DNA of 50,379 bases from an uncultured Alphaproteobacteria bacterium (lineage in GTDB: Bacteria > Pseudomonadota > Alphaproteobacteria > CAAGCB01 > CAG-977). This document shows, piece by piece, positions 1 to 50,379 of this stretch. Position numbers and translations under genes: made by a program. Numbering within the stretch: position 1 is the stretch's first letter; each line of letters begins with the position of its first letter. Below the pieces are notes generated by a model. It ran no database searches. It was not told the origin of the DNA and worked only from the letters and a program-made list of their open reading frames with translations. The stretch covers positions 1 to 50,379 of the forward strand of contig CALXOZ010000015.1 of the NCBI GenBank assembly GCA_944390195.1, given 5' to 3'.

Positions 1-34
1 TTAAAAACGCCGGATTAAGGGATTTTTGTGAAGT

Positions 35-262
35 GATTTCAAGTAACTCCGCATGAAACCGGTTTTGTTAGAGGAGATGGTGAAGAGTGGCAGGCTCTGA
101 GAAAGCGATACGTTGATTAAGGAGTATGATTTCAAGTAACTCCGCATGAAACCGGTTTTGTTAGAGGAGAGGGTGAAGAGTGGCAGGCTCCGAGAAAGCG
201 ATACGTTGATTAAGGAGTATGATTTCAAGTAACTCCGCATGAAACCGGTTTTGTTGGAGGGG
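35..262. repeat. 93-bp tandem repeat, two full copies plus a partial third
   Basis: Three head-to-tail copies begin at 35, 128 and 221, an exact 93-bp period. Copies 1 and 2 differ at only two positions that I can see. Copy 3 keeps about 40 bp and then diverges after the ttttgtt block. Because 93 is 31 codons, the minus strand stays open through all copies and would encode repeated 31-residue units starting MRSYLKS and ending SSNKTGF. Both substitutions would change amino acids and no ribosome binding site is evident, so I read this as a DNA repeat rather than a gene. The array may continue to the left of the window. Confidence 0.85.
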
Positions 263-304
263 TGTGAAAATAAGTTATATATCAGGTGATACGTTTTTGG
301 AAAA

Positions 305-333
305 ACAACAAAAAACCCCCAAGATGGGGGTTT
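305..333 (-). terminator. Rho-independent terminator of tRNA-Met
   Basis: Read on the minus strand, arms at 333-325 and 321-313 form a C5/G5-based hairpin with flanking A/T pairs and a three-base loop. A T-rich tail follows (complement of the A-rich run at 301-312). It begins at the CCA end of the tRNA, so it would terminate that transcript. Confidence 0.8.
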
Positions 334-409
334 GGTAGCGGAGGAGGGATTCGAACCCCCGACACGCGGATTATGATTCCGCTGCTCTAACCGACTGAGC
401 TACTCCGCC
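333..409 (-). tRNA. tRNA-Met (anticodon CAU), elongator type
   Basis: The minus strand folds into a full cloverleaf of 77 nt with CCA encoded. The acceptor stem GGCGGAG pairs with CTCCGCT (first pair G-U), the D-arm uses GCTC/GAGC, and the anticodon stem GCGGA/TCCGC encloses loop ATCATAA with CAU at 375-373. The T-arm has the usual GGTTCGAATCC core. The body closely resembles alphaproteobacterial elongator tRNA-Met. CAU is also carried by initiator and lysidine-modified Ile tRNAs; the absence of three G-C pairs at the base of the anticodon stem argues against an initiator. Confidence 0.95.
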
Positions 410-423
410 GTTTATGGAGGCAA

Positions 424-452
424 CTTTTAGCTCTTTTTGATGTGTTTGTCAA
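424..452 (-). promoter_or_regulatory. Sigma-70-type promoter of tRNA-Met
   Basis: On the minus strand a perfect -35 box TTGACA (452-447) is followed by a 17-bp spacer and TAAAAG (429-424, 4 of 6 matches to TATAAT). Transcription would start near 417, a few bases before the mature tRNA 5' end at 409. It lies just beyond the end of cysE. Confidence 0.65.
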
Positions 453-460
453 TATGTTTT

Positions 461-1141
461 TTAAGAAATATCCTTTTCCTTCTTATTTAATTCATTCATC
501 TTTTCTTCTAATGTCGTTACTTGTGCCTTTAATTCTTCCAAAGCCTTCATCATCGGATCTGTTTTTTCAGCAGCATAAGCTTCAAATGATTTTTCCGCTT
601 TCTTACGGTGTTGGACAATTTGAGCTGGCACGCCGACGGCGGTTGCCGAATCCGGTACGTCTTTTAAAACAACTGCATTCGAACCGATTCTCGCATCGTC
701 TCCGATATTGATCGGTCCTAACAGTTTTGCTCCGGCTCCGACGATAACACGATTCCCTAAGGTCGGGTGGCGTTTTCCTTGGCTGGTTGATGTCCCGCCC
801 AATGTAACACCGTGATACAAAGTGACATCGTCTCCGATTTCCGCTGTTTCACCAATCACGACACCTGTAGCGTGATCAATGAACAGATTCTTACCGATTC
901 GGGCTGCAGGATGAATATCGACTCCGGTGATAAAACGACCGAATGCAGAAATAAGACGTGCTGTTGTGAAAAAATTTTTTTTCCATAAAAAATGAGCCAA
1001 GCGATACATCATAATGGCATGAAGCCCAGGATAACAAAGAAATACTTCGATTTTTGAACGTGCCGCAGGGTCACGTTGCAAAACGGAATTTGTATATTCT
1101 GAGGCTTTTAAAAATAAATCTTTTGTCAAACGCTTGAACAT
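461..1141 (-). CDS. cysE: Serine O-acetyltransferase (short form)
   Basis: This enzyme acetylates L-serine with acetyl-CoA to give O-acetylserine, the substrate of cysteine synthase. The 226-residue protein shows the left-handed beta-helix of hexapeptide repeats (about 75-170), with the GVTLGGTS loop at 111-118, catalytic-type D89-H90 and H110, and GKRHPTLG at 122-129. It lacks most of the N-terminal helical domain of long enterobacterial CysE (about 270 aa), resembling the short bacterial forms. The last 30 or so residues are charged and coiled-coil-like and do not end in the isoleucine that usually docks into CysK. Its partner cysK lies 22 kb away at 23359. ATG at 1141 faces the divergent hydrolase gene. 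Confidence 0.93.
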
Positions 1142-1207
1142 TGTACCTTCATTTCGTTAATATAGCTACCTTACAAGCTTATAACTCACCCTGTATAAGG
1201 TTTCAAT

Positions 1208-1909
1208 ATGCCAGAAGTTATTTTTAACGGTCCAAAAGGACGTTTGGAAGGTCGCTATCAACAAGGGAATAATGAAGAAGCGCCTTTGGCTTTGATTCTT
1301 CACCCCCATCCGCAAATGCCAAACGGTACGATGAATAATCGCGTAACATACACACTTTTTCAAACATTCAGTTCTTTGGGGTTTTCTGTGCTGAGGTTTA
1401 ATTTCCGCGGTGTCGGTCGTTCTCAAGGAACCTATGATGAAGGTCTGGGGGAATTGGGGGATGCTGCGGCGGCTTTGGACTGGTTGCAAATGATGAATAA
1501 AAACGCAAGAACCTGTTGGGTCGCCGGTTATTCTTTCGGTGCTTGGATCGGTATGCAGTTGTTAATGCGACGTCCGGAAATATCCGGTTTCATCTCGGTT
1601 GCTCCGCCGGCTAATTCAAAAGATTTCTCTTTTCTCGCCCCTTGTCCCGCATCCGGATTGATTGTTCATGGAGGAAATGACGAGTTCATTCCCGAACCTT
1701 CTGTCGCCGCCTTGGCCGATAAGCTGTCAAATCAACGGGGCATTTATGTTCGCTATACGCTCTTTCCTCACGCAGGTCATGATTTTGATAATCATTTGAA
1801 AGATATCAGTATGGCTGTCCGTGAATATGTCGTCGATGTCATGACAAAGAAACATAAAAAATCCATGCGTGGAAAAGGGGTGAAAAAAGTCCGTCCTAAA
1901 GAAGACTGA
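1208..1909 (+). CDS. Alpha/beta hydrolase of the COG2945 type
   Basis: This is a 233-residue predicted serine hydrolase with no signal peptide. Visible motifs are LHPHPQMPNGTMNN at 31-44 (the HPHP...G.M.N signature of the COG2945-like group), FRGVGRSQG at 66-74, the nucleophile elbow GYSFGA with Ser109, an acidic residue in HGGNDEF (Asp158), and His191 in HAGHDF. The catalytic triad therefore looks complete. The C-terminal tail (about 213-233) is very Lys/Arg-rich. The gene diverges from cysE across a 66-bp gap. The substrate is unknown; the family is generally described as small esterases or peptidases. Confidence 0.85.
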   Translation: MPEVIFNGPKGRLEGRYQQGNNEEAPLALILHPHPQMPNGTMNNRVTYTLFQTFSSLGFSVLRFNFRGVGRSQGTYDEGLGELGDAAAALDWLQMMNKNARTCWVAGYSFGAWIGMQLLMRRPEISGFISVAPPANSKDFSFLAPCPASGLIVHGGNDEFIPEPSVAALADKLSNQRGIYVRYTLFPHAGHDFDNHLKDISMAVREYVVDVMTKKHKKSMRGKGVKKVRPKED

Positions 1910-2687
1910 TGTTGTGGGAATATATGAAGATTATTGATACGAAGAACATTTTTTAAAAACAGTTTTTTTTGTATGCATGGTCTCCTGGCTTTTATTCAGA
2001 AATCTTTGAAATTTGTTTTTGTTTCGCGGATGGAAATCTTAAAACGAGATTGTTTATCCATCTTTCATGCCGAAACGGTGTGGACAGGGAAGGGAAAATG
2101 TTTCTCAATACAGTCTGTTTTTGATTGTTGTTGTAAAGTATGCAAGCTATTTCTTGTTCTTGAAAATGTTTTCGGACACTTTGGCAGAATTTTATTTGTA
2201 AATGATTGTGACAAATTTAAAAGCCGGAATAATGTTGTGTTGATTGTTTGTCGGAACGGTATTGAAAATATTTATAAACCGTAACAGTATGTCTGTGCTG
2301 TCAGTAAAGAAGGAAATCCTTTTTTGTTTTCTCAGAGATTTCATTTTCATGCTTGCTTGCCAGTAATATTATGTCAAGAAGATGAGCTTTTACTTGCAAA
2401 GTATGTTTTTAAAAATCTTCTTTTTTGATTTCAAACGTGTTTTAACATATGAAAATAATCAAATAGTCATTCATTTTTGTAAATAGCCTTTTATCCTATT
2501 GTTTTGTATAAAAAACTCGTTTTCAAGAAGAAATAACAAAGTGAATTTGATCTTTGTTTTGAAATCATGTGAATTGCATTTTTTTAATCATTCAGGATAG
2601 AAAAATGCCGGAAACGTTTTAACATCAAAGTGTTTTACTGCTAGAATTTTATAAAATTGGAAAATACTTTTAAGACAATATAAAAAA
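1910..2687. other. AT-rich intergenic region without a supported gene
   Basis: Almost 800 bp separate the hydrolase from the lolA terminator. The stretch is visibly more AT-rich than its surroundings, especially 2290-2690. A 116-codon plus-strand frame at 1934-2284 opens with TTG, has no Shine-Dalgarno sequence and a Cys/Phe-rich composition unlike a folded protein, so I do not call it. I see no tRNA, repeat family or convincing promoter here. It could be a decayed gene. Confidence 0.6.
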
Positions 2688-2719
2688 AAAGCGGTACGAA
2701 AATATTTTCATACCGCTTT
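2681..2719 (-). terminator. Terminator of lolA
   Basis: Arms 2688-2696 and 2711-2719 (AAAGCGGTA/TACCGCTTT) pair perfectly. The interior gaaaat/attttc can extend the stem with a single mismatch. On the minus strand the complement of the A-run at 2682-2690 supplies the T-tract. It sits 20 bp past the lolA stop codon. Confidence 0.8.
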
Positions 2720-2738
2720 CCGCTTATATTGAGACCTT

Positions 2739-3389
2739 TTACCTTGAACGGCGATGATTGTCTCCGGGACGAAGATTCTTTTTGGGATCTTTGAATTTAA
2801 AAATCTGTTCGTCCAATTCGATGTTTGTTTCCATGTTGTCCAAAGTTACAGTTGTCGTTATTTGTTGAGCATCTGTTACGCGCCATTGTTTCAAAGTAAA
2901 GGGGCTGTCTTTGAAAACAAGGGTTATTTTTCCGATTTCCGGATGTTTTTTATTTTGAATGGTCAAAGAAATCAAGCCGTTTTCAATATCGAAGTTTGAA
3001 ATGTCCAGTCCTTCCTTTTTAAAGGAAAAATCTTTTTTCAAGATGATTGCGGCAGGATTGTCGTCTAAATTCAGGTAAGTAACTTGTTCCAGTTTTTTAT
3101 CGTGAAAGATTAAATAATAGCCGTCGGCGACGACTTCAATCGGATGTTTGCTGTCGTATTCCAAACGCATTTTATTCGGTTTTAAAGCATAAAAGATTCC
3201 TTCTGCCGTCGCACCGTTGTCGCTGATCTGGTAAAACTTGCTTTTTATTGTTTGAATACCGTTAAAGTACGATTCCACTTTCTGAGCCAGTTCTTCTTGT
3301 TGCAGGCTGAAAGCCGTAGAAGGTACACTGTCTTGAGCCAAAGCGGGGGAGGTTAATAAAAATAAACAGAAAAGAAAAAATTTCATCAT
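2739..3389 (-). CDS. lolA: Outer-membrane lipoprotein carrier protein LolA
   Basis: LolA is the periplasmic chaperone that carries lipoproteins from LolCDE to the outer membrane. The 216-residue product begins with a clear Sec signal peptide, cleaved after ALA at residue 18. The mature part has the LolA-like run VESYFNGIQTIKSKFYQ, then GIFYALKPNKMRLEYD and the DNPAAIIL/KDF segments typical of alphaproteobacterial LolA. It follows ftsK by 41 bp on the same strand, an order common in Alphaproteobacteria. A strong terminator lies directly downstream. Confidence 0.9.
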   Translation of the reverse strand: MMKFFLFCLFLLTSPALAQDSVPSTAFSLQQEELAQKVESYFNGIQTIKSKFYQISDNGATAEGIFYALKPNKMRLEYDSKHPIEVVADGYYLIFHDKKLEQVTYLNLDDNPAAIILKKDFSFKKEGLDISNFDIENGLISLTIQNKKHPEIGKITLVFKDSPFTLKQWRVTDAQQITTTVTLDNMETNIELDEQIFKFKDPKKNLRPGDNHRRSR

Positions 3390-3430
3390 TGTTTTTCCTA
3401 AATGGTTTTTTGTGAGCTTTTATAGCAAAT

Positions 3431-5767
3431 TTACCGATTGTCAGGTACTAAAATTTCGCGTTTTCCGGCATGACTGGGGGCGGAAATTACTCCTTGTGCT
3501 TCCATTTGGTCGATTAAATCGGCAGCTCTGTTATATCCGATGCGCAATTGACGCTGGATATAACTGGTTGAAACCTTTCTATCACGCAAAATAATGGCGA
3601 CGGCTTTATCATACAGGCTTTCTTCTCCAGTATCTTGAGCGCCGTCGGAACTTGCCGAAGTTTCAGGCGGTTCTTCGACAACGGATTGCTCATATTCTGG
3701 GATGCCTTGCGTCCTGAGATGGGCTGTAACGGATTCGACTTCGGCATCACTGACAAAAGGTCCGTGTAAACGAACGGGGCGCTGTCCTTGGGCAAGATAA
3801 AGCATATCTCCTCTTCCCAGCAATTGTTCCGCCCCTTGTTCGCCCAGAATTGTCCGGCTGTCAATTTTTGTGGTTAAACGGAAACTGATTCTTTCCGGAA
3901 AATTCGCTTTGATCGTTCCAGTTATGACATCAACTGAAGGACGTTGGGTTGCTAAAATCAAATGGATACCCGCCGCTCTGGCTTTTTGAGCAATTCTTTG
4001 AACGGCGATTTCAATTTCTTTTCCGGCGGTTACCATTAAATCCGCCATTTCATCAACAATGACGACAATATAGGGGAAGGGCTTTAAATCCAAAGGCTGT
4101 TCTTCATAAACGGGTTCTCCGTTGTCATACCCCGTTAAAACCGTGCGTGTCATTGGTTCTTTGGCATTGATCATTTCTTTTATTTTTGCATTGTAACCGT
4201 CTATGTTGCGCACGCCGAGTTCGCTCATTTGCCTGTAACGGTCATCCATTTCCCGAACCGTCCAGTTCAAAGCCAAAACAGCCTTTTTCGGGTCGGTAAC
4301 AACAGGGGTTAACAAGTGGGGAATGCCGTTATACACCGACAATTCCAGCATTTTCGGGTCGACCATGATCAGACGGACTTGATCCGGTGTCAACCGGTAA
4401 AGCAAAGAAAGGATCATGGTGTTGATGGCAACGGATTTTCCTGATCCGGTCGTTCCTGCGACCAGTAAATGGGGCATCTTGGCTAAATCGGCGAAAGTGG
4501 GTTTTCCTCCGATATCTTTTCCAAGGGCTAATAACAAAGGTTTTGTAGCATTTTTAAAGTCATCACTTGCAAACATTTCTTTTAAATAAACGTCCGCCCG
4601 CTTTTCATTGGGCATTTCGATTCCAATGACACTTTGCCCCGGGATGACGGCGATGCGAACGGATAAGGCGCTCATTGATCTGGCAATATCGTCGGCCAGA
4701 TTGATCACGCGTGTTGTTTTTATGCCGGGTGCCGGTTCGAGTTCAAATAAAGTGACAACAGGACCGGGACGGACATTGACAATTTCCCCTTTTACGCCGT
4801 ATTCCTCCAAGACGTTTTCCAATTGGCGAGCCCGTTTTTCCAAATAATCGCGCGAAATAGAGTTGTCCTTTTCATTTTTGGGTTTGGCAAGAAAATCGAT
4901 TTTCGGCAAAATAAATTCTTCCGGCCGCCGTTTTTGGACTTTAACGGATTTTTGTACGCCCGGTTTTATCGTTGCTTTCTTTTGAGGCTTGGGCAAGACG
5001 GATTGCTGTTCTTGTTCAATTTCTTTTACGGTTTCGCTTTCTTCATCAAAAAGACTTTCAGGGATATCTTCCAAAAAGGATTCTTCATTTTCAGGTTGTT
5101 TTTGTGCTGTTTTGTTTTGCAGTTTGTTTTTCAAGAAAAGGAAAAACGCTTTTATTCCCCGTCCCAAAGCGGTAATCCAGCGTTTTACAAGATAAAAGGG
5201 GATTCCCAACGTCCAAGCCAGCCCGAAAAAGGAAGCCGCAAAAACGATTGCAAGCATAACATATTCGAGATAGGGCATATGGGCGGCATTCATGCAGTAC
5301 ACCAAAGGGTGATAGAATGCCGGCATGATTGCACCGCTGAAACCGGCAATAAGAGGGGTTAAGGAGACTGCCGGCAAAGCGGAGAATAAAATCAATAACA
5401 GGAACAGTGTAGGGACGAAACACAACGCACGCAAGAACTGATATTTATGCCATTTTAGGCGCAAAACGATAATTCCCCAAGAAAAAATAGCGGCAGGGAA
5501 TAATAAGGCGCCAAGCCCGAAATATTGCCATAACAGGTCAGAGCATATGGCTCCGAAACTCCCCAAAGCATTTTGAGGCGTGTTACCCGACGCCGTATTA
5601 AAAGAGGGGTCGGCCGAATCATAGGTTGCCAAAGCTGCCGCCAATGCCAACGCGAAACAGATCAATAATAGTCCTGAACAACGTATAATCAGTTTACGAA
5701 AAAAAAACTTCAGGTTATCAGGCAAAAAGGTGTGTTTTTCGGAATTTATCATAGCATGACCGTTCAC
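3431..5767 (-). CDS. ftsK: DNA translocase FtsK
   Basis: FtsK is the septal DNA pump that clears and resolves chromosomes at division. The 778-residue protein has four or five N-terminal membrane segments (about 24-200). A short charged linker (about 215-300) follows, much shorter than in E. coli. The RecA-like motor has Walker A GTTGSGKS at 438-445 and Walker B VIVDE at 569-573, then LATQRPS. A C-terminal winged-helix gamma domain (about 710-778) contains STSYIQRQLRIGYNRAA, which normally reads KOPS sites. The ATG at 5767 has no clear ribosome binding site; the next ATG, five codons in, is an alternative. lolA follows on the same strand. Confidence 0.96.
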   Translation of the reverse strand: MNGHAMINSEKHTFLPDNLKFFFRKLIIRCSGLLLICFALALAAALATYDSADPSFNTASGNTPQNALGSFGAICSDLLWQYFGLGALLFPAAIFSWGIIVLRLKWHKYQFLRALCFVPTLFLLLILFSALPAVSLTPLIAGFSGAIMPAFYHPLVYCMNAAHMPYLEYVMLAIVFAASFFGLAWTLGIPFYLVKRWITALGRGIKAFFLFLKNKLQNKTAQKQPENEESFLEDIPESLFDEESETVKEIEQEQQSVLPKPQKKATIKPGVQKSVKVQKRRPEEFILPKIDFLAKPKNEKDNSISRDYLEKRARQLENVLEEYGVKGEIVNVRPGPVVTLFELEPAPGIKTTRVINLADDIARSMSALSVRIAVIPGQSVIGIEMPNEKRADVYLKEMFASDDFKNATKPLLLALGKDIGGKPTFADLAKMPHLLVAGTTGSGKSVAINTMILSLLYRLTPDQVRLIMVDPKMLELSVYNGIPHLLTPVVTDPKKAVLALNWTVREMDDRYRQMSELGVRNIDGYNAKIKEMINAKEPMTRTVLTGYDNGEPVYEEQPLDLKPFPYIVVIVDEMADLMVTAGKEIEIAVQRIAQKARAAGIHLILATQRPSVDVITGTIKANFPERISFRLTTKIDSRTILGEQGAEQLLGRGDMLYLAQGQRPVRLHGPFVSDAEVESVTAHLRTQGIPEYEQSVVEEPPETSASSDGAQDTGEESLYDKAVAIILRDRKVSTSYIQRQLRIGYNRAADLIDQMEAQGVISAPSHAGKREILVPDNR

Positions 5768-5823
5768 AGATAAATTGAATCCAAGATTGGTTCAGTTATG
5801 ACATTAAAAAGTAAAATCTCCGT

Positions 5824-6462
5824 TTAATTTATCCGTCCGCCGGTGTTCATGTCCAGCAACAATGAAAGAGTATCGTAGAATTTTTGAATTTGGACGCACT
5901 CTAACAACGCCTGTTTTTCTGCTGGAGTAAAAGGAAGGATGGAAGCCAATGTCATTAAAAGCTGTTTATGAGGGATGTCTTTCAATGTGTCGGAGGTTAA
6001 ATCGATTTTATTGGAATAAGCGTACAGATCCAGCTTTGCAAAGAGTTCTTTTTTATTGAATTTAAAATCATATAGCTCGAAGTCTTGGGAAAAGGGGGAA
6101 AAATCGACAAAAGCGTCTTTATAAATGCCGTTGTGGTCGGATTCTCTGACGACATTAAATCGGGCTATACCCGTCAAAGTGATCAGCAAAGTGTTGCCGG
6201 ATTCTGCAAAAGAAGAAATTCGACCGGCGCAACCTGTTTTGTATAATGCGGGAATTTTCATCGGCATATCCTGTTGTGTCGGTTGAACCAAACCGACTAG
6301 CCGAGAGGAAGCCAAAGCATTAAAGATCAAACGGATATACCGCATTTCATAAATGCGTAAATTCAATTTTGTTCCCGGGAACAAAAAAGCTCCGGAAAAG
6401 GGCAGAACAGGCAAATTTGAAGGCAACTCGACAATTGTAACGTCAAAAATGCTATTGCTCAT
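5824..6462 (-). CDS. LON peptidase substrate-binding-domain protein
   Basis: This is a 212-residue protein consisting of the N-terminal domain of Lon (PUA-like, COG2802) without the AAA+ or protease parts. The start LPVLPFSGAFLFPGTKLNLRIYE and the core CAGRISSFAESGNTLLITLTGIARF match this family. A helical C-terminal part (about 130-205) ends it. The molecular function of stand-alone copies is not established. It lies 18 bp downstream of the thioredoxin-TPR gene, a pairing common in Alphaproteobacteria, and 56 bp upstream of ftsK, so the three may be co-transcribed. Confidence 0.88.
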   Translation of the reverse strand: MSNSIFDVTIVELPSNLPVLPFSGAFLFPGTKLNLRIYEMRYIRLIFNALASSRLVGLVQPTQQDMPMKIPALYKTGCAGRISSFAESGNTLLITLTGIARFNVVRESDHNGIYKDAFVDFSPFSQDFELYDFKFNKKELFAKLDLYAYSNKIDLTSDTLKDIPHKQLLMTLASILPFTPAEKQALLECVQIQKFYDTLSLLLDMNTGGRIN

Positions 6463-6480
6463 TTTTTCCGCCCTCCTTTT

Positions 6481-7389
6481 TTAAGAAAAGAGAAAAGAGG
6501 ACAGTTTCCTTCGTCCCGCGACAGTAACCGGATTGGTTTGCCCTAATGCTGAAAAAATCTGAAACAACTGTTGGCGCGCGGCATCATTATTCCAATTTTG
6601 TTCTTTTTTAATAATGAAGATCAACTGGTCAATGGCTTCTTGCGGATGCCCTTTGGCAAACAGGGCGCGAGCGTAGTCATAATGAAGTTGCAGGTCTTCG
6701 GGGGTTTGCAATAATTTTCCTTTGATTTCGTCAAGCTCCGGAGCGTTTTGAGATTCCAAAGCCAATTTTAAAGCGATTTTAGCGGCTTGTAAGTCCGGAC
6801 TTTTAATTGAATCTTCCAAACCGTCGGCAAGATCTTTCGCGGCGTCAAGTTGTTTCAGATCAATGAAGCAACGGATCATTCCCGCAAAAGCGGACGGATT
6901 GGCTTCATCTTTTTCCAAAACGGCGGCATATTCTTCCAACGCCTCTTGAGCTTGACCTTGAGCCAGTTTCTCAGCGGCATCTTTTAACATTTCATCCAAA
7001 GATAAAGCGGCTTTTCCGATTAAAGCTTGCATGAATGATTTTAATTGAGATTCCGGAACGACACCGGCGAAACCGTCCGCCAATCCGCCTTGGGCAAAGA
7101 TCATGGTTGTCGGGACACCTTGTATTCCTAATTGTATGGCTAAGGACTGACACTCTTCGATATTGAATTTAACCAGAACGGCTTTACCGTTTGACAGACG
7201 AATGTATTTTTCCAATAATTGCGCGAATTGTTCGCATTTCGGATTCTTCGCTGATTGAAAATAAGCGAAAACAATTCTGTTTTTTGATTCTTCCATGACA
7301 TCGGATTTGAATGATTGCATCGTGCCTTGTTTTATAACACTGTCATGCTTGCCGGCTCCATTTTTTAAATCTTCAAAAATCAACGCCAT
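6481..7389 (-). CDS. Thioredoxin-fold TPR protein (YbbN/CnoX-like)
   Basis: The 302-residue cytoplasmic protein has a thioredoxin domain (about 20-125) and a tail of TPR-like helices (about 130-300), the layout of E. coli CnoX/YbbN, a chaperedoxin. The cis-Pro loop GVPTTMIF is intact. The active site that would be CGPC reads NPKC, so only the second cysteine of the pair remains and classical disulfide exchange is unlikely. The E. coli protein also lacks a full CxxC, so a mixed-disulfide or holdase role remains plausible. It heads the minus-strand run that continues into the LON-domain gene. Confidence 0.85.
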   Translation of the reverse strand: MALIFEDLKNGAGKHDSVIKQGTMQSFKSDVMEESKNRIVFAYFQSAKNPKCEQFAQLLEKYIRLSNGKAVLVKFNIEECQSLAIQLGIQGVPTTMIFAQGGLADGFAGVVPESQLKSFMQALIGKAALSLDEMLKDAAEKLAQGQAQEALEEYAAVLEKDEANPSAFAGMIRCFIDLKQLDAAKDLADGLEDSIKSPDLQAAKIALKLALESQNAPELDEIKGKLLQTPEDLQLHYDYARALFAKGHPQEAIDQLIFIIKKEQNWNNDAARQQLFQIFSALGQTNPVTVAGRRKLSSFLFS

Positions 7390-7524
7390 AGATACCCTCC
7401 GCTAACAAATTGGAACGGGCATATCATATATGAAAAAAACTTTGATTAAAACGGAAAAATATTCCTCTTAATCCGACCTTTTGAATAGAAAGATAAAAAA
7501 AATTGAAAAAAATAAAAATTTTTG

Positions 7525-7552
7525 TTGCAAAAGATTGTCCGTTTGTTATAAT
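7525..7552 (+). promoter_or_regulatory. Sigma-70 promoter of tRNA-Gly
   Basis: A TTGCAA box at 7525-7530 is separated by 16 bp from a perfect TATAAT at 7547-7552. Initiation is expected near 7559-7560, about 18 nt before the mature tRNA. Confidence 0.75.
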
Positions 7553-7577
7553 CCTCACCTGTAAAGAGAAAAGAGTT

Positions 7578-7652
7578 GCGGGCGTAGCTCAGGGGTAGAG
7601 CGCAACCTTGCCAAGGTTGATGTCGAGGGTTCGAATCCCTTCACCCGCTCCA
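7578..7652 (+). tRNA. tRNA-Gly (anticodon GCC)
   Basis: The sequence forms a complete cloverleaf with encoded CCA. The anticodon stem CAACC/GGTTG encloses TTGCCAA, giving GCC. The D-arm is GCTC/GAGC and the T-arm has GGTTCGAATCC. The acceptor stem is GCGGGCG against CACCCGC, leaving position 6-67 as a C-A mismatch where alphaproteobacterial homologues have C-G or U-A. The unit is self-contained, with its own promoter upstream and terminator downstream. Confidence 0.95.
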
Positions 7653-7658
7653 AAATTC

Positions 7659-7681
7659 ACCTCCCGTGCGGGAGGTTTTTT
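7659..7681 (+). terminator. Terminator of tRNA-Gly
   Basis: A perfect 8-bp hairpin, ACCTCCCG/CGGGAGGT with a two-base loop, starts seven bases after the CCA end and runs into five to six T residues. The minus-strand HAD gene ends about 60 bp further on, so this separates convergent units. Confidence 0.9.
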
Positions 7682-7741
7682 GTTGCCTGAAAAGTTAAAA
7701 GAAATCCCACCCCCTTCTTTTAAAGGTACTTGGAAAAGTTT

Positions 7742-8482
7742 TCATTCTGATTCAAAAACTTTAATCGCTTCTTCCAATTCTGAAAATTGTGTGATGACAT
7801 AATCGGGACGGGCTTCGGTAAAAGTGTGATCTCCTTGATTCGATCTGAAAAAAACAGATCGCATATTCATTAAACCGGCTCCGTAAATATCACGATACAA
7901 ATCATTGCCGATGAAAACAACTTCATCTGCGCTCAGGTTCATCCTTTTTAAAGCTTTCTTAAATAAACGAGGATCGGGTTTGCGATAACCGTAATCTCCC
8001 GAAATGATCAGAGGATTAAAAAAATTCAGCAAGCCGACCGCATTTAATTCCGCCTTTGCCCATGCGGATTGAGCATCTGAAACGGCTCCTAATTGGTATT
8101 TTTTTTTCAACTTTTTTAAAGTCTTTTTGACATCATTGTATAAGTCAAGCTTGAATAAAGAACTTGCACGAAAAAGTTCGGCGCAAATTTGACCAAGCCA
8201 TTTTTTCTTTTTCTTAGGCAAAGATTTCGTGTAATCGGAAGCAGAGTGGGCAATTATTTTTTCAAAAATATCGACCACATTAAATTCCGGAAATTTTTCT
8301 TTGCTTGAATTACGCTGTTCTTTGTTAAGATTGAAATACAGAGTACGTATTTCATCAGGTGTAAGGAATATTCCCTGATAAATTAAAAAGTTACTTAAAA
8401 CGCGGTAAATTTCTTTATTTTCTTCATCAGTCAGGATATCGGTAAGCGTTCCGTTTATATCGAATAACAATCCGCGAATCAT
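7742..8482 (-). CDS. HAD-family hydrolase (COG1011-like)
   Basis: This 246-residue protein is of the haloacid dehalogenase superfamily. Motif I is FDINGTLTD (Asp8, with Asn10 where most phosphatases have the second Asp). The motif III/IV region reads YGYRKPDPRLF and then VFIGNDLYRDIYGA, so Mg-binding acids and the catalytic Lys are present. A helical cap lies between about 16 and 120. The D-to-N change at the general acid/base position occurs in some subfamilies but may alter activity. Its ATG overlaps the stop of the upstream kinase-like gene (ATGA, 8479-8482), so the two are translationally coupled. The substrate is unknown. Confidence 0.85.
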   Translation of the reverse strand: MIRGLLFDINGTLTDILTDEENKEIYRVLSNFLIYQGIFLTPDEIRTLYFNLNKEQRNSSKEKFPEFNVVDIFEKIIAHSASDYTKSLPKKKKKWLGQICAELFRASSLFKLDLYNDVKKTLKKLKKKYQLGAVSDAQSAWAKAELNAVGLLNFFNPLIISGDYGYRKPDPRLFKKALKRMNLSADEVVFIGNDLYRDIYGAGLMNMRSVFFRSNQGDHTFTEARPDYVITQFSELEEAIKVFESE

Positions 8483-9501
8483 GCTTTTCCCTCTTGGAAA
8501 CAGTTTTTAGCTTCATCAATCAATTTGCGACGGTAATCGGGGGCGATCCAGAAATTGCGAGCGATTCGCAATAAAGTGACACCCATATAAAAGGGAACGC
8601 GTCGAGTGATTGAATAAAAGGCGCTTTCCCTGTCTGGGAAATGAGTCGCGTATTCCCACAAAAAATGACCAATGAAAGGTTCCGCTGCAAATGTGTTCGC
8701 TGTATTCATTAAAAAAAAGTGTTTTAATTCGCCTGCCATGCGTCCGATATCAAAGACACGGTCTGTGTAAATGGATCTTTCCAAATCGAAAGTCATCAAA
8801 GTATCTTCCGAAGAAAATAAAAAATTTTCAGGGGTCGCGTCTCCGTGAACCAAAACGGGACAATCCTGCCACATTTGGGCTTTATCGTGCCAGCATTGCC
8901 GGAACGAATAAAAAGTCTGAATTTCCTTTTCATTCATTAAAACGGAACATTGACGGACAACTTGATCCATATAATGGCAGACATTGTCAAAATCCAATGG
9001 GGCTGGTGTTGCCGTTCTGTTATGTAGTTCCGCAAAGAAATAAGCCAACAGACTGAGTTTATCAAACAGCAACTCGTTATCTTTTTCGGAAATGGCTCGG
9101 GAAATGATGCGGCTGAGCAGTTCCCCTTCGCAATATTCGACAACAAGCAGTTCTCCCAAGTCCGCGTTTTTTCCCAAAGGCTTGGCAACATAAAAGGGAT
9201 GACAATCAAAGCCGAAACGGCGTATCGTTTCCAATCGTTGGTATTCTTTTTCCAGATGATGGGCTGCGTTTTGTTTGTTTTCTTCGCGTTCGGAGTAAAA
9301 GTATTTTCCGATCACTTTTGTTTGAGTGTTTTTTTCTTCATAAAGATAAACGGCGTTTGATCCGTTCAACCGGTAAACGCGATAAACCGGATCATCAAAG
9401 AAACCGCTTAATTGCGGTTGGATGTCGTATTTCAAGTACCCGTATAACGGGTCGTTATTGTCCAAATAACCCAAGTATTTTTTCATTACTAAAACATTCA
9501 A
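8479..9501 (-). CDS. Aminoglycoside-phosphotransferase-fold (APH) kinase-like protein
   Basis: The 340-residue protein has an APH/choline-kinase fold. The catalytic loop reads VHGDATPENFLF, matching HxDxxxxN, followed by TFDLERS, whose DLE takes the place of the Mg-binding DFG/DxD. A region around 100-130 (GELLVVEYCEGELL) looks like the hinge. Chromosomal members phosphorylate small metabolites or lipids rather than drugs, so the fold alone is no evidence of resistance. It overlaps crcB upstream (9498-9501) and the HAD hydrolase downstream (8479-8482) by four bases each. Coupling to a HAD hydrolase could mean a kinase-phosphatase pair on one metabolite, which is inference. Confidence 0.8.
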   Translation of the reverse strand: MNVLVMKKYLGYLDNNDPLYGYLKYDIQPQLSGFFDDPVYRVYRLNGSNAVYLYEEKNTQTKVIGKYFYSEREENKQNAAHHLEKEYQRLETIRRFGFDCHPFYVAKPLGKNADLGELLVVEYCEGELLSRIISRAISEKDNELLFDKLSLLAYFFAELHNRTATPAPLDFDNVCHYMDQVVRQCSVLMNEKEIQTFYSFRQCWHDKAQMWQDCPVLVHGDATPENFLFSSEDTLMTFDLERSIYTDRVFDIGRMAGELKHFFLMNTANTFAAEPFIGHFLWEYATHFPDRESAFYSITRRVPFYMGVTLLRIARNFWIAPDYRRKLIDEAKNCFQEGKA

Positions 9502-9851
9502 TCACCAAAAAACGCGACAGATTTCATCCCGACAAGAAGTGCGAAGATTCCCAATCCGATTGACAGGAACAGATATAAGAAAGCTTTCATATTGTCGTGA
9601 TTTTCCAATAATAGCACAAAATCCATCAGATAAGATGAAAAAGTGGTGAAGCCTCCCAACAATCCGGTTATCAATAAAGGTTTCAATCCTGCGGGTAGGT
9701 TTGATTTTGAACGCAAAAGTTCATACAAGAAGCCGATTAATAGGGCTCCGAGGATATTGACAGTCATTGTTGCGTAACAAGATTGGATTTTAGCACAGAT
9801 CAACGCTCTTAACAAAGCGCCACAGCCTGCGCCGATGAAGATGGCGATCAT
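9498..9851 (-). CDS. crcB: Fluoride channel CrcB/FluC
   Basis: This is a 117-residue, four-helix membrane protein of the Fluc family, which exports fluoride as a dual-topology dimer. Family marks include GAGCGALLRALI near the start, the asparagine in TVNILGALLIGFLYE, and GLLGGFTTFSSY, with the TTFS phenylalanine/threonine track lining the pore. I see no fluoride riboswitch directly upstream; only 13 bp separate it from the AspT-like gene. It overlaps the kinase-like gene by four bases. Confidence 0.93.
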   Translation of the reverse strand: MIAIFIGAGCGALLRALICAKIQSCYATMTVNILGALLIGFLYELLRSKSNLPAGLKPLLITGLLGGFTTFSSYLMDFVLLLENHDNMKAFLYLFLSIGLGIFALLVGMKSVAFFGD

Positions 9852-9864
9852 AAGAGGATTCCCT

Positions 9865-11556
9865 TCAGAACAGCATGATACCGAGCACTTGAGCGGAAAT
9901 GACGCGTAAGGCGATTGTAGCGGGATACACGGTTGCGTATCCCAAAGCGGGTGCGTTTGTATTGGACATATTAGCGACGAAGGTCATTGTCGGCAAACTG
10001 GTTATGCAACCGGACAAGGCGCCGCAAAGTGTCAGATAGTTCATTTTTTTCACAAAACGCATGAAAAATCCGACAATCAACAAGGGAACGGTTGTGATCG
10101 ACAATCCCAAGGCAACGAAGTACAAGCCTTGCGTACTGCAAATCAGTTTTGCGAACCCCGGACCGGATGCCAATCCGACGACGGCCAGAAAAAGCAGGAT
10201 TCCTAAAAACTTGAAAGCATTTAAAACATGAGCAGGCGTGTAAAAAACGATCGGACCGACTGATCCGCGATAAGACAGATACATTGCGATGACAAGAGGA
10301 CCGCCGGACGTTCCGAGCTTTAAAGGAATATCGACGCCCGGAATATGAAAAGGAGCCAATCCGACCAGAATGCCCAAGATCATGCCCAGAAAAAACGGGA
10401 TAAAACGCGTATCGTTTGCACGTTCTTTGTCGTTTCCGAGATATCGGATCAGCATTTTTGTTTCTTCTTTTTTACCGACGACGACAATTTGATCAGCGTA
10501 AGCAAGCTTTAATTCGGGCGTCGGAGATAAAGAAATGCCATTTCTGATGACACGGGAAATCACCCAATGATGTTTGGTGTCCCCCAATATTTTTTTCAAA
10601 GGTGTTCCAACACGGCGGGGATTGGTTAACAACAGATTTTGGCTTTGAATTTGTTTGGCGCTTTCCTCTTCCAGGTTTCTTTCCGTATCGACACGGAATA
10701 GGAAAGAGATTGTCTGGAAAATTTTTCGTGGACCGAAAATCAACAGGATATCTCCCATTTGCAATTTGATATGCTCATGCGGAATGATGTATTCGTCCCC
10801 CCGTTTCATGCGGGAAATTGTCATGGTATAATGCATCATTTTTAAAAAATCGCCGATTTCCAAACCGTCGAAGCTTGGATTGTTCACCAAGACGTTGAAG
10901 CCTTGCATATGAGGATCGTCGTCGACTTTTTCCGCTTCATAAGCGGCGACTTCGTCTGTGATTTTAACGCGGAAGGCAATCTTTAATATGATGAAAACAA
11001 TGATGCTGGCAATGATTGTAAAGGGATAGGCGATAGCGTATGTAAAACCGGATTGTTCTATAATTTCGGCAGAGCCACCCAATTCTGTTAAAATCTGCTG
11101 TCCGGCACCCAAAGCCGGTGTACTGGTTACGGCGCCGGAATAAAGCCCGATTAATTCGGGCAGTGATATTTTACCGAATTTGAATACAAGGATGGCGCAT
11201 AACGTTCCCAAAGAAACGACGGCCAAAGAAATCAAGTTCAGTGTCAACCCGTTTTTGCGCAAAGAGGAAAAGATATTCGGTCCGACACTCAATCCCATCG
11301 AATACAAAAAGAGGATTAATCCGAATTCTTTTAAAAAAGCCAGAACGTCCGGATTTAAAACGATGGCGTAATGTTCCAACAAGTAACCGGATAACAGCCC
11401 TGCGAATAAAACACCACCGACACCCAACCCGATTCCCTTGAATTTCAAGCTGCCGATGAAGATGCCGATACAGGATGTAATGCTAATGCACAAAATGGTT
11501 AAAACCGTTAACGACATGGAATGCCCCGAAGAAAAAAGAAAAATTTTTTTTAGCAT
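9865..11556 (-). CDS. Aspartate:alanine-exchanger-family (AspT/YbjL/YidE) transporter
   Basis: The 563-residue protein has two homologous membrane halves (about 15-195 and 385-563) separated by two TrkA-C-like cytosolic domains (about 215-295 and 300-380). Each half carries the Pro/Gly-rich re-entrant motif (SGAVTSTPALGAG and SGCITSLPTMTFV). This is the layout of the AAEx family, in which AspT swaps aspartate for alanine and drives a proton-motive decarboxylation cycle. Homologues YbjL and YidE have unclear substrates, so the cargo is uncertain. AAAGGA precedes the ATG at 11556. It leads a coupled run with crcB, a kinase and a HAD protein. Confidence 0.88.
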   Translation of the reverse strand: MLKKIFLFSSGHSMSLTVLTILCISITSCIGIFIGSLKFKGIGLGVGGVLFAGLLSGYLLEHYAIVLNPDVLAFLKEFGLILFLYSMGLSVGPNIFSSLRKNGLTLNLISLAVVSLGTLCAILVFKFGKISLPELIGLYSGAVTSTPALGAGQQILTELGGSAEIIEQSGFTYAIAYPFTIIASIIVFIILKIAFRVKITDEVAAYEAEKVDDDPHMQGFNVLVNNPSFDGLEIGDFLKMMHYTMTISRMKRGDEYIIPHEHIKLQMGDILLIFGPRKIFQTISFLFRVDTERNLEEESAKQIQSQNLLLTNPRRVGTPLKKILGDTKHHWVISRVIRNGISLSPTPELKLAYADQIVVVGKKEETKMLIRYLGNDKERANDTRFIPFFLGMILGILVGLAPFHIPGVDIPLKLGTSGGPLVIAMYLSYRGSVGPIVFYTPAHVLNAFKFLGILLFLAVVGLASGPGFAKLICSTQGLYFVALGLSITTVPLLIVGFFMRFVKKMNYLTLCGALSGCITSLPTMTFVANMSNTNAPALGYATVYPATIALRVISAQVLGIMLF

Positions 11557-11560
11557 AATC

Positions 11561-11578
11561 CTTTATTTCTAAATAAAG
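11561..11578. promoter_or_regulatory. Perfect palindrome between gpsA and the AspT-like gene
   Basis: CTTTATTT and AAATAAAG form perfect 8-bp arms around a two-base centre in the 54-bp gap. It overlaps the AspT-like gene's ribosome binding site. It is too AT-rich and lacks the T-tract of a normal terminator, so it may be an operator or an RNA hairpin that affects translation. Role unproven. Confidence 0.35.
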
Positions 11579-11610
11579 AATAAATATTCTCTATCAGCAT
11601 GAAAAAGACA

Positions 11611-12609
11611 TCAAAAGCGGCTCTCATTTTTAAAAGGGCGTGCGAACAAGGATTGAATGACGGAATCGACGGATACGTTTTCATTCATAATTTTATTCAG
11701 TCCTTCACAGATGGGCATTTCAACGCCGGCTTTGGCGGCACGTTCTAGAACGGCTTGGGTTGTGAAGACTCCTTCGGCGACAGTTCTTTTTTCAGCCAGT
11801 ATGTCAGCAAGTTTTCTTCCTTTTCCCAATTCAAGTCCAACCGAAAAGTTTCGTGATTGAGTGCTGTTTGCCGTCAAAACCAGATCCCCCAAACCCGACA
11901 GTCCCATCAACGTTTGTCCTTGTCCTCCTAAAGCGATTGCGAGGCGGGCGATTTCGGCCAACCCTCTTGTGATCAAGGCGGCTCGCGCATTATCTCCAAG
12001 CTGTTTTCCGGCAACGATGCCCGCAGCTATAGCCATGACGTTTTTGACAGCGCCACCGATTTGAACGCCGATGATATCAGCGCAGTAATAAGGTCTGAAA
12101 GTTTGTGTCCCGATGGTTTCGACGATTTTTTTTGCCACATTTTCGTCTTTGCAGGCTAATGTTAGTGCTGTCGGTTTATTCATGGCGGCTTCTTGGGCGA
12201 AAGTAGGTCCCGATAAAACCGCGATTTCAGCTTGGGGCAGAACTTCTTGGATCATTTCGCTGAGCAAAGAACCTGTATTTTGCTCAATTCCTTTTGCGCA
12301 AATGACGGCGGGTAGCCCCGGAATCCAAGCGGAGGTTAACAGCTTGCATATCGTCCTGAGATGTTGAGCCGGAACGGCTAACAAGACAGCCTGAACACCG
12401 GTGATCGCTTTTACGGGGTCGTTTGTCGGGATAATGTTTTCATGCAAAAGAATGTCGGGAAGAAATAAAGTGTTTTTATGCTTTGTTTTAATGTCCTTAA
12501 CCAATTCGGGTTCTCTGACCCATAAATTTACATTTATATTGTTACAGGCTATAATTTGAGCCAAAGCGGTTCCCCAAGCTCCGGCTCCTAAAACGGCAAT
12601 ATTTTTCAT
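11611..12609 (-). CDS. gpsA: Glycerol-3-phosphate dehydrogenase [NAD(P)+]
   Basis: GpsA reduces dihydroxyacetone phosphate to sn-glycerol 3-phosphate, the backbone for phospholipids. The 332-residue protein starts with the Rossmann motif VLGAGAWGTALA (6-17). It continues with LAVPAQHLR, VLSGPTFAQE and the catalytic-lysine segment GGAVKNVMAIAAGI (Lys189), then GLSGLGDLVLT and TVAEGVFT. It is full length. It follows tsaD by 15 bp, the usual alphaproteobacterial order. Confidence 0.96.
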   Translation of the reverse strand: MKNIAVLGAGAWGTALAQIIACNNINVNLWVREPELVKDIKTKHKNTLFLPDILLHENIIPTNDPVKAITGVQAVLLAVPAQHLRTICKLLTSAWIPGLPAVICAKGIEQNTGSLLSEMIQEVLPQAEIAVLSGPTFAQEAAMNKPTALTLACKDENVAKKIVETIGTQTFRPYYCADIIGVQIGGAVKNVMAIAAGIVAGKQLGDNARAALITRGLAEIARLAIALGGQGQTLMGLSGLGDLVLTANSTQSRNFSVGLELGKGRKLADILAEKRTVAEGVFTTQAVLERAAKAGVEMPICEGLNKIMNENVSVDSVIQSLFARPFKNESRF

Positions 12610-12624
12610 AGATCGGGACTCCTG

Positions 12625-13674
12625 TTATTTTTTGCATGACGGATCTAAAGGCCAACGCGGGCGAGGACTGAAATCCAACGGATCCGACAAACCTGCCTGC
12701 AGATGCTCCATTCCCGCCCATGCGACCATGGCGCCGTTGTCCGTGCAAAGGTTTATCGGAGCGGCTGCCAAAGTCAGTTTATATTTTTTCACCAAAGATT
12801 CCAAGTCTTGACGTAACGCTTTATTTGCGGCTACTCCGCCTGCGACAACCAGATGTTTTGCTTCAGGGTATTTCTTTTTGAATATTTTTATGCCGTTTTT
12901 CAATCTGGAACAAAGGGTTTGCAAAACAGCGTTTTGGAAACAAGCGCATAGATCAGCTTTGTCTTGTTCTGTCAATTGTGCGTGTTCAACTTGTCCGTCC
13001 GCTGAAAAACTTTCGATCGTCCAGCGCAAAGCTGTCTTCAGTCCGGAAAAAGATAAATCGCATCCCGGCTTGCCAACCATGGGACGGGGCAATTCAAAAC
13101 GTTGCGGATCGCCCTTTAAAGCGTATCGTTCGATTTCAGGTCCTCCGGGATAATCAATTCCCATCATTTTCGCTGCTTTATCAAAAGCTTCTCCCGCAGC
13201 GTCGTCCAACGTTTCCCCCAATTTTGTAAAACGTCCTATTCCTTCGGCGATTAAAATTTGACAATGCCCGCCAGATGTCAATAAAAGCAGATACGGAAAA
13301 TCAACCTCTTCAGTAAGACGTACTGTTAAAGCATGGGCTTCCAAATGATTGATGGCAATAAAAGGCAGGTGATGAACTGCCGCGATCGCTTTTGCCATCA
13401 TGACCCCGACAATCACGCCGCCGATCAGTCCGGGACCCGCTGAAGCGGCAACCGCACTTAAATCTTGAAAACAGACATTTGCTTTATCCAAAGCTTTTTG
13501 AATAACTGCCGGAGCCTTTTCCAAATGGGCTCTGGCGGCTATTTCAGGCACGACACCGCCGAAAACCTGATGTTCAGATTGAGAATATACAACCGAAGAC
13601 AGTAACTGTTTGTTGTCATCAACGACTGCCGCCGCTGTTTCGTCACAACTGGATTCTATTCCTAAAACAAGCAT
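12625..13674 (-). CDS. tsaD: tRNA N6-threonylcarbamoyladenosine transferase TsaD
   Basis: TsaD (Gcp/YgjD) transfers threonylcarbamoyl to A37 of ANN-decoding tRNAs together with TsaB and TsaE. The 349-residue protein shows the ASKHA start VLGIESSCDETAAAVV, metal-binding His110 and His114 in NHLEAH, LLLTSGGHCQ, GEAFDKAAKMMGIDYPGGP and VVAGGVAANKALR near the C-terminus. The length is normal. It diverges from mic60 over 80 bp, and gpsA follows it. Confidence 0.97.
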   Translation of the reverse strand: MLVLGIESSCDETAAAVVDDNKQLLSSVVYSQSEHQVFGGVVPEIAARAHLEKAPAVIQKALDKANVCFQDLSAVAASAGPGLIGGVIVGVMMAKAIAAVHHLPFIAINHLEAHALTVRLTEEVDFPYLLLLTSGGHCQILIAEGIGRFTKLGETLDDAAGEAFDKAAKMMGIDYPGGPEIERYALKGDPQRFELPRPMVGKPGCDLSFSGLKTALRWTIESFSADGQVEHAQLTEQDKADLCACFQNAVLQTLCSRLKNGIKIFKKKYPEAKHLVVAGGVAANKALRQDLESLVKKYKLTLAAAPINLCTDNGAMVAWAGMEHLQAGLSDPLDFSPRPRWPLDPSCKK

Positions 13675-13754
13675 TTTGATTCTTTCCTTAAAATTATTCT
13701 ACCCATACTCGGAAAAAATGATAAAATCCAGTAGATTTAATCAAGGAGGCATTA

Positions 13755-15188
13755 ATGGCAGCTGAAGAAAACAACGAGAACATTCAGGAAATTCAAAAAG
13801 ATCCTGTTGATGATGGCGCTCAGAACACACACGATGGAAAAGAAAACGATAAAACGGAAGAAAGGTCAGAGATGCCGGAACGCCAAAAAAGCCGTAAAGT
13901 GAAATATGGCATTTTTTTACTGGCTGTCGTGGTTGTTGTTGCCGTATCAACAGTGAAACCGGTGCGTGAAAATGTCATCCAAAAATATAACGAGTTTTTA
14001 ACATCTGTTCGTCTTAAACAAACAGGGCTTGAAAGCGGAGAACAACTTTCTGAGCGGATCGAAACACCGACGGAGTTGAATACTGAACAACTTGCTGTCG
14101 GTTCTTTCGATCAAACGGAAGCTGATGAAAACGTTCGCTCTGAAGAGGTTGTATCGGAGCAAACACAAACAAGTGCTGTTGAAAATCAAGACATGGCGAT
14201 TCGTTTGGAACAGCTTGAAAATGAACGCGATTTTAAAAATGCAGAAGTGATTGTCGCCAGTGTGGAACAAGAATCGCAAGGTAATGTTGATGCGACAGCT
14301 CTGATAGACCAACAAAAAGCATTATTGGCGGAAATTGAACGCTTGCGTGCCGTGATTGAACAAATTAAAGCGGACACTCAACAGCAAATCGAGCAAATTC
14401 AGACCGATACGCAAAAACAAATCGAACAAATGCAAATGTCCGCTTCTCAAAAAAAGGCGATCGAAGAACATTTTCTGGAAATGAATTCGCGTCAAGACGC
14501 TTTTGAACGCCAATTGCTGGAAAAGGAAATTCAGATCAACCGCTTGGAAAAAAACAAGGCTGATGCGTCATCCGTATTGGCGTTGATGGTGCGTATGGAT
14601 GCCGCCGAACAGAAAATAAAAATATCCAATGCGCAAAAAGAACGTATGGTTGATTTGTTGCTGGCTTTGTATCAAATGCGTGAAGCCGCTTATTCCGGAC
14701 AAAGTTTCCTGACACAACAGCAAGCCGTGTTGGAATTATCTTCGTCTTTACCGCAGGTTGATGAAAAGCTGCGTTCTTTATCCGCCGCGGCCGATCAGGG
14801 GATTTTTACAAAAGCGGCGTTGATCCGTTCCTTTTCGGATTATGCCGATAAAACGGTGATCGCGTTGTCCGCAAGCCCGAAAACGGATTGGTTTCATCAA
14901 GCAATGAATTCTTTGAAATCTTTGATTGTCGTCCGCAGGATCGAGGCAAAGGCAAAAGATCTAAATTCGCCACAAAATATTTTGGCAAGAGCCCAACAAG
15001 CTGTTAATGATGGAGATTTGGCTTTAGCCGTTACGATCTTATCCGATTTGCAAGGAAATGCGGCGGAAATGATGAAAGAATGGAAAACTGAGGCTCAGAG
15101 ATATCTAAATACAAAAAAAGTCATTGATGAAACGGTTGCCATCGTTTTAAGTGTTGTTAACAAAGAACAGCTTCAAGGAGAACAATGA
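13755..15188 (+). CDS. mic60: Alphaproteobacterial Mic60 (mitofilin-domain) inner-membrane protein
   Basis: The 477-residue protein has an acidic cytosolic N-terminus, one membrane helix (about 51-67) and a long periplasmic coiled coil (about 145-300) with Gln-rich heptads. Its C-terminal helical domain (about 395-470) carries the mitofilin-like pattern AKDLNSPQNILARAQQAVNDGDLALAVTIL in two pieces around residue 420. The layout matches bacterial Mic60, the relative of the mitochondrial crista-junction protein, which shapes inner membranes and contacts the outer membrane. Position supports this: it diverges from tsaD and overlaps the HemY-N gene by four bases. In many relatives hemC and hemD stand between; here they are absent. 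AAGGAGGC precedes the ATG. Confidence 0.85.
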   Translation: MAAEENNENIQEIQKDPVDDGAQNTHDGKENDKTEERSEMPERQKSRKVKYGIFLLAVVVVVAVSTVKPVRENVIQKYNEFLTSVRLKQTGLESGEQLSERIETPTELNTEQLAVGSFDQTEADENVRSEEVVSEQTQTSAVENQDMAIRLEQLENERDFKNAEVIVASVEQESQGNVDATALIDQQKALLAEIERLRAVIEQIKADTQQQIEQIQTDTQKQIEQMQMSASQKKAIEEHFLEMNSRQDAFERQLLEKEIQINRLEKNKADASSVLALMVRMDAAEQKIKISNAQKERMVDLLLALYQMREAAYSGQSFLTQQQAVLELSSSLPQVDEKLRSLSAAADQGIFTKAALIRSFSDYADKTVIALSASPKTDWFHQAMNSLKSLIVVRRIEAKAKDLNSPQNILARAQQAVNDGDLALAVTILSDLQGNAAEMMKEWKTEAQRYLNTKKVIDETVAIVLSVVNKEQLQGEQ

Positions 15189-16495
15189 TGATTAAAGTCA
15201 TTTGGAAAGCTATTCTCTTAGGGGTGATCGCTTTAGCCGTCTCATGGCTGTCGAACAATCCGGGGGAGGTTCATGTTGAATGGATCGGGTATTCTGTACG
15301 GACTTCCGTTGCCGTTGTTGTCGGGATTCTTGTCCTTTGTTATGTTGTCTTTTATGTGATTCTTGCAAAACCCTTGTTGTTACTTAAACAGAAGATTTCT
15401 TTCTGGTGGGGGGCGGATGAACGCGCCCGGAAAATTGCAAAGGGGAAAATTGAAAAAGAAGTCGATCGTTATACCTTGCTTGGCAAGGGGCTTACGGCTT
15501 TGGCGGCGGGAGATATCACAACCGCACAGAAAATGTCCTCTCAAATCAATAAAAGCTTTTCCGACGACACTTCCAAAGTTGTCGTTTTCCAAGCTCAACT
15601 GGCGGAAGCGAAAAACAATACGGCGGAAGCCATGCGTCTTTATTCGGATCTATGCCGGATTCCAGACACTTACTTGCTGGGGATGCGAGGTAAAATCAGA
15701 TTGTATCGCCTGACAGGGAATCTGACCAAAGCCATGGAGTTGTGTTCTGAATTGCTGATACGGAAAAATCCGCCGTCTTGGGTGCTCGCGGAAGGATTTG
15801 AATTGCAAATACATGAAAAAAAATGGGCTGATGCTGTTTTGACTTTGGATAAGGCTCATAAACAAAATTTGTTTGACCGTTTGACCGCAAAACGTTTGAA
15901 AGCCTCTGTCTTATTGGAACAGGCGAACGGTTGCTCCGATGATCATGAACGGGAAAGATTGATTCGCGAAGCGCATGATACGGATGAAACTTTTGTTCGA
16001 GCCGCCGTTTCGGTCGCCGGAATGGATATTCGCGATGGACAAATGAAAAAAGCGCGTCGTTCTTTGCAAAAATTGTGGAAATTGTCCCCCAGCTGGGCGG
16101 TGTATGAAGTTTATCTGACGTTAACCGAAGGAGAATCTCCGATCGAAGCCGTTAAGGATGTTGAAGCTTTGATTGCTGAAAACCGCAATGCCGCCATTAA
16201 TAATCTGGTTTTCGCCGATTGTTCTTTGAAGGCAAAACTATGGGGGCAAGCTAAAACGGCTGTTAACAAATATTTGGAAATCCATCCGGATTCAAAACGG
16301 GCGCTGTTGATAGCGGAAAAGATTGCGATCCATAATCAAGACGATAAGGCGGCGGAAACCTATCGGAACAAAGCGGCGTCTGTTCCGTGTGAACAGCCGT
16401 ATTTCTGCGAGGTCTGTCATTCTTTATTGGAAAAGGATTATACGACTTGTCCCGTCTGTCATACATTAGGGGCGGTTCATTTGTCAGAGGTATGA
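15185..16495 (+). CDS. HemY-N-terminal-domain TPR membrane protein with zinc ribbon
   Basis: The 436-residue protein has two N-terminal membrane segments (about 6-22 and 40-62) and the HemY_N features NNPGEVHVEWIGYSV and FWWGADERARK. Helical TPR-like repeats follow to about 410. The end carries a rubredoxin-like knuckle pair CEVC and CPVC (CxxC-x10-CxxC), as in the LPS regulator LapB. It is the COG3898 protein usually encoded after mic60. Despite the HemY name it is not protoporphyrinogen oxidase, and a role in haem synthesis is unproven. The first ATG (15185) overlaps the mic60 stop; a second ATG follows immediately. A strong terminator closes the operon. Confidence 0.87.
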   Translation: MMIKVIWKAILLGVIALAVSWLSNNPGEVHVEWIGYSVRTSVAVVVGILVLCYVVFYVILAKPLLLLKQKISFWWGADERARKIAKGKIEKEVDRYTLLGKGLTALAAGDITTAQKMSSQINKSFSDDTSKVVVFQAQLAEAKNNTAEAMRLYSDLCRIPDTYLLGMRGKIRLYRLTGNLTKAMELCSELLIRKNPPSWVLAEGFELQIHEKKWADAVLTLDKAHKQNLFDRLTAKRLKASVLLEQANGCSDDHERERLIREAHDTDETFVRAAVSVAGMDIRDGQMKKARRSLQKLWKLSPSWAVYEVYLTLTEGESPIEAVKDVEALIAENRNAAINNLVFADCSLKAKLWGQAKTAVNKYLEIHPDSKRALLIAEKIAIHNQDDKAAETYRNKAASVPCEQPYFCEVCHSLLEKDYTTCPVCHTLGAVHLSEV

Positions 16496-16509
16496 CAATT
16501 TTGAAAAAG

Positions 16510-16540
16510 GAACGGGCTGATGAAGCCCGTTCTTTTATTG
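16510..16540 (+). terminator. Terminator of the mic60-hemY-like operon
   Basis: GAACGGGCT (16510-16518) pairs with AGCCCGTTC (16524-16532) around a five-base loop, followed by TTTTATTG. It begins 15 bp after the stop codon. Confidence 0.88.
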
Positions 16541-17602
16541 TATGACGACATCCGTTCGAATCAGTCTGTTATTTGTGTATAAAGATTTTTTTTGAGACAA
16601 AAAGAAATAACCACTCTTTTGGTTGACGGATCGTATATCCGTGCACAAAGACTTTTTTGATACGATTATTGCCGTTCTGACAAGGTGATTTCATCAGTGG
16701 AACGGCTTTTTTTTGATATACGGAAACTTGGGTCTTGAGATGGACATTGGGAGCGAAGGAATGATCATACAATGGTTTTAGCACGCGTTACATACAACAT
16801 TGAACGGTAAAGAACGGCTCTTTTTGTGCCAAGGGAATGTCGGAAAAATTTTATGCCGACAGTATGATATTGGGGAAATGTTGCAAAAACTGAGCAAGAA
16901 GAAAAAATATCGTGGACGAAAAATTTTGTTATGGTCGTGTCCGTATGCCGCCGGCAGGGATGAGAGCGTTCGGCTTTACGTTTTTTTAAAGTGAAAGCGG
17001 TCTGATGATCTGTGAACATTGGAGTAATATAAAATAAAAATACCGTGTAAAGAAAAGTGGGATACGGCGGGCGGTAAATATGCGTTTAATTACCGTATCC
17101 ATCAGATGCCACTACATCAAAGACCGGTAGGAAAAGAATGCCGTTTCTATCAATCTGGGACGGATTTGTCTGTTCCGTTTACGGGAGAAAAGTAACGGAA
17201 AGGACGCATTAAAACACTTTGACGCCCTTTTAGGCAGTCGCTGGTGTAAGAATCGCATTCCATATGAGGAACCCCGTATTTTACTTTGGAAGCTCTTTTC
17301 AAGATTTCCCAAATATTCAATCAGGATCACAATACTTCGCGGGTATCTTATTAAGCTGAGGCGATTGTCGTAAGGGCATGGAAAACAATATCCGTATTTT
17401 TTGCGATTTTGGAAAAGCCGAGAAAATGCGATAATAGGGAAAGCGAATCTTTATTTTCACTTATATGTTTGGGATACCATTATGAAGTCTTTTGTAAAAA
17501 CGATTTTTCCAGACGAAAAGAACGGATTAAAGAACACTCATATTTTTGCTTTATTGTCAAAAAACGGGAAATTTCCTAGTCTGAAAGAAAAAGGCGGGAA
17601 AT
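16541..17602. other. Gene-poor kilobase with scattered short frames
   Basis: About 1.06 kb between the mic60 operon terminator and the next gene. Short frames exist on both strands (for example 16765-17019 minus and 17401-17619 plus), but none has a recognisable domain, convincing Shine-Dalgarno or protein-like composition. A strong hairpin followed by eight T residues lies at 16671-16714. I see no transposase remains, tRNA or repeats. It may be decayed coding sequence or hold an RNA gene. Confidence 0.55.
16671..16714 (+). terminator. Orphan hairpin with T8 tract, possible small-RNA terminator
   Basis: GCCGTTC (16671-16677) pairs with GAACGGC (16700-16706), with TGA/TCA able to pair further inside, and T8 follows at 16707-16714. 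No gene ends just upstream, because the mic60 operon already has its own terminator at 16510. A second perfect hairpin, ACGGAT-N5-ATCCGT, lies at 16626-16642. The pair could be the 3' part of a small RNA of roughly 100-170 nt, but I found no convincing promoter. Confidence 0.5.
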
Positions 17603-18097
17603 ATGATCGTTGTCAATGATAAAATGCAATCGGGTTATGAGTATGAATGTATTGAACCGGAAGGACGGAATTTTGATCCTTTGTTCACTCCTGAATTGAC
17701 ACCGAAGGAAATGTTGGAATTGGGGGTTTTTGAAGGGCATTATTTTACGGATTGTCAAAATGAATTTCCGGCGGATTGGTTTACAAAAGCGAAAATATCA
17801 AAAGAAAAGCCTGATCTTGATTGTAATTGTTTCAAAGTCAAAGCGCGTATGTCTTTATTGGAATGGCGCCGGAAAGGATGGATCTATTCGCCTGATCCGC
17901 GTGGATGGTTCCAATGGTATTGTCGGTATTTCATGGGCAGGCGTATTCCGCAAGTGGATCGTATGCAAATAAAGCGTTGGCGCGGATTTCGAAGACATAA
18001 AGCGCAGTTGGTGTTGCATTGCAAGGCTTTTGACATAACATGCCGTTTGCGTCAGCGTCAGGCGTTATTGCAATGGGGTTATGACCCGTTTGTTTGA
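17603..18097 (+). CDS. Conserved uncharacterised protein, Trp/Arg-rich
   Basis: This 164-residue protein has no known function. I recognise the pattern LTPKEMLELGVFEGHYFTD, EWRRKGWIYSPDPRGWFQWYC (in part) and RQRQALLQWGYD as that of a widespread uncharacterised bacterial family also seen in fungi. The middle holds many Trp, Tyr and Arg residues (about 90-130) and several cysteines, with no membrane helix or signal peptide. GGCGGG lies just before the ATG at 17603. The stop at 18097 is 73 bp before the MATE gene, so the two may be co-transcribed. Confidence 0.75.
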   Translation: MIVVNDKMQSGYEYECIEPEGRNFDPLFTPELTPKEMLELGVFEGHYFTDCQNEFPADWFTKAKISKEKPDLDCNCFKVKARMSLLEWRRKGWIYSPDPRGWFQWYCRYFMGRRIPQVDRMQIKRWRGFRRHKAQLVLHCKAFDITCRLRQRQALLQWGYDPFV

Positions 18098-18170
18098 AAA
18101 AAAATTTTTTCAGGGCTATACAATTTTTTTTAAAAAGCCTATATTCCCCGAAAATCGGAGGGAAGGCGAA

Positions 18171-19532
18171 ATGTTGTTGAAATCTAAAAATATTGATATG
18201 ACAGAAGGGCGGTTGTTGCCCGCTATGCTGATGTTTGCGATACCCCTGATGGCATCAAGCGTATTACAATTGTTGTTTAACGCTTCGGATATTGCCGTTG
18301 TCGGTCATTTCGGATCGACTCATTCTTTGGCGGCAGTCGGTTCGACAACAACTTTAATCAGTTTGTTGACGAATTTTTTCATCGGCTTGAGTGTCGGAAC
18401 GAATGTGTTGGCTTCAAGGTGTCTGGGCGCACGAGACTTTAAAAAACTGCATCATGTCGTCCATACCTCCATTGCCTTAGGGTTGTTAGCCGGAACTTTT
18501 TCCGCTGTCATCGGATTGTTTTTTTCAGAACGGATTTTAATTCTGATGCAAACGCCTCAAAGTGTCTTGCCGTTATCCGTTTTATATACGCGGATTTACT
18601 TTTTCGGCATGATCCCAACCGCTGTTTATAATTTCGGAGCTTCGATTTTATACGCAAACGGGAACACAAGAAAACCTTTATTGTTCCTTGTCATTTCCGG
18701 AACGCTGAACGTTATTTTAAATCTCGTTTTTGTCGTGATCTTTAAAATGGATGTCGCTGGTGTGGCTTTGGCGACTGTGATTGCCCAAACTTTGGCGATG
18801 ATCCTTGTTTTGACATATCTGACACACAGACGGGATTCGTCTCGCATCTTTTTACACTATGTCTCTTTGAATCGGGAAATAATTTTCAACATTTTAATGT
18901 TGGGTATTCCCGCTGGTTTCCAAAGTATTGTATTCAGTCTGTCAAACATGGTGATACAATCTGCTGTCAATTCTTTCGGTCCCGTCTATATGGCAGGAGC
19001 GGCGGCGTCTCAAAATGTGGATTGTTTTATTTGGATCAGTATGAACGCCTTTCAACCGACGGCGACGACTTTTATCAGCCGGAACATCGGGGCGAAAAAA
19101 TATGCCAGAATTAATAAAATAACACTTTGTGCTTTATTGTGCGCTTGTTTGACAGGAATTGTTTTGGGCGGATTAGCGGTTTCTTTCGGCACTGTTTTAT
19201 TAGGGATATATACAAGCGATCCTGCTGCCATATCTGCGGGATTGGTGCGTTTGCATATTGTCGGAATGCCTTATGCTTTGTGTGGCTTGATGGATGTCAT
19301 GACGGGAGCTTTGCGCGGTTTGGGGTCTTCGTTTTTGCCGGCTGTCATTGCTCTGGCTGGAGCGTGTGGTTTGAGACTTGTCTGGATTGCGACTGTATTT
19401 CAAATACCGGAACATCATACATTCGAGTTTTTGTACTTGTCTTATCCGATTTCATGGATTGTAACATTAATAGTTTTGGTAATTGCTTATATCTTCATAC
19501 GCAAAAAATATCCTTTGAAAGATGAAGATTAA
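18171..19532 (+). CDS. MATE-family multidrug/cation antiporter
   Basis: The 453-residue membrane protein has about twelve helices in two halves, with DMTEGRLLPAMLMFAIPLMAS at the start (split here at the helix onset) and LFNASDIAVVGHFG and ALRGLGSS as family marks. It is a NorM/DinF-like exporter driven by Na+ or H+. The frame is open 30 codons further up, but a GGAGG-type Shine-Dalgarno ends five bases before ATG 18171 and the extra residues are not membrane-like, so I start there. Its stop overlaps the stop of the convergent chagasin-like gene within a TTAA. Confidence 0.92.
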   Translation: MLLKSKNIDMTEGRLLPAMLMFAIPLMASSVLQLLFNASDIAVVGHFGSTHSLAAVGSTTTLISLLTNFFIGLSVGTNVLASRCLGARDFKKLHHVVHTSIALGLLAGTFSAVIGLFFSERILILMQTPQSVLPLSVLYTRIYFFGMIPTAVYNFGASILYANGNTRKPLLFLVISGTLNVILNLVFVVIFKMDVAGVALATVIAQTLAMILVLTYLTHRRDSSRIFLHYVSLNREIIFNILMLGIPAGFQSIVFSLSNMVIQSAVNSFGPVYMAGAAASQNVDCFIWISMNAFQPTATTFISRNIGAKKYARINKITLCALLCACLTGIVLGGLAVSFGTVLLGIYTSDPAAISAGLVRLHIVGMPYALCGLMDVMTGALRGLGSSFLPAVIALAGACGLRLVWIATVFQIPEHHTFEFLYLSYPISWIVTLIVLVIAYIFIRKKYPLKDED

Positions 19533-19912
19533 TCAAAAACAATGATTGTATAAGTAATATTTTTAGCGCTTTTTTTGTTTTTTTCCCATGGACGTTGATA
19601 AGCGGCTTGGATGGTTAGTGTCCCTTGATGTTTTGTTACAAAAGAATATTCTTTTATTCCCGATGATCCTAACAGTCCGGTTTGCGGAGAAATGTAATTT
19701 TCGTGAATATCTTTGATAACGCTTTGCCCATCAGGCGAAACAAAGAATTGCCATACATAACCTGTTGTCGGATTTTCGGGCAGGGTGATGATGATTTTTT
19801 TCCCCACAGGTACTGTAAATGATTTTTCATTATCTTGTTCAGCTAATTTTAACGGCGTGGAACACGCCGTTAAAAAAAGAAAGGAAAATAATATTGAAAC
19901 AAGTTTTTTCAT
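19529..19912 (-). CDS. Chagasin-like (I42) cysteine-protease-inhibitor lipoprotein
   Basis: The 127-residue precursor has a lipoprotein signal ending LTAC, with lipidated Cys17. The mature part shows the three loops of the chagasin/I42 family: NPTTGY at 47-52, a Gly-rich loop around GLLGSSG (about 79-85), and RPW (about 106-108). In chagasin these loops wedge into the active site of papain-like proteases, so an envelope-anchored inhibitor is likely. The target is unknown. Its ATG overlaps the kdsB stop by four bases (19909-19912), so it is translated as the last gene of that run. Confidence 0.85.
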   Translation of the reverse strand: MKKLVSILFSFLFLTACSTPLKLAEQDNEKSFTVPVGKKIIITLPENPTTGYVWQFFVSPDGQSVIKDIHENYISPQTGLLGSSGIKEYSFVTKHQGTLTIQAAYQRPWEKNKKSAKNITYTIIVFD

Positions 19913-20688
19913 GCAGACAGATCGGACTTTCTGAAAGCTTCCAGTTCTTCAAGAGTATTTATATCCGCCGGAGCATTTTCATTAAGCTTGATTTTATCGA
20001 CGATCAAAGCTTGAATATGATAACCGTTTTGTAAGAAACGCAATTGTTCCAGCTTTTCACGTTTTTCCAGAACAGCTTCTTTCATATTCAGGAATTTTTT
20101 CAAAACATCTGTTTTAAAAACATAGATTCCGATATGGTGATAATAATCGTTATATATACAAGTTTGAGGATCGCGTATATAGGGAGCCAACGCCCGTGTA
20201 AAATAGACGGCGCGTCCTTGCCTTTCACCGTTTTCCAGCCCCATGACGATTTTCACGTTATTGGGGTTTTGTGCGTCTTGCAAAGATTTGAAAACCATTC
20301 CGCAAGTGGCGATATCACAGTTTGTTTCTTTGATAATATCGATCAAACGATTATTAATAGCCGGATCGACGTTGATGTTATCCCCTTGAAAGTTTACGGC
20401 GATATCATATTTCGATCCGTCCGGATCTATTTGTTTTAAAGCCGTTGCGATACGGTCTGTTCCGGAAGGTAAATTTGGATCGGTCAATACGCACATGGCA
20501 CCGAACTTTTTTGCTTCTTGCATGATTTGTTCATCACCGCAGGCAATACAGACATCCCCTTTGATGGCTGCTTTGACATTTTCATAGACGCGTTGAATTA
20601 AAGTTTTGCCGTTTATATCCAACAACGGCTTGTTCGGCAGGCGGGTTGCCGCCAGCCGGACAGGGATCATGGTAATGACGTTACTCAT
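19909..20688 (-). CDS. kdsB: 3-deoxy-manno-octulosonate cytidylyltransferase
   Basis: KdsB activates Kdo as CMP-Kdo for attachment to lipid A. The 259-residue protein has the nucleotide-binding start IPVRLAATRLPNKPLLDING, the NFQGDN metal site (VNFQGDNINVDP), VYFTRALAPYIRD and HIGIYVF, all typical. Length is normal. It follows the HAD gene by 17 bp and precedes the lipoprotein gene with a four-base overlap. It implies an LPS-bearing outer membrane. Confidence 0.95.
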   Translation of the reverse strand: MSNVITMIPVRLAATRLPNKPLLDINGKTLIQRVYENVKAAIKGDVCIACGDEQIMQEAKKFGAMCVLTDPNLPSGTDRIATALKQIDPDGSKYDIAVNFQGDNINVDPAINNRLIDIIKETNCDIATCGMVFKSLQDAQNPNNVKIVMGLENGERQGRAVYFTRALAPYIRDPQTCIYNDYYHHIGIYVFKTDVLKKFLNMKEAVLEKREKLEQLRFLQNGYHIQALIVDKIKLNENAPADINTLEELEAFRKSDLSA

Positions 20689-20705
20689 TATTTTCCTCGT
20701 CAGTG

Positions 20706-21362
20706 CTATTTCTGAGCCGAAAGCCAGTTTTTAAATTCTTCCAAACTGTGCATTTCCGGAATCCATTTCATGTCTTCGGGCAGGTCTGTTGTAAATTCAC
20801 AACGATAACGGACGGGATGGGCTCCGACATTAATGGCGGCGTGTTGATTGTAAATACGGTCGTCAATCAATACGGTTTCTTCAGCTTTCAAGCCGTATTT
20901 TTCAAAACAGCTTTTCAACATGTCCTCTTTTGCCGTATCATGCATGAACTTACCATGTTGAACACATTCAATTGTTAAAAAGTCGGTAACATCTTTAAGC
21001 AGGTTTGTTAATAATTTTTTCTTTGTTTCGACATCGAAAGTTGCGGACATCGTGAATTGTTTATATCCCAGTTCGTTTAACTCGCGCAATGTTTCGACAA
21101 CATGAGGATACAACGGACGATTGTTAAAAAATTCAGGGGAATGGCAGAAATCGTAATCCATCTGCGTTCCCATCGTCGGATGTGTTTTTAATTCCAACGC
21201 TCCGTATTTCGGTTGTATAGGTAATACTTTGGGTAAATCCTCCCATTTCAAGTCGGCATATGTGTCTTTATAATTAGGGTGTTTTGTTAAGAAATTAAAG
21301 TATGCAAAATTCAAGTTTGCCAAAACACCGTCAACATCCCAAAAGATATTTTTTATAGTCAA
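20706..21362 (-). CDS. HAD-superfamily hydrolase next to kdsB
   Basis: The 218-residue protein has motif I FWDVDGVLANL and a late motif LIDDRIYN with acidic residues, and SATF as the serine/threonine motif, so the catalytic set appears complete. The cap region does not look like KdsC, and similarity to 5'-deoxynucleotidase-type HADs (NT5C) is possible. I start at TTG 21362, where GGAG lies at good spacing. An ATG 20 codons further up lacks such a site and would add a poorly conserved leader. It sits between rimO and kdsB, so supplying the Kdo-8-phosphate phosphatase step is a possible but weak inference. Confidence 0.75.
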   Translation of the reverse strand: MTIKNIFWDVDGVLANLNFAYFNFLTKHPNYKDTYADLKWEDLPKVLPIQPKYGALELKTHPTMGTQMDYDFCHSPEFFNNRPLYPHVVETLRELNELGYKQFTMSATFDVETKKKLLTNLLKDVTDFLTIECVQHGKFMHDTAKEDMLKSCFEKYGLKAEETVLIDDRIYNQHAAINVGAHPVRYRCEFTTDLPEDMKWIPEMHSLEEFKNWLSAQK

Positions 21363-21443
21363 TTTTTTTCTCCAACAATTAGCACAGACATAAAAGAGAG
21401 GGTATAGTGTCGATATTTGCAATGCAAGAGAAAAAAGAGGATC

Positions 21444-22766
21444 TTATAGTGCCTGTCCAAATAAATCGTACTCATCAGCTTGAGTTATTTTTACGGAGAT
21501 GAAATCTCCGATTTTGATAACGGGGTGCCGTGCTTTGAAAAAAACTTTTCCGTCGACGTCCGGACCGTTTGAAAAGTCCCGTCCGAAATACATGTTTTCC
21601 AGTTCGTCAAACCCTTCGCATAAGACCGTTCTGATCTGACCGATGCATGATTGCTGGTTGGAAAGGCTGATTTGCGCCTGCATCGTCATTAAGGCGTCCA
21701 AACGTTCTTGTTTCAGAGAATCTTCGATCTGGTCTTTGAAATCGTACGCGGGCGTTCCTTCTTCCCGAGAATAGGTGAAAGCACCCAAACGGTTGAATTT
21801 TGTTTCTTGGACGAAATCAAGCAGTTCTTGGAATTGTTCGTCGGTTTCTCCGGGAAAACCGACAATCAATGTCGTCCGGATGACAATGTTCGGGATTTCG
21901 GAACGTAATTTTTCTATGACCGATTTAATTTGTTTTTTATTAGTATGCCGGTTCATGCGTTTTAAAACCGTGTCGTTGATATGTTGAATCGGCATATCTA
22001 TATAAGGTAACACCTTTGGATTATCCCGTATTTGCGCGATCAAGCCGTCCGTAATTTTGTCCGGATAGCAGTAAAAAATTCTGATCCATGGAATGTCTGT
22101 TTCTTTTCCCAAACGGTGCAATAATTTTTCAAGGCAGTAATCTTTGTACAAATCAATACCGTAACGGGCGGTGTCTTCCGCAATGAGATTAATTTCCTTT
22201 GCTCCGCAATCTTGCAAATCCTGCGCTTCTTCAATAATGCTTTCAATTGTTCGGGAACGATAACGACCGCGTATTCGAGGAATGGCACAATAAGAGCAAC
22301 AATTATTACACCCTTCGGAAATGCGCAAAAAAACTCCCGGAGCGTCATCACTGCGAAGTCGTTCCCCTTCAATCGGTGTTTTTTCGTAATCTTCGAAATA
22401 AGTAAGTTTGTTTTTTTCAAAAGATTGACGGACGATGTCGACAATTTGATGGATGCCGGCCAAATTTGTTACGGCATCAATTTCCGGCAGAACGGTCAGG
22501 ATTTTATCTTTCCAGCGTTCCACCAAACATCCTGTTACGATTAATTTTTTCAGTTTTCCCGATTTTTTTAATCGGGCAATTTCTTTGATGGTCTCTATGG
22601 ATTCTTCTTTGGCATCTCCGATAAAACCGCAAGTGTTAATTAAAATAACATCGGCATCTTCGGCATTTCCGGTGATTTCATAAGAAGCGTTATCCAAATG
22701 GGCTAACATCATTTCCGTATCAATGGTGTTTTTGGAACATCCTAAAGAAATAAAACCGAGCTTCAT
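21444..22766 (-). CDS. rimO: Ribosomal protein S12 methylthiotransferase RimO
   Basis: RimO is a radical-SAM enzyme that methylthiolates the conserved Asp of ribosomal protein S12. The 440-residue protein has the N-terminal UPF0004 domain with three cluster cysteines (GCSKN with Cys10; NTCGFIG; VTGCLVERW). The radical-SAM triad lies in CNNCCSYC (CxxxCxxC), followed by RGRYRSR, and a C-terminal TRAM domain starts at about 375. The Rrf2 regulator gene is 63 bp upstream on the same strand. Confidence 0.96.
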   Translation of the reverse strand: MKLGFISLGCSKNTIDTEMMLAHLDNASYEITGNAEDADVILINTCGFIGDAKEESIETIKEIARLKKSGKLKKLIVTGCLVERWKDKILTVLPEIDAVTNLAGIHQIVDIVRQSFEKNKLTYFEDYEKTPIEGERLRSDDAPGVFLRISEGCNNCCSYCAIPRIRGRYRSRTIESIIEEAQDLQDCGAKEINLIAEDTARYGIDLYKDYCLEKLLHRLGKETDIPWIRIFYCYPDKITDGLIAQIRDNPKVLPYIDMPIQHINDTVLKRMNRHTNKKQIKSVIEKLRSEIPNIVIRTTLIVGFPGETDEQFQELLDFVQETKFNRLGAFTYSREEGTPAYDFKDQIEDSLKQERLDALMTMQAQISLSNQQSCIGQIRTVLCEGFDELENMYFGRDFSNGPDVDGKVFFKARHPVIKIGDFISVKITQADEYDLFGQAL

Positions 22767-22829
22767 AATTTTCCCGTTCAGATTAAAGTTTTCCAGTTCG
22801 GGTTATAATGCGAGGAGTAAAAAGGAATG

Positions 22830-23261
22830 TCAATTTGATAAATGCCTTATTTTGTTTTTTTCTAATTTTATCAAATCCTTCAAGGATATATTTGCTAATT
22901 GCTTTCGGATTTTTTTGTTGATGCAAGACCATACCGTACAGGCGGAACAATTATCGGATCTTGTGCAAACAGTTTTATCATTGACACATTCGACGATACA
23001 AACGGGACCTTCCATGACTTCGATAATATTTAACAAAGAGATGTCTTTTGGAGCCAAAGCCAATTTAAAGCCCCCTTTTGCTCCTCGGAACGAGGTGATT
23101 AATCCGGCGTTATTCAACTTCAAAGTAAGTTGACTGATATATTTTTTTGATATGTTTTGTGATAAAGAAATCTCGCTCATCAAGCGCGGCGCATCTTTGG
23201 CATATAAAGCCAAATCCATTAAAATACGCACACCGTAACGCCCTTTTGTCGATATTTTCAT
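22830..23261 (-). CDS. Rrf2-family transcriptional regulator with cysteine cluster
   Basis: The 143-residue protein has an N-terminal winged helix, MKISTKGRYGVRILMDLALY (1-20), then SRGAKGGF-like text at 57-65 (SFRGAKGGF), which is the wing. Six cysteines follow: 88, 92, 99, 105, 108 and 113. C99-x5-C105-x2-C108 resembles, but does not equal, the [2Fe-2S] site of IscR, so an Fe-S or redox sensor is likely. It diverges from cysK across 97 bp containing an inverted repeat, recalling CymR-type control of cysteine synthesis. Whether it is IscR, CymR-like or another Rrf2 branch cannot be settled here. Confidence 0.88.
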   Translation of the reverse strand: MKISTKGRYGVRILMDLALYAKDAPRLMSEISLSQNISKKYISQLTLKLNNAGLITSFRGAKGGFKLALAPKDISLLNIIEVMEGPVCIVECVNDKTVCTRSDNCSACTVWSCINKKIRKQLANISLKDLIKLEKNKIRHLSN

Positions 23262-23270
23262 GTCTTGTTC

Positions 23271-23293
23271 CGAAGTATTTATTTAATACTACC
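23271..23293. promoter_or_regulatory. Inverted repeat, candidate Rrf2 operator
   Basis: AGTATT (23274-23279) and AATACT (23285-23290) are perfect 6-bp arms around TATTT, and flanking bases extend the symmetry imperfectly. It lies 10 bp beyond the Rrf2 start codon and just upstream of the likely cysK -35 box. That is a natural place for autoregulation and control of cysK. Confidence 0.5.
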
Positions 23294-23296
23294 GAA

Positions 23297-23327
23297 TTGA
23301 TTGACTTTAATAAAGCACTTTTATACC
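23297..23327 (+). promoter_or_regulatory. Probable cysK promoter
   Basis: TTGATT (23297) or the overlapping TTGACT (23301) could be the -35 box, with TATACC (23322-23327) as the -10. The spacers are 19 or 15 bp, neither ideal, so the exact pairing is open. The inverted repeat at 23274-23290 abuts it. Confidence 0.4.
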
Positions 23328-23358
23328 CTTGACCCCATAAATTTCAGTGGAGGTTTTG

Positions 23359-24291
23359 ATGGGGAAAATAGTAAAAAGTATTGCGGAATTAATTGGAAAC
23401 ACGCCTTTGATGGAACTGTCGAATTATAATCGCGACCAACAAATAAAAGCCGTTGTTTTAGCAAAATTGGAAATGTTCAATCCGGCAGGATCGGTGAAAG
23501 ACCGTGTGGCAAAGTCTATGATCGAAGACGCTGAACGAAAAGGTTTGTTAAAGCCCGGATCGGTTATTGTGGAACCGACAAGCGGAAACACAGGAATAGG
23601 GTTGGCGAGTGTTGGGCGTTCCAGAGGGTACAGGGTTATTTTAACAATGCCTGATACGATGAGTGTTGAACGGCGTAATTTGTTAAAAGCGTACGGGGCA
23701 GAAATTGTTTTGACAAAAGGCGAAAAAGGAATGCTGGGGGCGGTGGAAAAGGCTGAACAGATTGTTGCTGGAACTCCAAACAGTTTTATGCCAGGGCAGT
23801 TTTCAAATCCGGCGAATCCGGAAATTCATGAATTGACGACAGGACCGGAAATTTGGTCTGACACGAACGGTCATGTTGATTTTTTTGTTGCCGGTGTAGG
23901 GACTGGCGGTACGCTTAGCGGTACGGGGAAATACTTGAAATCAAAAAATCCGGATGTAAAAGTCGTTGCAATCGAGCCCGATGAATCTCCTTTGCTTTCG
24001 GAAGGTCGAGCCGGTAGTCATGATTTACAAGGGATAGGGGCGAATTTTATTCCCGATACATTGGATACGACCATTTATGACGAAATCATTCGTGTTAATA
24101 CGCAACAAGCTTTTCAAACCGGACGGCTTTTAGCCCGAACGGAAGGTTTGCTGGCGGGGATATCCGCTGCCGCTGCGCTTTATGGGGCGACACAAATAGC
24201 AAAACGTCCTGAGAATAAAGATAAAACGATTGTTGTTCTTCTTCCCGATACCGGAGAACGCTATTTATCCACTCCGATGTTTTATGAATAA
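23359..24291 (+). CDS. cysK: Cysteine synthase A
   Basis: CysK makes L-cysteine from O-acetylserine and sulfide, using PLP. The 310-residue protein has NTPLMEL at 14-20, the PLP-lysine in NPAGSVKDRVA (Lys47), the phosphate-binding loop EPTSGNTGIGLA and GVGTGGTLSGTG. A GTG 12 bp upstream is also in frame, but GGAGG at 23349-23353 serves ATG 23359. The 3' end lies in a tandem duplication, and a broken copy of the last codons recurs at about 24426-24463. cysE is 22 kb to the left. The divergent Rrf2 gene is the probable regulator. Confidence 0.95.
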   Translation: MGKIVKSIAELIGNTPLMELSNYNRDQQIKAVVLAKLEMFNPAGSVKDRVAKSMIEDAERKGLLKPGSVIVEPTSGNTGIGLASVGRSRGYRVILTMPDTMSVERRNLLKAYGAEIVLTKGEKGMLGAVEKAEQIVAGTPNSFMPGQFSNPANPEIHELTTGPEIWSDTNGHVDFFVAGVGTGGTLSGTGKYLKSKNPDVKVVAIEPDESPLLSEGRAGSHDLQGIGANFIPDTLDTTIYDEIIRVNTQQAFQTGRLLARTEGLLAGISAAAALYGATQIAKRPENKDKTIVVLLPDTGERYLSTPMFYE

Positions 24292-24589
24292 GGACGACCG
24301 GATTATTGAGAGATACTGACCAAAGTGTCCAAGCGTAAAAGCAAGTCGGTTAATCGGCGCAAAAAAGTTCCTCTTAGAATATGTAAAGGGACTTCTTCAT
24401 TTTGTATTTTGTTTGCTTTGGAAATAGAACGCTATTTATCCACTTTTGATGTTTTATGAATAAGGACGACCGGATTACTGGGAAATACTGACCGAAGTGT
24501 CCAAGCGTAAAAGCAAGTCGGTTAATCGGCGCAAAAAAGTTCCTCTTAGAATATGTAAAGGAACTTCTTTGCCCTGTTTGCTTTGGAAA
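24255..24589. repeat. Tandem duplication across convergent gene ends (about 170 bp)
   Basis: Copy A (24255-24424) and copy B (24426-24589) lie directly head to tail. They share long identical blocks, such as the stretch from the cysK stop through the AAGTTCCTCTTAGAATATG block. Differences are scattered substitutions, a one-base gain in B near 24445 and a 7-base longer T-rich segment in A near 24400. Copy A carries the true cysK end, and copy B the true 3' end of the minus-strand gene ending at 24475. Each copy thus holds a remnant of the other gene's tail. Confidence 0.93.
24303..24407 (-). pseudogene. Remnant of the 3' end of the 24475 gene
   Basis: Within copy A of the duplication the minus strand still reads EEVPLHILRGTFLRRL and then TDLLLRLDT before a stop, almost identical to the C-terminus encoded at 24475-24580. 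It has no start or upstream domain, so it is a duplicated tail and not a working gene. Confidence 0.75.
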
Positions 24590-25494
24590 GTGATTTTCTT
24601 GGGAGCTTTTATAAAAGAAGCCAATGTCTGAGCGGTTTCCGTGTTTCTTTGCCTGTGGGCATTTGAAAAAGATAGATACGAAATGATTTCGCGGATATTT
24701 TGATTGCTTAATTCAGCAGGGCTTGGCGTGTTTGGTTGACGCAAATACAGTGTGTCAATATAGTGTTTGTAGCCTTGGATCAATCCCGTTTCGGTATATG
24801 AGAAAAATAAAGAGCTAACAGAAGCTTCTTTTAGAAAGTTTTTAATGTCCGTTAAGGGACTGCCTTTTATCAAAAAGTGTTTCAACATCAAAGGCAATTG
24901 CTTTTGCTGAGCAATGGAAATATTGTTAAAAGAGATTTCCGCTTCCCATTTTCCCAAACATTTATCCGAAAAACCGGCTTTCAAAGTCATTTTTTTTGAA
25001 GCTGGGAAATAATCGTATTTTCCGTTGATATCGGCTGAAACATGATCACATCCGGATAACAACAAAGCGTATAGGGGGTGGTTTAAAATATCTGCTGCGG
25101 GATCGAAAGAAGCCAATGTGTCAATGACATCTTCATCTGATTTTTTCATAGTTCTAGCTAAATCCATCAGACTGAATGAGGCTTCTTTGATCGAAAAAGA
25201 CAGGTGGGAGGGAATGCCATTTGTTTCCGTGTAATCATGAAGAATGAACTTTGCTGTTTCATTTTGGAATTTTGGAAAGGAATAAAATTGAACGGCGACA
25301 TTTTTTAATATGAAAGAATCGGAAAATGATAAAGAAACATCTTGATAAGAAACGGCATGGTTTAACCTGTTTCCGGTCAAAAAATAGTGGATGTTTTTTT
25401 GTTCTTCATCTTTTTGCAACAAGACCATGAAAAAGCCGCAAGCCGTAAACAGGAGTATTAATACGGAAACGGCAAGCCACATACTTTTAGTCAT
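24475..25494 (-). CDS. Unknown membrane-anchored protein
   Basis: I do not recognise this 339-residue protein. It has one N-terminal hydrophobic segment (about 5-26, LAVSVLILLFTACGFFMVLL) that could be a membrane anchor; the TAC inside is not followed by a clear lipobox end. The rest is soluble, with beta-strand-like segments such as AVSYQDVSLSFSDSFILKN. ATG 25494 is preceded by GGAGGAAG, so I reject the 14-codon longer frame. It overlaps the upstream exported-protein gene by four bases (ATGA), so they are translated together. Its last 35 or so codons lie in copy B of the tandem duplication. Confidence 0.7.
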   Translation of the reverse strand: MTKSMWLAVSVLILLFTACGFFMVLLQKDEEQKNIHYFLTGNRLNHAVSYQDVSLSFSDSFILKNVAVQFYSFPKFQNETAKFILHDYTETNGIPSHLSFSIKEASFSLMDLARTMKKSDEDVIDTLASFDPAADILNHPLYALLLSGCDHVSADINGKYDYFPASKKMTLKAGFSDKCLGKWEAEISFNNISIAQQKQLPLMLKHFLIKGSPLTDIKNFLKEASVSSLFFSYTETGLIQGYKHYIDTLYLRQPNTPSPAELSNQNIREIISYLSFSNAHRQRNTETAQTLASFIKAPKKITFQSKQGKEVPLHILRGTFLRRLTDLLLRLDTSVSISQ

Positions 25495-27185
25495 TCTTCC
25501 TCCTTTTTCAGATCGGGATCGTGATAAGGCTGCCATTCGGGTTTATCATGTCGTTTTCTGATCAATCCGATCAAATCACCGACTTCCGAACATGCGTCTT
25601 GTTCGCAATTTGCCGCGGAGGTCAGTTCAAGAACGCCTGTGCGGGTTAAAGGATCAACTTTATTTTGCTTTTTTTCTTCAGGAGTCATTAACCTTAATTT
25701 CCCGCTGACAATGAACCAACCCGTTGAATTTAATAGTCCGCTTGTTTGTGTGACCAAGATATCGGCGGGCCAATTGACCCACGCCTTATCCAGTCCCAAA
25801 GATTCGATTTTGACCAGCATATTAACCCGTACGGGTTTTTGTATAACGGCGCAAGCCGTCAACATGGCGGGAAAATTGTCAATTCTGTCCGCTCCGATCA
25901 TATAAGCCAGACGTCCTAAATAGTCGGATTTGGTTAATTCGTTGTAATCCGCCATCATTAATTGATGTTCTCGTAAATCTTCTGCTTTCCTTGTATTTTC
26001 ACGCAAACGAGCCAAGTTTTGTGTTTTATCGGAAACGACAGTCCATTTTTTCCCTGGTTTTCTCTTTAAAACCGCGGAATAAATTATATTATCTGTGGCA
26101 TTGTTTTTTGAATTTTCCGGCATATCCATTCCCGGGACACCTCGCGGAACGGTTGTTGCGAAAAATTTCATGTCGGTTTCTCCATAACAAAAGATATCAG
26201 CGAAACTTTCTGCGGCGCGTAGTATATTATTTGTTACAGTGTTTTCCAAAAACAGTTCTTCATTTTCTGTAACAGCGGCTATAGTGAAAGGGGAACATCC
26301 CGCCCATGCGGAGTAATGACCTGTTCTCGGATTGCGGGTACTTTTCAAAAAGCCGATATAATGAATGCCCAAATCCGTATCTGAATCAATCAGATAGCTT
26401 AAATTTTGCTGGTTTTTATTGACACCGTAACGGTTTAACAGGACGACGTTTAAATTTTTGCGTCCTGTAAAACGTCCTTCGGTGAAATAACCGTCAAGAG
26501 TTCTTTCCAAATTTCCCTTTTCATTAAAAACAGAAACTTCGGCTCGACCATAGATTAAATTATCGGCACAAGAGTTGCGTCCTACGCTGATGAACCAGTT
26601 TTTGACTTTTTCTGCGGGTTTATCTGTCGTATAAAGAATCGAACAGCTTTTGTTTTTAGAATAGATCCGTTGTTCTAGTGCGGATTGCTTGTCTATGTAA
26701 GCGACAATTCTTTTTGAATTGGTTGGTGTTGTCCATTTTTTTTCAGAGGAATCATTTTTTTCTTTATCCGCATTGACAGCGGCTGTTTGCAATTGACGTA
26801 TTTTTACTTTTAAAGTACCTTTTTCTGTTTTCCAGTTGCTTTGTTTGAAAGCGGATCCTTGATAAACCAAGGAATTTTCATTGTACCCGTCAACAAGAGC
26901 TTGCTGTGCGCTTGGGCATTTACTGTTGATGACGAAAGCGACCTTGGTCATCAAAGCGTTCAGAGGTTTTTGTTTGAAAGTTGTGTCGTCTTGAGCGAAA
27001 ATTTTTAAACTTAAAATATCTTTGCACCATTCGCCGTTAGAGGCTTCTGCGAACACTTCAATTCCGTCTTTTGCGGAGTAGGCTATTCTTTTCATTTCAT
27101 GATCCGGCGATATGTCCGGCGTTTGCGCTTTTGCCAAAGTCGTTAAAGAAAAAAATAAAAAAACAAATTTGAAAACACTCTTCAT
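25491..27185 (-). CDS. Unknown exported protein
   Basis: The 564-residue product has a clear signal peptide (cleavage after AKA at residue 20), so it is periplasmic or outer-membrane associated. I recognise no domain. A segment near 215-245 (YGRAEVSVFNEKGNLERTL, then DGYFTEGRFTGR) vaguely resembles a MORN-like repeat. It contains about ten cysteines, notably an EQDAC-type cluster near 535-540. It is coupled by ATGA overlap to the anchored protein downstream, and the two probably act together. Upstream, 183 bp separate it from the GT-C-like gene. Confidence 0.7.
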   Translation of the reverse strand: MKSVFKFVFLFFSLTTLAKAQTPDISPDHEMKRIAYSAKDGIEVFAEASNGEWCKDILSLKIFAQDDTTFKQKPLNALMTKVAFVINSKCPSAQQALVDGYNENSLVYQGSAFKQSNWKTEKGTLKVKIRQLQTAAVNADKEKNDSSEKKWTTPTNSKRIVAYIDKQSALEQRIYSKNKSCSILYTTDKPAEKVKNWFISVGRNSCADNLIYGRAEVSVFNEKGNLERTLDGYFTEGRFTGRKNLNVVLLNRYGVNKNQQNLSYLIDSDTDLGIHYIGFLKSTRNPRTGHYSAWAGCSPFTIAAVTENEELFLENTVTNNILRAAESFADIFCYGETDMKFFATTVPRGVPGMDMPENSKNNATDNIIYSAVLKRKPGKKWTVVSDKTQNLARLRENTRKAEDLREHQLMMADYNELTKSDYLGRLAYMIGADRIDNFPAMLTACAVIQKPVRVNMLVKIESLGLDKAWVNWPADILVTQTSGLLNSTGWFIVSGKLRLMTPEEKKQNKVDPLTRTGVLELTSAANCEQDACSEVGDLIGLIRKRHDKPEWQPYHDPDLKKEEE

Positions 27186-27368
27186 GACGCCAACTATAAA
27201 ATATTACCACGATAATTTATAGCCCAAAAACAAATACTTCGAAAAAGGATAAAGTGCTTTTTTTCAAAAAAATCCGTTTTGGGAAACCTGAACCTCAAAT
27301 ATTTTTATATGTGCAACCGATACTTTTTTCCAGACCAATTTAAAACAAACTTTATTAATAATTTATTT

Positions 27369-29168
27369 TTATTCCTGATCGCAGCTTTTAAAATCGACAT
27401 GCCAGAGAAAATACAGTTCTTTAAATTCATCTGGAAGGTTGTTGACCGGTTTTATAAAGCAGATGTCAATCTTGTATTTGATCAGTTTTTCAACAAGGGA
27501 TGACGGTGCGAAGATCACTTTCGATTTATTGATGCCTTTCGGGATATAGTGGTAAGGATTGTCCAAAAGGATGTTTTTAACATGGTGTTTTTTTAACAGT
27601 TCTTGTATTTCTACCAGATTTGAACTGTAAAGAATGCGGTAAGTGTCGATGATGCCTTCCGCATTGGAATGGTAAGGCGTTCCTACAACAGGGATGCCTG
27701 TTGCCCAAATCGTTTCCGGACCGCGGGACGTAGATGTTAAAATGCTTCCTTTTTCTTTTGAAAGGTATGGTAAGATGCCATGTAAGACTTTTCCCTGAAC
27801 CTCTTTTTGAGCTTGTGTCATTGAACAAATGGCGGTTATAAAAAGAAAAAAGCACAAAAAATAAAATGCGATCGGGAAAATCAGAAAATGACGGACGGAT
27901 TCTTTGTGTAAAAAGGGGATTTTATTGTAGTAAATCTGGATGAAAGAAGAAAAAGCCAAAGCCGCATAAACGGCGCCCGTTCTGCCGAAGCGACGACTGA
28001 GCAGGCTCATAAAAGCGAAGAAAAAGACGTTGAAAGCTATTATCGCGAGCAGTTTTTTGTATTTTCGCGGTGCAGGAATGAAACTGAGAACCACTAAAAG
28101 TGAAGCTGTCAAAAGAAAGCCTGAAAATTTGATCAGAGCGCTGTTTGACAGATATGAGGGCAACAGTTCGGTGATGTATTTCGCCCAAATGTCATAAAGT
28201 TCTGCTGGAATAGGAGAGGAAAAAAGACTCTTTTCAAAGAAAAAAAGAATGAAGCCGAAAGAAATGAAGCTCAAAAATGCCAGAGAAAAAAAACGCTTTT
28301 TAAAAGAAGTGATGAAGCCGTTTTTTCCAAGAAATTCTTCGATATAAAAAGAAACGAAGGCGCATCCGGCAATCCCGACCAACAATATGGACAGCCGACC
28401 GTTATCGGGATAAAACATTCCCTGCATCGGAGGATTGACAATCAGGCAAGCAAGGGCTGAAAAAAAGAAGTATTGGGTGAAAAAGCGGATCTGGCGCATG
28501 TTTTGATATCTGCACAACCACAAAAAGACAAGACCGGCAATTGTCAGCATTCCCGTCAGGAAACCTTCCGGACTGATCCAAACACTTATACCGGTAAGCA
28601 ATCCCGCCGCTTTGAAAAAAGGAAGACAGGAGGTTTTGAAGCCGTACATTAAAAAGCCGGAAATGAGAATCAAGCTCAAGTTAAGTAAGACGTGATGATC
28701 CGCTCTGCCGGCACAGAACAGGGTCATAACGGCATATTGTGAAAAATAAAAAGTCAAAAGGGCTATGCGGTTGAACGGACCGAAAAAAGCTCTGCCCGCC
28801 CAAATCAATGCAACGGCGGATAATGCGGCAATGACGGGTTGGTACAAAAAACATCCGTATAAAACAGCTTGTTTTACAGGCATGAATGCTAAAAAAGGCA
28901 AACTCGTCAAAAACAGCACAATATCGGTAGCGCGTGTAAAATGCAACATTTGACCGAATGGATAATTATCATGCATATACATGGTTTCCGCCCAAGATCC
29001 CGATTTGATAAAATCGATCAATCGTAATGCGTGGGTGAAGTTATCCGTTTCCATCAAATTGCCGTCGGAAGTCAAGATTAAATAGCTTTGCCACAATAAA
29101 ACGGTAAAAACGGAAAAAATGTAATCGTAATTATTTTTAAAAAACAATTTGAAAGAATTAAAGCTCAA
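27369..29168 (-). CDS. Polytopic membrane protein, GT-C/oligosaccharyltransferase-like
   Basis: The 599-residue protein has about ten or more membrane helices and a C-terminal soluble part (about 490-599). The first external loop has METDNFTHALRLIDFIKSG and FGQMLHFTRATD, and a later loop AGRADHHVLLNL. This acidic-loop plus DHH pattern recalls STT3/GT-C lipid-linked glycosyltransferases. The open frame reaches 29366, deep inside tdk. I place the start at TTG 29168, eight bases after AAGGAG, which overlaps the tdk stop by 11 bp; the longer leader is just tdk read out of frame. The sugar donor is unknown. Confidence 0.7.
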   Translation of the reverse strand: MSFNSFKLFFKNNYDYIFSVFTVLLWQSYLILTSDGNLMETDNFTHALRLIDFIKSGSWAETMYMHDNYPFGQMLHFTRATDIVLFLTSLPFLAFMPVKQAVLYGCFLYQPVIAALSAVALIWAGRAFFGPFNRIALLTFYFSQYAVMTLFCAGRADHHVLLNLSLILISGFLMYGFKTSCLPFFKAAGLLTGISVWISPEGFLTGMLTIAGLVFLWLCRYQNMRQIRFFTQYFFFSALACLIVNPPMQGMFYPDNGRLSILLVGIAGCAFVSFYIEEFLGKNGFITSFKKRFFSLAFLSFISFGFILFFFEKSLFSSPIPAELYDIWAKYITELLPSYLSNSALIKFSGFLLTASLLVVLSFIPAPRKYKKLLAIIAFNVFFFAFMSLLSRRFGRTGAVYAALAFSSFIQIYYNKIPFLHKESVRHFLIFPIAFYFLCFFLFITAICSMTQAQKEVQGKVLHGILPYLSKEKGSILTSTSRGPETIWATGIPVVGTPYHSNAEGIIDTYRILYSSNLVEIQELLKKHHVKNILLDNPYHYIPKGINKSKVIFAPSSLVEKLIKYKIDICFIKPVNNLPDEFKELYFLWHVDFKSCDQE

Positions 29169-29781
29169 AGAGTTCTCCTTGATGGTAACAGGCGTCTTTC
29201 TGGATGTTTTCGGGAGTGTAATCGTTACAGAAAGGGAAGTGTCTTGGGCATCTGGGTTCATAAATATCAGCTGCGCCCAATTCGATTTTAGCATCGGATC
29301 CGTTGGATTTATAAGTATAAGGGGCGGCTTGGTTGCAAATGGAACATTTTGCCTGCAGTAAAACATATCTGTTTGCGATTTTTTGCAATTCCGATGTGAT
29401 TTTAAAACATTCCCCTTTCCAATTCATATCCAGCCCGCAACAATAAACGGATTGCCCCCTGTTTAACAAAATCCGTACGCAATCAATAATATCTCCGCTG
29501 AAATACGGATCTGTGAAAAACTGAATTTCATCAAAGAAAACGGCTTTGGCTTTTCTTATGGCGTCAAGCTCCAACACTTCTTTTGTATTCGACAAATTAA
29601 AAGCCCGAGCCGCCAATCCGTCGTGTGTTTTTATCTCACAAATACCGTATCGGGTATCAAAAGAAGGCTTGATTAAAACCATTCCAGCATCAAACGCCCG
29701 CGCTTTTTTTAAAAGCATTGATGTTTTTCCTGCAAACATCGGTCCCGCAATGACTTCTAAAACACCTTGTTGCATTTTCAT
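29158..29781 (-). CDS. tdk: Thymidine kinase
   Basis: Tdk phosphorylates thymidine to dTMP for salvage. The 207-residue protein is the type II family: P-loop GPMFAGKTS (13-21), catalytic Glu in AVFFDEIQFF, the lasso region around ANRYVLLQAKCSIC, and zinc-site cysteines CSIC and EPRCPRH. Length and order of motifs are normal. The GT-C-like gene follows with a short overlap. The gene diverges from oadG. Confidence 0.95.
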   Translation of the reverse strand: MKMQQGVLEVIAGPMFAGKTSMLLKKARAFDAGMVLIKPSFDTRYGICEIKTHDGLAARAFNLSNTKEVLELDAIRKAKAVFFDEIQFFTDPYFSGDIIDCVRILLNRGQSVYCCGLDMNWKGECFKITSELQKIANRYVLLQAKCSICNQAAPYTYKSNGSDAKIELGAADIYEPRCPRHFPFCNDYTPENIQKDACYHQGELFEL

Positions 29782-29897
29782 TCCTTGTTATAGCCGCAAG
29801 ATAATCTGTTTCGCATAGATTGAAGCATATTTTTGTAGCTGTCCAATAAAAAAAAGAATTTTGTGTTTCAGCTGAAAAAATTGTTCAGAGATTTTAT

Positions 29898-29925
29898 TTG
29901 AAACAGCGGTCAGATGTTATATAAA
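29898..29925 (+). promoter_or_regulatory. Probable oadGAB promoter
   Basis: TTGAAA (29898-29903), a 16-bp spacer and TATAAA (29920-29925) lie 39 bp before the oadG start in the 182-bp tdk/oadG divergent gap. Confidence 0.5.
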
Positions 29926-29963
29926 AGAAAAGATAAATCGAAAATAGGAATAAGGGGGCTTTG

Positions 29964-30161
29964 ATGGTTGTGGAAGGATTGGAACTGACGCTGATCGGTA
30001 TGTCAGGCGTTTTTTTGTTTTTATTGCTGTTAATTGCCGCCATGTATATCCAAGCGGCAATTTTTAAGTATTTGTGCATAACAGACGAATCCGGTGATGA
30101 TGCCGGTGATGATGAAGATTTGATTGCAGCGGCAATTGCGGTAAAATTAAAAAACGGCTAG
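29964..30161 (+). CDS. oadG: Oxaloacetate decarboxylase gamma subunit
   Basis: This 65-residue protein has a single membrane helix (about 5-33) with GLELTLIGMSGVFLFLLLL, the OadG signature, and a short acidic cytosolic tail rich in Asp. OadG anchors and assembles the alpha and beta subunits. AAGGGGGC is correctly placed for ATG 29964; a TTG one codon earlier is less likely. oadA starts 18 bp later. It would be missed or left unnamed without this context. Confidence 0.9.
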   Translation: MVVEGLELTLIGMSGVFLFLLLLIAAMYIQAAIFKYLCITDESGDDAGDDEDLIAAAIAVKLKNG

Positions 30162-30179
30162 AAGTGTAAGGTGAGTGGA

Positions 30180-31961
30180 ATGGCTAAAAAGGTTGTAAAT
30201 TTTATGTGTACGGCATTTCGTGACGGTTTTCAGTCCGTTTTCGGAATGCGGGTTCTTCCAAAAGATTATTTGCCGGCAATAGAAATGGCAAAAGATGCCG
30301 GTATTCGCTATTTTGAAGCGGGTGGTGGCGCGGCTTTTCAGTCAGCCTTTTTTTATTGTAATGAAAATGCGTTCGATGTGATGGACAAGTTCCGTGAAAA
30401 AGCCGGACCGGATGCGAATTTACAAACGTTGGCGCGCGGTATAAACGTTGTCGGCTTGGATTCAATGTCTACCGATTTGATCAAATTGCATGCCAGATTG
30501 TTTAAAAAACATGGTATGACGACCATTCGTAATTTCGATGCTTTAAACGATCCCAACAATCTGATCGTTTCCGGCAGGGCTATAAAGGAAGCCGGATTGC
30601 AGCATCAAATGACAATTGCCATCATGTCTTTGCCCCCGGGGTGCGAAGGAGCCCATGACCCCGATTTTTACGAACAGCGTCTTCGTGCGGTCTTAGATGC
30701 CGATGTGCCCTTTGATTCGCTGTGTCTGAAAGATGCGTCCGGAACATGTACGCCCGCGATCGTACATGAAACGATAAAGCGTATGCGTCGTTTGACGGAC
30801 AAACCGATTTCGTTTCACACTCATGAAACGGCGGGGACGTCTGTTTTATGCTGTATGTCGGCGATCGAAGCCGGTGCGGATACGATTGACTTGTCCTTGG
30901 CTCCGGTTTCAGGCGGAACGTGCTCTCCGGATGTGTTGACGATGTGGCATGCTTTGCGCGGAACGGACTATGTGTTGGATGTCGATCCTCAAAAAATATT
31001 GGCGACGGAAGAATTTTTAAAAGATTCTTTAAGCGAATACTTGTTGCCTCCAGAAGCAACCAAAGTCGAACCGCGTGTCCCGTGGTCTCCGTTGCCGGGA
31101 GGAGCCTTGACCGCAAACACGCAAATGTTGCGTGATAACGGTATTATGGACAAGTTTCCTGAAATCGTCAAAGCCATGGAAGAAGTCGTCCGTAAAGGTG
31201 GGTACGGAACTTCGGTTACGCCTGTATCCCAGTTTTATTTCCAGCAGGCCTTTAATAATGTGATGCAAGGGGCGTGGAAAAAGATCGCAGAAGGTTACGG
31301 TAAAATGGTTTTGGGATATTTCGGGCGTACGCCGCATGCACCGGATCCTGAAGTGATTAAAATAGCCTCTGAACAGCTTGGATTGGAACCGACACAAGAA
31401 TCTCCATTGGCTATTAACGACAGGAATCCTAAAAAGCAAATCGATTATTTCCGTAATATTCTGAAGGAAAACAATTTGCCCCAAAGCGATGAAAACATTT
31501 TCATTGCCGCAGCTTGCGGAGAAAAGGGGATCTTGTTCTTGAAAGGTGAAGCCAAGATCGGTGTCCGCTATAAGGAAAAAGCAAAACCGGCAACAAGTTC
31601 CGGCGAGTATGAGGTAACTGTCAACGGAAAGAAATACCATGCGTCATTAAACGGAGACAAAGTCGTCGTAAATGGAAAATCTTTTGACGTCGCGGTCGAT
31701 TCGTCAAGTGCGAAGCCTTCGGAAAAAGTGAATGCGGCACAAGGAACGGCAACATCTATTGTTTCTCCCGTCCCCGGTACGGTTGTCAAAATGTTGGTCA
31801 AAGAAGGTGAACGTGTGGCGAAAACCCAACCTGTCGCTGTTTTGGAAGTCATGAAGATGGAAAGCCCTGTTCCGTCTCCGGCAGACGGTATCGTCGAAAA
31901 GATCAATGTACATCAAGGAGATCAAGTGGTTACAGGGCAGTTGCTGATGACATTGAAATAA
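30180..31961 (+). CDS. oadA: Oxaloacetate decarboxylase alpha subunit (biotin carboxyltransferase)
   Basis: OadA moves CO2 from oxaloacetate to its own biotin, giving pyruvate. The 593-residue protein has the carboxyltransferase TIM barrel at its start (TAFRDGFQSVFGMR, about 10-23), LCLKDASGTC and the metal-binding HTHETAG. A conserved carboxylase domain and linker follow. The C-terminal biotinyl domain has VLEVMKMESP, with Lys559 the biotin site. ATG 30180 follows AAGGTGAG; a GTG nine bases earlier is in frame but less well placed. Operon order is oadG-oadA-oadB. Confidence 0.95.
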   Translation: MAKKVVNFMCTAFRDGFQSVFGMRVLPKDYLPAIEMAKDAGIRYFEAGGGAAFQSAFFYCNENAFDVMDKFREKAGPDANLQTLARGINVVGLDSMSTDLIKLHARLFKKHGMTTIRNFDALNDPNNLIVSGRAIKEAGLQHQMTIAIMSLPPGCEGAHDPDFYEQRLRAVLDADVPFDSLCLKDASGTCTPAIVHETIKRMRRLTDKPISFHTHETAGTSVLCCMSAIEAGADTIDLSLAPVSGGTCSPDVLTMWHALRGTDYVLDVDPQKILATEEFLKDSLSEYLLPPEATKVEPRVPWSPLPGGALTANTQMLRDNGIMDKFPEIVKAMEEVVRKGGYGTSVTPVSQFYFQQAFNNVMQGAWKKIAEGYGKMVLGYFGRTPHAPDPEVIKIASEQLGLEPTQESPLAINDRNPKKQIDYFRNILKENNLPQSDENIFIAAACGEKGILFLKGEAKIGVRYKEKAKPATSSGEYEVTVNGKKYHASLNGDKVVVNGKSFDVAVDSSSAKPSEKVNAAQGTATSIVSPVPGTVVKMLVKEGERVAKTQPVAVLEVMKMESPVPSPADGIVEKINVHQGDQVVTGQLLMTLK

Positions 31962-31973
31962 TAGGGGGCGAAA

Positions 31974-33323
31974 ATGGATTCCAACAGACAGATGCTTAAA
32001 GTGGAACGACGTCATAAATTTATCATGTGGACGGTCGTTGTCGTATGTGCATTATTTTCAATCACCAATATCATCATGAGTGCTTCGGGTGGTCGTATAT
32101 CGGCGGCTTTCGGCGAGTATATGAACAATCATGAATCTTTTGCAATGCTGGTTAAATCGACGGGATTGTACGGTTTTTTCAGCGAACAGGCCGCTTCGGT
32201 GTCCGAACATATGGTTGTGTCGATGGGAACGGGACAATTGATCATGATCGGTGTCAGCCTTGTTTTAATTTATCTGGCAATAGCAAAAGGTTTTGAACCG
32301 TTGCTATTAATTCCGATCGGTTTCGGCGGATTGTTGTCTAATGCTCCGGGTGCGGGTGTGGCGGAGGTTTTAGACGGTGTAACCGGATTTTTATTGTTTA
32401 TTTATGATTTCGGTGTGGCTCCTCCAAGCATTTTCCCGTTGATTATTTTCATGGGAGTCGGGGCAATGACTGACTTCGGTCCGATGATTGCCAACCCGAA
32501 AGTCGCACTTTTAGGTGGAGCCGCCCAGTTTGGTATCTTTGCCACTGTGTTGGGCGCTTTATTCTTGACAGATATCGGTTTGTTGGATTTTTCGCTAAAA
32601 CAAGCGGCTTCGATCGGTATCATCGGAGGCGCGGACGGTCCGACGGCCATCTTTTTAACGGGGCGTCTCGCTCCTGAATTAATGGGGGCAATCGTTGTCG
32701 CCGCTTATTCTTACATGGCTTTGGTGCCGATCATCCAACCGCCGATTATGCGTGCTTTGACTTCTGTTGAAGAACGTAAAATTAAAATGAAACAGTTGCG
32801 CAATGTTTCCCGTAAGGAAAAAATAGTTTTTGTCTTCTTGGTCGTTTTATTGTGTGTGATTTTTGTTCCTTCCGCTGCTCCTTTGATGGGAATGCTGATG
32901 TTCGGAAATTTGTTGAAGGAATGTAAAGTGGTTGACCGTCTGGCAAAAACGGCGGCAAATGATCTGTGCAATATTGTTACGATTTTTATAGGATTGACGG
33001 TTGGATCAAAACTTTCGGCTGATAAGTTTTTAGCCAAGGAAACATTGGGAGTTCTGGTTTTGGGATTGGTCGCGTTTTCGATTGCGACGGCAACCGGCGT
33101 CCTGATGGCGAAGCTGATGAATTGTTTTTGCAAGGAAAAACTCAATCCTTTAATCGGAGCTGCCGGCGTGTCGGCTGTTCCCATGGCGGCTCGCGTCGCA
33201 GATAGGGTGGCTAAAGAAGAGGATCCGACAAACTTTATTTTAATGCATGCAATGGGGCCCAATGTTTCTGGTGTGATCGGTTCCGCTGTTGCTGCGGGTT
33301 TACTTTTGGTGATGTGCGGCTGA
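31974..33323 (+). CDS. oadB: Oxaloacetate decarboxylase beta subunit (Na+ pump)
   Basis: OadB decarboxylates carboxybiotin and exports Na+. The 449-residue membrane protein has about ten helices and the hallmark segments [24 protein letters not shown] with the essential Asp, [13 protein letters not shown], and [12 protein letters not shown] and [14 protein letters not shown] near the end. The family range is about 380-450, so it is full length. Its stop overlaps the start of the first TPR-methyltransferase (TGATG, 33321-33325). Confidence 0.95.
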
Positions 33324-34987
33324 TGACAGAGCAAGATGTTTTAGAAAAACAGGGAACCGACAGCGCGAAACAAGCGCGCGCTGTCGGTTTGTTCCTTTTA
33401 AAGCGTTATGATGATGCGATAAGTGCCTATGATGAATTATTAAAGCAAGATCCGGAAAACATGGTTTTTTGGACGAACAGAATGTTGTGTTCCGCTCAAA
33501 CGGATTTTCCCGATACCCTTTTTATCAATGTTATGCTGAGCAATGAACAGTTTTTACCAGCCCAAGGAGATTTACTTTTAGCGGAAACTTTTTTCCAAAT
33601 GCAAGGAAATGATGAGGCATTACTTTTTGTCAATCGGGTTTTGGAAAAAGATCCGGATAACATAGATGCGTGCGTGCTGAAAGCCAAAATTCTGGACAAG
33701 ATTGATGCGTCAAATGAATTGTTTGCTTTCATGAAATCTATTTATCCGCGTTTGATGAAAGATGAACGTGTTTTATGCTTGATGGCATTTTTCGCCGTTA
33801 CGTTTTGGAATACCCGTCAGGCGGATTATCTTTTGAAAAAAGCATTGAAAATCAATCGAAACGCCGTTTTACAAAATGATTTCTTTTATACTTGTCTGGC
33901 TGCGACCGACAAAGAGGATGATGTCGTTGTTTGTGCGGCGGAGGCTTTGAATGATCGCAAAGATAATCCTGTCATATGGATGGCTTTGGCGAACGCTTAC
34001 GTCGTTTTAGAGCAATATGATATGGCAAACGATGCTTTTGATATGTTATCCCGTTTGTCTGCTTTGTCGGACGATATGAAAATGGAATGGGCGAATGTGT
34101 TAAGCAAGCAAAAGGAATTCGACCGTGCATTCGATTTGTTAAGTCAGATGAAAGCTACTTCGGATAGTTTGTTTTTGCCGATCCGTTCCAACTTGTTGGC
34201 AATGTATGAAGCGGGGTTGTGGGACAAAGCCAAAGAAAAAGCGTTTTTCTGGCGTTCTGAAAATCCGGATAATCCGGATATTGGTTATACTGTAGCGGCG
34301 ATCCTAAAAGAAAGCTGGATGCAACCCGCGCCTCGATCTTTTGTAAAGCTGATTTGTGATGTTGACACTTTTGATATGGCAGAGCGCTCTTTTAAAGAGA
34401 ACTGTTATTTTGGAACATCCCTTTTGGATGAAACGTTGCAAGTTCTCAAATTGCCGGTTGCACGCTCTTTACATGTGTTGGACGCCGGATGCGGAGCCGG
34501 TGCCGCATCAAAGATCCTGAGAGATTTCACACGTCCCGATGGTGTTTTGGATGGGGTCGATATTTCGAGAGCGGCTTTGGAACTATCCGATAATCTAGGG
34601 GGATATGACAGGCTGGAGGAGGCTGATCTGTTGGATTTCTTCCGTTCTTGCACGGAAAAGTACGATTTGATCGTTTGCTTGGATTCACTTTATTATTTCC
34701 CTGACCTGACAAATGTCTTCGAGGCTGCTAAAAAAGCTTTAAAACCCAACGGCTTTTTAGTTTTTACAGTCTTAGCTGAAAAAACAGACAAAGTGTATTC
34801 TTTAACGGTTGATGGAAAGTTTAAACATAACTCCCTGTATGTTTCCAATTGTCTGAAAAAAGCGGCTTTGTCTCAAAAATATCAAACTGAGGGCATCTTA
34901 TATAAAGATACGGACGATAAAAAAGACAGGGAAGATATTAATTGTTATATTTTTGCCGCCCGGAAAGAAAATAATGTCAATCAGTGA
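33323..34987 (+). CDS. TPR-repeat SAM-dependent methyltransferase, copy 1
   Basis: The 554-residue protein has TPR-like helical repeats through about residue 330, then a class I SAM-methyltransferase domain with VLDAGCGAGAASKIL (about 385-398), DGVDISRAALEL and a catalytic-region YDLIVCLDSLYYF. It has no signal peptide. The target is unknown; the TPR part suggests a protein or complex as docking partner. ATG 33323 overlaps the oadB stop, so translation is coupled to the sodium-pump genes. Copy 2 starts before this gene ends. The C-terminal methyltransferase domains of the two proteins are clearly paralogous. Confidence 0.85.
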   Translation: MTEQDVLEKQGTDSAKQARAVGLFLLKRYDDAISAYDELLKQDPENMVFWTNRMLCSAQTDFPDTLFINVMLSNEQFLPAQGDLLLAETFFQMQGNDEALLFVNRVLEKDPDNIDACVLKAKILDKIDASNELFAFMKSIYPRLMKDERVLCLMAFFAVTFWNTRQADYLLKKALKINRNAVLQNDFFYTCLAATDKEDDVVVCAAEALNDRKDNPVIWMALANAYVVLEQYDMANDAFDMLSRLSALSDDMKMEWANVLSKQKEFDRAFDLLSQMKATSDSLFLPIRSNLLAMYEAGLWDKAKEKAFFWRSENPDNPDIGYTVAAILKESWMQPAPRSFVKLICDVDTFDMAERSFKENCYFGTSLLDETLQVLKLPVARSLHVLDAGCGAGAASKILRDFTRPDGVLDGVDISRAALELSDNLGGYDRLEEADLLDFFRSCTEKYDLIVCLDSLYYFPDLTNVFEAAKKALKPNGFLVFTVLAEKTDKVYSLTVDGKFKHNSLYVSNCLKKAALSQKYQTEGILYKDTDDKKDREDINCYIFAARKENNVNQ

Positions 34988-36374
34988 AACAGTAACACTT
35001 ATTAATAGTAAAAATGATCGGGAAGAATATGATTCCGCTTTAAAAACGGCTTTGGAAGCTTTAAAGAAACAAAAAGGGAATTATTCTTTATGGATTGCCG
35101 CCGGAAATGCTTACTATGGTCTGAAAGACTTTGAACATGCAGAGCAGGCTTATAAACAAGCTTCAGTTCTAAATCAAAAAGATGTTGTTTCCTTGTCGAA
35201 CTTGGCCGGTGTTTATTTTGAAACAAAACACTATGAACAAGGATTGAATGTTTGCCAGCAAGCTTTACAGCGTGATTCCGATTATACCAATATTTATATT
35301 CATCAGGGCAATATGTTGTCTTGCCTTAACCGGTATGACGAAGCCATTTCAGCATATCAAAAAGCTTTGGAAAAAGTGCCGGATGACCCTTTGGTTTTGT
35401 ATAATATGGCTTATGCTTGCTCAATGACGCCGCAAACGAAAAAAACAAAAAGTTATTATGAACGTTTGTTGTCTCAATGTCCTGATGATCCAGAATATTT
35501 ATTCGCATATGCCTCTTTTTTAGAAAAGACGGAACAGTTAGATGAAGCTGCGCAAACTTACCTTGCGTTGTTAGCTGTTAAAGAAGAACCGTCAACCCAT
35601 ATTATGTTAAGCGGATGTCTGTATAATATGTTGTTATTGCATCAGAATGAACGCGTATATCAATTGACAGATCAATGGCTTGAACGGTTTCCGGATAATC
35701 CGGTGGCCTGTCATATGCTGAAAACTTTGAAAGGAAATGAAGTTAAAAGAGCTTCCGCTGATTATGTTAAAGAATTGTTTGACGCTTTTGCGGAATCTTT
35801 TGACTCAGTTCTTGAAGGGTTGTCTTATCAAGCTCCTTATTTGGTTGCACAGGCTGTTGAAAATATTGCTTTTGCATCTTTACCCTCTATTTTGGATCTG
35901 GGATGCGGTACTGGATTGTGTGCGCAAGCGCTTAAAGAAAAAAATATTTCTTTTTCAACTATGGTCGGAGTTGATTTATCCCCTCAGATGCTGGAAAAGG
36001 CAGCTGGTCGTAAGCTTTATACTTCTTTGGAAGAAAATGATTTCCTTTCGTTCTTACCGTTGCACTCCGATCAATTCGACCTGATCATTTCAGCGGACGC
36101 TTTCACCTATCTGGGGGATTTGTCCGAGTTGTTCAAAGGAATGCAAAACGCTTTGAAAAAGAAAGGAAAGGCGGTCTTTACAGTCAGTCTGAATCAAGAT
36201 GATCCGGATCATTATGCCTTGGAACCTTCGGGACGCTTCATGCATGGGGAAAAATATATCAAAAATGAATTGAAAAATAATTCCTTGCATCTTGAAAGCG
36301 TTTCTTTCGTTGAATTGCGTCAGGAATTGGGAAATCCGGTATATGGACTGTTAGCCATATGTGAAAAAATATAA
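34974..36374 (+). CDS. TPR-repeat SAM-dependent methyltransferase, copy 2
   Basis: The 466-residue protein has five or so canonical TPRs (from about 15 to 230; for example NYSLWIAAGNAYYGLKDFEHA). A SAM-methyltransferase domain follows, with ILDLGCGTGLCAQAL at about 305, VGVDLSPQML and FDLIISADAFTYLGDL. It is shorter than copy 1 but has the same order. ATG 34974 follows GGAAAG and overlaps copy 1 by 14 bp. A hairpin terminator follows at 36411. Both substrates are unknown. Homologues of this build occur in several proteobacteria as generic TPR-methyltransferases, with no assigned target that I can name. Confidence 0.85.
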   Translation: MSISETVTLINSKNDREEYDSALKTALEALKKQKGNYSLWIAAGNAYYGLKDFEHAEQAYKQASVLNQKDVVSLSNLAGVYFETKHYEQGLNVCQQALQRDSDYTNIYIHQGNMLSCLNRYDEAISAYQKALEKVPDDPLVLYNMAYACSMTPQTKKTKSYYERLLSQCPDDPEYLFAYASFLEKTEQLDEAAQTYLALLAVKEEPSTHIMLSGCLYNMLLLHQNERVYQLTDQWLERFPDNPVACHMLKTLKGNEVKRASADYVKELFDAFAESFDSVLEGLSYQAPYLVAQAVENIAFASLPSILDLGCGTGLCAQALKEKNISFSTMVGVDLSPQMLEKAAGRKLYTSLEENDFLSFLPLHSDQFDLIISADAFTYLGDLSELFKGMQNALKKKGKAVFTVSLNQDDPDHYALEPSGRFMHGEKYIKNELKNNSLHLESVSFVELRQELGNPVYGLLAICEKI

Positions 36375-36410
36375 AAACTTGATATTTGATTTATTTCTTT
36401 TTAATAATTG

Positions 36411-36437
36411 CTCCCGTAACGATTCAGGGAGTTTTTA
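36411..36437 (+). terminator. Terminator of the oad-methyltransferase operon
   Basis: CTCCC (36411-36415) pairs with GGGAG (36427-36431) and is followed by TTTTT. It is short but lies 37 bp after the last stop and before nhaA. Confidence 0.6.
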
Positions 36438-36458
36438 ATAATTGGAAAGAAATAGCTT

Positions 36459-37718
36459 ATGATTGAAGAGTGTGTGGAAAATACGAAAATCAAATTATTT
36501 TCTAAGGAATGGTTTGAAAAACTGCTTAATAATGAAGCAACAAGCGGCTTGATTATGATTTTTGCAATGCTCGTGTCTATTATTTGTGCAAATACGGCGG
36601 CACGAGAACCGGTTCATAATTTTTTACAAACGACAATCACTGTCGGAATCGGGAATCAAATGTTTCCGAAATCCATTGAATGGTGGGTTAATGACATTTT
36701 GATGGTTTTTTTCTTTTTACAAGTCGGCTTGGAATTAAAGCGTGAAATGAAAGAAGGATTTTTATCTGACATACGACAGGTTTTTGTGCCGTGTGTCGCC
36801 GCTTTCGGAGGCATTTGCTGTCCGGCGATCATTTACGCATTAATTAATCATTCATCTCCACAATATATGCATGGTTGGGCAATCCCGACAGCGACTGACA
36901 TAGCTTTTGCTGTTTGTGTTTTGATGTTAGTCGGAAAACGCATATCCCAAGCTGCAAAGATTTTTTTATTGGCTATTGCCATTTTCGATGATTTGGGAGC
37001 GATTATCATTATCGCCTTATTTTATAATCAAGGGGTTCAGTTATCCTTGCTGGGATATGCTTGTGTTGCCGGAGGCGCCTTATACCTTCTTAACAAAATG
37101 CAAGTAACGCATTTTCTTCCCTATTTGCTGCTTGGAATTATTTTATGGATGTGTTTTTTTAACGGTGGGATCCACACGACGATGGCGGGAGTTGTTGTCG
37201 CCATGGCTTATCCAATGCATGTCGATAATGAAAAAGAATCTCCTTTGATCAGGTTGATGAAGATTTTAAAACCGTGGATTGATTTCTTCGTTTTACCTGT
37301 GTTTGCTTTTGCCAGTGCGGGCTTGTATTTAAGGGGCGTAACATGGGATATGTTTACTCATGAAGTAACATTAGGAATTGTTTTCGGTCTTTTCTTTGGA
37401 AAACAAATTGGCATTTTCTGTGTTACTTGGGTGTTGGTTAAACTGAAAATTGCCGATTTCCCTAAAACTGTAACAATGTTGGACTTGTATGGAGTGGCTG
37501 TTGTCGCGGGTATAGGATTTACAATGGCTTTGTTTGTTGGCAAATTGGCTTTGTCCGGAGAAGTGATGCAACAAGAAATACGGTTGGGCGTGATTAGCGG
37601 ATCTTTTCTTTCCGCTTTATGGGGAGCGATTGTTTTTCATTACGGGCGTCGATTGAAAATATGGTTTGCGCGCAATATGACGAAATATAAAAAAAATTTA
37701 TTGACCAAGCGGAAATAA
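36459..37718 (+). CDS. nhaA: Na+/H+ antiporter NhaA
   Basis: NhaA exchanges cytosolic Na+ for external H+. The 419-residue membrane protein has the substrate-site pair Asp177-Asp178 in AIFDDLGAII and Asp147 in TATDIAFAV, GLELKREM, GGIHTTMAGV and GIGFTMALFVG, all standard. It has an ordinary length with a short Lys-rich tail. It forms a single-gene unit between two terminators and would balance the Na+ cycling implied by oadGAB. Confidence 0.96.
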   Translation: MIEECVENTKIKLFSKEWFEKLLNNEATSGLIMIFAMLVSIICANTAAREPVHNFLQTTITVGIGNQMFPKSIEWWVNDILMVFFFLQVGLELKREMKEGFLSDIRQVFVPCVAAFGGICCPAIIYALINHSSPQYMHGWAIPTATDIAFAVCVLMLVGKRISQAAKIFLLAIAIFDDLGAIIIIALFYNQGVQLSLLGYACVAGGALYLLNKMQVTHFLPYLLLGIILWMCFFNGGIHTTMAGVVVAMAYPMHVDNEKESPLIRLMKILKPWIDFFVLPVFAFASAGLYLRGVTWDMFTHEVTLGIVFGLFFGKQIGIFCVTWVLVKLKIADFPKTVTMLDLYGVAVVAGIGFTMALFVGKLALSGEVMQQEIRLGVISGSFLSALWGAIVFHYGRRLKIWFARNMTKYKKNLLTKRK

Positions 37719-37737
37719 AGTGCTTTAGCGTTTTTGA

Positions 37738-37776
37738 AAAAGCTGTTTGTATAAATTAATCATACAAACAGCTTTT
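37738..37776. terminator. Bidirectional terminator between nhaA and the minus-strand operon
   Basis: A perfect 15-bp stem, AAAAGCTGTTTGTAT (37738-37752) with its complement at 37762-37776, has a nine-base loop. A-run and T-run ends serve both strands. It ends four bases before the stop of the convergent gene. Confidence 0.9.
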
Positions 37777-37780
37777 CTTA

Positions 37781-39373
37781 TTACGGTAATTGACCTTGTA
37801 AATCAAATATGCCGATTTTAATTTGAGGGGTCGCTTGTTTTAAAAAGACGGGTTCAAAACACAACCAATCACTATTTCCTTTATTACTGCCACCATAACG
37901 GTTTTGAACAGGTTCCCTTACAGCATAACAACCATTTTCCGCTTTTGGGTTGACAGCAATATAATAACGGACGCCATAATGTTTAAAAACTTCTTTCAAA
38001 GGGGCTTGTCTTTCCAAAAAAGTTAACATTTTCATGTTTTGAGCCAAACCATCTAAACGCGTAAAGTCCCGTTTGGTTATAAAAGAAGTGATTCCTGCTC
38101 CTGTTCCCATTGCATAAAGTCCGTTATTGTGTTGGCTGAATTCGGCAACGGTTTTTGTAATCGGGACATAAAAAGCGGAACGGGGACGTATGGCAAGAAA
38201 GAAAGTAATCAAGCAAAAACAAATGCCTAAAATCAGCCAAACAGTCAAAGCCTGTTTTTGTTCTTGTTTTCTTTCCTTCAGTTGTTCATCAATTCTGCAT
38301 ACGGCGAACAATAATGCGACAGGGCTTCCGATGGCAAGAGGGTATAATGCATATTCAGGCAAGGCAATGAATGTGATTACGCTGATAACCATTAAATAAA
38401 GAATGGGGTACCAGATTAAGGAATAAAAGACCGTATCGGAAGGCATTCTTTTTTCCTGTCCCCAAGGAAAGGAAACATAGGCGGTCAATCCTAACAGCAA
38501 AACGGGGAATGTTAATAAGGCGATGGCTGTTGGAATTTGACGGATATATCTTATAGGTTCGATAATTAACAGTAAAGCGATGCGCCAAGGGGCATGATCT
38601 TGGGTTTGCGTCCAACTAACCAGTCCCGTGGGCAAAGGTGTTTTAAAGATTGTTTGATTGACATCAGCCCACACCATCAAAGGGATCAAGCCTATTCCCA
38701 AGCCTAGGAAGATTTTAAGCAATTCTTTTGTCGTTACAGGACTGAGCCCGTTGAATTGAAAATAAAAGACAAGCGAGACCATTAAAAAGAAAGCGGCGGA
38801 ATCGAAACGTGTAAAAGCACATAAAACAATGCTTAATCCGTAAACGGCTGCCGTTGAAATTTTAGGATGTCGTAACGTTTTTAACAAGCAAAGGGCATTG
38901 AGGAACAAGCATGGAATGGCCAAAGCCGTTTCAGATCCGTTTAGGGCTATGTAAGTGAAAAGGGCGGCGAGGAAGGCTGATGCCAGAAAACGGATTTCAG
39001 GTTTTGGTTTAAATCCTAAGGCGAAAATCAATCGGTTGAATAAAAGCAGAGAGGCACCGAGTGAGATACCCAATATGGCGCGCGTCAGTATGAAGAATGT
39101 TGTGGAATGAATATCAACGACATAGGACAAACCGGTTAGGATTATTCCCCAGACAGGTGAAAAATCGTTGGTTAATGTACTGTTATCAAAGGTAGGAAAA
39201 CCGGATTTTTTTAAATTTTCGACAATTTTTAAAGTATTGAAGAAGTGTTCTTGAAACCAAAACGGGGCGGGGACACTTGTTTTTATTAATGGAAAGAAAA
39301 TAAAAATAAGAATTAACCCCGCGAAACAGAAATAACCCGTTTTTGTAGAAGTAAGTATTTTATGGTTCATCAT
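37781..39373 (-). CDS. Polytopic membrane protein, GT-C-like
   Basis: The 530-residue protein has about ten membrane helices and a soluble C-terminal part (about 420-530). An early loop with FPTFDNSTLTNDFSPVWG and the later ALNGSETALAIPCLFLN resemble GT-C glycosyltransferases such as ArnT- and GT87-type proteins, where a Gly-x-Glu-Thr follows the second or third helix. The donor and acceptor are not visible. The open frame extends six codons further into nfeD. I use ATG 39373, but the adjacent ATG 39370 is as likely. It overlaps the NfeD gene by 14 bp, so it belongs to that operon. Confidence 0.65.
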   Translation of the reverse strand: MMNHKILTSTKTGYFCFAGLILIFIFFPLIKTSVPAPFWFQEHFFNTLKIVENLKKSGFPTFDNSTLTNDFSPVWGIILTGLSYVVDIHSTTFFILTRAILGISLGASLLLFNRLIFALGFKPKPEIRFLASAFLAALFTYIALNGSETALAIPCLFLNALCLLKTLRHPKISTAAVYGLSIVLCAFTRFDSAAFFLMVSLVFYFQFNGLSPVTTKELLKIFLGLGIGLIPLMVWADVNQTIFKTPLPTGLVSWTQTQDHAPWRIALLLIIEPIRYIRQIPTAIALLTFPVLLLGLTAYVSFPWGQEKRMPSDTVFYSLIWYPILYLMVISVITFIALPEYALYPLAIGSPVALLFAVCRIDEQLKERKQEQKQALTVWLILGICFCLITFFLAIRPRSAFYVPITKTVAEFSQHNNGLYAMGTGAGITSFITKRDFTRLDGLAQNMKMLTFLERQAPLKEVFKHYGVRYYIAVNPKAENGCYAVREPVQNRYGGSNKGNSDWLCFEPVFLKQATPQIKIGIFDLQGQLP

Positions 39374-39806
39374 CAATCGGTGTGACCTCAAGAATTGTCC
39401 CGTTTACTCCGATGACTTTTACGGATTTATTGACAGGGATGTTTGTTTTTGCGCTTGCTTGCCACAAGGTGTCCCCGACAGAAATTTTTCCGCGTCCGTC
39501 AATGATAGCTTCATAGACAGGATAAATCTGTCCGATATACTGAGCGGCTCGGTTGTTCAGACCTGTATCGGGAATATCTTGCTGTTTTCCGATGACTTTT
39601 CGTCCGATCAAGACGGAAATGATGCTTAAGACGGCAAACACGACTCCTAAAAGAGTGGTTGATGCCGCCGGGAAGACGGCGGCAACACACCCTGTAATGA
39701 AAGCGCCGATGCCGATCCACAGGAAAAAAATACCTGGTGTGATGATTTCAAGTACCATCAGTACCATTCCGAATGAAAGCCACCACCAATAATCTGCTAT
39801 GGGCAT
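39360..39806 (-). CDS. NfeD-family membrane protein
   Basis: The 148-residue protein is the short NfeD type, with three or four membrane helices (about 5-65) around EIITPGIFFLWIGIGAF and a C-terminal OB-fold (about 88-145) with IDGRGKISVGDTLWQA. NfeD proteins work with SPFH/stomatin proteins in membrane-microdomain or proteolytic quality control. That partner lies 19 bp upstream here, the usual arrangement. Confidence 0.9.
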   Translation of the reverse strand: MPIADYWWWLSFGMVLMVLEIITPGIFFLWIGIGAFITGCVAAVFPAASTTLLGVVFAVLSIISVLIGRKVIGKQQDIPDTGLNNRAAQYIGQIYPVYEAIIDGRGKISVGDTLWQASAKTNIPVNKSVKVIGVNGTILEVTPIDDEP

Positions 39807-39825
39807 CTATGACCTCCGTTAAATG

Positions 39826-40767
39826 TTACCAGATGTTTTTAGGAGACTGCGTTGAATTATCTTCCTTTTTCAGACTTTCTTTGGCGATTTCGGCGATACC
39901 GGCAATTGATCCCAAGATATTTGTCGCTTCGATCGGCAAGAGAACGATTTTGGAATTATCCGCACTTCCGATTTCCTTTAAAGCGTCCAGATATTTTTGT
40001 CCCAAAAAGTAGTTAATGGCATTGATATTGCCTTTACCGATGGCTTCGGAAACATAGGCTGTCGCTTTAGCTTCAGCTTCGGCTTGACGTTCTCTGGCTT
40101 CGGCATCGCGATAAGCGGCTTCTTTTCTTCCTTCCGCTTGCAAGACTGCGGATTGTTTTTCACCTTCCGCTTGCAAGATTTGGGCTTGTCTCATGCCTTC
40201 CGCTTCCAGAATTTGAGCGCGTTTATCCCGTTCAGCTTTCATCTGACGTGCCATGGCGTCTACGAGATCGCGAGGCGGAGTGATGTCTTTTATTTCAATA
40301 CGCGTTACTTTTACACCCCAAGGTTCAGTGGCTTTGTCAACGACATCCAATAAGCGATGATTGATGACATCACGTTGGCTTAACAATTCGTCCAGATCCA
40401 TAGAGCCCATGACTGTACGGATATTGGTCATGACAAGGTTCAAAATGGCTATTTGCAACTGACGGACTTCATAGACGGCTTTAGAGGCTTCCAAGACTTG
40501 GAAAAAGACGACACCGTCCACGGTAACCATGGCATTGTCTTTTGTAATGACTTCTTGGGAAGGGACGTCAAGGACTTGTTCCATCATGTTGACTTTTGCA
40601 CCGATTTTGTCGATGAAGGGGATGATCAAGCTCAATCCCGGTTTTAACGTATGTGTATACTTGCCGAAACGTTCAACAGTGTATTCCATTCCTTGAGGAA
40701 CTGTTTTGACACCGGCGAGTATAGTAAAAATCACCAAAACGATTAGAAATATGGCAAACAGACTCAT
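39826..40767 (-). CDS. qmcA: SPFH/stomatin-family protein (QmcA-like, paraslipin)
   Basis: The 313-residue protein has an N-terminal membrane anchor (about 2-20) and an SPFH domain starting [26 protein letters not shown] (split at residue 38 by the tight turn). A long alanine/glutamate-rich coiled coil follows (about 185-250), with [19 protein letters not shown]. It is a membrane scaffold whose oligomers are linked to FtsH-type proteolysis. Length and NfeD partner match QmcA/paraslipin. The coiled-coil segment contains several QAEG-type repeats. Confidence 0.92.
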
Positions 40768-40837
40768 GCATATTCTCCTTATTCAATTATAAGTTTTTTA
40801 TCATAACTGAAAAAGCGTTTTTTTTCTATGGTTTTCA

Positions 40838-41173
40838 TTATTTTTTAAAAATTAAGATACCTGCAATGACCAAAAGGATAAAGCCGGCGACATGATTCCA
40901 TTTCAAATTTTCTCCAAGATAATAGATCGAGAATAAAGCGAAAACGCTTAATGTAATGACTTCTTGCAATCCTTTCAGCTGGGCGGCGGAGTAGTATTCG
41001 TGTCCGATTCTGTTTGCGGGAACTTGCAGGCAATATTCAAAAAAAGCGATGCCCCAGCTGGCTAAGATGACAACCCATAAGGCTGTTGATTTGAATTTTA
41101 AATGTCCGTACCATGCAAAAGTCATGAAAACATTTGACAGGATTAATAAAAATACCGGAATGATTGCGTGCAT
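40838..41173 (-). CDS. DMT-superfamily DUF486 protein
   Basis: This 111-residue protein has four membrane helices and the DUF486 signature FMTFAWYGHLKF near residue 20, followed by WGIAFFEYCLQVPANRIG and LKGLQEVITL. It is conserved but uncharacterised, half the size of a normal DMT transporter, so it likely works as a dimer. It diverges from the flagellar operon over 146 bp and is otherwise a single-gene unit. Confidence 0.9.
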   Translation of the reverse strand: MHAIIPVFLLILSNVFMTFAWYGHLKFKSTALWVVILASWGIAFFEYCLQVPANRIGHEYYSAAQLKGLQEVITLSVFALFSIYYLGENLKWNHVAGFILLVIAGILIFKK

Positions 41174-41240
41174 GAAAAAACCTCCTGATAAAAAAGATGA
41201 GAAGGTGTACGCCGAAACGGAAAAAAGGGCAAATGAAAAA

Positions 41241-41256
41241 TGGCATGTTTTTTGCT
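41241..41256 (+). promoter_or_regulatory. Sigma-54 (RpoN) promoter of the flgB operon
   Basis: TGGCAT-N5-TTGCT fits the -24/-12 consensus, with GG at 41242-41243, exactly ten bases, then GC at 41254-41255. Initiation would be near 41267, giving a leader of about 53 nt before flgB. Sigma-54 control of flagellar basal-body genes is established in Caulobacter. I did not find a clear activator-binding site. Confidence 0.75.
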
Positions 41257-41319
41257 TGGAAAAATGAAAAGCAATTATGCTATCTTAATAACTGGCGCTG
41301 TTTTGAAAAAGGATGCAAT

Positions 41320-41766
41320 ATGGATTTACAAAGTTTGACGTTATTCCGGATGAGTGCTGAAAAAATGCGCTGGCTGGCTCAAAGGCAATCCGTCTTAGCC
41401 GACAACATCGCTAATGCCGACACGCCGGATTTTATGCCTTCGGATGTCAAGCCGCTGGATTTCAAAAACGTTTTGTCTCAAGGCGCTCAGGTCTCTTTGG
41501 CGCGTACGGATCCGCGACATCTGGAACATTCGTCGGCTCAAACAAAAGCGCTTCGGACAAACTTGAAACATATTTCCCCCGTTGCCGGAGAAACGTTCCC
41601 CATAGAACAAAAGCGTCGTTCTTTTGAAACGGATATTAATAAAAACGGTGTCGTATTGGAAGAACAAATGGCTTTGATGGATGATACGCGAGGTCAGCAT
41701 GAACGTGTAACGGCCTTATTTAAGAAAAATGTTGCTTTGTTGGAAACGGCTTTAGGGGTAAAGTAG
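41320..41766 (+). CDS. flgB: Flagellar basal-body rod protein FlgB
   Basis: FlgB forms the proximal rod. The 148-residue protein begins with MDLQSLTLFRMSAEKMRWLAQ in two parts, then RQSVLADNIANADTPDF, the conserved N-terminal rod motif. The helical C-terminus carries VVLEEQMALMDDTRGQHERVTALF (two parts), as in FlgB/FlgC. The open frame starts 41 codons earlier, but ATG 41320, with AAAGGA upstream, gives the correct family start; the extra part overlaps the sigma-54 promoter. It is the first gene of the flagellar operon. Confidence 0.94.
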   Translation: MDLQSLTLFRMSAEKMRWLAQRQSVLADNIANADTPDFMPSDVKPLDFKNVLSQGAQVSLARTDPRHLEHSSAQTKALRTNLKHISPVAGETFPIEQKRRSFETDINKNGVVLEEQMALMDDTRGQHERVTALFKKNVALLETALGVK

Positions 41767-41785
41767 GAATGTCGGAGGAATAACG

Positions 41786-42196
41786 ATGGATGATTTGACG
41801 ATCAGTAAAACAATTGCCGCTTCAGCAATGAAAGCCCAAGCGCAGCGTTTGCGTGTGATTTCCGAAAATCTGGCGAATGCGGATTCTCTGGCTAAAACCC
41901 CCGGTGGACAACCCTATCGTCGTAAAACGGTTTCTTTTAAAAACGAGTTGGATCGTCAAAGCGGTGTCGAGTTGGTCAAGGTGGGAAAAGTGTCCCGCGA
42001 TGCAGGGGATTTGGAACGCAAATATGATCCTCATCATGTCGCGGCGGACAAAGACGGGTATGTTCTTTTGCCAAATGTGAATCCATTGATTGAAATCATG
42101 GATATGAAAGAAGCGCAAAGATCGTATGAAGCCAATTTGAACGTCATTTCAATTTCAAAGGATATGATGTCGAAGACATTGGATTTAATCCGTTGA
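41786..42196 (+). CDS. flgC: Flagellar basal-body rod protein FlgC
   Basis: The 136-residue rod protein has the N-terminal SAMKAQAQRLRVISENLANAD, broken here at residue 21, followed by TPGGQPYRRKTVSF and the C-terminal motif EAQRSYEANLNVISISKDM. GGAGGAA precedes the ATG. It lies 19 bp after flgB and is full length. Confidence 0.95.
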   Translation: MDDLTISKTIAASAMKAQAQRLRVISENLANADSLAKTPGGQPYRRKTVSFKNELDRQSGVELVKVGKVSRDAGDLERKYDPHHVAADKDGYVLLPNVNPLIEIMDMKEAQRSYEANLNVISISKDMMSKTLDLIR

Positions 42197-42213
42197 GATA
42201 GGGAAAAAAGGTG

Positions 42214-42528
42214 ATGATAAACGATATATCCAAAGCCCTGTCCGCATATCAGGCGGCGATGTCCGGACAAGCGGTTTCTTCGCAAGAGGCGCAAGAACAT
42301 TTGAATACTCAAGGATCGTTTGCCTCAATGCTGAATTCGGTCGTTACTCAGGCGGAAAAAGATAACAAGTATGCGGAACTGATGAGTATGAAAGCAATAC
42401 AGGGGACGGCTGATATGCAAGATGTTGTTATGGCGGTGTCGAATGCGGAAATTGCTTTGCAAACAGTCGTCGCTGTGCGTGACAAAGTCATTTCCGCTTA
42501 TCAGGAAATCATGCAGATGCCTATTTGA
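42214..42528 (+). CDS. fliE: Flagellar hook-basal body protein FliE
   Basis: FliE joins the MS ring to the rod. The 104-residue protein has the family tail GTADMQDVVMAVSNAEIALQ and TVVAVRDKVISAYQEIMQMPI. A GTG three bases earlier could also start it; I take ATG 42214 because GGGAAA is better spaced for it. It follows flgC by 17 bp. Confidence 0.93.
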   Translation: MINDISKALSAYQAAMSGQAVSSQEAQEHLNTQGSFASMLNSVVTQAEKDNKYAELMSMKAIQGTADMQDVVMAVSNAEIALQTVVAVRDKVISAYQEIMQMPI

Positions 42529-42543
42529 TCAGGGTTGTGCCAT

Positions 42544-42813
42544 ATGACTGAAATCATGGTGATTGAAATCGGTAAAAGTGCCATTTTTACGCTGTTATTG
42601 GTTGTGGGACCGTTGTTGTTGGTTGCTATGGTTGTCGGTTTGTTGATCAGTTTATTGCAAACATTAACTCAAATTCAGGAAATGACGTTGGTCTTTGTCC
42701 CGAAAATTCTGGTGGTTTTTATTTCATTGATTTTTTTGTTGCCGTTTATGATTGAACAATTGCGTACCTTTACGAACGGCTTGTTCGACCGTATCATCGC
42801 CTTGGGGGCGTGA
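42544..42813 (+). CDS. fliQ: Flagellar export apparatus protein FliQ
   Basis: FliQ is a two-helix component of the export gate. The 89-residue protein has GPLLLVAMVVGLLISLLQTLTQIQE in two parts around residue 30, ending with LTFVPK-like TLVFVPKI, the standard family motif. ATG 42544 removes three leader codons of the open frame. fliR starts within a few bases of its stop. Confidence 0.95.
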   Translation: MTEIMVIEIGKSAIFTLLLVVGPLLLVAMVVGLLISLLQTLTQIQEMTLVFVPKILVVFISLIFLLPFMIEQLRTFTNGLFDRIIALGA

Positions 42814-42815
42814 GT

Positions 42816-43577
42816 ATGGATTGGCAACAATCGGTTCTTGCGGAAGTATATCATTTTTTATTTGTTTTTGCGCGCTTGGGTGGCGCTTTTTTGTTTATGC
42901 CGTTCTATGCCTCCACTTATATACCGCGTAAAATAAGACTGATATTCGCTTTGGGGCTGGCGGTCGTATTGACTCCTTTGTTGCAAGATGAACTGCCAGC
43001 GCCTTCAAACAATGCGTTACTTTTGTTCAAAGGAATTCTGATTGAAATAACAGTCGGCGTTTTTTTAGGGGTTTTCCCGTATTTTTTAATGACGGCAATT
43101 GATTTGATCGGCGTGAATGTTTCCATGGCGACAAGTTTTTCAAATGCGACTTTACTGGATCCCCAGACAAAAGTGCAATCGACTGTTTTAACGGCTTTTT
43201 TGAACTTGTGCGCGCTTTTGTTAATTGTCGTTACCGGTTTGCATCATGTGATGATAGGAGCGGTTGTCGAAAGTTATCAGGTCTTTCCTGTGAATCAGGC
43301 GTTGTTTACAGAAGATATGTTGCAAATGTTGACGACAACTTTGGGATCGGCTTTCAAGTACGGATTTCAAATCGGCTCTCCTTTCATTGTTATGGTCGTT
43401 TTAATGTATTCCGCTATGGGGGTCATGTCGCGTTTGATGCCTCAATTAAACATCATCTTTATTGTTATGCCGTTGCAGGTGTATTTGGGATTGGCTCTTT
43501 TAATGATATCGTTTCCGATGATGATGTGGTGGTTTTTAGCGTTTTTTCAAGAAAGTATGTATCAATTCATCAAGTAG
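42816..43577 (+). CDS. fliR: Flagellar export apparatus protein FliR
   Basis: The 253-residue protein has about six membrane helices, with an early FARLGGAFLFMPFYA and a late MPQLNIIFIVMPLQVYLGLA (the PQLN motif), as in FliR/SctT. It assembles with FliP and FliQ into the export gate. A GTG at 42810 overlaps the fliQ stop, but a G5 tract at 42804-42808 is spaced for ATG 42816. flhB follows by six bases. Confidence 0.95.
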   Translation: MDWQQSVLAEVYHFLFVFARLGGAFLFMPFYASTYIPRKIRLIFALGLAVVLTPLLQDELPAPSNNALLLFKGILIEITVGVFLGVFPYFLMTAIDLIGVNVSMATSFSNATLLDPQTKVQSTVLTAFLNLCALLLIVVTGLHHVMIGAVVESYQVFPVNQALFTEDMLQMLTTTLGSAFKYGFQIGSPFIVMVVLMYSAMGVMSRLMPQLNIIFIVMPLQVYLGLALLMISFPMMMWWFLAFFQESMYQFIK

Positions 43578-43583
43578 GAAACG

Positions 43584-44678
43584 ATGGCTGAAGAACAAGA
43601 TGAATCTTCGAAAACAGAGGAGGCTTCCGAACGGAAGCTGGAACGGGCTAGAAAAGAGGGAAATGTTCCTCTTTCCGTGGAAGTCCGTAACTGGTTTATG
43701 TTGTTTGCGGCTTTGATCATGTTATGGGGAATGGCTCCGTTTATGATGGAAAAAGTAACGGCAGTCGGATTTAAGTTCATTGAACGACCTGATGAATTTG
43801 CGTTGGATCCTTCAGGATTGCGTAATTTGTTAAAAGAAACGTCATGGGATTTGTTTCTTATTTTATCAATGCCGTTAGGGTTGTTTTTGGTTTGGGCTAT
43901 GGCTTCGGCTTTGGTTCAGATCGGTTTTTTATATGCTCCCAAACGAATGGAAATCAAATGGGAACGGTTGAATGTTTTCTTAAATGCCAAAGATATTATA
44001 ACAAAAGCTAAAATCCTTGAAATGTTAAAAGGCGTTTTGAAAATAAGTGCTGTCGGTTATGCGGGGTGGATGGTTGTTAAACCGCGTATTTCGGACATTT
44101 TAAATACGCCGTCGTCGGATGTGTATGCAATTTTATCTTTGATTTATAAGCTGTTGTTGTTGATTTTGTCGGCAATGGTTATAATCGTGTTCATTATGGC
44201 TTTTGCGGATTATTTTTATCAGAAATTTTCTTATTTAAAGCGTCAGCGCATGACAAAGCAGGAAGTGAAAGACGAATATAAGCAATTGGAAGGAGATCCT
44301 CAGGTCAAAATGCGTTTGCGTACCATCCGGATGGAACGTTTGCGCAAGCGTATGATGGCAAATGTGCCGAAAGCATCTGTTGTCATAACGAACCCGACGC
44401 ATTTTGCCGTTGCTTTGCGTTATGCTCCGCAAGAGGGAATGGACGCGCCTGTCGTCGTTGCAAAAGGTCAGGATTTCATCGCTTTGAAAATACGGGAGAT
44501 TGCTCAAGCCAACGAAGTGCCTATCGTTGAAAATCCACCTTTGGCGAGAGCTTTGTTCGCATCGGTTGAAATTGACGCTCCGATCCCGACGGAACATTAT
44601 GCGGCAGTCGCCGAAGTCATAAAATATGTGTATCAGTTGAAAGGCAAGGCTTTGCCACAGAAAAAGGAGGCGGAATGA
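43584..44678 (+). CDS. flhB: Flagellar export switch protein FlhB
   Basis: FlhB controls the switch from rod/hook to filament export. The 364-residue protein has the charged start EESSKTEEASERKLERARKEG-like text (DESSKTEEASERKLERARK, 6-24) and four membrane helices (about 35-210). The cytosolic domain has the self-cleavage site NPTH at 270-273, followed by FAVALRY. It overlaps cckA by four bases (44675-44678), tying cell-cycle signalling to the flagellar operon. Confidence 0.96.
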   Translation: MAEEQDESSKTEEASERKLERARKEGNVPLSVEVRNWFMLFAALIMLWGMAPFMMEKVTAVGFKFIERPDEFALDPSGLRNLLKETSWDLFLILSMPLGLFLVWAMASALVQIGFLYAPKRMEIKWERLNVFLNAKDIITKAKILEMLKGVLKISAVGYAGWMVVKPRISDILNTPSSDVYAILSLIYKLLLLILSAMVIIVFIMAFADYFYQKFSYLKRQRMTKQEVKDEYKQLEGDPQVKMRLRTIRMERLRKRMMANVPKASVVITNPTHFAVALRYAPQEGMDAPVVVAKGQDFIALKIREIAQANEVPIVENPPLARALFASVEIDAPIPTEHYAAVAEVIKYVYQLKGKALPQKKEAE

Positions 44679-47104
44679 CGTATAACCTGATTGGCGGGTT
44701 GATGAGGTTTTTCGGCTTGAGAGGCTTTGTCAAAGATTGGGACACTGTCAAAGCGTTGATGGATAATGAAATTGATGCTTTGGCTTTGGTTTCGCAAGAC
44801 GGATTGCCTGTTTATATTAATACGGCGGGGAAAAAATTTTTTAAATCCTCTTCTTTGTTGGATTCCGTTTTAAAACGTGTCATTGACGATGAATCAAACG
44901 GATTGGCTGTTGCCAAGCTTCAAGCCGCTGTCGACAACAAAGCCGAGACTTGTGTTGAACTGATGATGAACACGAAAAACGATCCCGCTTGTATTTTGGA
45001 ATGGTACCGGATTTCGATAAAACAACTTGGCGTTGGAACGTTGTGGCGTGTCCAAGATATTACAGCGACACGGGCTTTGGATGTTGTCATGCGTCGGGAA
45101 ATGCGGGAATTGTCAGAGTTTTTAGATATTCTGCCTGTCGGTTTGTATCAAATGGATGCCGGCGGAATCATTCATTTTGTGAACAGGCGTTTTTGTGATT
45201 GGTTGGGGTACGGAGATGTTCAAGACCTTAAAGGTAAAAAGCTTACAGACATTTTAGCCGGTACGGATTTACCGGAATTGGACGGTTTGTGGCATGGAGA
45301 ATTAACATTCCGTACTCGAACGGGGAGCTTTTTCTGCGCGTTTGTCACTCATGCCGTTTATGATGAAAACGGAGAAACGATGTTGCGTGCCTGTGTTATC
45401 CGTGATGTTAAATCCGTTCGCAGTCGGGGACATGATCCTGTAAAAGAATCCGGATTATGTTTTTCCCGTTTATTTTCGGAATCTCCTGTCGGTATGGCTT
45501 TTTTGGATAAAAATAATAATGTTACGGAAATAAATTCGACGTTGCTCCAGATGTTTTCGCGTCAGCGGGAAGAAATGATCGGTGTTTCTTTGGACGATTG
45601 CATTGATGCCGACGATTGGGCTGAACTGAAAGACAAGATGGCGAAGGTTGTAACGGCAAGATTGTCGCGTGTCCATGCGGAAGTCCGTTTGAAAACGGAA
45701 CAGGAAAAATTTGCCGCCGTGTATATCACTCCGACAATTGAAGAAGATGAAGACGGGGCTCCGGATGTTTCCGGTTTTATTGTTTATTTTATTGATAATA
45801 CGGAACGCCGGATGTTGTCGATGCAGTTTGCTCAAGCTCAGAAAATGCAAGCGATCGGTCAGTTGGCGGGAGGTATAGCGCACGATTTTAACAACTTGTT
45901 GACAGCTATTATCGGATCGACGGAACTGTTATTACAAACGCATCCGGCATCTGATCCCGATTTTACGGAATTAATGAATGTTCATTACAGTGCCAATCGT
46001 GCAGCGAGTCTTGTCGGTCAGTTGTTGTCATATTCAAGGAAACAGCCGTTAAGCCCGAAATATCTGGATGTTACGGATATGTTTGCAGAATTGCATCATA
46101 TGCTCAAGCGGTTGTTAGGTAATAAAGTCAAAGTTCAAATTGAAAACGGTTATAATTTAGGATTTATCCGTGTCGACCGGACGCAATTTGATCAGGTTTT
46201 TGTCAATCTTGCGGTAAATGCCCGAGATGCCATGCCTGACGGGGGGGAATTTACAATATCGACACATTATCAAAAGTTTCCGGCGGGCATGTATATCGGT
46301 TCCGAAGAAATTATTCCCGGAGAATATGTTGTGATTGATGTTTCCGATACGGGATGCGGAATTGATGAAGAAGATTTACAGCACATATTCGAACCGTTTT
46401 TTTCCACGAAATCATGCGGAGTTGATTCAGGGACGGGGCTTGGATTGTCGATGGTGTATGGGAATATACGTCAATCGGGAGGATACATCAGTGTTAAAAG
46501 CGTTTTGAATGTCGGGACGACTTTTACGCTTTATCTGCCACGTCATGCTCAAGAGGATGTGCGCCGTTTGACAGATGTTTCGGATTCAGATGTTTCTCCT
46601 TTGGAAGATAAAGCGTATCAGCTTTCCAAATTTGTTCGGGCTAAACCCGATGTTCCGAAATCAGGAGAACAATTGCAGTTTTTCTTTGCCCAAGATAGAC
46701 CGTTGACACCTGTTCCCCCACACCTGCAAGACTTGAGCGGTTCAGGCGTCATTTTGCTGGTGGAAGACGAAGATGCCGTGCGTGCGGTTACGCGCAAGGC
46801 GTTGAGTTCTAAAGGATATACCGTTTTTGATTGTTCGTGTGCCCAAGAGGCTTTAAAAAAAATAGAAGAAGGACTGCGTTTCGATTTGTTGATTACCGAC
46901 ATGATTATGCCCGGTATGGATGGTTTGTCATTGGCTTCAAGCTTGCGTGAAAAAGGCATTTACACTAAAATTCTTATGACTTCGGGATTTTCCGAAGAAG
47001 CCGCCCGCGGGGAAATCAAAGCGATGCCGGATTTTTATTTTTTATCCAAGCCGTTTACTTTGAAAGAACTTGGCGAAAAGGTGAAACAGATTTTCGGAGG
47101 ATGA
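44675..47104 (+). CDS. cckA: Hybrid histidine kinase CckA
   Basis: CckA phosphorylates CtrA and CpdR through ChpT in Alphaproteobacteria. The 809-residue protein has PAS-like domains (about 30-130, 145-245 and 260-375). A DHp domain carries AIGQLAGGIAHDFNNLLTAI, the CckA hallmark (His403). The HATPase domain has NLAVNARDAM, DTGCGID and GTGLGLS, and the C-terminal receiver has the phosphoacceptor near Asp742 in LLITDM and Lys792. Unlike most CckA proteins I see no N-terminal membrane helices; the start MTYNLIGGLMRFFGL is only weakly hydrophobic. GGAGG precedes the ATG, which overlaps the flhB stop. Confidence 0.92.
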   Translation: MTYNLIGGLMRFFGLRGFVKDWDTVKALMDNEIDALALVSQDGLPVYINTAGKKFFKSSSLLDSVLKRVIDDESNGLAVAKLQAAVDNKAETCVELMMNTKNDPACILEWYRISIKQLGVGTLWRVQDITATRALDVVMRREMRELSEFLDILPVGLYQMDAGGIIHFVNRRFCDWLGYGDVQDLKGKKLTDILAGTDLPELDGLWHGELTFRTRTGSFFCAFVTHAVYDENGETMLRACVIRDVKSVRSRGHDPVKESGLCFSRLFSESPVGMAFLDKNNNVTEINSTLLQMFSRQREEMIGVSLDDCIDADDWAELKDKMAKVVTARLSRVHAEVRLKTEQEKFAAVYITPTIEEDEDGAPDVSGFIVYFIDNTERRMLSMQFAQAQKMQAIGQLAGGIAHDFNNLLTAIIGSTELLLQTHPASDPDFTELMNVHYSANRAASLVGQLLSYSRKQPLSPKYLDVTDMFAELHHMLKRLLGNKVKVQIENGYNLGFIRVDRTQFDQVFVNLAVNARDAMPDGGEFTISTHYQKFPAGMYIGSEEIIPGEYVVIDVSDTGCGIDEEDLQHIFEPFFSTKSCGVDSGTGLGLSMVYGNIRQSGGYISVKSVLNVGTTFTLYLPRHAQEDVRRLTDVSDSDVSPLEDKAYQLSKFVRAKPDVPKSGEQLQFFFAQDRPLTPVPPHLQDLSGSGVILLVEDEDAVRAVTRKALSSKGYTVFDCSCAQEALKKIEEGLRFDLLITDMIMPGMDGLSLASSLREKGIYTKILMTSGFSEEAARGEIKAMPDFYFLSKPFTLKELGEKVKQIFGG

Positions 47105-47881
47105 ATGAGTGCTTATTTTTTTAAAGTCGATGCTTTGATTTCATTGATAAAGCAGGCGGGAAAAGCTGTTCTGGATGTTTATCATCAAGATTTCGCCGTT
47201 TATGAAAAAGAGGATGCTTCTCCTGTAACGGAAGCCGATATGAATGCTGAAAAGATCATTTTTGAAGGGTTGCAACAGTTGACACCGGATATTCCCATTA
47301 TCGGAGAAGAACATGTCGCCGCCGGAGAAATCGGGGATTTGACACAAAACTACTTTTGGTTGGTTGATCCGATTGACGGAACGGCTGATTTTGTGAAAAA
47401 AAACGGCGAATTTACAGTTAACATTGCTTTGATTGAAGGAAAGATGCCTGTTTTCGGAATGGTTTATGTTCCTTTTTCAGATACGCTTTATTATACGGCG
47501 ACCCCTGATTGCGCTTACCAAGAAAAGAATAACACCAAAACTTTGCTGAAAACCCGTTTGATTCCGGATCAAGGATATACAATGTTAAACAGCCGCACTC
47601 ATTGCAATGAAGCGATCATAGCGGAAATGACAAAGGGATTGAAAATAGCGGAACATTATCCATGTGGCAGTTCTTTGAAATTTTGTTTGATCGCCGCTGG
47701 AAAAGCCGATGTCTATCCTTGTTGTCATACGACGAAAGAATGGGATACCGCTGCGGCTCATGCTGTTCTAAAAGCGGCGGGCGGAGAGGTCTATGATGCT
47801 GAAAAAAAAGAAATTTTGACATATCGGAAACCGGAACTGAAAAATCCCAGATTTATCAGCTTCGGGCAAAAAACATATTAA
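47105..47881 (+). CDS. cysQ: 3'(2'),5'-bisphosphate nucleotidase CysQ
   Basis: CysQ removes the 3'-phosphate of PAP(S), the by-product of sulfate reduction. The 258-residue protein is an inositol-monophosphatase-fold enzyme with metal sites in IIGEEH (Glu69), WLVDPIDGTADF (Asp88, Asp91) and KEWDTAAAHAV. The text GEFTVNIALIEG and YPCGSSLKFCLIAAGKADVYP match CysQ better than SuhB. Its ATG touches the cckA stop. It is one of four sulfur-linked genes in the window. Confidence 0.88.
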   Translation: MSAYFFKVDALISLIKQAGKAVLDVYHQDFAVYEKEDASPVTEADMNAEKIIFEGLQQLTPDIPIIGEEHVAAGEIGDLTQNYFWLVDPIDGTADFVKKNGEFTVNIALIEGKMPVFGMVYVPFSDTLYYTATPDCAYQEKNNTKTLLKTRLIPDQGYTMLNSRTHCNEAIIAEMTKGLKIAEHYPCGSSLKFCLIAAGKADVYPCCHTTKEWDTAAAHAVLKAAGGEVYDAEKKEILTYRKPELKNPRFISFGQKTY

Positions 47882-47900
47882 CAGAACAAAGGAGGAGGCG

Positions 47901-48857
47901 ATGTCTGAAAAATACGAAAAACAAGAGTTGCTTGTCCCGTTTGACTTGCATTCCAGTTCGGAAGAAACGCGCAACCGTTTCGCTTTTTTAATCAATACGG
48001 TTGCACAATATTCATCTGTCGGAAGGGATGTTTTGAATACGGCTGCCGACCAAGGGTATCAATTGCAGATGATGCTCATGTCCGGAATGAGCGGTTTCGT
48101 TTGCCCCGAAAATAAAACAATATATTTGAACTCCTCTTGTCCAGATGGCGTTTTGATTGAAACATTGGCTCATGAATGTCGGCATATCCAGCAACATGCA
48201 AAAGGCATTCCCGCATCCCATCATGAATTTGTTTTGCGCGATGCCGTTAAAGTCAGTCGTGCGAAAGAAGCCGATGCCGAAACAATCGGTGCGGCGGTAA
48301 GCTATGAAATCATGAAAAACGGGGGAAATGACGAAGCATGGAAAGAGCTTGAAAAAAAGGCTCCCAAGATTACGCAGGCGATGTTGGCGGCGGCGGATCA
48401 AGAGGCGTCGTTGAACTCGAAAATGATGCAAGCCGCTTTTCAAGGGTGGTATCAAAATAAAGCGATCATGGATATTTATGAAAACTCGTATATTATGACG
48501 GAATGTTTGGGGAATGCTTTGTCGGATATGAATAACGGCAAGGCAGCAAGTTATTTCAAACGTGAAATGTCTTCCGAACAGATAGTGCGCGCCATTTGTA
48601 CGGACGCTAAAGGGAAATGCTATTGGGCGGATTGTGTGGATGTATTGAACGATCCGATGAAATTGCGTGTTGATGAAAAAGCGATCCGATTGGCTGAAAG
48701 TGTAAACACCGCACGCGAACAAAGGGGATTGAAGCGTGATGATTCTTATCGGGATTTGTTCGTATACGGTCGGGAAATGAAAGATAAGGCACATAAAAAA
48801 GAACGGGAGGCAAATCTTGTTCAAGCAATGATGAATTTAAAGCGGGGAAGAGGGTAA
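47901..48857 (+). CDS. Putative zinc metallopeptidase-domain protein (HExxH; DUF6782-like)
   Basis: The 318-residue protein has no signal peptide and contains TLAHECRHIQQH, with HECRH (91-95) matching the HExxH zinc site. Downstream acids near 123-127 (KEADAE) could supply the third ligand, as in gluzincins. It fits the uncharacterised bacterial DUF6782 group of predicted peptidases, but I recall this from pattern and cannot test it. The C-terminus (about 285-318) is Lys/Arg-rich. GGAGGAGG precedes the ATG at 47901. It lies 19 bp after cysQ and 109 bp before recA. Confidence 0.7.
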   Translation: MSEKYEKQELLVPFDLHSSSEETRNRFAFLINTVAQYSSVGRDVLNTAADQGYQLQMMLMSGMSGFVCPENKTIYLNSSCPDGVLIETLAHECRHIQQHAKGIPASHHEFVLRDAVKVSRAKEADAETIGAAVSYEIMKNGGNDEAWKELEKKAPKITQAMLAAADQEASLNSKMMQAAFQGWYQNKAIMDIYENSYIMTECLGNALSDMNNGKAASYFKREMSSEQIVRAICTDAKGKCYWADCVDVLNDPMKLRVDEKAIRLAESVNTAREQRGLKRDDSYRDLFVYGREMKDKAHKKEREANLVQAMMNLKRGRG

Positions 48858-48896
48858 GCGTTTTTGTTTTGTTCTTATTTTTTTGTTTTAATCCAA

Positions 48897-48911
48897 GAAC
48901 GGATATGGTAC
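48897..48911 (+). promoter_or_regulatory. Candidate SOS (LexA) box upstream of recA
   Basis: GAAC (48897-48900), seven bases, then GTAC (48908-48911) is one mismatch from the alphaproteobacterial direct-repeat LexA box GAAC-N7-GAAC. It lies 55 bp before the recA start. One mismatch in an 8-base core makes this tentative. Confidence 0.4.
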
Positions 48912-48966
48912 ATTTTTTACAATGTTGCTCTTGACGGATTTTTATGGAATAAAAGAGGCATTGAAT

Positions 48967-50028
48967 ATGGATCAAACAGTTTTACATTTGGTGGATAAAA
49001 AAACGATGGATAAGGAAAAAGCATTAGCCGCAGCTTTAAGTCAAATAGAACGCGCATTTGGCAAAGGGTCGATCATGCGCTTGGGGCAACGGGAAAACGC
49101 TGTTGAAATACCGGCAATTTCAACCGGATCGTTGGGGTTGGACATTGCTTTGGGGATAGGGGGGTTGCCTAGAGGCAGAATTGTCGAAGTCTACGGTCCA
49201 GAAAGTTCTGGAAAGACGACGTTGGCGCAACATGTTGTTGCTCAAGCTCAAAAGGCGGGGGGAAAATGCGCCTATATTGATGCGGAACACGCTTTGGATC
49301 CGATTTATGCTAAAAAGTTGGGGGTTGACATTGACAATTTGTTGATTTCTCAACCCGATACAGGGGAACAGGCTTTGGAAATTGCCGATACGCTGGTTCG
49401 GTCGGGGGCTATTGATGTTTTAGTTGTGGATTCCGTTGCCGCTTTGGTTCCTAAAGCCGAATTGGAAGGTGAAATGGGAGATTCCCATGTCGGATTGCAA
49501 GCGCGCCTGATGTCTCAAGCTTTGCGGAAATTGACGGCTTCGGTGGCACGTTCAAACACGCTGATTATTTTTATCAACCAGTTGAGAATGAAAATCGGTG
49601 TCATGTTCGGCAATCCCGAAACGACGACAGGGGGAAACGCTTTAAAGTTTTATGCTTCCGTCCGTATTGAAATCCGTCGCGGAGCCCAGATAAAAGATAA
49701 AGATGAAACTATTGGGAATAATACAACTGTTAAAATTGTGAAAAACAAGGTCGCTCCTCCTTTCAGAACGGTTGAGTTTGATATTATCTATGGTGAAGGG
49801 ATATCGAAAACGGGTGAACTGATTGATTTAGGGATCAAAGCGGGATTGATTGAAAAATCCGGAGCATGGTTGTCTTACAAAGGGGAACGTTGGCAAGGGC
49901 GTGAAAACGCGCGCGCTTTTTTGCGTGAAAATCCTTCGGTCGCTGAAGAAATCGAACAGCATATACGGGAAAAAGCAGGGTTGTTGTCTCAAAAAATGAT
50001 CGGCGATGATGTTACGGAAGAAAAATAA
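48967..50028 (+). CDS. recA: Recombinase RecA
   Basis: RecA carries out homologous strand exchange and triggers LexA cleavage. The 353-residue protein has Walker A GPESSGKT (77-84), the [21 protein letters not shown] start, [21 protein letters not shown] in two parts, [21 protein letters not shown] (loop L2, two parts) and a short acidic end. ATG 48967 with AAGAGG upstream removes 15 leader codons of the open frame. It is followed by a good terminator, so alaS is not directly behind it as in many relatives. Confidence 0.97.
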
Positions 50029-50048
50029 AGCTGAAACGAATTAATAAT

Positions 50049-50080
50049 AAAAAAAAGGGGGAACTTTTTCCCCTTTTTTT
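50049..50080 (+). terminator. Terminator of recA
   Basis: The A-run plus GGGG (50049-50060) pairs with CCCC plus a T7 tract (50070-50080) around a nine-base loop, 20 bp after the recA stop. Because the stem is A/T flanked it could work in both directions. Confidence 0.82.
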
Positions 50081-50192
50081 CGTGTGTTATTCCCGCTTTT
50101 TTTAATAGAAGAAATGCCCTTTTTCGGAAGTCATTTCTTTTTTGTCAGGGTTTCTATACGTTTTTAAATGAAATGAACAAGTCTTGTTTAAG

Positions 50193-50379
50193 ATGAAAAA
50201 AAGGTTGTGTCCATTTATTTCATATGTAACGAATCGTTCCTTTAAAGTTAAAATGCAAATGAAGGCGGATAATGGAAAAGTTTCGCCTTTTATAAGCAAG
50301 GTGTCATTCCAGATTCTTTACGCTAATCCGCTTTGGCGTGCCGGTTTGACGGATAAATATTTCATTTCAAACAAAGTCT
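50193..50379 (+). CDS. Possible partial ORF running off the right edge
   Basis: From ATG 50193 the plus strand is open for 62 codons to the window end, starting MKKRLCPFISYV, with a later ATG at 50253. I see no Shine-Dalgarno sequence and no recognisable motif. A competing minus-strand frame (50102-50299) overlaps it. It could be a real truncated gene or chance, and I cannot decide from the sequence given. Confidence 0.25.
   Translation, partial: MKKRLCPFISYVTNRSFKVKMQMKADNGKVSPFISKVSFQILYANPLWRAGLTDKYFISNKV

Follow-up and report, generated by a model that had tools for sequence, protein, structure and literature searches.

The analyzed window (50,379 nucleotides) was contig 15 of the 38 in a genome of 2.12 Mb that was 98.6% complete, and its order was represented by 12 genomes, the window's own and 11 relatives. 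The forward strand carried flgB for the proximal rod (41320–41766), fliQ for the export gate (42535–42813; PF01313), flhB for the export switch (43584–44678; TIGR00328 above cut-off), cckA for a hybrid cell-cycle kinase (44675–47104), cysQ (47105–47881; TIGR01331 above cut-off) and a DUF6782 putative metallopeptidase gene (47901–48857). Three further genes were presumed from their position to be flgC (41786–42196), fliE (42211–42528) and the export-gate gene fliR (42810–43577). The gaps along flgB-flgC-fliE-fliQ-fliR-flhB-cckA-cysQ-DUF6782 ranged from −4 to 19 bp: flhB and cckA overlapped by 4 bp (ATGA), and DUF6782 began 19 bp past cysQ. The sequence-only reading had made cckA the last gene of the operon, which was incorrect, as cysQ began on the base directly after the cckA stop. 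The order from flgB to flhB, cckA and cysQ was retained in all 10 relatives with the locus covered; in the eleventh (G005), the contig started within fliR and flgB lay on a separate contig (L109).

A DUF486 (DMT superfamily) gene (41173–40838, minus strand) was divergent from flgB, and it stood beside flgB in nine of the 11 relatives, being absent there in G010, while the G005 piece fell short of the locus. In seven relatives (L036, L037, L039–L043), flhB and cckA formed one reading frame with a stop codon as the sole separator. The closest named relatives by FlhB were L191–L197, uncultured Alphaproteobacteria or proteobacteria with 49–52% identity. These had fliQ-fliR-flhB-cckA, and no flgB, flgC or fliE was detected within 7 kb before flhB, nor, in a scan of 1.6 kb about the start of fliQ, any sigma-54 site scoring at least 18.

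A predicted sigma-54 promoter was located at 41241–41256 of the forward strand, with the letters TGGCATGTTTTTTGCT, the GG of −24 at 41242–41243 and the GC of −12 at 41254–41255. Its form, TGGCATG-N4-TTGCT with ten bases from GG to GC, agreed with the context TGGCAYRN4TTGCW at GG-N10-GC spacing, and the earlier description of TGGCAT-N5-TTGCT with exact spacing was borne out. Its closeness to flgB also held, but 63 bases and not 64 separated it from the ATG at 41320. With transcription taken to start 11–12 nt past the GC, the flgB transcript would begin at about 41267.

No other position of the window matched TGGCNYN5TTGCW exactly. When one mismatch was tolerated, 17 matches occurred against 13.2 expected, so the loose pattern alone was no proof. 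In the window's genome, TGGCNYN5TTGCW occurred 23 times (reversed pattern, 20) and GGCAYRN4TTGCW 17 times (reversed, 9). Over the 12 genomes of the order, GGCAYRN4TTGCW was not enriched (123 vs. 160 reversed), so most of its occurrences were due to chance. Pattern counts, above neither chance nor the reversed control, were rejected as proof. For a matrix of 23 columns, 31 other sigma-54-type sites from the order served as the training set, with those of flgB orthologues excluded. By this matrix, the flgB site ranked first among all window positions on both strands, and 100 first-order Markov shuffles gave 0.21 equally good sites per window. Its score of 15.0 was under that of every training site (20.5–30.7; n = 31), and the matrix was partly circular because the training sites had been picked by the strict pattern. 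Conservation was decisive: a sigma-54-type site preceded flgB in all 12 genomes. It had GG-N10-GC spacing, ended in TTGC and began 79 bases ahead of flgB in the window; among the 11 relatives this distance was 89 to 104 bases. The flanks of the relatives' sites aligned poorly, except for a second, CtrA-like element in the leader. Judged by the sequence evidence, the flgB site is a genuine flagellar sigma-54 promoter, ordinary in kind.

The sequence-only reading had proposed RpoN/FlbD-like flagellar control and suggested a search for rpoN, flbD and fliX; rpoN, fliX and a gene for an FlbD-like activator were found. The rpoN gene, whose absence had been named as grounds against the proposal, encoded activator-interaction, core-binding and DNA-binding domains with the RpoN box ARRTVAKYRE intact, so the proposal was not refuted on that ground. 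The sigma-54 activator family had three matches in the window's genome. One was strong (E 4.3e-72), and the other two (E 4.0e-6 and 5.5e-5) were probably other ATPases. The strong match was a protein of 439 aa that carries GAFTGA, and its best NCBIfam match by far was FlbD (NF050807; residues 1–435; 710 bits, curated cut-off 750). Among the matches listed (E to ~1e-45), there was one activator per genome in the 12 genomes of the order and seven of L191–L197. The flbD gene sat in a run that we take to be fliF-fliG-fliH-fliN-flbD-flhA, the names being partly assumed. FliX was found in all 12 genomes, and fliX was divergent from flgI in the window's genome. A search around the sites for the FlbD enhancer (ftr) gave no convincing shared motif, and no ftr consensus was found in the literature search.

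Across the order, 116 distinct GGCAYRN4TTGCW sites were examined, and 29 lay in no ORF and had the start of one at most 50 bp away. Twenty-one of these preceded flagellar genes (8 fliK, 6 a second hook-like gene, 3 flgI, 3 presumably flgF by the N-terminus, and 1 flagellin, in genome G011), 7 preceded one conserved unknown protein and 1 a NUDIX gene. For two further sites (L106 and L135), the assignment was made by eye. With more than 50 bp to the gene start, the flgB sites stood farther out than these 29. The strict intergenic sites thus appear to serve mostly flagellar genes, and hook, ring and flagellin genes of the order carried sites as in an FlbD/FliX regulon.

The conserved unknown protein (~283 aa; L033:8054–8905, minus strand) had no Pfam match. 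A sigma-54-type site was just upstream of it in seven genomes of the order and, by eye, in an eighth (L106), and in the window's genome its gene was divergent from that of a 209-aa OmpR-type regulator. It may be a candidate new flagellar gene. The second hook-like (FlgE) gene (L032:1971–3239, minus strand) lay apart from the other flagellar clusters read and had its own sigma-54-type site, a pairing repeated in five more loci of the order. The NUDIX gene (L140:1000–1670, in G010), with a strict site 28 bp upstream, was the one clearly non-flagellar case among the 29.

From the site, the genes and their spacing, all read directly in the DNA, we infer that the promoter is used, that FlbD activates it and that the genes are co-transcribed. 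With a probability of roughly three in four, 41241–41256 would be a working sigma-54 promoter from which FlbD and sigma-54 drive flgBC-fliE-fliQR-flhB-cckA. RpoN-RNA polymerase would wait at the site until FlbD, with FliX as the assembly sensor, opened the complex. The product would be a single message of flgB-flgC-fliE-fliQ-fliR-flhB-cckA, probably continuing into cysQ.

In all 11 relatives, TTCA-N6/7-TTAA, with seven of the eight letters of the CtrA box, lay between the sigma-54 site and flgB. The hexamer NANNNT began 26 nt from the box start in all 11 and read CACAAT in seven. Nearly the same box was found in Magnetospirillum (L207; TTCACCGTTTCTTAA) and Telmatospirillum (L211; TTCACCGTTTGTTAA). 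This opens a second reading, namely dual control, in which most cckA expression comes from a further promoter of the CtrA or housekeeping type, sited in the leader or within the operon, and sigma-54 adds a late boost. Full dependence of the kinase on the flagellum would also be risky, as cckA is essential in Caulobacter according to the available part of one report (PMC12421884). Against this, the shuffle P for single leaders ranged from 0.003 to 0.57 and was below 0.05 in only 4 of the 11 relatives, so that the case for the element rests on its shared position. In the window's own leader (41257–41319), no such element was recognizable: the best combined match had 4/8 box letters (shuffle P 0.80), and the best 7-spaced box alone had 6/8, short of a CtrA box. 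We regard dual control as a serious contender with somewhat less than even odds. On the preferred reading, the window's operon would seem to depend on sigma-54 alone, because its genome has no recognizable CtrA box there.

The CtrA of the window's genome was clear (NF045991; 389 bits, cut-off 350). A ChpT-like protein reached 25 to 26 bits with PF10090, over the cut-off of 22.9, and 42 bits in NCBIfam, under the cut-off of 240. The best NCBIfam match of CckA was NF046020 (569 bits, under the cut-off of 1000), which began only at profile position 83, without the N-terminal part; the protein had PAS, HisKA, HATPase and receiver domains. No hydrophobic N-terminal helix was found in CckA of the window's genome and the 10 relatives judged, whereas 43 of 53 other loci of the class had at least one. 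A soluble CckA would be unusual.

The sequence-only reading had placed cckA partly under flagellar control. The 4-bp overlap favors this and makes it very likely that cckA shares a transcript with flhB. The claim is weaker for the 11 of 12 genomes with the second CtrA-like element, where the kinase could escape flagellar control. A different reading confines the output of the sigma-54 site to the flagellar genes and gives cckA its own promoter within flhB, with minor read-through from upstream. A sigma-70-like match (TTGACG-N17-CATTAT; 44572–44600) within flhB makes a separate cckA promoter possible. It was one of 15 such matches against 13.8 expected, which is chance level, and the tight flhB-cckA adjacency was widespread across all promoter types, so this reading is unlikely. 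Among the judged loci, the window's order included, cckA lay within 200 bp after flhB in 12/17 sigma-54-only, 32/48 CtrA-only, 11/12 both-type and 1/2 neither-type loci. An association of ctrA, cckA and chpT with flagellar genes is described for Rhodospirillum rubrum in the accessible text of one paper (PMC12363192), where cckA likewise adjoins flagellar genes; that text does not deal with the operon's promoter. The window's contribution is the promoter.

Instead of a CtrA box, the relatives' leader element might be an FlbD enhancer placed past the transcription start, an arrangement known from activators of the FlrC type, and the element adjoins the sigma-54 promoter. However, FlbD must serve several promoters, yet in 8 of the 12 genomes a pattern for the element had a single occurrence, the one before flgB. 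Similar boxes also preceded flgB where no sigma-54 site was present; we consider this reading quite improbable. Finally, that the flgB match is a chance or relic sequence unused by RpoN, for which the chance frequency of loose matches, the excess of the reversed control over strict matches in 12 genomes and the score under all training sites may speak, is highly improbable given its retention before flgB throughout the order. The working sigma-54 promoter remains the preferred reading.

Upstream of fliF, no sigma-54 site was found within 400 bp in the order (best 17/20; ~120 bp covered in G007). TTAA-type boxes were seen by eye before fliF in 11 of the 12 genomes, and a fixed CtrA-promoter pattern matched directly before fliF in five. 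As a finder of the regulon, this fixed pattern was rejected (52 matches vs. 59 for the reversed control over 12 genomes). A scripted test gave a shuffle P below 0.05 in only 3 of the 12 fliF upstreams, the window's genome not being among them. The script accepted a −10 hexamer only with A in second and T in sixth place, so the evidence for a fliF box is the by-eye reading. These sequences suggest that the fliF-flbD operon is CtrA-driven. With a CtrA-like box and no sigma-54 site before that operon, the likely order would be CtrA, then FlbD, then flgB to cckA, then CckA, and back to CtrA.

The upstreams of flgB were then compared across the class, in which a FlgB profile search was positive in at least 216 of 386 genomes. 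From one scan, the survey took 25 named loci whose cluster included flgB; to these were added 25 fetched automatically (five of the window's own order left out) and 55 hand-picked from additional families among the best matches listed, so that weak FlgB families were under-sampled. After two duplicates were removed, 103 other upstreams remained. With thresholds of at least 18/20 for the sigma-54 site and at least 7/8 for the CtrA box in the 200 bp before flgB, 28 had a sigma-54 site (1.4 expected) and 79 a CtrA-like box (10.2 expected); eight had both and four neither. Six neighboring 200-bp windows held 0 to 4 sigma-54 sites and 1 to 15 CtrA boxes.

The two types excluded each other (Fisher 2e-11, relatedness ignored). 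At a CtrA threshold of 8/8 the exclusion was weak, with P of 0.04 to 0.05 at sigma-54 thresholds of 17 to 19 and 0.44 at 20. A quick tree built from FlgB, FlgC and FliQ (115 rows, root not inferred) required at least 10 changes of the sigma-54 state and 16 of the CtrA state. Only five independent pairs were available on well-supported branches; on average, their members had opposite CtrA states in 2.2 pairs and the same state in 1.0. This test was not significant and lacked power, and the Fisher value thus overstates the exclusion. The order grouped, with support, with L369 (sigma-54) and L379 (both types), and this group was near the CtrA-type Magnetospirillum (L207) and Telmatospirillum (L211). 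On this unrooted tree, the simplest story would be that sigma-54 was gained in the group of the order, L369 and L379, and that the CtrA box was then lost in single lines.

Work by Boyd and Gober in 2001 is said to have found Caulobacter flgBC-fliE to be CtrA-driven. In the parts of the cited papers available to us, Caulobacter fliQ-fliR-flhB is class II (PMC12421884), its early MS-ring, switch and secretion-system genes are driven by CtrA (PMC3096577; PMC3930126), and FliX restrains FlbD until the early structure is complete (PMC3930126; PMC3096577). The comparison with Caulobacter made in the sequence-only reading was half right: it failed for fliQ-fliR-flhB, which there belongs to an early, CtrA-class operon. 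As for Caulobacter class III/IV genes, the order has RpoN, an FlbD-like activator and FliX, and −24/−12 sites before fliK, flgI, flgF, hook-like and flagellin genes; unlike in Caulobacter, flgBC-fliE, fliQ-fliR-flhB and cckA of the window stand behind a sigma-54 site. From the same kind of partial text, flagellar genes are CtrA-controlled in all orders studied (PMC8116508), and rod genes are generally counted as class III or sigma-54-dependent (PMC3096577; PMC6180460; PMC7064773), so a sigma-54 site at flgB alone is not odd.

The flgB2 promoter of Rhodobacter sphaeroides is CtrA-driven according to the available excerpt (PMC6180460). The gene is the same, and the window's relatives carry a box of the TTAA-N6/7-TTAA kind, whereas the window's genome has no recognizable box and has a sigma-54 site. 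In Vibrio cholerae and Pseudomonas, flgB operons are described as controlled by FlrBC or FleSR with sigma-54 (PMC7064773). As proposed for the window, the rod operon headed by flgB there has a sigma-54 promoter that is subject to an assembly checkpoint, but the export genes are transcribed before the FlrBC/FleSR step and outside the flgB operon, and the text available mentions no cell-cycle kinase in that operon. Another motif, which the authors describe as novel, precedes flgB in Methylosinus sporium, as far as the accessible text goes (PMC12403871). Neither a sigma-54 promoter for an alphaproteobacterial flgB-cckA operon nor a CtrA/sigma-54 swap at flgB-cckA was found in the literature searched, from which subscription journals were largely absent.

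Two features make the site interesting: it precedes export genes and cckA, and it alternates with a CtrA-like box. A wider reading is that the flgB-to-cckA operon of this lineage was rewired from CtrA to sigma-54/FlbD, in a swap repeated within the Alphaproteobacteria. The kinase promoter would then be gated by flagellar assembly in a closed CtrA-FlbD-CckA circuit, with fliQ-fliR-flhB behind the checkpoint that itself needs the export apparatus. We advance this tentatively, as more probably wrong than right in its entirety. If fliF-flbD is CtrA-driven, CtrA, FlbD and CckA would form a loop, and the export genes would stand behind their own assembly checkpoint. In the polar flagellates studied, the secretion-apparatus genes come first and the sigma-54 rod and hook genes follow a completion signal, according to the portion of the source available (PMC7064773). 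Three export genes and a cell-cycle kinase behind sigma-54 would break that order, and such an operon would require leaky initial expression, an additional promoter or another kind of checkpoint signal. The survey provides a list of genomes of either promoter type, which makes the question testable.
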